Assembly (NCBI GenBank): GCA_021813525.1
Contig: JAKAKK010000038.1
Span: 1-33,005, forward strand
Source of the DNA: a bacterium
GTDB lineage: Bacteria; SZUA-79; Acidulodesulfobacterales; Acidulodesulfobacteraceae
Length of the DNA stretch: 33,005 nucleotides
Reading direction: 5' to 3'
Every line of letters starts with the position of its first letter. Positions within the stretch are counted from its first letter, which is position 1. Below, one piece after another: positions 1 through 33,005 of the stretch. The position numbers were made by a program, and so were the translations under genes. The notes beneath the pieces are model-generated. The model was not told the origin of the DNA, did no database searches, and worked only from the letters and a program-made list of their open reading frames with translations.

Positions 1-837
1 GATATTCTATATAAAAAGATTGTTTTAAGCCTTAAAGAAAAGAATTATCTATTTAAAAACGTTCTCGGAGAGGATATATTCAATCCCGACGATTTGATAG
101 AGGAATATTTAAATTACGGCGATAAAATCCAGGAATTCTTAATAGATTCTTCGATATTTATCAACGAGAGGCTGGATAAAGGTTACAACGTTATGCTTGA
201 AGGGGCGCAGGGAACATTTTTAGACGTCGATCACGGCACATATCCGTATGTCACTTCGTCTAACACCGTAGGAGGTTCCGCTCTTTCGGGCATCGGTCTC
301 GGCCCTACGAAAATAGACGAGGTAATCGGCATCACGAAGGCTTATACGACGAGAGTGGGAGAAGGTTATTTCCCGACGGAACTTAAAGGCGAGGAAGGCA
401 GGATAATAAGAGATAAGGGAGAGGAGTTCGGATCCGTTACGGGAAGGCCGAGAAGATGCGGCTGGTTTGACGTGAACTTAATTAAAGAAGCCGGACGTTT
501 AAACGGCGTTACGGGAATGGTTGTGACAAAACTCGATGTTTTATCCGGATTAGGGAAAATAAATATATGCACAGGTTATATGTTGAACGGTTCTATTATA
601 AACCATCTGCCTTTTTCTTCCGCGGATTACGATAAGGCAATCCCCGTTTATGAAGAAATGGAAGGGTGGAGCGGCGATATATCCCGTATAAAATCGTTTA
701 AAGACCTGCCCGTAAATTCCCAGAAATATATTCTTAGGATAGAAGACCTTACCGGTTTGCGTATAAACATGCTGTCTGTCGGCAAAGAAAGGATGCAGAC
801 TATAAATTTAAAAAATATTTTTAGGAAGGTTGCTTGA
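1..837 (+). CDS. purA: Adenylosuccinate synthetase, 3' part (5' end outside window)
   Basis: Adenylosuccinate synthetase makes adenylosuccinate from IMP and aspartate with GTP, the first committed step to AMP in the cytoplasm. The reading frame is open from the first base, so about 278 C-terminal residues are present of a family usually near 430. Family motifs are clear: the segment starting GAQGTFLDVDHGTYPYVTS (IMP/GTP site region), the glycine-rich stretch after it, and VTGRPRRCGWFD. The TTG at 94 is internal, since coding similarity runs through the upstream codons. The stop overlaps the start of the methyltransferase gene (TTGA), suggesting translational coupling. Identification is secure. 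Confidence 0.96.
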   Translation, partial: DILYKKIVLSLKEKNYLFKNVLGEDIFNPDDLIEEYLNYGDKIQEFLIDSSIFINERLDKGYNVMLEGAQGTFLDVDHGTYPYVTSSNTVGGSALSGIGLGPTKIDEVIGITKAYTTRVGEGYFPTELKGEEGRIIRDKGEEFGSVTGRPRRCGWFDVNLIKEAGRLNGVTGMVVTKLDVLSGLGKINICTGYMLNGSIINHLPFSSADYDKAIPVYEEMEGWSGDISRIKSFKDLPVNSQKYILRIEDLTGLRINMLSVGKERMQTINLKNIFRKVA

Positions 838-1673
838 GTTGCGGACAATTTTTTAATACGGCTTTGTCGCAAGATTTTTCCCCGGATGTTCGATATATGG
901 CTTATCAGTCATATTTAACCGCCCCACACCTTTTACATCAGATAGACAATTTAGGTTACTCTTTTTACGGCAAGACCGTCGCGGATATTGGAACGGGCGT
1001 AGGAATATTGCCGTATTTATTAAAAGAAAGGAATCTTTCGAAGATTATAGGCATAGATTTAGACAAAGATTTTTTAAAAGCCGCGCGTTATTTAAACAAC
1101 AACGAAAACACCGCATATATAAATGCCGACGGCCGGAATATACCAGTTAAAGATTCCGTTTTCGATTCAATTTTCGTAAGATACGTTTTTCAACATACCG
1201 GTATGTCGGATATCTTTCTTTCCGAGATTAAAAGAACGATTAAAGACGGCGGACTATTAATTATAGCCGATATCGAAGACGATATGAATATATTTTATCC
1301 GGATCTTCCCGAAAGTTCCAAAAAATTATTTCGAATTTATTCCGAATATCAAAAATTAAAGGGAGGAGACAGATTAATTTCGAAAAAATTGCCCGCTTTT
1401 CTGCTATCGCACGGTTTTAAGGATATAAAGATAAGACCGTATACGCTTGTATTTTTTAAGGGCAGCGAGGGAAGTTCCAGCCCCGAGGCTTTAAAAAACG
1501 CTTTTTTATTAGTTCAAAATGAATTGGAGCTTGTAAAAAACGATATTTTAAGCAGAAAATTAATCGCTTCCATAGAATTTCATAAAGGTTTAAACGATTA
1601 TTTTAAATTTTTAAATTTAAAAGACGATTTACTTATTTCCAAGACCGAATTTTTAATTACTTGTAAAAAATAA
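834..1673 (+). CDS. Class I SAM-dependent methyltransferase
   Basis: A 279-residue class I methyltransferase of unknown substrate. Motif I is VADIGTGVG at residues 49-57. The acidic end of strand 2 is IGIDLD near 72-77, and an INADGRNIP segment near 105-113 matches the region contacting the SAM adenine. The TTG start at 834 overlaps the purA stop and has an AGGAAGG ribosome site at 823-829, which favours it over the in-frame ATG at 897. The C-terminal third has no family signature I recognise. It is followed after 4 nt by an ABC-2 permease, so the two may be co-expressed, but no common substrate is evident. UbiE-like or natural-product methyltransferases are alternatives. Confidence 0.85.
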   Translation: MSCGQFFNTALSQDFSPDVRYMAYQSYLTAPHLLHQIDNLGYSFYGKTVADIGTGVGILPYLLKERNLSKIIGIDLDKDFLKAARYLNNNENTAYINADGRNIPVKDSVFDSIFVRYVFQHTGMSDIFLSEIKRTIKDGGLLIIADIEDDMNIFYPDLPESSKKLFRIYSEYQKLKGGDRLISKKLPAFLLSHGFKDIKIRPYTLVFFKGSEGSSSPEALKNAFLLVQNELELVKNDILSRKLIASIEFHKGLNDYFKFLNLKDDLLISKTEFLITCKK

Positions 1674-1677
1674 TCTT

Positions 1678-2451
1678 ATGAAAACGGAATTCCGAGCTTT
1701 TATCGCCATAAACAACAGGGAAATCTTGAAATTTATAAGGCAGAAATCGAGGCTTATTACCGACCTTTCAAGGCCTGTAATATGGCTTTTATTCGTCGGC
1801 TACGGCATTTCTACCATGGTTAAAATTAAAAGCGGTTCTTATATGCAGTTTATCTTCCCCGGCATACTTGTAATGACAGTTCTTTTCAGGTCTATTTTTT
1901 CCTCGATATCAATAATTTGGGACAGGGAATTCGGCGTTTTGAAAGAAATACTCGTTTCCCCGGTTTCAAGAAAGACCTTCGTACTTGCTAAAATCACGTC
2001 GGGCGGCATAGTCAGCACCGCTCAGGCTGTTATAATGCTTGCATTCGCACCGTTTATCGGCATCAAACTGAGCTTAACCGTATTAGCATTGGCCGTCGTA
2101 TCCCTTTTTTTAATTTCATCGGCAATAACGGCATTCGGCATAGTTATAGCCTCAAAAATGACTTCTTTCGAGGGATTCAATTCGATTATAAATCTGATAG
2201 TGCAGCCGATGTTTTTTGTGAGCGGAGCTCTTTATCCCATAAAAAGGTTCCCGGGTTTTTTAAAAATACTTGCATATATTAATCCGGTTACTTATTCGGT
2301 AGATTTACTGAAGTATATCTTTTTTTACAATAAAAAGATAAATTTATTCATACCTGAAACTCCCGTAGTATGGGATTTTATTTTTATTTTATTATTTTTG
2401 GTTTTAATGATTTTTCTTTCCAACTATTTTTTCGAAAGAGAAGATAATTAA
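1678..2451 (+). CDS. ABC-2 type transporter permease
   Basis: A 257-residue integral membrane protein of the ABC-2 family (NodJ/DrrB-like), with about six hydrophobic segments. It shows the ABC-2 features SPVSRKTFVLAK in the first cytoplasmic region and FFVSGALYPIKRFPG followed by INPVTYSVDLLKY near the C-terminus. Such permeases pair with a separate ATPase to export polysaccharides, lipids or drugs. No ATPase gene lies on either side here, so its partner must be elsewhere, or upstream of purA. The gene starts 4 nt after the methyltransferase stop and has no obvious Shine-Dalgarno sequence, consistent with coupled translation. Substrate unknown. Confidence 0.9.
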   Translation: MKTEFRAFIAINNREILKFIRQKSRLITDLSRPVIWLLFVGYGISTMVKIKSGSYMQFIFPGILVMTVLFRSIFSSISIIWDREFGVLKEILVSPVSRKTFVLAKITSGGIVSTAQAVIMLAFAPFIGIKLSLTVLALAVVSLFLISSAITAFGIVIASKMTSFEGFNSIINLIVQPMFFVSGALYPIKRFPGFLKILAYINPVTYSVDLLKYIFFYNKKINLFIPETPVVWDFIFILLFLVLMIFLSNYFFEREDN

Positions 2452-2455
2452 TATT

Positions 2456-4141
2456 ATGAAAATAAGTTTTTTAAATATATTTAAAAAATCTATAAGGAAA
2501 ATAAAAGTAAAGAAGCCTTTAGAAAAAAAAGGTTTTGTGATATTTCAGATAGACGGTCTTTCCTACGAGGCTTTAAGGAAGGCATTGTCGCTTAATTTAA
2601 TGCCGCACCTGAAGAAAATTATAAAGTCCGATAAATATATTCTTAGCAGATATTTTACGGGAGTTCCTAGCGACACCCCTTTTTTTCAAGCAGGACTTCT
2701 ATACGGAAATAACGATAATATCCCAGGATTCAGATGGATAGAAAGAGAAACGGGCGAAGAAATTATATTCAAAAAGCCTGAAAGCGCAGGCCGGATCGAG
2801 GAACTCCTTGCAAAAAAAAGCCGCGGACTTTTAACCGGCGGTTCAAGTTATGTAAATTTATTTTCCGGCGGGGCGTCACGCTCCACATTTACGCTTTCTA
2901 CTTTTTCTATAAGATACTTATTTAAAAAAAGGGTAAGAAATTTTGATATTTTTATAATTTTCATTTTTCATATTTTTACTTTTCTGAAAACTTTTTTTTA
3001 TGTTTTTTTTGAGGCGGTATTTGAAATAGGCGAAAGAATAACGGATATACTTAAGAATAGGCGCGTACGTCCGGAAGGTTTTTTCCCTTTTGCTAGAGCA
3101 ATGTCTAACGTAATATTTAAAGAGATAGAAACTTTCGGAGCCATAATGGACATATCCAGGGGAGTTCCTTCGGTATATCTGGATTATATAGGCTACGACG
3201 AGCTTTCGCACCACAGGGGACCCTATTCGTTCAGCGCTCTAAGAACATTAAAAGCCATAGACAGAAAGCTCTTCCATATTTATAAAACTATATTAAAAGC
3301 CGAAAGGAAATATGATTTTTTTATTATATCCGACCACGGACACACGCCGTCTATACCTTTCTCCGGATTAAACGGCGGTAAAATGCTGAAAAACGTGGTT
3401 CAGGATTATACCGGCGGCGATTTCAAAATTTATGAATTCGATACCGGTTATAACGCCGTCTTTAAAAGATTGTTTTTATATATCGGCGATTTTTTTAGGA
3501 AAGGAACGTGCAGTAAAATTTTTAATAAATTCACCGGCAGGATTGGATTGCAAAAAGAAAATGAGTACGATGAAAAAATAGACTGGAGAACGACCGACAA
3601 AATAATTTATATTATGGATTCGGGACCGATGGCGAATATATACTTTTCGGGCAATACGCAAAGAATGTCAGTAGAGGGGGTAGAAAAAAAATTCGCCGGA
3701 TTGACTGCAATGCTATCCTGCATAAAGGGCATAGGATTTATCGCGGGAGTTAATAACGACGGAGAAACCGTTATTTACGATAATGCAGATAAAAAATTTT
3801 ATGAATATTCATATTACTTGAATAACCGAAACGGTAAAAATATGCCCTCTACTATAAAACATATTGTGGAGGGTTACCAAAATATTAATGAAAGAGACGC
3901 CGCTTTTTTATCTTTAGAAAGATTTTCTAAATTCAAAAATGCCGGAGATTTAATATTATTCGGGGAATACGACGGCAGAAACATAATTAATTTCGAAAAC
4001 CAGATGGGCGCCCACGGCGGTATAGGCGGAGAGCAAAACGAGCCTTTTGCTGTTTGGAATAAAGATACCCGTTTCGATTTCGGAGCGGTTAATAATTCTT
4101 GTAAAATTTACGAATTTTTGTATAATAATTATGTAGATTGA
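2456..4141 (+). CDS. Alkaline phosphatase superfamily (type I phosphodiesterase/nucleotide pyrophosphatase-like) protein
   Basis: A 561-residue protein with the metal-site pattern of the alkaline phosphatase superfamily. It has FQIDG (D33), a PSDTPF segment with candidate nucleophile T74, GYDELSHH near 246-253, and SDHGH at 292-296. A late GAHGG is a plausible last histidine ligand. Residues about 163-190 are strongly hydrophobic and aromatic, an insertion that could anchor the enzyme to the membrane. No signal peptide is visible at the lysine-rich N-terminus. It may hydrolyse a phosphodiester or transfer a phospho-group in envelope synthesis; the substrate is unknown. It follows the ABC-2 permease by 4 nt, so both probably belong to one operon with the methyltransferase. 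Confidence 0.82.
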   Translation: MKISFLNIFKKSIRKIKVKKPLEKKGFVIFQIDGLSYEALRKALSLNLMPHLKKIIKSDKYILSRYFTGVPSDTPFFQAGLLYGNNDNIPGFRWIERETGEEIIFKKPESAGRIEELLAKKSRGLLTGGSSYVNLFSGGASRSTFTLSTFSIRYLFKKRVRNFDIFIIFIFHIFTFLKTFFYVFFEAVFEIGERITDILKNRRVRPEGFFPFARAMSNVIFKEIETFGAIMDISRGVPSVYLDYIGYDELSHHRGPYSFSALRTLKAIDRKLFHIYKTILKAERKYDFFIISDHGHTPSIPFSGLNGGKMLKNVVQDYTGGDFKIYEFDTGYNAVFKRLFLYIGDFFRKGTCSKIFNKFTGRIGLQKENEYDEKIDWRTTDKIIYIMDSGPMANIYFSGNTQRMSVEGVEKKFAGLTAMLSCIKGIGFIAGVNNDGETVIYDNADKKFYEYSYYLNNRNGKNMPSTIKHIVEGYQNINERDAAFLSLERFSKFKNAGDLILFGEYDGRNIINFENQMGAHGGIGGEQNEPFAVWNKDTRFDFGAVNNSCKIYEFLYNNYVD

Positions 4142-4181
4142 TTTTTTCATTTTTAATAGAAACAGTATAAATTCATAATCT

Positions 4182-5267
4182 ATGTCCGAATTAAGACAGG
4201 ACCCAACAACAAGGGAATGGGTAATAATTGCTACCGAGAGAAGAAGAAGGCCTCACGAGTTCGGCAGCGATTTCTCGTCTAAAAAAGATAATGAGGCAAA
4301 TCTTCAGGAATATTCCAAGGACTGTCCGTTTTGTCCGGGAAACGAATATCTTTCGCCTCATGAGACGGCGTCGTATAGAACGCTCGGAACAAATCCAAAC
4401 TCTAAGGGATGGTGGGTAAGGGTTATTCCTAATAAGTTCGCCGCACTCTCCCTTAATTTCGAAGAAAATGCCCAGGTATATGAGGGGGTAAGGGCAGTTA
4501 ATCCGGATTTTTCGGGATACTTTTTTCCGAGAGCTACGGAAGTTTTCAGAACGAAACCCGGAATAGGAGCGCACGAAGTCGTAATAGATAACCCGAAACA
4601 CAATGAACAACTTCCGTTTTTTTCCGATAAGCAGATACAAGAGCTTTTTTTAATGTACAGGGAAAGATACTTGGATTTACGCGTAAATCCAAAGTTTAAA
4701 TATATTATAATATTTAAGAACAGCGGCGCCAATGCAGGGACATCTATAGTCCATTCACATTCGCAAATCATTGCCACCCCTGTAATTCCGCTTACTTTAA
4801 GAAATAATATATCTCAAGCTAGATTTTATTACGACGAGGTCGGCAGATGCATATTCTGCGATATGATACAGGCCGAAATCGTGGATGGAAGGAGAATTAT
4901 ACTGCAGACGGCTGATTTCATAGTTTTTCACCCTTTTGCTTCTACGAGCCCGTTCGAAACCTGGATAATGCCTTTATCGCACGAACCGTGCTTTTCCAAT
5001 ATGTCCGCCGATAAAACCAAAGATTTAGCAGTCATAGTAAAAAAAATCCTTAAGGGTATGTATGACGCATTGAACGACCCGGATTATAATTTCGTATTTA
5101 ACAACCCGCCGATAGCGGATGAGAAAGAGGATTATTATCACTGGAGTCTTAGGATTATCCCAAGATTAACTATGAAGGCAGGTTTCGAGATCGGGACAGG
5201 TATGTCTATAAATACTGCTATTCCAGAAGAAACCGCCGAATTTATGAGAGGTTTTTTAAAATTTTAA
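4182..5267 (+). CDS. galT: Galactose-1-phosphate uridylyltransferase
   Basis: GalT transfers UMP from UDP-glucose to galactose-1-phosphate through a uridylyl-histidine intermediate (Leloir pathway, cytoplasm). The 361-residue length is normal. The N-terminal SELRQDPTTREWVIIA is typical. Zinc ligands are C48-x-x-C51, with H131 as a likely further ligand. The active site reads H191-S-H193-S-Q195 in place of the common HPHGQ, with H193 the expected nucleophile. A second CxxC (C223/C226) follows. No other galactose genes are nearby, so the biological substrate could be another sugar-1-phosphate, as in GalT-related ADP-glucose phosphorylases. Family assignment is firm, exact substrate less so. Confidence 0.9.
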   Translation: MSELRQDPTTREWVIIATERRRRPHEFGSDFSSKKDNEANLQEYSKDCPFCPGNEYLSPHETASYRTLGTNPNSKGWWVRVIPNKFAALSLNFEENAQVYEGVRAVNPDFSGYFFPRATEVFRTKPGIGAHEVVIDNPKHNEQLPFFSDKQIQELFLMYRERYLDLRVNPKFKYIIIFKNSGANAGTSIVHSHSQIIATPVIPLTLRNNISQARFYYDEVGRCIFCDMIQAEIVDGRRIILQTADFIVFHPFASTSPFETWIMPLSHEPCFSNMSADKTKDLAVIVKKILKGMYDALNDPDYNFVFNNPPIADEKEDYYHWSLRIIPRLTMKAGFEIGTGMSINTAIPEETAEFMRGFLKF

Positions 5268-5920
5268 AACGATATAATTCCATAATTTTTGATTTAGACG
5301 GAACGCTGATAGATTCTTTCGAGGCTATTAACGATGCTTTCGATGCCGTATTTTCGAGATTTCAAAGCAGAAATATAACTTTCGAGGAGTCTAATTCTTA
5401 TGTGGGCGTCCCGTTAGAAGGCCTTCTCGGCCAGCTTTTCGGGAAAGAGAATGAAGAGGAAGCTATAGCTCTTTTCAGAAACAGATATAAAGAAGTATGT
5501 TTTGAAAAAACATCTTTAATTAAAGGGGTTAGAGAACTTCTTTTATACCTTAAAGAAGAAAAAAAATCTTTAAGCGTAGCAACGAATAAAACAGGTTCGA
5601 TATCCAGAAAATTATTGGAACATTTGGAAATAGACGGCTTTTTTGACTATGTTTACGGAGTGTTTGACGGACTCGCGGGAAAACCTTCTCCCGAAATGAT
5701 AAATAAAATTGTCGAAAAAACAGCCGTCCCTAAAACTTCTACGATATTAATAGGCGATTCTCCGATAGACATAATGGCCGCAAAAAATGCCGGTATCCAT
5801 ATTTGCAGCGTGGCTTCGGGCAACCATACTTTTGAAGAATTAAAAACATATAATCCGGACTACCTGTTTGCCGCAATATCGGAGTTAAGCCCGAACGATA
5901 ATACCGGAGTCGGTAGATGA
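5261..5920 (+). CDS. HAD-superfamily phosphatase (phosphoglycolate phosphatase-like), probable ATT start
   Basis: A HAD hydrolase of about 219 residues related to Gph/PpaX. Motif I (FDLDGTLIDS) lies upstream of the first ATG/GTG/TTG start in frame (GTG at 5402), so that start would remove the catalytic aspartates and cannot be right. The coding frame runs back across the galT stop. The best start is ATT at 5261, giving an N-terminus MLKRYNSIIFDLDGT, with GAGAGG at 5246-5251 as ribosome site. Motif II is SVATNKTG, motif III lysine is in GKPSPEM, and motif IV is ILIGDSPIDIMAAKNAG. It overlaps galT by 7 nt and mqnA by 4 nt. Likely clears phosphoglycolate or a similar small phosphoester. Confidence 0.85.
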   Translation: MLKRYNSIIFDLDGTLIDSFEAINDAFDAVFSRFQSRNITFEESNSYVGVPLEGLLGQLFGKENEEEAIALFRNRYKEVCFEKTSLIKGVRELLLYLKEEKKSLSVATNKTGSISRKLLEHLEIDGFFDYVYGVFDGLAGKPSPEMINKIVEKTAVPKTSTILIGDSPIDIMAAKNAGIHICSVASGNHTFEELKTYNPDYLFAAISELSPNDNTGVGR

Positions 5921-6801
5921 TCCGTATCGGAGAAATAAATTATCTTAACGTATATCCGATATATTATTATTTAAAAAAAGCGCTTAAAAACGATAATAAA
6001 ATAAATTTTATGAATTTTGTTTCCGGGAGCCCCGCTTTTTTAAACGGGGAACTAGAGGCCGGAAACATAGATATCAGTCCTTCATCCTCTTTTTATTATA
6101 TTCTAAATTATACGCATTCCTACATATTTCCGAACCTTTCTATAAGTTCCAAAAAAAAAGTAAAAAGCATTTATCTTTTTTCCCCGAAGCCTATAGAAGA
6201 TTTTAACGAAAACGAAACCATATGTGTTACTCCCGAAACGCTTACATCTATAAATCTTCTGAAAGTTTTACTCGCCGAGATATATAAAATGGATTTAAAC
6301 AAAATAAAATTTACTACTTTAAAGCCGGATGATAAATTAGAACTGAAACTTGGGCCGGTTGCAGACGGCGAGGCAATAAAAGGAGGAGTTTTTTTACATA
6401 TAGGAAATAATGCTTTAAAGCTGATAAAATATATTCCCGAAGGTTATTTTGCTTATGATTTGGCTGATTTATGGTACAGATATACGGGATATCCTTTTGT
6501 TTTTGCCCTTTTTATAATAAACAAGGAGGCTTACGATAAAAACAAGAATGAGTTCGATATCCTAAAAGCGCTACTTATTGAATCAAAGATAACGGCTGTT
6601 TCCGGGCTCGGAGAAGCGGCCGCGTCTATATCGAAATTAGACGAATATAAGTTTATATCATATGAAGAGCTCATCGACTACTGGACGGAATGTTTGAGTT
6701 TCGATCTAGGAAAAAACGAAATCGGAGGATTAAACCTATACTCTGAATTGCTATATAAAAACGGGATAATATCTTCCGTTCCAAAACTTAATTTTGTTTA
6801 A
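5917..6801 (+). CDS. mqnA: Chorismate dehydratase of the futalosine menaquinone pathway
   Basis: MqnA removes water from chorismate to give 3-[(1-carboxyvinyl)oxy]benzoate, the first step of the futalosine route to menaquinone. The 294-residue protein has the periplasmic-binding-protein-like fold of the MqnA/MqnD family. It opens with IRIGEINYLNVYPIYYYL, matching the RIGxIxYLNxxP signature of MqnA, and continues with a serine-rich SPSSSFYYI ligand-site segment. The ATG at 5917 overlaps the HAD gene stop (ATGA). It is somewhat diverged in the C-terminal half. Other futalosine genes (mqnB, C, D) are not in the window. MqnD is the alternative, but the N-terminal signature favours MqnA. Confidence 0.85.
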   Translation: MIRIGEINYLNVYPIYYYLKKALKNDNKINFMNFVSGSPAFLNGELEAGNIDISPSSSFYYILNYTHSYIFPNLSISSKKKVKSIYLFSPKPIEDFNENETICVTPETLTSINLLKVLLAEIYKMDLNKIKFTTLKPDDKLELKLGPVADGEAIKGGVFLHIGNNALKLIKYIPEGYFAYDLADLWYRYTGYPFVFALFIINKEAYDKNKNEFDILKALLIESKITAVSGLGEAAASISKLDEYKFISYEELIDYWTECLSFDLGKNEIGGLNLYSELLYKNGIISSVPKLNFV

Positions 6802-8041
6802 AACTATTTTCGGCCCCCGGTATTATGAAAGAAAATATAAAACCGTTCCCCAGACTGCTTTTAATTACGGCACTGCCTCTAAGAAGCCTTAGCGTGTGTT
6901 TTACGATAGCAAGGCCCAATCCGGTTCCTTTATGTATATCGTCATGCGAACTGTCCACCCTGAAAAATCTCTCGCCGAGCCTGAGGAGATTAGCGTAATT
7001 TACGCCTTTGCCGTCATCTTCTATAGAAAAGAAAAAGAATTCGTCCGAGTTTTCTTTGAGCGGAAGATTATCCCATAAAATGGAAGTATCTCCTATATTT
7101 AAAATAAAATCGGCGGCCGTTTTAGCGTTAATAATGCGTCCTTCAAGTTTAATCGTTCCGCCGTTATCGGTATATTTAACGGCGTTCTGAATTAAGTTTG
7201 TTATAATTTGATTAATTTTTACGGGGTCTGAAATGAAAGAAATATCGGATATATTATTAATTACCGTAAGTTTTTTTTCTTTTATTTCTTTTTCGAATAA
7301 AATTAATGAATCTTCTATGCCGGATTCAATGTGAATTTTTTCGTATTTTACGCGGGATTTTTCGGTTTCTATATTAGTAAGCGTAATCAAATCGTCGATT
7401 AAATAATTAAGGCGTTTTGCATGATGGTATATTATATCTATAAACTTGATTCTTACGCCGGGATTATCGATAGCTCCGTTTTTTAACGTTTCGGCAAAAC
7501 CTGTTATCGCCGTTATAGGAGTTTTTAATTCATGGGATATATTTTGTATAAACGTCGTGCGCGCATTTTCAATTTTTTGAAGATATGTTATGTCTCTGAC
7601 GATAACTGCATATTCGCCGGAAGATTCAATTTTTAGTATAATGCAGTTAATTATTCTTTCTTCTGCCCTGTCGTAATACGAAAGTTTTTTTTCTATAAAT
7701 TTAAAATTTATATCGGAAACGGCATAGTCTATTAAAGAATTAAGTTCCAAATTTCTTGTTAAGGCATCGAATTCAAAGATGTTAGATTGATTTTTTACCG
7801 ACCTGATATTTTTATTGAAAGCTTCGTTTACGAATAAAATTTTTTTATCCGCATCGATAATTGCCAATCCGTCCATCATATTGTTCAATATATATAAATA
7901 ATTTTCTATCTTATCGCGGTATTCCCTGAATTTATTTTTAATAAATAATGTTTGAATATTTTTGTATAAAAAGATATACAAAAAGAATAAAAATAATGAT
8001 AAGATTAAAATATAGAATATAGCAGAAAAAGGATAGTCCAT
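6788..8041 (-). CDS. Membrane-anchored PAS sensor histidine kinase (PhoR-like)
   Basis: A 417-residue sensor kinase, numbered here from the ATG at 8041; a TTG two codons upstream is also possible. An N-terminal membrane segment (about 4-24) is followed by a PAS-like domain (about 43-155), which carries GLAIIDADKKILFVNEAF. The HisKA dimerisation helix has H170 in ISHELKTPITAITGF. The HATPase domain has the N box (NLIQNAVKY), G1 (IEDDGKGV), F box (GERFFRVD) and G2 (GTGLGLAIVKH). A roughly 35-residue insertion precedes G1. There is no periplasmic sensing loop, so it probably senses a cytoplasmic or membrane signal through the PAS. No response regulator is adjacent. Its 3' end overlaps the convergent mqnA by 14 nt. 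Confidence 0.93.
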   Translation of the reverse strand: MDYPFSAIFYILILSLFLFFLYIFLYKNIQTLFIKNKFREYRDKIENYLYILNNMMDGLAIIDADKKILFVNEAFNKNIRSVKNQSNIFEFDALTRNLELNSLIDYAVSDINFKFIEKKLSYYDRAEERIINCIILKIESSGEYAVIVRDITYLQKIENARTTFIQNISHELKTPITAITGFAETLKNGAIDNPGVRIKFIDIIYHHAKRLNYLIDDLITLTNIETEKSRVKYEKIHIESGIEDSLILFEKEIKEKKLTVINNISDISFISDPVKINQIITNLIQNAVKYTDNGGTIKLEGRIINAKTAADFILNIGDTSILWDNLPLKENSDEFFFFSIEDDGKGVNYANLLRLGERFFRVDSSHDDIHKGTGLGLAIVKHTLRLLRGSAVIKSSLGNGFIFSFIIPGAENSFKQN

Positions 8042-8086
8042 AACCAAAATTTTATAATATATCGCAAATAATTTCTATTAAAATTA

Positions 8087-8734
8087 ATGGAAAGAAAAAT
8101 AATAAATAAAAAAAATAATATTTTAGGAATTTCATTTCTATGCCTTATGATTCTATCGCTATCCGCCTCTAGTTCTTACGGTTTTTTGGCCGATGAAATT
8201 GCCGCTTCAGTGGATAATACGCCGATAACGTTAAACGAATTGTATTTTTTATATAATTTCAATGCTATAAATAATTTAAAATACAGAAACTTTAATAAAA
8301 CGGTATCTGAGGCAAAATTAAAGCGCATTTTAAATTTTTATATAAACAGGATGTTGATTTTAAAGCAGGAAGAAAAAACCGGAGGATTAAAGGTAACCGA
8401 AAGCAGTATTGACGAATTAACGGCCGGTTTTAAAAAAAAATTTAAAATGCTCCATAAAAAAACCTCATTTAATTCATTTCTGGCGAAATTCGGATTAAAT
8501 AAAACGGATTTTAAAGTTTTTGCAAAAAACATTCTGAGCGAAAAAATTTTTATCGACGAACGGCTCCGTTTATTTTTGTTTTCTATAGAAAACAGCGGAA
8601 AAATTACGCAGAGCGTAAAAAAGAAATACAATAAAGAGTTGTCGCTTAAATTAAAAAAAATGCTGTTTAATCTTAAGAAGCGTTCCGAAATCGAAATAAA
8701 CGACGATTTTAATAAACCTAACAAACATGTATGA
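8087..8734 (+). CDS. Secreted SurA-N-like protein without a peptidyl-prolyl isomerase domain
   Basis: A 215-residue protein with an N-terminal signal sequence: basic start, a hydrophobic stretch about 12-30, and likely cleavage near 32. The mature start contains DEIAASVDNTPITLNEL, the signature that opens SurA/PpiD-type chaperones. The remainder is helical and lysine-rich, fitting the SurA N-terminal chaperone core. The parvulin rotamase domain found in SurA (usually 430 residues) is missing. It probably acts in the periplasm on unfolded outer-membrane proteins. It overlaps queD by 8 nt. The function is inferred from this partial similarity only. Confidence 0.7.
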   Translation: MERKIINKKNNILGISFLCLMILSLSASSSYGFLADEIAASVDNTPITLNELYFLYNFNAINNLKYRNFNKTVSEAKLKRILNFYINRMLILKQEEKTGGLKVTESSIDELTAGFKKKFKMLHKKTSFNSFLAKFGLNKTDFKVFAKNILSEKIFIDERLRLFLFSIENSGKITQSVKKKYNKELSLKLKKMLFNLKKRSEIEINDDFNKPNKHV

Positions 8735-9110
8735 TTTAAAAGTCCTGTCCGGTTTTTCATCGGCTCACGCGCTTAGAGGCTACAACGGAAAATGCGAGAA
8801 CATTCACGGCCATAACTGGCGCGTCGAACTCGTAGTATCGTCCGACGTATTAAATGAAATCGGTCTTGTTATAGATTTTAAACTCCTTAAAAAATACCTT
8901 GAGGAAGTCATGGAAACTCTTGACCATAAATTTATTAATGAATCCGGATTTTTTAAAGAAATAAATCCTTCCGCCGAAAACATTGCCCGATATATATATG
9001 AAGAATTTGAAAAAAAAATGAAAATAAATAAAATATTTAATGTAGCCGTTAAAAGAGTCGATGTTTACGAAACGGACTCTTCCATGGCTTCTTATTATAA
9101 AATTGATTGA
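8727..9110 (+). CDS. queD: 6-carboxy-5,6,7,8-tetrahydropterin synthase
   Basis: QueD converts 7,8-dihydroneopterin triphosphate to 6-carboxytetrahydropterin, an early step to queuosine and other 7-deazapurines. The 127-residue length is typical. Zinc ligands are H14 (FSSAHAL) and H27/H29 (HGH). The catalytic cysteine is C23 in the C-x3-HGH arrangement typical of QueD. D66-H67 (LDHKF) and E115 (VYETDSS) complete the active site. The start lies inside the 3' end of the SurA-N-like gene. No other que genes are in the window. A mammalian-type pyruvoyl tetrahydropterin synthase activity is less likely given the CxxxHGH pattern. Confidence 0.9.
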   Translation: MYDLKVLSGFSSAHALRGYNGKCENIHGHNWRVELVVSSDVLNEIGLVIDFKLLKKYLEEVMETLDHKFINESGFFKEINPSAENIARYIYEEFEKKMKINKIFNVAVKRVDVYETDSSMASYYKID

Positions 9111-9135
9111 CTAAAGTTCATTAATAATGTATTAA
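9107..9135 (+). promoter_or_regulatory. Candidate sigma-70 promoter for the TPR gene
   Basis: TTGACT at 9107-9112 overlaps the queD stop and is followed after 17 bp by TATTAA at 9130-9135. The predicted start is near 9142, leaving a leader of about 47 nt before the GTG at 9189. This is a match to the consensus by eye only; AT-rich sequence makes chance hits common. Confidence 0.4.
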
Positions 9136-9188
9136 ATATATTAAAGCGGTTTAAATTAACTTATTAAATTCCGGCGAATATTATTTTT

Positions 9189-10238
9189 GTGAACAAAAAG
9201 AATATCTATTATATCGCTATTTTAGTTTTTTTGGCTTCTGCGTTAGGAGTTTTTTTGATTTACGGAACTCTTACCGCAAAAGAAAAAAGAATAGATTCGG
9301 AAATAAATATAAGGCTAGCTAATCTTAAGAGTATTCAGGAGCATATAGCCGAAAACATTAAGGGCATTAAAAATATCGAACTGCCGGTTCTAAGATACGG
9401 TTATTCTTATAACGAAAACGACGGCTATTTTATTTCCGAAATAGTAAACGCTTCTAAAAAATACGGCATAAAATTGCGTTATGCCAAATTAATTCATATA
9501 AATAAAAATAAAAATACGGCCGTTTATTTATTTAAAGTATCCGGTTGGGGAAAGCCCGCGGATATTTATTCGCTTATTAAAACGCTGGAATATAATTATA
9601 AAATAGAATTAAAAAAATTTTATATAAGCAAAAATTTTAATGAAGCAAAAGATGTTTCTTTTTCTTCCCTTTTGGCGACATATGTAATAAACAAGCACGA
9701 GATATTATCCGCCGCCGCAAAATTAAAGGCCGGCCTTTTGCCGCCCGGTAATTTTGGTAAGATAAACCCGTTCGTTAATTCTCCCGAAAAAAAAGAAGCG
9801 GTCGAAAAGACAGAAATAAAACCGTCAAAAAAAATAAAAATAGCAGAAAACGTTTATAAAAAACTATCTAATGAATCCAACGTAAAAAAATCCGATTTTT
9901 ATAATAAAGAAGGGGTTTTTTATTTTGAGAAAAATAATCTTGCCAAAGCGTTGGAAATGTTTAAAAAAGCGGTAATGCTGAATCCGGACAACTATATGGC
10001 TTTATCGAACGCAGCTCTCGACAGTTACGAGGCTAAAAATTATAAAGAATCTATATTTTATGCGAAAAAAGCGCTAAGCAAGAGGAGGATGTGGCAGATT
10101 AATTTTATTTTGGGACTGGCTTATCTGCGCAGTAAAAATTTTCCAGGAGCGGAATACAACTTTAAAGAAGCGTTAAAATTAAATCCTTCAAACCGGCGTA
10201 TTAAATATTATTTAAATATTTCAAAAAATAGACGATAA
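9189..10238 (+). CDS. Membrane-anchored PilO-like/TPR protein
   Basis: A 349-residue protein of unknown function. An N-terminal membrane segment (about 7-27) is followed by a short coiled region. Next comes a domain (about 75-160) whose pattern of SKKYGIKLRYAKL then a strand, helix and strand (ADIYSLIKTLEYNYKIELK) recalls the ferredoxin-like domain of PilO/GspM-type pilus assembly proteins. After a low-complexity lysine-rich linker, residues about 240-345 form three tetratricopeptide repeats, for example YFEKNNLAKALEMFKKAV with NPDN. The GTG start lacks a clear Shine-Dalgarno sequence. It precedes a secreted Ig-repeat protein, so a role in surface structure assembly is possible but inferred. 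The TPR part is firm, the PilO resemblance weak. Confidence 0.75.
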   Translation: MNKKNIYYIAILVFLASALGVFLIYGTLTAKEKRIDSEINIRLANLKSIQEHIAENIKGIKNIELPVLRYGYSYNENDGYFISEIVNASKKYGIKLRYAKLIHINKNKNTAVYLFKVSGWGKPADIYSLIKTLEYNYKIELKKFYISKNFNEAKDVSFSSLLATYVINKHEILSAAAKLKAGLLPPGNFGKINPFVNSPEKKEAVEKTEIKPSKKIKIAENVYKKLSNESNVKKSDFYNKEGVFYFEKNNLAKALEMFKKAVMLNPDNYMALSNAALDSYEAKNYKESIFYAKKALSKRRMWQINFILGLAYLRSKNFPGAEYNFKEALKLNPSNRRIKYYLNISKNRR

Positions 10239-10289
10239 ATATGTAATAAAATTATACATACATAATTATCATATAGAGGGAACCCAATT

Positions 10290-11387
10290 ATGAATTTAAA
10301 TGCAAGAAAAGCAGTAATTTACCGTATTGCCCTGTTTTTATTTTTTATTTCGATTTTATCGGCTGCCGCAGGGGCGAATGCATTTACCACTATAACTATT
10401 CTCCCCGGAAAACTTAATAATTTCAGAATAAACGTTCCCGGTACGGTGTCGGCAGGCAGCAAATTTACGGTTAAATTAGTGGCTTTAGACGATTACGGGA
10501 ATGTTATCACCGATTTTGCAAATAAATACGAAGGGCTAAATATAGGCGTAAGCATCGGAAATAATAACTCTTCGGAACAGCTGGATATTCCCGCATCGGA
10601 ATTTAAAAACGGAGCGGTTAATTTTGATTTATCGTATAAAAAGGCCGGAAATATTTCCGTTTCCGCTTCATTTGAAGGCGTTCAAAATATCAGTTCTTCT
10701 ATATACGTCGCGGCCGGTCCCTTCCATAATCTAGAAATATCGGCTCCCTTAAAGGCAACGGCCGGCGAACCTTTCGGAGTTAAAGTTTATGCGGTTGACC
10801 AGTACGGCAATCCGATACGTTTTATGCCTAAACCTAACGGGGATATAAAAGTTTATCTTACCGGAGATAATTTTAAAGTTCGTCCGAGAATTATACCGGC
10901 GAATTATATTAAAAACGGTTCGGGCAAATTCAGTTTTATTTCCGACAGGGCCGGTTCGAGCCGGCTTAATTTTGAAGTGGATTATGACGGAAGAACCCAT
11001 GTTTTTATCAGTAAAAATATCGATATTTATCCTTCTTATTTCAATAAATTTCTTATATCCACGAATATTGCAAAAGTTCCGGCAGGAAAACCTTTTATAA
11101 TCAAAATTGTTTCCGTAGATAAGTACGGAAATGTGATAAGCGACATAAATAAAATGAAAGGGAAAGTTAAATTGGTTTTAATTTCCGAAAACGGTATAGA
11201 AAGAAGCAGCCTGTTCAGTTTTAAATCATTCAATAAAGGCATAGCTTTAGTAAAAACCGTATTTAACAGAGTCGGTACATTTTCTATTTATGCGAAGCCC
11301 GAAGGAATAAATTTCAAAAAACTTAAAGCGCTCTTGCCTAAAGTCAACCGGAAAATAAGAGCTAAGAGCCTTCTGCTGTATAAATAA
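10290..11387 (+). CDS. Secreted protein with three Ig-like repeats
   Basis: A 365-residue protein with an N-terminal signal peptide (hydrophobic about 10-30). Three homologous domains of roughly 100 residues follow (about 40-141, 143-247, 249-337). Each begins with a strand like FRINVPGTVSAG, LEISAPLKATAG or FLISTNIAKVPAG, and each carries a YGN turn (69-71, 172-174, 279-281) after a VxxVDxYGN strand. This pattern fits bacterial Ig-like/invasin-type folds used in surface or periplasmic proteins. The third domain is shorter and the tail is basic. A good ribosome site (GAGGGA, 10276-10281) supports the ATG. No anchor, sorting signal or enzyme motif is visible; the partner or ligand is unknown. 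Confidence 0.78.
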   Translation: MNLNARKAVIYRIALFLFFISILSAAAGANAFTTITILPGKLNNFRINVPGTVSAGSKFTVKLVALDDYGNVITDFANKYEGLNIGVSIGNNNSSEQLDIPASEFKNGAVNFDLSYKKAGNISVSASFEGVQNISSSIYVAAGPFHNLEISAPLKATAGEPFGVKVYAVDQYGNPIRFMPKPNGDIKVYLTGDNFKVRPRIIPANYIKNGSGKFSFISDRAGSSRLNFEVDYDGRTHVFISKNIDIYPSYFNKFLISTNIAKVPAGKPFIIKIVSVDKYGNVISDINKMKGKVKLVLISENGIERSSLFSFKSFNKGIALVKTVFNRVGTFSIYAKPEGINFKKLKALLPKVNRKIRAKSLLLYK

Positions 11388-11401
11388 TAAAAACCCGTAC
11401 C

Positions 11402-11433
11402 TACTTTTTTATTTTAAAAAAAATAAAAAAGTA
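11402..11433 (+). terminator. Perfect A/T-rich hairpin between Ig-repeat gene and tRNA-Cys
   Basis: A 14-bp perfect inverted repeat with a 4-nt loop (11402-11415 pairs with 11420-11433). It is nearly all A/T, with one C-G pair. It lies just after the Ig-repeat gene and could end its transcript, but there is no classical GC stem plus U tract. It could equally be a local structure of an AT-rich spacer. Confidence 0.4.
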
Positions 11434-11434
11434 T

Positions 11435-11440
11435 TATAAT
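11435..11440 (+). promoter_or_regulatory. Candidate -10 box (TATAAT) for tRNA-Cys
   Basis: A perfect TATAAT lies 24 bp before the tRNA-Cys gene, so transcription would start near 11447. The -35 position (about 11412-11417, TTTTAA) is poor and falls inside the hairpin. Support is therefore limited to the -10 match and its spacing from the tRNA. Confidence 0.35.
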
Positions 11441-11464
11441 GAATAATTAATCCGTAATATTTAA

Positions 11465-11539
11465 GGCGGCATAGCCAAGCGGTAAGGCAGAGGTCTGCAA
11501 AACCTCTATACCTCGGTTCAATTCCGAGTGCCGCCTCCA
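11465..11539 (+). tRNA. tRNA-Cys (anticodon GCA)
   Basis: A complete cloverleaf with a 7-bp acceptor stem GGCGGCA/TGCCGCC, a D arm with GGTAAGGC, and an anticodon stem GAGGT/ACCTC. The loop CTGCAAA gives anticodon GCA, and the T arm carries GGTTCAATTCC. The discriminator base is T (11536), a known identity element of tRNA-Cys, and the CCA end is encoded (11537-11539). Folded by eye; identity is clear. Confidence 0.95.
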
Positions 11540-11595
11540 TCATTAATATATCTGATTTATATTTATTTTTATATTTTGCGAGGTATTAAATAATT

Positions 11596-12435
11596 ATGTA
11601 TGAAATCGTCGGTAAAAAAAATCTTGGCGAAGGTATAAATTTATATAATATATCTGCTCCGGATGTTGCATTAAAAGCGCAACCCGGCCAGTTTATAATT
11701 TTAAGGGTTAATAAAAACGGGGAAAGAGTCCCTATTACCATAGCAAATTCCGATAAAAACGATAAAACGGTTACAATACTGGTTCAAACGCTCGGAAAAA
11801 CAACGCATTTGCTAAGCGAACTCAATGTGGGCGACAGCCTGGCCGACGTAGTAGGTCCGCTAGGAGTTCCTACGGAAATAGAAAAATTCGGGACCGTCGT
11901 ATGCGTGGGGGGAGGTTTCGGTATCGCCGCAATATATCCCATAGCCAAAGCCCTGAAATCAGCCGGAAATAATGTTATTTCTATTATCGGAGCGAGAAGC
12001 AAAGAACTGCTTTTAATGGAAGACGAGATGAGGTCGGCCAGCAGTGAAGTTCTTGTCGCTACAAACGACGGAAGTTACGGCACTAAAGGAATAGTTACCG
12101 ATGTTTTGAGAGAGCTTATTTACGATAAGAAAATACAGATAGACAAAGTTATTGCTATAGGACCTGTGATTATGATGAAAGCGGTCAGCGACCTTACAAG
12201 AGAAAAATCTATTAAAACGACGGTAAGTTTGAATCCCATTATGATAGACGGAACCGGAATGTGCGGCGCATGCAGGGTTCTTGTCGATAAGAAAACGAAA
12301 TTCGCCTGCGTTGACGGTCCCGATTTTGACGGGCATCTCGTCGATTTCGATAATCTTATGAACAGGCTCAAATTTTATAAAGAAGAAGAAAAAGCTTCTT
12401 ACGAATGTCATATGAAACAGCACCATAAAGTATAA
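11596..12435 (+). CDS. nfnA: NfnAB transhydrogenase, small subunit (ferredoxin-NADP reductase-like)
   Basis: NfnA is the FAD and [2Fe-2S] subunit of the electron-bifurcating NADH-dependent reduced ferredoxin:NADP oxidoreductase. The 279-residue protein has an N-terminal FAD barrel (GERVPITIANSD, about 42-53) and a nucleotide-binding domain (VVCVGGGFGIAAIYPIA from 101). The C-terminal cluster site has C223, C226 and C238 within DGTGMCGACR and FACVDGPDFDGH. In the NfnA family three cysteines plus an aspartate ligate the cluster; D218 is the expected fourth ligand. The gene is followed 52 nt later by nfnB, the usual pairing. SudB-like sulfide dehydrogenase or PyrK are older names for relatives. 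A GAGG lies 12 nt before the ATG. Confidence 0.9.
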   Translation: MYEIVGKKNLGEGINLYNISAPDVALKAQPGQFIILRVNKNGERVPITIANSDKNDKTVTILVQTLGKTTHLLSELNVGDSLADVVGPLGVPTEIEKFGTVVCVGGGFGIAAIYPIAKALKSAGNNVISIIGARSKELLLMEDEMRSASSEVLVATNDGSYGTKGIVTDVLRELIYDKKIQIDKVIAIGPVIMMKAVSDLTREKSIKTTVSLNPIMIDGTGMCGACRVLVDKKTKFACVDGPDFDGHLVDFDNLMNRLKFYKEEEKASYECHMKQHHKV

Positions 12436-12457
12436 TCCCCTTATTAATCTTATATAA

Positions 12458-13939
<1,482 letters not shown>

Positions 13940-13955
13940 TATATATATGCTCAAT

Positions 13956-13984
13956 TTGACAAAATTATATATTTATGAGATAAA
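13956..13984 (+). promoter_or_regulatory. Candidate sigma-70 promoter for tRNA-Leu
   Basis: A perfect TTGACA (13956-13961) is followed after 17 bp by GATAAA (13979-13984). Transcription would start about 35 nt before tRNA-Leu at 14025. It is placed between nfnB and the tRNA, so the tRNA probably has its own transcript. Confidence 0.5.
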
Positions 13985-14024
13985 TTATACTTATTATTTT
14001 TGTACGCCGTGCATTTGATAAATT

Positions 14025-14112
14025 GCCGGGGTGGCGGAAGTGGTAGACGCAAGGGACTTAAAATCCCTCGGAACTAAGTTCCGTGCCGGTTCGATTCCGG
14101 CCCTCGGCACCA
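14025..14112 (+). tRNA. tRNA-Leu (anticodon UAA)
   Basis: An 88-nt class II tRNA: acceptor stem GCCGGGG with CCCTCGGC (one G-U pair), D arm with GTGGTAGACGC, and anticodon stem AGGGA/TCCCT. The loop CTTAAAA gives anticodon TAA (reads UUA). The long variable arm CGGAACTAAGTTCCG is typical of tRNA-Leu, and the T arm carries GGTTCGATTCC. The discriminator is A, and CCA is encoded. Codons TTA are abundant in this AT-rich window, so this is a heavily used tRNA. Confidence 0.96.
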
Positions 14113-14171
14113 ATTAAAACTATTATCCGATATTAAATTTAACTTCTTTTTAGTATAAAAACATTTTTTTA

Positions 14172-14200
14172 TTGACTTATATTTTTATAAGTAGTATATT
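14172..14200 (+). promoter_or_regulatory. Consensus sigma-70 promoter of the sulfur module
   Basis: TTGACT (14172-14177), a 17-bp spacer, then TATATT (14195-14200). Transcription would start near 14207, giving an 86-nt leader before the ATG at 14293. It is one of the best promoter matches in the window and precedes a gene with a strong GGAGG ribosome site (14278-14282). The spacer contains an inverted repeat, listed separately. Confidence 0.6.
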
Positions 14201-14215
14201 TTAAATGTTATAAGT
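14175..14215 (+). promoter_or_regulatory. Candidate operator half-sites (ACTTATA / TATAAGT)
   Basis: ACTTATA at 14175-14181 and TATAAGT at 14186-14192 form a perfect 7-bp inverted repeat with a TTTT centre between the -35 and -10 boxes. TTATAAGT occurs at 14185-14192 and again at 14208-14215, 23 bp later (about two helical turns), over the predicted transcription start. The layout resembles a repressor operator. The AT-rich background means chance cannot be excluded. Confidence 0.4.
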
Positions 14216-14292
14216 AAATCTTCGGCATTTTTACATAATTATCGGCTAAATTCAAATCAATCAAAAAAATTAACATTGGAGGTTAAAGAATT

Positions 14293-15279
14293 ATGCGTTC
14301 ATTTCGTTTGCTTAGAATGCTGGCGCTAAGCTTGGCATTGGTATTTGTTTTAACCGCTTCTATGTCCGAAGCTTCTTTCGCTCTTGGTATTAAAGGCGTA
14401 TACCCGCCATGGTGCAAAAACGGAGACCCGTCGGTAAATCAAGGGTATCATTTCAGTCCTATGACGGTCGATAACAACCCGGATTTTCACGGAAACGTTA
14501 CTGCCGTTACTTTGCATCCCAAGTCAAGTTTAGTGATATTTATCGGAGGCAATATATTTTTCGTACTGCCCCATGTCGTGAAAGCATTTATGAAAAAATA
14601 TCCTAACGTTAAGCATGTATTTTATATAACGATTCCTCCGGGCATGCTGGTAAGAGTCTGGAAGCACAATAACACCGTTACCCTCGGAAATCTGACTATG
14701 CATTTTTCGCCGGATATCTATATGGCCGGCGCAAAAAAACTTCATTTTACCAATAGAATAGGTATGACGACCGGAAAGATAGTCACCTACGGAAAAAACG
14801 ACCTTGCTATTATGACGTATAAAGGAAATCCGTATCATATTACCGGATTAAAAAGCCTCGGCAATCCTAAATTGAAACTGTCTATGCCTAACCCGGCGTT
14901 TGAAGGCATAGCCCATCAAATTAAGGCTTCGCTTGTTAAAGCGGGCGGGAAAAAATTGGAACAGTCCGTCTATAACTATGGAGTAAAGTCGGGCAGAGTT
15001 TATTTGACTCATATACATCATCGCCAAACCCCTATGAGGATTATGCAGAAGAAATCGGATGCCGGCGTAACATGGCAATCTGAGGCTAAATTTCAAGAAA
15101 TGATAGGAAATCCTATTACCGAAATCAATATTCCCGCTAAAGAAAATACGGTTGCTTTATACGGCGGCGCTATGGTTAAAGGCGCTCCCAATACTAAAGC
15201 CGCCCAGGAATGGCTGAATTTCTTGAAAAGCAAAGAATGTTTAAAAATATTCGAGCGTTTCGGATTCACCGCTCCTTAA
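14293..15279 (+). CDS. Extracellular solute-binding protein (molybdate/sulfate-type), next to DoxDA
   Basis: A 328-residue exported binding protein with a signal peptide (RR-containing start, hydrophobic about 9-22, cleavage near 28-31). The mature protein has the two-lobe pattern of SBP_bac_11/ModA-type proteins: SLVIFIGGNIFFVLPHVVKAF (ligand-lobe start), DLAIMTYKGNP, a GRVYLTHIHHRQTPMR stretch, SDAGVTW, and a closing WLNFLKSKECLKIFERFGF. No permease or ATPase gene is nearby, so it may not serve an ABC importer. Its place at the head of the DoxDA module suggests it binds a sulfur oxyanion or metal oxyanion (inference). A strong GGAGG, own promoter and a downstream hairpin suggest high expression. 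ModA annotation would be the usual automated result. Confidence 0.8.
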   Translation: MRSFRLLRMLALSLALVFVLTASMSEASFALGIKGVYPPWCKNGDPSVNQGYHFSPMTVDNNPDFHGNVTAVTLHPKSSLVIFIGGNIFFVLPHVVKAFMKKYPNVKHVFYITIPPGMLVRVWKHNNTVTLGNLTMHFSPDIYMAGAKKLHFTNRIGMTTGKIVTYGKNDLAIMTYKGNPYHITGLKSLGNPKLKLSMPNPAFEGIAHQIKASLVKAGGKKLEQSVYNYGVKSGRVYLTHIHHRQTPMRIMQKKSDAGVTWQSEAKFQEMIGNPITEINIPAKENTVALYGGAMVKGAPNTKAAQEWLNFLKSKECLKIFERFGFTAP

Positions 15280-15303
15280 TTATAAATAAATTTATAATAA
15301 CAG

Positions 15304-15346
15304 GCGTCGGGCAATACACTAAAATGCATTTGCCCGGCGCTTTAAT
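15304..15346 (+). terminator. Rho-independent terminator or attenuator inside the sulfur module
   Basis: An 11-bp GC-rich stem (15304-15314 with 15330-15340, one G-U pair), 15-nt loop, then a T-rich tail TTTAATTT. It sits between the binding-protein gene and doxDA, so it could end most transcripts after the first gene and lower doxDA relative to the binding protein. Confidence 0.75.
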
Positions 15347-15364
15347 TTAATAATAATTTATTAT

Positions 15365-15379
15365 TATAATAGGGGGGGG
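15365..15379 (+). promoter_or_regulatory. TATAAT box and G8 ribosome site before doxDA
   Basis: TATAAT (15365-15370) is followed at once by AGGGGGGGGT, containing eight G residues (15372-15379), 8 nt before the doxDA ATG. The G run serves as the ribosome site. If TATAAT is a real -10 box, the transcript would begin in the G run with a very short leader; the -35 region (15342-15347, TTAATT) is weak. Confidence 0.4.
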
Positions 15380-15387
15380 TAATATAT

Positions 15388-16440
15388 ATGTCTAAAAATC
15401 CAAATGAAATCGAAGACAGTTCAATATACCGCTATCTTGGTTATGCGGCTATCCCGTTAAGATTAGTTTTGGGCTGGATGTTCTTTTCGGCCGCATGGAG
15501 GAGGGTAGTTCTTGCAAGCGGAAAGCTTCAGCCGAATTCGCCTTTATGGGTAGGCCACAAGTTTAATACATTCCTGCCTCATGCGAGCAATTTCATGGGC
15601 GTAGGAAGTTTAATCCATCTTTTAATCCTGCATCCGCAGGCATTGGCAGTATTCCTCAACGTGTTTACCGTAATAGAATTCCTCGTCGGATTATCTTTAA
15701 TATTCGGCCTTTTTTCAAGGCTCGGCGGATTAGGGGCGGTTGCACTCGCTTTCGGAATTTTATTCGGCTCAGGTTGGCTCGGTGCTACCTGCCTCGACGA
15801 GTGGCAGGTCGGCTCGGTAGAAATGACTATCGGCTTGTTAATACTATTTGCCGGCAGTACCTGGTCTTTCGACGATATAGTAAGAAATATGTGGCCGAAA
15901 ACCGCGAACTCATTTATCTATAGATTAATAGGAAACGGTCCGCTATGGGGAAAGGGATTTAAAACATGGAATGCGGTATTTGCTATATTTGCTATACTGG
16001 TCACTATGGGCACCAACCAGCTCTTTCAGGGCGGAGTTTGGGGAAATCTTCATAATTTCGGGAAGAAATTGGCAGTGTCGGTTTCTGACGCTAAAATTGC
16101 AAACGGCAATCTGAATTTTGTAGTTTATAGAACAGGCGGCAGCGGAGCCGCTTTTGCTTATATTATAAAAGCTCAGATTAACGACTCTGCTGGAAAGCCC
16201 GTTTATATATGGAATCAAAAAGCTATCGAAAAATTGCCTATGACGGTCATACATAACAGATATATCAACAGGACTTTCATAAATAAATACAGTATGGTAA
16301 TGCAGCTTGGAGCTAAGGCGGATATCAGTCTGCCTATTAATAAAAAAACTGCTGAATCTTTAAAGCCCGGAAATTATAAACTTATACTTACCGACGTAAG
16401 CGGGCAAGAGTTTACCGAAAATTTTAGTTATAAAAGATAA
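15388..16440 (+). CDS. doxDA: Thiosulfate:quinone oxidoreductase, fused DoxD-DoxA
   Basis: A 350-residue fusion of the two subunits of thiosulfate:quinone oxidoreductase, which oxidises thiosulfate to tetrathionate and reduces membrane quinone. Residues about 14-185 are the DoxD domain, with four hydrophobic segments (about 18-35, 85-108, 112-130, 143-157) and the conserved LPHASNF and GATCLDEWQ segments. A fifth membrane segment (about 192-210) leads into the DoxA domain (about 215-350), a beta-rich outer domain with KPVYIWNQKAIEKLPMTV. The two are separate genes in archaea such as Acidianus; the fused form occurs in acidophilic sulfur bacteria. The neighbours (binding protein, DsrE-like protein) support a sulfur role. 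Confidence 0.88.
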   Translation: MSKNPNEIEDSSIYRYLGYAAIPLRLVLGWMFFSAAWRRVVLASGKLQPNSPLWVGHKFNTFLPHASNFMGVGSLIHLLILHPQALAVFLNVFTVIEFLVGLSLIFGLFSRLGGLGAVALAFGILFGSGWLGATCLDEWQVGSVEMTIGLLILFAGSTWSFDDIVRNMWPKTANSFIYRLIGNGPLWGKGFKTWNAVFAIFAILVTMGTNQLFQGGVWGNLHNFGKKLAVSVSDAKIANGNLNFVVYRTGGSGAAFAYIIKAQINDSAGKPVYIWNQKAIEKLPMTVIHNRYINRTFINKYSMVMQLGAKADISLPINKKTAESLKPGNYKLILTDVSGQEFTENFSYKR

Positions 16441-16500
16441 CTCTAAAGTTTTAAGTTTAATATATAAAATCTAATTTAAATTTAAAAGGAGAAAAGAGAA

Positions 16501-17073
16501 ATGAAAAACAAAAGTATTAAAACGCTTTTAAGCATTTCTGTTTTAGTGTTTTCGGCGATAGTATTTTCGTTAGCTTCTAATGCATTTGCAGGATGGAGAG
16601 GGGTTGCGCCCGTTGCGCATCCGGCAGGATGGTACGGTTGGCACAATGTTAAAGGCGTCAGAAAATATTATCCAAATTTATCGATTGAGCCGAAATATAC
16701 CATGGGCGCGCCTTATGTTCCCGGAAAAATTTATCATGCAATTTACGTAATAAGCGCAAACAATAAAATTAAAATGAATAAAATTATCGACAATATTCAT
16801 AACGCATTAAACGACCCGAGGCTTAAAGGGCATATAAAAATAGAACTTCAGGCATTCAGCGCCGGAACGCATCTTTATTTTAAAGGTAACGGTCGCGAAA
16901 AAGCTTTATTGCAGCTTAAAAAGTTGGGAGTTGAGCTTGTTCAGTGCGCAAACAGTCTGTATGAACTGCATATTCCCGTTTCGAAGCTGTATCCCTTTAT
17001 AAAAATAGTTCCGTCCGCGCAGGGAGAGATTATCTTAAGGGAATCCGAAGGATATGCTTATTTAAAACCCTGA
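16501..17073 (+). CDS. Exported DsrE-like sulfur-carrier protein
   Basis: A 190-residue protein with a clear signal peptide (cleavage after AFA, about residue 30). After an aromatic-rich linker, residues about 76-190 match the DsrE/DsrF-like fold: KIYHAIYVISANNKI, KIELQAFSAGTHLYF, LKKLGVELVQCANSL with C149 at the position of the conserved sulfur-carrying cysteine, VPSAQGEI, and the typical ending GYAYLKP. Cytoplasmic DsrE proteins pass persulfide sulfur between TusA, DsrC and related proteins; here the signal peptide places it outside the membrane. It lies 60 nt after doxDA, with AAGGAG at 16486-16491, and ends at a strong terminator. A thiosulfate or persulfide relay with DoxDA is inferred, not shown. 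Confidence 0.8.
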   Translation: MKNKSIKTLLSISVLVFSAIVFSLASNAFAGWRGVAPVAHPAGWYGWHNVKGVRKYYPNLSIEPKYTMGAPYVPGKIYHAIYVISANNKIKMNKIIDNIHNALNDPRLKGHIKIELQAFSAGTHLYFKGNGREKALLQLKKLGVELVQCANSLYELHIPVSKLYPFIKIVPSAQGEIILRESEGYAYLKP

Positions 17074-17114
17074 TTGTTCCGTTTAAATCAGAAAAACGGT
17101 TTGCCGATATATTA

Positions 17115-17153
17115 AAACCCGTAATTTAAAATATTTTAAATTACGGGTTTTTT
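17115..17153 (+). terminator. Rho-independent terminator of the sulfur module
   Basis: A long perfect stem (17117-17131 pairs with 17134-17148) includes ACCCG/CGGGT at its base and runs straight into a T tract (17148-17153). It lies 41 nt after the DsrE-like gene and before pheS, marking the end of the module. Because the stem is symmetric with an A run on its 5' side, it could also terminate on the opposite strand. Confidence 0.85.
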
Positions 17154-17174
17154 ATAGATAAGGCAAATTCACGC

Positions 17175-17203
17175 TTGAAAATTTATATAAAAAGATTAAT
17201 AAT
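17175..17203 (+). promoter_or_regulatory. Candidate promoter giving a near-leaderless pheS mRNA
   Basis: TTGAAA (17175-17180), 17-bp spacer, AATAAT (17198-17203). The predicted start is about 17210, only a base or two before the pheS ATG at 17212. No Shine-Dalgarno sequence precedes that ATG, which fits leaderless translation. Confidence 0.4.
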
Positions 17204-17211
17204 ATATCGAT

Positions 17212-18246
17212 ATGAATAATGAACCTGAAATTATAAGCGAAATAAATAAAATTTCGGAAGATGCCGAAAAACTTCTTAATTCTTCAAACAATTTAGACGA
17301 GTTAGAGAGCAGGTTTCGTAATTTTGCCGGCAAAAAAAGTAAAATCGCCGCGATATTGCATAATATTCATCTATATTCAGCGGAAGAAAAGAAAATTATC
17401 GGCTCTAAATCGAATGAAGTCAAAAACCGGATAGAGAACATTTATAACAGTAAAAAAGATGAACTTTCAATTGCCGAACGCGGCAGGTTTTTAAGCGGAC
17501 GCGGTATCGATTTGACTATTCCGGGCAATTATATAGAAATAAGGCATAAGCATCCTATAACCGCAGTTTTAGAAGAAGCATCCGATTTTTTTACTTCGAT
17601 GGGTTTCGAGATAGTCGAAGGTCCTGAAATTGAAACTACCTATTATAATTTTGATGCCCTTAATATACCGGCTGAGCATCCCGCAAGAGACGTTTGGGAT
17701 ACTTTTTATCTTCTTAACGGAATGGTTCCGAGAACACATACGTCAAGCGTTCAGGCAAGGACTCTTGAAAAAAAACAGCTTCCCCTAAGGGTAATTGCGC
17801 CAGGCAGATGCTACAGGTACGAAGCGGTAGATGCGACCCACCTTTTTATGTTTAATCAAATGGAAGGGCTTTTTGTCGATAAAAACGTAAAACTTTCGGA
17901 TTTAAAAGGGATACTGGAAGAAACCGTGCGGCATCTTCTCGGCGCAAGGAAAACCCGCTTTAGGCCGGCTTTTTATCCTTTCGTAGAACCGGGATTAGAT
18001 TTAGATATAGAGTGCGTATTTTGCGGCGGAAAAGGTTGCGGGGTATGTAAGAATACGGGATGGATAGAAGTAATTCCATGCGGAATGGTTCATCCTAACG
18101 TTTTTAAATACGCGGATATCGATCCCAAAGAATATAAAGGTTTTGCATTTGGAATGGGATTCGACAGAATCGTAATGCTGAAATATAATATTAACGACCT
18201 CAGGTTGCTTTATCAGGGAAACCTAGATATCCTTAAACAGTTTTGA
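17212..18246 (+). CDS. pheS: Phenylalanine-tRNA ligase alpha subunit
   Basis: PheS is the catalytic subunit of the cytoplasmic alpha2-beta2 enzyme that charges tRNA-Phe. The 344-residue length is normal. The N-terminal coiled-coil (ISEINKISEDAEKLL onward) precedes the class II core with EGPEIETTYYNFDALNIP, the motif 2 region RTHTSSVQAR and PGRCYRYEAVDATH, and motif 3 in GMGFDRIVMLKY. A CxxC pair (ECVFCGGKGCGVC) lies near the C-terminus as in many PheS proteins. No earlier or later ATG fits the family start. It ends 5 nt from the convergent helicase gene. Unusually, pheT is not adjacent but 3.7 kb downstream. Confidence 0.97.
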   Translation: MNNEPEIISEINKISEDAEKLLNSSNNLDELESRFRNFAGKKSKIAAILHNIHLYSAEEKKIIGSKSNEVKNRIENIYNSKKDELSIAERGRFLSGRGIDLTIPGNYIEIRHKHPITAVLEEASDFFTSMGFEIVEGPEIETTYYNFDALNIPAEHPARDVWDTFYLLNGMVPRTHTSSVQARTLEKKQLPLRVIAPGRCYRYEAVDATHLFMFNQMEGLFVDKNVKLSDLKGILEETVRHLLGARKTRFRPAFYPFVEPGLDLDIECVFCGGKGCGVCKNTGWIEVIPCGMVHPNVFKYADIDPKEYKGFAFGMGFDRIVMLKYNINDLRLLYQGNLDILKQF

Positions 18247-18251
18247 CAATT

Positions 18252-20342
18252 TTAATCTATTAAGAACTCCGATATTTCTCCCGAATAAGTAATAAAAATT
18301 TTTTCCTTAGCTCTTGAAGCGGCAACGTAAAATAGTTTAGCCTCATCGTTTTGGCCGGTTTTAAGTTCGGCATTTTTTCCTAAAAATTCGATGAAAGGAT
18401 GCTTTAAGGCATCCCGCGACCTATTTGCCGTCGATACGCTTTTCAAATGCGGTATATTACCCTGCGTTACGTTTGCTATAAACACGGCGTCGAATTCAAG
18501 CCCTTTGCTCCGGTGTATAGTTCCTATAAATCCGCCGCCGTTACGAGAATAACTATTATCGGGATAAATTCCTCCGATAATAGTTTCAAAATACTCGGCT
18601 TCCCTTTGCGTCCTTGCCAAAATAGCGGCGGATTTTCCTTGCGAAATCAATTTGTTGAACATTTTTTTAATAAATTCCGTTTCCGCATTTTTATTTTTAA
18701 ATCTTAAAACATTAACGGGATTACTTTTACTCACAAGCGCCGTCGGTTCGCCGTTTCCTGTTTTCGCCGTTAATTTTTTAGGATACCTGAAAGCAATTTT
18801 ATTTATTATCGAATTACAGAAATCGACGATTTTATAATGCGACCTGAAATTATTTTGCAGGACAAAGACTTTTCCGGAAGGGAAAAATAGGTCGAAGAAT
18901 AATATGTTAAAAGAATCGCCGCCGTTAAATCCGTATATTGCCTGGTCGTCGTCGCCGGCATACATGACTGCGCCCCTTGCAAAATCTATTTTTTTAATTA
19001 TATAGTCGCTCAAAAAATCTAAATCTTGATATTCGTCTATAAGTATATATTTGAACCGCGAAGCGATTTCTAATACGATATCGTTATTTCTGAAAAGTTC
19101 TATAACGTATAAAATAATCTCGTCGTAAGATATAAAAGCTCTGTCCGCGGTTTCACCGAAATTATCGCGGTTTTCGTTAATTAAAGGCGGGGATTTAAAT
19201 CCCAGGTCTTTATAAAATTCTTTTATTATGGAATAAAAGAAACTGTGATATGTAAAAATATTTGAAATCTTACCGCCTATTAAATTATTTTTAATCCCTT
19301 TGGACCGCAAGCACGATGCAATTCTATTTTTTATTTCTATTGCCGCATTATTTGTAAATGTTAAAATTACTATAGAATCCGAAGGAATAAAATTTAAAAG
19401 GTATAAAAATTTATTCACTATAATTTTAGTCTTTCCGGAACCCGCTCCCGCAATAATAAGTTGAGGCGAGAATATTTCTTTTACAGATATATCCTGAATA
19501 ACGCTTATTTTGTCGAAAGCCGTTTTATTTGCCGAGGTTTTATTATATCGGCAATTAATAATAGATTTGCGCATATTTCTGGAAGTTCCGAGAAATATTT
19601 TAATTTTATTAATTAATTCATCGGGATAAAAATAAATATCCGTTAAAGTAGCATTTATAGATATGCCGTTTTTTGAAATAAATTCTCCGTTTGAAGCGGT
19701 ATTCATTCTAAAAGGAACAGCCGCTATTTTAATTTCAAATCTTTTATCGTTGGAAAAAAACAGATACGGCTTACCGCAATTTTCCGAAGGAGCTTTTTTA
19801 ATGTAAAACCCTAAAGCATTAATTTTAAGGATAAAGTTAGCCATGGAAGATGTATGGCCTCCGTGTTTTCCGCTATATATCATTCTGGTTTCCGTCAGAA
19901 AGGTTAAGCGAGTTTTGTAAACATCCAAAATCATATATTCGGGGGAATTTTTAGCGTAATTTAAATATAAAGAAAAAACATCGTCGATTCCGGAATCCTT
20001 ATCGGTTCTTAAGCAGAAAACAACGGGGCTGTTTATAACAAAATCACAAACGGCATTTAATAATGCGGCATCCGACAGGCATTTTATTTCTACGTCCTCC
20101 AGCATAATGAACTTTGCGGATAAAAATCCTGCAATATCTTTAAAAGGAAAGCCTAACGGAGATGCTATGCCGCCGTTAAAATTAAAATAGGTTTTTAAGG
20201 CTTTAAAAGAATATAATTTATAATCATTTTTAAATTCCGCGGCCATTTTTATAAAATCTTCCTTATCAGATTCGGAATAAATCATAGTTCCTATATAACA
20301 GGACAGATTAAAATTGAAATTTTTAAAATAAAGATTTATCAT
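18252..20342 (-). CDS. UvrD/Rep-like superfamily 1A helicase with an unrecognised N-terminal domain
   Basis: A 696-residue protein. The C-terminal 400 residues contain all SF1A helicase motifs: I AGAGSGKT (298-305), Ia TFTNNAA (328-334), Ic TYHSF (364-368), II LIDEYQD (434-440), III YAGDDDQAIYGF (461-472), IV NNFRSH (497-502), V GTIHRSKGLEF (607-617) and VI FYVAASRAKE (671-680). Only about 30 residues separate the IVa region (LARTQRE) from motif V. The large 2B subdomain of UvrD/Rep/PcrA is therefore absent. Residues 1-290 match no domain I know and contain GKHGGHTSSM and several cysteines, but no nuclease motif. It lies divergent to a ComF-like gene and dprA, suggesting a role in DNA processing. 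Motor assignment is firm, biological role open. Confidence 0.85.
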   Translation of the reverse strand: MINLYFKNFNFNLSCYIGTMIYSESDKEDFIKMAAEFKNDYKLYSFKALKTYFNFNGGIASPLGFPFKDIAGFLSAKFIMLEDVEIKCLSDAALLNAVCDFVINSPVVFCLRTDKDSGIDDVFSLYLNYAKNSPEYMILDVYKTRLTFLTETRMIYSGKHGGHTSSMANFILKINALGFYIKKAPSENCGKPYLFFSNDKRFEIKIAAVPFRMNTASNGEFISKNGISINATLTDIYFYPDELINKIKIFLGTSRNMRKSIINCRYNKTSANKTAFDKISVIQDISVKEIFSPQLIIAGAGSGKTKIIVNKFLYLLNFIPSDSIVILTFTNNAAIEIKNRIASCLRSKGIKNNLIGGKISNIFTYHSFFYSIIKEFYKDLGFKSPPLINENRDNFGETADRAFISYDEIILYVIELFRNNDIVLEIASRFKYILIDEYQDLDFLSDYIIKKIDFARGAVMYAGDDDQAIYGFNGGDSFNILFFDLFFPSGKVFVLQNNFRSHYKIVDFCNSIINKIAFRYPKKLTAKTGNGEPTALVSKSNPVNVLRFKNKNAETEFIKKMFNKLISQGKSAAILARTQREAEYFETIIGGIYPDNSYSRNGGGFIGTIHRSKGLEFDAVFIANVTQGNIPHLKSVSTANRSRDALKHPFIEFLGKNAELKTGQNDEAKLFYVAASRAKEKIFITYSGEISEFLID

Positions 20343-20390
20343 ATTATAGATTAAATTATTCTAATTTCTTTAAAATCTGATATTTAAATA

Positions 20391-20978
20391 ATGGCCGGAA
20401 AATATAATAATATCTATGCCGATAAAAACGGGGAATATTTTTATCTTAAGGACTATATTCCCAAAAATAAAAAAGCGCAGCCGGATGAAGATGCCGTTAA
20501 ACATTCCGAGTATATATTAAAATACAAAAAAGGAGATCCCGGGATAACGGCTTATTTCGCCAAAATTTTAAATAATATTATATATAATTATTTTTATTTT
20601 TACGATTTGATTCTTCCGGTTCCTCCAAGCAATTCCTATTTAGATGTTTATTCGAATGCGCTTGTTTGTTCATATATTTCGGCGTTGGGAACCGTCAACA
20701 CTCTTGAAGGGGCGATAGTGTGCGATATGGGACATAAACCCGGGCACATCGGAGATATCGAGTCTAAAAAAAAGGATTTAGCGCATATTTCGGTCGCGGA
20801 TAGATACAACTTTGAAGAGAAAAACATAATAATTCTGGACGATATTTTGACTACCGGAAAGACATTTGCCCGTATAAAATATGCCTTATTAAAAAAAGGC
20901 GCAAATACCGTTACGGGGTTGTTTCTCGGTAAAACATGTTCTGCCAGCGGTTTCGGAGTAGAGGATATTAATGGATGA
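20391..20978 (+). CDS. Phosphoribosyltransferase-fold protein (ComF-like)
   Basis: A 195-residue protein with a type I phosphoribosyltransferase fold. The PRPP-binding loop is IIILDDILTTGKT (146-158) with the acidic pair D150-D151. LILPVPPSN (73-81) matches the strand and turn that open the ComF core. The zinc-finger cysteines at the N-terminus of canonical ComF are missing, and the region 1-60 is unrelated. It overlaps dprA by 8 nt, and a ComF-DprA pairing fits DNA uptake or recombination. A purine salvage enzyme is possible but less likely, since the sequence around the loop is diverged. Start at the ATG has no clear ribosome site. Confidence 0.72.
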   Translation: MAGKYNNIYADKNGEYFYLKDYIPKNKKAQPDEDAVKHSEYILKYKKGDPGITAYFAKILNNIIYNYFYFYDLILPVPPSNSYLDVYSNALVCSYISALGTVNTLEGAIVCDMGHKPGHIGDIESKKKDLAHISVADRYNFEEKNIIILDDILTTGKTFARIKYALLKKGANTVTGLFLGKTCSASGFGVEDING

Positions 20979-21963
20979 TTTAATATGCACTCTTGCGCTG
21001 AAGAAGATAAAAGGTCTTCAGAATCAGCATATATTTTTTTTATTGAAGACGTTTAAGAATCCATGCGAAATTTTTAGCGCGGAAAAGTCCGATTTTATGA
21101 GAGCCGGATTAAAAGCCGAATATATAAAAATTTTAACAAATTCAAGAATAATAAGGACTGCATTCTTCGATGCTATTAAAGAAATAGAAGAAGCTTCTAA
21201 AAACGATATTAAAATTATTACTTTTAATTCCGTTTTATATCCTTCCAATTTAAGGCTTATAAAAACAAAACCTCCTATTTTATACTATAAAGGAATACTA
21301 AAGGAAAACTTAAGATTTGCGGCGGCGGTCGTCGGACAGAGGAAACCGCCGGATTATGCGTTGGAACTTGCAAAAAATATTACTATAAAGTTATGTTCAT
21401 ACGGTTATTCAGTAATAAGCGGACTTGCAACGGGAATAGACGCGGCGGCGCACAAAACTGCGTTAAAAAATAACGGATATACCGTTGCTTATATAGGCTC
21501 CGGTTTGCTTTCGCCTCCGTATCCGCCGGAAAACAGAGACCTTTATAACGAAATTATATTAAACGGCGGAGCTGTAGTTTCGGAACTGCCTTTGCATGAA
21601 AAAATATCTTCTAAAAATTTAATCGCGAGGGACAGACTGCAAAGCGGTTCGGGACTTGGAACGTTTGCCGTGTCTTCGCCGATAAAAAGCGGAACTATGA
21701 AAACGTGCAGTTTTTCTATAAAGCAGAAAAGACCCGTTTTTGTGCCGGAATATAATCTGGAACTTATGAATTCCCAAGATAATATGGGCTTAAAATCTCT
21801 TTTCGGAGGATTAGGGGTTTCGGGTTTAAAGTTAAATAAAGATTTTTCTTTCGATATAACGGAAGCCGCCGAAGAGATGACGCAGGTATATAATAAAATA
21901 TACTCCGAAAAATTTGACGAAGACGATTTATCGGCTCAGCCGGGCTTATTTGATTTTATTTAA
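20971..21963 (+). CDS. dprA: DNA-processing protein DprA (variant)
   Basis: DprA binds incoming single-stranded DNA and loads RecA during transformation. The 330-residue protein has a short N-terminal helical part (HhH/SAM-like, 1-70). The Rossmann-like core follows, with AAVVGQRKPPDYA (118-130), SGLATGIDAAAHKTAL (150-165), VAYIGSGLLSPPYPPENRDL (172-191) and SELPLHEKIS. The usual RNRxIAGLS segment reads IARDRLQSGSGLG (218-230), followed by SGTMKT instead of SGxLxTA. This belongs to a less common DprA branch or is diverged here. The C-terminal winged helix seen in longer family members is not evident. It overlaps the ComF-like gene and ends 32 nt before pheT. Confidence 0.85.
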   Translation: MDDLICTLALKKIKGLQNQHIFFLLKTFKNPCEIFSAEKSDFMRAGLKAEYIKILTNSRIIRTAFFDAIKEIEEASKNDIKIITFNSVLYPSNLRLIKTKPPILYYKGILKENLRFAAAVVGQRKPPDYALELAKNITIKLCSYGYSVISGLATGIDAAAHKTALKNNGYTVAYIGSGLLSPPYPPENRDLYNEIILNGGAVVSELPLHEKISSKNLIARDRLQSGSGLGTFAVSSPIKSGTMKTCSFSIKQKRPVFVPEYNLELMNSQDNMGLKSLFGGLGVSGLKLNKDFSFDITEAAEEMTQVYNKIYSEKFDEDDLSAQPGLFDFI

Positions 21964-21995
21964 TAGATTTTTTATAAAAAAGGAGGAATTTTAAA

Positions 21996-24434
21996 TTGAA
22001 AGTTAGCTTGAACTGGCTTAAGGAATTTGTAAATTTTAATACGGACGCCGAAAAAATAGCAAATCTTTTAAACACCAGAACAATGGAAGTGGAAAAATTT
22101 TTTCCTTATTTTTCGCAAAAAAAATCGTTTCAAAATATAGTAGTGGGAGAAATTAAAAGCATAACGGAGCATCCGTCGAGCGATAAGTTCGGCATTGCGG
22201 AAGTTTACGGCGGAGAAACCGTCGGAACTAAAAAAATAGTTTTTACAAAAGAAGGGCTCGATATAAAAGTCGGAGAGAAGCCTTTAATCGCTACAAAAGG
22301 AACAGTCTTTGAACACGGTTTAAAGATAAGGGATAAAGCTATATTCGGCGTAATTTCGGAAGCGGCTTTCTGTTCAGAAAAAGATTTAGGCATGCAGTTG
22401 AACGTATCTTCGATAATAAAGTTTCCTTTTGAAAAAATAGGCAGAACGGCTTACGATATTTTTGAATTAAACGATGCCGTTTTGGAATTCGACCTTGAGC
22501 CTAACAGACCGGATTTATTCGGCGTTTTGGGATTTGCCTACGAATTATCCGCTATATTGGATAAAGTTCCGGTTTTACCCGAACTTTACGGCGGCATCGA
22601 ATTTGAGCCTACAGGGAAATTTTCATCCAAGGAAAGCGAATTAGCAGTGAATGTAGAAAATAAAGACTTGGTTCCGTCCTATATCGCGGTTAAGATTTCA
22701 GGCGTAAAAATAAAGGAATCGAGCATGGATATTAAAAATAAATTGCTCAAGGGCGGTATCAGGCCTATCAATAATATAGTGGATCTAACCAATATCGTTA
22801 TGCTTGAAACGGCTCAACCCCTCCATGCATTCGATGCGGGAAAACTGGACGGCGGTAAGATTATCTCAAGGCATGCCAAAGAAGGCGAATCGGTTATTTC
22901 TATCGACGGCAAGGAAAGAAAATTATCCGGCTCGGATATCGTTATAGCCGATAAAAATAAGATTATTGCCATTGCCGGAGTTATGGGTTCATCGAACAGC
23001 GAAATCGACGAAAATACCGCCGATATTATAGTCGAAGCGGCAAATTTCAACATGTCGAGCGTAAGAAAAACATCAAGAACTCTATCCCTAAGAACGGATG
23101 CTTCGACGCGCTTTGAAAAAGGACTTCATCCGTCTTTAAGCGTATTCGGAATAAGGCGTTTTTTACATCTTCTCGATAAATACGCCGCAGGTTTTAACGT
23201 TTCCTGCCATGCCTACGATATAAATGAATTCGGCAGACCGAAAATTTATGAAATAAAATTAAATGATTTGTCCGATTTTCTTGGAGATTCTGCCGTAAAA
23301 AATAAAGCATCCCGTTTTTTATCGCGGCTTGGATATGAAATTATAGATAATAAATCTGAAAATGCAGGAGGCGGGGAAAGCATATCGGTTTTGCCGCCTT
23401 TTTTCAGAAGCGATATAACCGAAGACGTGAATATTTACGAGGACGTATTCAGAATTTACGGTTACGATAATATTAAATCTTCCGTTCCATCCGGCATTTT
23501 AAGGCCGCCCCAAAAGAATCCGAACTTCGAAACATCGATGTTTTTCAGAAATTTATTAAGGTGCAACGGATTTATCGAGATTATTTCTCCATCGCTTACC
23601 GGAGAAAAAGAGATAAATATTTCAATAGCGGGTGGCGATAAAACCGGAGTCCTGGAGCTTAAAAATCCCGTATCCAAGGATTATTCTTTTTTTAGAATCA
23701 GTATAATACCGGATTTATTAAAGGCGGTATCGCAAAATTCTAAAAAATATAAAAATATCAAAATATTTGAAATTGGAAAGATTTATTTAGGAGAGGGATC
23801 CGGCGGATATCCGGTTGCGGAAAAAAACATTTTATGCGGAATCGTTTGCACGGGAATCAAGCATTCGAGCCGCGAGACAGAATTTTATAACGGAAAAGGC
23901 GTAGCGGAACTTTTGCTTAAAGAATCGGGTATTAAAAAATTTGCGTTCAATAAAGCCGATGCGAATGCGTTTTATAATGAAAATACGGCCTTAGAGATTT
24001 TAATAGCTAAAAATAGAGCAGGTATTTTTGGTGAAATAAAAAAAGAAATTCTTGACGAGTTCAAGATAGAGCATAAAATTTTTGCATTCGAGTTCTATAT
24101 CGATTTTATAAAAGATTTTATTTCCGGTAAAAAGTCTTTTATCCAGCCTAATAAATATCCTGAAATAGAGCAGGATATTTCTATTATTGCCGACTCAGGC
24201 ATCGAATATGCTACCGTTGAAAAATTCATCAGAGGTTTTTCTGCACTTATCAAAAACATAAGATTGGTCGAAGTTTATACCGGAAAGCAGATAGAAGAAG
24301 GTAAAACATCTTTTCTTATAAGATATGACGCAATAGCGGAAGACAGAACTCTTACCATGGAAGAAGTTAATTTATTAAGGGACGGCCTGCTGAAAGAGTT
24401 GAACGTCCGTTTCGGAATCACCCTGAGAAGTTAA
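21996..24434 (+). CDS. pheT: Phenylalanine-tRNA ligase beta subunit
   Basis: PheT is the large non-catalytic subunit of phenylalanyl-tRNA synthetase; it edits mischarged Tyr-tRNA and binds tRNA. The 812-residue length is typical. Order of domains: N-terminal helix (KVSLNWLKEFV), EMAP-like OB fold (about 40-150, with ISEAAFCSEKDLGM), B3/B4 editing domain (about 200-400, with PINNIVDLTNIVMLETAQPLHAFD in two parts), B5 domain, and a catalytic-like core. The C-terminal FDX-ACB anticodon-binding domain is about 720-812. The start is TTG at 21996, supported by AGGAGG at 21981-21986. No nearer ATG fits the family N-terminus. It is probably translated with dprA rather than with pheS. Confidence 0.96.
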   Translation: MKVSLNWLKEFVNFNTDAEKIANLLNTRTMEVEKFFPYFSQKKSFQNIVVGEIKSITEHPSSDKFGIAEVYGGETVGTKKIVFTKEGLDIKVGEKPLIATKGTVFEHGLKIRDKAIFGVISEAAFCSEKDLGMQLNVSSIIKFPFEKIGRTAYDIFELNDAVLEFDLEPNRPDLFGVLGFAYELSAILDKVPVLPELYGGIEFEPTGKFSSKESELAVNVENKDLVPSYIAVKISGVKIKESSMDIKNKLLKGGIRPINNIVDLTNIVMLETAQPLHAFDAGKLDGGKIISRHAKEGESVISIDGKERKLSGSDIVIADKNKIIAIAGVMGSSNSEIDENTADIIVEAANFNMSSVRKTSRTLSLRTDASTRFEKGLHPSLSVFGIRRFLHLLDKYAAGFNVSCHAYDINEFGRPKIYEIKLNDLSDFLGDSAVKNKASRFLSRLGYEIIDNKSENAGGGESISVLPPFFRSDITEDVNIYEDVFRIYGYDNIKSSVPSGILRPPQKNPNFETSMFFRNLLRCNGFIEIISPSLTGEKEINISIAGGDKTGVLELKNPVSKDYSFFRISIIPDLLKAVSQNSKKYKNIKIFEIGKIYLGEGSGGYPVAEKNILCGIVCTGIKHSSRETEFYNGKGVAELLLKESGIKKFAFNKADANAFYNENTALEILIAKNRAGIFGEIKKEILDEFKIEHKIFAFEFYIDFIKDFISGKKSFIQPNKYPEIEQDISIIADSGIEYATVEKFIRGFSALIKNIRLVEVYTGKQIEEGKTSFLIRYDAIAEDRTLTMEEVNLLRDGLLKELNVRFGITLRS

Positions 24435-24440
24435 AAAAAA

Positions 24441-24469
24441 TTGCATTTTTAACAAAAAAAAAATATAAT
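24441..24469 (+). promoter_or_regulatory. Consensus sigma-70 promoter before rseP
   Basis: TTGCAT (24441-24446), exactly 17 bp, then a perfect TATAAT (24464-24469). The predicted start is near 24476, leaving a very AT-rich leader of about 54 nt before rseP. It begins 6 nt after the pheT stop. Confidence 0.6.
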
Positions 24470-24529
24470 AAAATATATTAATATTGGAAAAAAATAAAAA
24501 TTTTTAATAATAATAAATAAAAATAAATT

Positions 24530-25609
24530 ATGATTAACGGAATTATTTACGACATCGCTGCTTTTCTCATTGTAATAAGCATAATCGTCCTTATCCACGA
24601 GTTCGGACATTTCATAGTCGCAAAAAAAATGGGCGTCAAAGTGGAAAAGTTCTCTTTAGGTTTCGGCCCTAAGGTTTTCGGAAGGCAAATCGGAGAAACG
24701 GAATATGTTATTTCCGCACTTCCCTTAGGGGGATACGTTAAACTCCTCGGCGAAGACCCTTCTGAGGATCTGCCTCCGGAAGATCAAAAACGCTCCTACA
24801 GCAATCTGCCGCCTTATAAAAAGTTTTTAATTATTTTTTTCGGACCATTTTTTAATTTCGTGTTAGCCGCCGTCATATTTACCGTTATTTTTATGGGAGG
24901 CAAACCGGTTTTAAAGCCGGTTATAGGCGGGGTCATGAAAGGTATGCCTGCTGTAAAAGCCGGCCTGAAAAAAGGCGATATCGTTACAAGCATTAACGGA
25001 ATAAAGATTAATTCGTGGGCGGCTTTGTCGAAATATATAGAAAAATTCGGCAAGAATAAAATAACTTTAGTAATCAAAGAAAATAACCTGAATAAAAAAG
25101 TGGTTTTAAAACCGGAATTGACTTCTGGTTTAAACATTTACCAGCAGAAGATAAAAAGATATATTATAGGAATAACACCTTCCAGCAAAGCCGTTTTTTA
25201 CAAACACACCGGTTTATTAAATTCTTTTTACTCCGCCGTAAAAGAAATCTGGTTTGTTATATACATCACGGTAGTAAGCCTTTTTTATCTAATAGCCGGA
25301 AAACTTCCGGCGAGCGATCTGGGCGGGCCTATAATGATAGCCCAGCTTTCCGGAAGAGCGGCAAGCCTCGGCGTTTCAGGTTTCTTTTATTTCATAGCGT
25401 TTATAAGCGTTAATATAGGGCTTGTAAATTTATTTCCCATACCAGCGTTGGACGGGGGACATTTATTATTCTCTTTTATAGAAATGGTAAAGAGGGGGCC
25501 TTTAAGCGTTAAATTTCAGGAAACTGCGGCAAAAGTCGGATTTGCGCTTTTAATTATGCTTCTGCTGTTCGTTTCTTATAACGACATAATAAGAGTTATA
25601 AAAACATAA
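24530..25609 (+). CDS. rseP: Site-2 intramembrane zinc protease RseP
   Basis: RseP cleaves membrane-bound anti-sigma factors and remnant signal peptides in the inner membrane. The 359-residue protein has HEFGH (23-27) in the first membrane helix as zinc site, followed by the family-typical GPKVFG and YVISALPLGGYVKLLGED. One PDZ domain is about 125-200 (GMPAVKAGLKKGDIVTSING); E. coli RseP has two. The second zinc-ligand helix is LVNLFPIPALDGGHLLF. No ribosome site is visible in the A/T-only leader. The gene is 1 nt from tsaB, so both share a transcript. The anti-sigma substrate is not in the window. Confidence 0.94.
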   Translation: MINGIIYDIAAFLIVISIIVLIHEFGHFIVAKKMGVKVEKFSLGFGPKVFGRQIGETEYVISALPLGGYVKLLGEDPSEDLPPEDQKRSYSNLPPYKKFLIIFFGPFFNFVLAAVIFTVIFMGGKPVLKPVIGGVMKGMPAVKAGLKKGDIVTSINGIKINSWAALSKYIEKFGKNKITLVIKENNLNKKVVLKPELTSGLNIYQQKIKRYIIGITPSSKAVFYKHTGLLNSFYSAVKEIWFVIYITVVSLFYLIAGKLPASDLGGPIMIAQLSGRAASLGVSGFFYFIAFISVNIGLVNLFPIPALDGGHLLFSFIEMVKRGPLSVKFQETAAKVGFALLIMLLLFVSYNDIIRVIKT

Positions 25610-25610
25610 A

Positions 25611-26318
25611 ATGTTTTTATTGTCGATAGACAGTTCAAGCGGATATTCCAGCTTATTAATTACGGATGAAAATTTCGACAAGATTTCCGAATCCGTTTCG
25701 GACTTTCACGAGAAACATTCTATACTGATATTTAAACAATTAGACGAAATAATGCGGAAAGCCGGTATTAAATTAAGCGATTTAACCGGAATAGCAGTTA
25801 TTTTAGGTCCGGGTTCTTATACCGGTATCAGAGTTTCTCTGACCATTGCAAAAACATTATCGTATGTTTTAGGAATAAATATTGCCGGCGTGGAAAGTTT
25901 ATTAATCTGCGCATATTCGCTGGCCAAAAACAGAGCCGGCGCTAAGGATATCGTAGCCGTAAAAGACGCCGCTAAAGGCCGCTATTATGTATCCGAATAT
26001 TTCGCCGAAAAAGAAAATTTTACGCAACGGCTTAAAATCAGCCTTTTAAATATGACTGAACTTAAGTCGTTTGTCGAAAATAGGGCAGATAAGCCGTACG
26101 TTGTTTACGGTTTCAATAAAGAAAACGACTATGAAAAATTTAAGGCGGAATTCGAAAGCATAAATTTACCCGTGCCTTTCGATTTAAAACAGAGCGCTTA
26201 TTTTGCATCTATGTATGCTTTGGAAAATGGAAACCGGACGAATTTGAGTCCGTCGGCGCAAATAAAATATGCCGAAGAGTTATCGCCTTACTATGTTTAT
26301 GGCAACGGACCTTTTTAA
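25611..26318 (+). CDS. tsaB: tRNA threonylcarbamoyladenosine biosynthesis protein TsaB
   Basis: TsaB is the ASKHA-fold partner of TsaD in making t6A37 on ANN-decoding tRNAs. The 235-residue protein starts LSIDSSSGYSSLLITD and carries GIAVILGPGSYTGIRVSL, the clearest TsaB signature (GPGSFTGLR). The N-terminal ATPase-like lobe is conserved; the C-terminal part is diverged as usual. It follows rseP directly. TsaD and TsaE are not nearby. Older annotation calls this a glycoprotease-like or YeaZ protein. Confidence 0.93.
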   Translation: MFLLSIDSSSGYSSLLITDENFDKISESVSDFHEKHSILIFKQLDEIMRKAGIKLSDLTGIAVILGPGSYTGIRVSLTIAKTLSYVLGINIAGVESLLICAYSLAKNRAGAKDIVAVKDAAKGRYYVSEYFAEKENFTQRLKISLLNMTELKSFVENRADKPYVVYGFNKENDYEKFKAEFESINLPVPFDLKQSAYFASMYALENGNRTNLSPSAQIKYAEELSPYYVYGNGPF

Positions 26319-26342
26319 AAGTTATTAATTCTATAAATACAA

Positions 26343-26383
26343 AAAAGTTGCAACGCAACTTAATTATAATATATAAATATGAG
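26343..26383 (+). repeat. 41-bp direct repeat, copy 1
   Basis: Identical to 26405-26445, at a period of 62 bp. It contains the palindrome AAGTTGCAACGCAACTT (26345-26361), a TATAAT (26365-26370) and ends in ATGAG. The ATG here opens only a six-codon frame (MRSTNI, then stop), so this copy looks like a duplicated promoter/leader or a first operator. Confidence 0.9.
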
Positions 26384-26404
26384 ATCGACGAATATTTAGT
26401 CACT

Positions 26405-26445
26405 AAAAGTTGCAACGCAACTTAATTATAATATATAAATATGAG
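26405..26445 (+). repeat. 41-bp direct repeat, copy 2 (promoter/operator of the DUF465 gene)
   Basis: Second exact copy. The palindrome lies at 26407-26423 and TATAAT at 26427-26432. With that -10 box, transcription would start near 26439 and place the GAGGAGG ribosome site (26443-26449) a few nt into the message. The palindrome occupies the -35 side, as expected for an operator or activator site. Confidence 0.85.
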
Positions 26446-26455
26446 GAGGCTGTTT

Positions 26456-26689
26456 ATGCAGTTTTTAGATGAAGCCGAAAAAAAAATGGCGGAATCTCTT
26501 GCCGCCGGAGACGAAAATTTTAAAAAGATATACAATGAACATATGGAAATAGAAAAAATGTTAAATAAATACAGCACAAAGCCTTTTTTGACGCCGGACG
26601 AGCAGAAAGCCATAAAAGAGCTTAAATTAAAAAAGCTTAACGGAAACGATATAATGAAAAAAATTATTAAAGAAAAAATTTCCGGATAA
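26456..26689 (+). CDS. Small DUF465 (YdcH-like) protein
   Basis: A 77-residue, charged, all-helical protein. It fits the DUF465/YdcH pattern: an N-terminal helix, then FKKIYNEHMEIEKMLNKY, the PFLTPDEQKAIKELK turn and a final lysine-rich helix (KKLNGNDIMKKIIKEKI). The family is small and widespread with no settled function; a coiled-coil hairpin is predicted. I chose ATG 26456 over ATG 26441 because GAGGAGG (26443-26449) sits 6 nt before it and would lie inside the longer frame. It is preceded by a duplicated palindrome-bearing promoter region and followed by ilvD 46 nt later. Confidence 0.75.
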   Translation: MQFLDEAEKKMAESLAAGDENFKKIYNEHMEIEKMLNKYSTKPFLTPDEQKAIKELKLKKLNGNDIMKKIIKEKISG

Positions 26690-26735
26690 ATTAATTTTTC
26701 ATATTGCAAACAATTAATATTTAAGGATAAATTTT

Positions 26736-28406
26736 ATGAAAAGCAGTAATATCAAAGAAGGAATAGATAGAACTCCCCACAGGTCGCTCTTATATGCAAC
26801 GGGGCTCGCTAAAAGCGAAATGAAGAAACCTTTTATAGGCATTGCTTCCAGTTTTACGGATTTAATACCGGGGCATGTCGGCATAAGAGACCTGGAAAGA
26901 GCCGCCGAAAACGGCGTTTATAGCAACGGAGGACATCCTTTCGTTTTCGGGATTCCGGGTATTTGCGACGGAGTGGCCATGGGGCACTTAGGCATGCACT
27001 ATTCGCTGCCTTCCAGAGAACTTATCGCCGATATGATAGAGACCGTAGCGGAGGCACACTGTCTCGACGGCCTTATTCTTTTAACTAATTGCGATAAAAT
27101 CACTCCGGGAATGCTTATGGCTTCACTGCGTCTTAATATACCGTCCGTGGTCGTTACCGCAGGACCTATGCTTTCGGGACACTATCACGGCAACAGGCTT
27201 TCTTTTGTAAGAGATACTTTTGAAGCGGTTGCAAAATTCAGAATAAAAGAGATAACCGAAAAAGAGCTTAACGACCTTGAAATGTGCGCATGTCCCGGGC
27301 AGGGGTCATGCCAGGGCCTTTATACGGCCAACACAATGGCATGCCTGACGGAAGTTTTAGGCATGTCTTTGCCAGGTGCGGGAACGGCTCTCGCCGGTTC
27401 TGCGATAAAGAAAAGAATGGCTTTTGAAAGCGGCGCCAGGGTCGTTGAACTTGTAAAGGACGGCATACGCCCCAGGGATATCGTAACGCTGGATTCTTTT
27501 AAAAATGCTATAGCCGTAGATATGGCTCTCGGAGGCTCTTCTAATTCCGTCCTGCACCTTCTTGCCATTGCGAATGAAGCCGGAATAAAATTAGATTTAA
27601 AACTATTCGATGAGATTTCTAAGAGTACTCCGCAACTAACCAGTTTAAGGCCTGCCGGAGAGTATTTTTTAGAAGACCTCGATTTTGCCGGCGGTATACC
27701 TTCACTGCTTTATGAGTTAAAAACTATTATAAATCTTAATTCTATTAACGTTTCCGGAAAATCCGTAAGCGAAATAATATCCGAAGTTAATTACGTCAAT
27801 AACGAAGTTATAAGAAAAATAAGCAATCCTTACCGCAATGAAGGCGGGATAGCCGTTCTTTACGGTAATTTAGCCCCAAACGGCGCTATAATAAAATCCA
27901 GCGGGGTGAGCCCCTCTATGATGAAGTTCGTCGGAAATGCGGCGGTTTATGACAGCGAAGAAGCGGCAATGGAAAATATTTCTAAAGGCGCAGTTAAAGA
28001 AGGCGACGTCGTAGTCATAAGATATGAAGGGCCTAAGGGCGGACCGGGAATGAGGGAAATGCTTGCGCCTACTTCTCAGATAGTAGGAATGGGCCTGGGA
28101 GAAAAAGTCGCCCTTATCACGGACGGAAGATTTTCCGGAGGAACAAGAGGTCCTTGTATCGGGCATATATCGCCGGAAGCCCAGGAAGGAGGGCCTATCG
28201 CCCTTTTAAATAACGGCGATAAGATTGAAATAGACGTTGCCGCCAGGAAATTAAATATGCTTGTTTCGGATGAGGAGCTTAATAAAAGAAAACTGAAAAT
28301 TTCTAAAAAACCCAAAAAAATCGATTACGGTTATTTATCGAGATACGCCGATATGGTTTCATCCGCCGATGAGGGCGCAATAGTCAATAGAAATATAAGG
28401 AAATGA
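26736..28406 (+). CDS. ilvD: Dihydroxy-acid dehydratase
   Basis: IlvD dehydrates 2,3-dihydroxy-isovalerate and -methylvalerate to the 2-keto acids in valine/isoleucine synthesis, using an Fe-S cluster and Mg. The 556-residue length fits. Motifs: [11 protein letters not shown] (PROSITE signature 1 region), [20 protein letters not shown] with cluster cysteines, [20 protein letters not shown] across 266-285, and [18 protein letters not shown]. It heads the ilvD-ilvB-ilvN-ilvC block, with only 3 nt between ilvD and ilvB. I see no leader peptide or attenuator in the 46 nt before it. Identification is secure. Confidence 0.97.
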
Positions 28407-28409
28407 AAT

Positions 28410-30128
28410 ATGGAGCATAATTCGAAAAAAAAATTAATGACCGGTTCAAAAATAATTTTAGAAAGCCTTATAAGAGAAGGCGTGGATACTATATTCGGAT
28501 ATCCGGGCGGCGCAGTTTTAAATATTTACGACGAGCTTTTAAATTATAAATCCCGGATAAAACATGTTTTAGTAAGGCACGAACAGGGGGCTGCGCACGC
28601 CGCCGACGGCTATGCGAGGGCATCAGGAAAGGTTGGGGTCGTACTCGTAACATCCGGTCCGGGGGCTACAAATACTATAACAGGGATTGCTACCGCCAAT
28701 ATGGATTCCGTGCCTATGGTTATTCTTACGGGACAGGTTCCTACTAATTTAATCGGAAACGATGCATTTCAGGAAGCCGATACGGTCGGCATAACAAGAC
28801 CGTGTACAAAACATAATTATTTAGTAAAAGACATCAAGGACCTTGCAAAGACTATTAAAGAGGCATTTTATATTGCTTCGACGGGAAGGCCCGGCCCGGT
28901 ATTAATCGATATTCCTAAAGATATTACCTCGAGCGTGTATGAGTTCGATTATCCCGAAACCGTCGAACTTAGGGGTTACAGTCCGACGTATTTCGGGCAT
29001 CATGTCCAGATTTCTAAACTTGCGGCAGAAATTGTAAAGGCAAAAAGACCTTTGCTTTATATAGGCGGAGGAGTTATAAGTTCGAATGCGGCCAATGAAC
29101 TGAAAGAATTGGCCGAGCTGTTGGATTTGCCGGTTACATCTACTCTTATGGGGCTCGGCGGTTTTCCTTCCGACCATCCGCTTTTTTTCGGCATGCTCGG
29201 CATGCACGGCACTTATGCGGCAAATATGGCGATATCCAATGCGGATTTTATCGTAGCTATAGGGGCGAGATTTGACGACAGGGTTACCGGAAAAGTAGAG
29301 GAATTCGGTAAAAATGCAAAATTTGCCCATATAGATATAGACCCTTCTTCCATAGGCAAGAACGTAAAGATAGAAATACCGGTGGTCGGCGACGTAAAGT
29401 CTGTTTTAAGCAGTCTTCTCGAAATTTTAAGCAATAAAACCGAAGAAATTTCATCTGCTAAATACGAGAGATTAGGCTGGCTTGAAGAAATAAACGCATG
29501 GAAATACGAACACCCTCTTTTATATCATATGAAAGATATAATAAAGCCTCAATACGTAATAGAAAAAATTTATGAGCTCACGGCCGGAGAAGCCGTCATA
29601 GCGACTGAAGTAGGTCAGAGCCAGATGTGGACGGCGCAGTTTTACAAATTTAAAAATCCCAGAACTTTGTTGACCTCCGGCGGACTCGGGACGATGGGTT
29701 TTGGATTTCCGGCGGCTATAGGCGCCCAGATAGCATGTCCCGATAAAACGGTTTTCGACATTGCCGGAGACGGAAGCATTCAAATGAATATACAGGAGCT
29801 TGCAACCGCCGTACAGTATAACCTGCCCGTTAAAATAGCTATAATTAATAATAATTTTCTTGGTATGATAAGGCAGTGGCAGGAGTTATTTTATCATAAA
29901 AGATATTCGTTTTCCGAAATGAACATTAATCCGGATTTCGTTAAACTTGCAGAAGCATACGGCGCGGTGGGATTAAGGGCAAAAAAACCCGACGAAGTCG
30001 TTCCCGTAATAGAAAAAGCGTTATCTATAAAAAAGCCGGTTATAATGGACTTTGTCGTAGATAGGGAGGAGAGCGTTTATCCTATGGTCGCTCCCGGTTC
30101 GCCGATTACGGGAATGTTATTAGTATGA
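28410..30128 (+). CDS. ilvB: Acetolactate synthase large (catalytic) subunit
   Basis: The ThDP- and FAD-dependent enzyme joins two pyruvates, or pyruvate and 2-ketobutyrate, in the first common step of branched-chain synthesis. The 572-residue protein has [15 protein letters not shown], and [16 protein letters not shown] with the catalytic glutamate. The central FAD-binding domain holds [12 protein letters not shown]. The C-terminal ThDP motif runs from [15 protein letters not shown] to NNN. The ending (YPMVAPGSP) is typical of anabolic AHAS. The adjacent ilvN confirms the biosynthetic form rather than catabolic AlsS. Confidence 0.97.
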
Positions 30129-30167
30129 ATAATATAAATAAGCATTATTTATAATAAATTTATTATT

Positions 30168-30659
30168 ATGGAAAAGACTCATATTCTTTCAATTCATGTC
30201 GAAAATGAATCCGGCGTACTTACAAGGGTTGCCGGGCTTTTTTCTGCAAGGGGATTTAATATAGACAGTATCTGCGTAGCAAAAATGCTGGATAAGAACG
30301 AATCCAAGATGATAATTGCCACGTCGGGGGATACTCAGATTTTAGAGCAGATTACAAAACAGTTAAACAGGCTTGTCAACGTGATAAAAGTGCAGGAATT
30401 AACCGACGAAGACTCGGTGGTCAGGCAGACGGTTTTAATTAAGGTAAATGCCGACGAAACTACAAAAAGCGATATATTCAGAATAAAAGACATATTCGGA
30501 GGCCGCGTAATAGACGTTTCTAGAAATTCTTATACTTTAGAGGTGACCGGCTCCGAAAGGAAAATAGAATCGCTTATAGATATTTTAAGGCCTTTGGGAA
30601 TAAAAGATATAGTGAAGACCGGGATAATAGCCTTACAGAGAACAAGAAAGCAAAGTTGA
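30168..30659 (+). CDS. ilvN: Acetolactate synthase small (regulatory) subunit
   Basis: The regulatory subunit activates IlvB and gives valine feedback inhibition. The 163-residue protein has an N-terminal ACT domain (ILSIHVENESGVLTRVAGLF, then GFNIDSICV) with the glycines that form the valine site. A C-terminal domain (about 85-160) holds VDVSRNSYTLEVTG-like strands. It is placed 39 nt after ilvB with no clear ribosome site. The symbol ilvH is also used for this protein. Confidence 0.95.
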   Translation: MEKTHILSIHVENESGVLTRVAGLFSARGFNIDSICVAKMLDKNESKMIIATSGDTQILEQITKQLNRLVNVIKVQELTDEDSVVRQTVLIKVNADETTKSDIFRIKDIFGGRVIDVSRNSYTLEVTGSERKIESLIDILRPLGIKDIVKTGIIALQRTRKQS

Positions 30660-30689
30660 TAAATATAAATAAATAAAAAACAAAAATAA

Positions 30690-31736
<1,047 letters not shown>

Positions 31737-31744
31737 AATAGCGC

Positions 31745-31779
31745 CCCCCGGATCTTTCTTAAAAAGAAGATGCCGGGGG
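31745..31779 (+). promoter_or_regulatory. GC-rich hairpin between ilvC and psd, covering an in-frame ATG
   Basis: CCCCCGG (31745-31751) pairs with CCGGGGG (31773-31779), extended by ATCTT with AAGAT (one bulged G). It forms a long stem that includes the ATG at 31770. No T tract follows on the + strand, so it is not a classical terminator. It could be a weak terminator, an RNA-stability element or a block on the upstream psd start. Confidence 0.6.
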
Positions 31780-32495
31780 TTGGCCGTATTACTATCGACA
31801 AGAAAGCAATGAAATATATAGCTAAAGAGGGTATTCAATTTATAACCGGCGCATTAGTTTTTTCGCTGGTTTTTTTAGTTTTATATTTTTATGCAAAATA
31901 CATAATATTAAAATATATATTTTTTTCGCTTCTTATACTTTCCCTCCTTTTCTTTTTTTTCTGCATATATTTTTTTAGAGATCCGGAACGTAAGCCGGAT
32001 TCAATACTAAAAGAGGGCGAAATAGTTTCTCCGGCAGACGGCAGGGTAATATTTTTGCAAAAAATTTTCGACGATAGATTTTTAAAAGAAGAAGCAGTTA
32101 AGGTAAGCATTTTTATGTCTCTGTTTAACGTCCACGTAAACAGGGTTCCTGCGGGCGGCATTGTAGAAAAGATAATATACAACGAAGGAAAATTTTTTTC
32201 CGCCAATTTAGACAAGGCATCGTTCGAAAACGAGTATAACGGCGTAATATTAAGCATAGAAGACAATTCCGGCGGAAAAAACAAAAGAATAGCTTTCGTC
32301 CAGATAGCCGGACTTATAGCGAGAAGAATAGTTTGCAGGATAAAAGAAGGAGACAAAGTGGAATCGGGAAGCAGGTTCGGCTTAATTAAATTCGGTTCGA
32401 GATTGGACATATATCTGCCTTTAAGTTTTCGGCAGGACATTAAAGTCGGGGATAAGGTTTTCTCCGGAAAAACGATTATGGGAAAAATATCGTAA
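31770..32495 (+). CDS. psd: Phosphatidylserine decarboxylase proenzyme
   Basis: Psd converts phosphatidylserine to phosphatidylethanolamine at the inner membrane, using a pyruvoyl group made by self-cleavage. The protein is of the short type (up to 241 residues). It has two N-terminal membrane segments (about 24-41, 47-68), SPADG (88-92) with the catalytic aspartate, FNVHVNRVP (119-127) with the histidine, and the cleavage site FGS (208-210). The coordinates give the longest frame. The ATG at 31809 is probably the true start, because the protein then begins MKYIAKEGIQFI as in relatives and avoids the hairpin covering 31770. It precedes pssA by 10 nt, the normal pairing. Confidence 0.92.
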   Translation: MPGVGRITIDKKAMKYIAKEGIQFITGALVFSLVFLVLYFYAKYIILKYIFFSLLILSLLFFFFCIYFFRDPERKPDSILKEGEIVSPADGRVIFLQKIFDDRFLKEEAVKVSIFMSLFNVHVNRVPAGGIVEKIIYNEGKFFSANLDKASFENEYNGVILSIEDNSGGKNKRIAFVQIAGLIARRIVCRIKEGDKVESGSRFGLIKFGSRLDIYLPLSFRQDIKVGDKVFSGKTIMGKIS

Positions 32496-32505
32496 ATTAT
32501 TTTAA

Positions 32506-33005
32506 ATGATAAAGTTAAATAAAAATAAAAATCCGCATCTGCCCTTAAAAGCCGCCTTAACCTCCAATAATATTTACAAGAACAGCATGACAAAGGGCGT
32601 ATTTCTTTTGCCTAATTTAATAACCAGCCTTTCGCTTCTATCGGGGTTCTATTCTATTATCAATTCTATAGAAGGAAAATACTGGATTGCCGGCTGGCTT
32701 ATAATAGCTTCTATTTTTTTTGACGGCATAGACGGAAAAGTTGCAAGGCTTACAAATACCAGTTCTAAATTCGGCATCGAATACGATTCTCTTTCCGACC
32801 TTATAGCGTTCGGAGCCGCTCCTTCCGTATTGGTATTTAAATGGTTTCTTATAGGCTACGGCAGGGCTGGATGGGCGGCAGTTTTCGTATATCTCCTTGG
32901 AGCGGCGCTCAGGCTTGCCAGATTTAACGTTCAGCGAAATTCGGTAGAATATAATAAATTTATGGGGCTTCCTTCTCCTGCCGCCGCCGGAACCGTTGTT
33001 TCGTT
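32506..33005 (+). CDS. pssA: CDP-diacylglycerol-serine O-phosphatidyltransferase, 5' part
   Basis: PssA makes phosphatidylserine from CDP-diacylglycerol and serine; its product is the substrate of Psd just upstream. The frame is open to the window end (166 codons seen). The start ATGATAAAGTTAAAT is 10 nt after the psd stop. After a basic N-terminus, PNLITSLSLLSGFYS begins the first membrane helix. The CDP-alcohol phosphatidyltransferase motif is complete: DGIDGKVAR, then GIEYDSLSD. RLARFNVQRN and MGLPSPAAAG follow, as in type II PssA. The 3' end lies outside the window. Confidence 0.95.
   Translation, partial: MIKLNKNKNPHLPLKAALTSNNIYKNSMTKGVFLLPNLITSLSLLSGFYSIINSIEGKYWIAGWLIIASIFFDGIDGKVARLTNTSSKFGIEYDSLSDLIAFGAAPSVLVFKWFLIGYGRAGWAAVFVYLLGAALRLARFNVQRNSVEYNKFMGLPSPAAAGTVVS

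Follow-up and report, generated by a model that had tools for sequence, protein, structure and literature searches.

An orphan binding protein, a fused DoxDA and an exported DsrE-fold protein form a conserved gene trio in Candidatus Acidulodesulfobacterales, a putative variant of the A. ferrooxidans thiosulfate oxidation cluster

Three adjoining genes in a draft genome of Ca. Acidulodesulfobacterales encode an exported solute-binding protein (SBP), a fused DoxDA and an exported protein of the DsrE fold. Judged from sequence comparisons, the trio is a variant of a cluster that has been known since 2008 in the leaching species Acidithiobacillus ferrooxidans, and in which a thiosulfate dehydrogenase (TSD) accompanies SBP and DoxDA. 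The trio is plausibly a periplasmic thiosulfate-oxidising module, a role held with moderate confidence, in which SBP would provide capture, the DsrE-fold protein would handle sulfane sulfur and DoxDA would deliver electrons to quinone. The order, also called Sva0485, inhabits acid mine drainage. The genome (1.45 Mb, 86% complete) carries the locus on contig C19; Candidatus Acididesulfobacter diazotrophicus AP1 (locus L064) is among its relatives. The window, that is the whole stretch of 33,005 nucleotides analysed, contains the following features.

14025..14112, forward strand: tRNA-Leu (taa), found by ARAGORN; left neighbour, outside the module
14293..15279, forward strand: orphan exported SBP of PF13531, 328 aa, of the same family as the SBPs of Acetobacteraceae TSD-SBP-DoxDA clusters
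15302..15342, forward strand: stem-loop between SBP and DoxDA with a stem of 13 bp, from folding and paired changes
15388..16440, forward strand: DoxDA, fused DoxD and DoxA (thiosulfate:quinone oxidoreductase subunits), 350 aa, from Pfam
16501..17073, forward strand: exported protein of the DsrE fold, 190 aa, whose only cysteine is C149
about 17114..17151, forward strand: strong intrinsic terminator hairpin closing the trio, fold z -6.5, followed by a U run

The first-pass annotation had placed the three genes at exactly these coordinates, and all three identities hold. The tRNA-Leu and the terminator that it took as bounds are both real; the tRNA is a mere neighbour, absent at the trio of a related genome (G005). 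Downstream of DoxDA follow the DsrE-like gene, the terminator and pheS. Promoter-like sites are in no clear excess (17, compared with 11.8 +/- 3.5 in shuffled sequences). The stem-loop between SBP and DoxDA had not been remarked upon earlier. The whole gap folds with z -3.4, a stability equalled in 0 of 200 shuffles, and the stem has 8 pairs changed on both sides, the paired changes being found across 4-5 close relatives. In two more distant relatives (L063, L067) the same gap forms hairpins of unrelated sequence, of a stability not clearly above shuffled. A clean T run is missing after the stem-loop, which is therefore read as a partial terminator or a protector of the mRNA end; it probably lowers read-through or shields the end of the SBP message, so that more SBP than DoxDA would be made.

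Thirty genomes of the family have been searched. DoxDA was found in 13, and the same 13 encode SBP and a DsrE protein of the trio type (at least 77% identity), adjacent and collinear in 13/13, a figure that comes from relatives and does not stand for 13 independent events. The trio as a unit is absent from the family genomes lacking DoxDA. An oxidoreductase gene upstream and pheS downstream are the usual flanks. In G005 the trio is intact in a wholly different context (L063, L111), which speaks for a functional unit and against shared synteny alone. The linkage is not due to chance. General synteny as the sole bond among the three genes has been rejected, both on the ground of the G005 locus and because the genes stand in another order in other families. 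Non-conservation of the trio in related genomes, the outcome named earlier as speaking against the proposal, is thus refuted.

Outside the family, linkage was counted for full-length SBPs scoring >300 bits, found at 16 chromosomal loci and in 22 plasmid records; SBPs at 70-250 bits (L177-L192), which are of adjacent subfamilies and have mixed gene contexts, were left out. A gene for TSD or for an exported DsrE directly adjoins SBP at 16/16 chromosomal loci and in 22/22 plasmid records, counts drawn from a few dozen related genomes that are not independent. The association spans Bacteroidota, alpha-, beta- and probably gammaproteobacteria, and the DsrE subfamily involved varies by clade. DoxDA adjoins SBP at 10 of the 16 chromosomal loci; where it is missing, genes for c-type cytochromes and oxidases often stand nearby. 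DoxDA is thus not obligatory: Paraburkholderia, Hymenobacter, Komagataeibacter and others have SBP-DsrE pairs with no DoxDA alongside. DsrE-SBP-DoxDA operons have been identified in two further families (G425/L175 and G617-G619; G503/L176; L220-L222) and are independent occurrences. TSD, SBP and DoxDA genes are associated in G174 and its family (L099, L227, L229-L231), and stand in a row in Gluconobacter and Acetobacter plasmids. DoxDA without SBP was found in three small genomes outside the family (G141, G262, G278). All this suggests the DsrE-fold protein, and not DoxDA, as the closest partner of SBP. The constancy of the DsrE-fold gene as neighbour of SBP, DoxDA being the less constant partner, is new. 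Extracytoplasmic thiosulfate capture and sulfur relay around DoxDA, as first proposed, is well supported by the conserved linkage, the two other families included.

The third gene scores 13.1 bits with Pfam DsrE, under the gathering score of 22.7 that several of its sister exported paralogues exceed. Among proteins of solved structure with the DsrE fold, it matches MTH1491 (E 3.4e-7) and ST0148 (E 2.3e-6), and a profile comparison yields 1.5e-25. By these similarities it is clearly assignable to a divergent subfamily of the DsrE superfamily. Its N-terminus has a hydrophobic, signal-like segment at residues 8-26 ending in AxA, so that the protein probably acts outside the cytoplasm. A DsrE-fold protein with a signal peptide had been annotated here, and the sequence matches to solved proteins and the N-terminal segment bear this out. 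C149 is the only cysteine, and a cysteine is invariant in 18 exported DsrE-like proteins.

The profile of these 18 proteins was compared by hhalign with that of the TSD family, built from 8 sequences. The two align with P 95.6-96 and E ~1e-8 (1.2e-8), and the invariant TSD cysteine (RGVVFxxCHNxIW) falls on the invariant DsrE cysteine. With the signal regions trimmed, P is 96 and the score 59; 60 column-shuffled controls gave scores <=19 and P <=1.6, and SBP and DoxDA, used as controls, P <1. Single DsrE subgroups match TSD more weakly, two of them giving P 16-24, and the relationship thus depends on the combined profile. The DsrE HMM touches three TSD proteins at 14-16 bits. The TSD profile found no match among solved structures, and the fold assignment therefore relies on the profile-profile comparison and its controls. 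TSD and exported DsrE proteins would accordingly be members of one superfamily with corresponding roles. No TSD was found in viral contigs. In the 30 family genomes the TSD profile has no match, and the same type of search finds TSD in G174 and others. As the DsrE subfamilies differ and TSD is absent from the family, the window DsrE may be likened to TSD in function by fold and position only.

In the module as we picture it, SBP would act in the periplasm, capturing thiosulfate, or else a related sulfur oxyanion, and presenting it to the DsrE-fold protein and DoxDA. The fold, the cysteine and the kinship to TSD are the reasons for supposing that the exported DsrE binds sulfane sulfur; C149 would take it as a cysteine-bound thiosulfonate or persulfide, and the protein would fill the place of the Tat-exported TSD of A. 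ferrooxidans and Acetobacteraceae. DoxDA, in the inner membrane, would pass electrons to quinone, yielding tetrathionate. We infer ligand, electron path, sulfur chemistry and product from sequence, and hold each chemical step with less confidence than the role of the module. A wider generalisation is put forward tentatively: exported single-cysteine DsrE-fold proteins, TSD of the A. ferrooxidans type among them, may be one class of cofactor-free periplasmic thiosulfate enzymes, paired with SBP and discharging through DoxDA to quinone or through c-type cytochromes, of which the window trio would be the minimal DoxDA form.

Exported DsrE paralogues also occur next to sox genes. In many family genomes one to four copies adjoin soxB, and in many genomes soxA as well; homologues of the trio type (55-58% identity) lie inside the sox operons of G008 and G019, both lacking DoxDA. 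These paralogues support the view that exported DsrE proteins take part generally in the thiosulfate chemistry of the periplasm; at the same time they feed the main rival to the module. The exported DsrE might be a sulfur carrier shared with Sox, which unloads sulfane sulfur from SoxY or carries sulfur cellward, its neighbourhood with DoxDA reflecting co-regulation only; the soxABYZ set without soxCD reported for the order (PMC6776010) would fit. The trio DsrE forms a clade of its own (SH-aLRT 93) and follows DoxDA in 13/13 genomes, and SBP-DsrE linkage recurs on plasmids and chromosomes at loci near which no sox genes were noted, all of which makes a Sox-shared carrier rather unlikely.

The first gene matches PF13531 (SBP_bac_11) with E 2e-33. 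By visual inspection, a hydrophobic segment at residues 6-24 with an AxA motif at its end was taken to be a Sec signal. The protein is 46% identical to the Gluconobacter SBP, and 46-48% across Gluconobacter and Paraburkholderia members. Among its best solved relatives are the sulfate proteins SubI and Sbp, the molybdate protein ModA, and PEB3; phmmer matches PEB3 at E 7e-7 and the family profile lies nearer SubI, sulfate-binding and PEB3-type proteins being as close to SBP as any protein with a known ligand. An AlphaFold model from a shallow alignment has pLDDT 32, too low to be of use. The protein had been called ModA-like and described as devoid of permease and ATPase. An orphan exported SBP it is, for no ABC transporter dedicated to it was found in the genome; the ModA assignment fails, the TIGR01256 score being 25 bits with a cut-off of 62.5.

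The fold and the solved relatives would also suit a receptor or scavenger of another oxyanion (sulfate, molybdate or a phosphate ester) served by a distant ABC transporter, its linkage to DoxDA being a historical accident. A ModB-profile search of the genome found a single strong permease of the sulfate/molybdate type; it is part of a complete modABC (G000:C60), with ModA and the ATPase encoded next to it. Relatives more complete than this 86% genome, such as G016, show the same modABC pattern, and most of the 30 family genomes encode strong ModB-type permeases, trio present or not. The case once named as fatal to the proposal, that of a molybdate carrier served by a transporter encoded elsewhere, was rejected because a separate complete modABC exists and the ModA cut-off is failed. 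SBP moreover tracks DoxDA in 13/13 genomes and DsrE-fold genes at all the chromosomal loci and plasmid records counted, and a role for it as receptor or scavenger of another oxyanion is improbable.

The second gene contains DoxD (E 1.7e-41) and DoxA (E 2.2e-27), both above the Pfam cut-offs, in one ORF, and the fusion reported earlier is confirmed. With the NCBIfam equivalogs for the large and small TQO subunits it scores 108 and 17 bits, below the cut-off of 300. By sequence, it is a member of the bacterial fused branch. C135, the lone cysteine, is invariant in 9 diverse DoxDA homologues along with R38, R39, D137, E138 and W139; an AlphaFold model from a shallow alignment has pLDDT 49, again too low to be of use. 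For relatives of the DoxDA/TQO type, the literature establishes electron transfer to quinone with formation of tetrathionate. Operation of the module in reverse, or for detoxification or sensing, for instance reduction of tetrathionate with quinol in dsrAB-bearing, partly anaerobic organisms, would suit the description of the order as likely reducers of sulfate carrying dsrAB and dsrD (PMC6776010) and the genomes having DoxDA without SBP, but is very doubtful, as the best-known homologous cluster is sulfur-induced in an oxidiser, A. ferrooxidans (PMC2754497), and cytochromes and oxidases flank SBP-DsrE pairs elsewhere.

In acid mine drainage and bioleaching, thiosulfate oxidation of the DoxDA type holds a central place. 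The trio adds a putative DoxDA route to the uncultivated Ca. Acidulodesulfobacterales, unmentioned in their genome paper, where the term doxD is absent (PMC6776010). A likely fold is now indicated for the poorly understood thiosulfate dehydrogenase of the A. ferrooxidans cluster. The DsrE-fold partner of SBP and TSD apparently share this fold and an identifiable cysteine, which renders the mechanism directly testable. The TSD-DsrE alignment around the invariant cysteine, and the exported DsrE paralogues found by soxB and soxA in the same lineage, are also new.

Among known systems, the nearest is that of A. ferrooxidans, where Valdes et al. (2008) described two divergent clusters in which doxDA is accompanied by genes for a protein with a TAT signal and for a periplasmic solute-binding protein, with a rhodanese in one, and noted a similar organisation in Gluconobacter oxydans (PMC2621215). 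Quatrini et al. (2009) found SBP and doxDA raised on sulfur (PMC2754497). According to a 2019 review, the TAT protein is the thiosulfate dehydrogenase AFE_0042, with a pH optimum of 2.5; it reduces neither ubiquinone nor horse cytochrome c (PMC6335251), and would therefore need another electron outlet. In early work the purified thiosulfate dehydrogenase activity had no need of a cofactor, and its product was tetrathionate (PMC6335251). AFE_0042 presumably belongs to the TSD family, a placement derived from synteny and the published note, not from its sequence. The SBP family is linked to the A. ferrooxidans cluster through the 46-48% identity to Gluconobacter and Acetobacter SBPs, PMC2621215 equating the clusters; because Gluconobacter and Acetobacter TSD-SBP-DoxDA sets carry an SBP 46% identical to ours, the trio is taken as a variant of the A. 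ferrooxidans type. The system had first been thought undescribed, and these published tsd-sbp-doxDA(-rhodanese) clusters (PMC2621215, PMC2754497, PMC6335251) contradict this; no published operon uniting an exported DsrE with DoxDA and SBP was found in the openly accessible literature.

The A. ferrooxidans tsd-sbp-doxDA-rhd cluster (AFE_0041-0050) and the window have in common an orphan exported SBP directly beside a fused DoxDA, another exported protein that handles sulfur within the unit, and the setting of acidophile sulfur metabolism. The former includes a Tat-exported TSD and an exported rhodanese by doxDA, whereas the trio has no TSD and no adjoining rhodanese; the order is SBP-DoxDA-DsrE, the exported DsrE coming after DoxDA, instead of TSD-SBP-DoxDA. 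The archaeal TQO of Acidianus ambivalens similarly pairs DoxD and DoxA domains. Its DoxA and DoxD are separate subunits, described without SBP or DsrE, while those of the window are fused and fall far under the archaeal equivalog cut-offs. The Sox system of the same order (soxYZ, soxB, soxA) likewise serves periplasmic thiosulfate oxidation and has exported DsrE paralogues in the operon; sox operons lack DoxDA and the trio-family SBP, and their DsrE proteins are of other clades, except the trio-type copy in G008 and G019. Cytoplasmic DsrE/DsrF share fold and conserved cysteine with the third gene product. DsrEFH is a three-gene cytoplasmic complex, whereas the window DsrE is encoded by a single gene, has an export-type N-terminus and scores below the Pfam cut-off.

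The region extending from the tRNA-Leu side to the SBP gene, the orphan solute-binding protein gene opening the trio, is variable, as seen by comparing loci L060, L064 and L069 with L059, and in several relatives additional unrelated genes are found there. This stretch resembles an insertion hot spot. Two further features were noted around the trio:

10290-11387, gene for an exported-looking protein with weak matches to Ig-like repeats, conserved upstream in relatives
15302-15342, stem-loop showing covariation, located between the SBP and doxDA genes and preserved in close relatives by paired changes

DoxDA is found also without the SBP. SBP-less homologs, about 40% identical, are encoded at L096, L097 and L098 in three small genomes (1.8-1.9 Mb), and divergent DoxDA-like genes are carried by Salmonella and Bacteroides plasmids (matches H1 and H8-H20; L094). 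Neither SBP nor DsrE homologs were found near the plasmid gene at L094, the single locus inspected.

An apparently complete, plasmid-borne thiosulfate module is found in Paraburkholderia fungorum:

L202, plasmid positions 1-7457, cluster encoding MBL-fold hydrolase, TauE, DsbC, DsrE, TlpA, a second small SBP, TSD (Tat-exported thiosulfate dehydrogenase family), SBP and two cytochromes c

Genes encoding exported DsrE-like proteins also adjoin soxB in the order hosting the window, Ca. Acidulodesulfobacterales, in numbers varying from one to four per soxB/soxA region:

L106, 2536-5254 of contig C89, in the genome of the window (G000)
L101, L102, L104, L113, L209, L211 and L212, further such regions

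Members of this order are reported to feature soxABYZ and to lack soxCD (PMC6776010). The exported DsrE-like proteins encoded at soxB are possibly a device unloading sulfur from SoxY.
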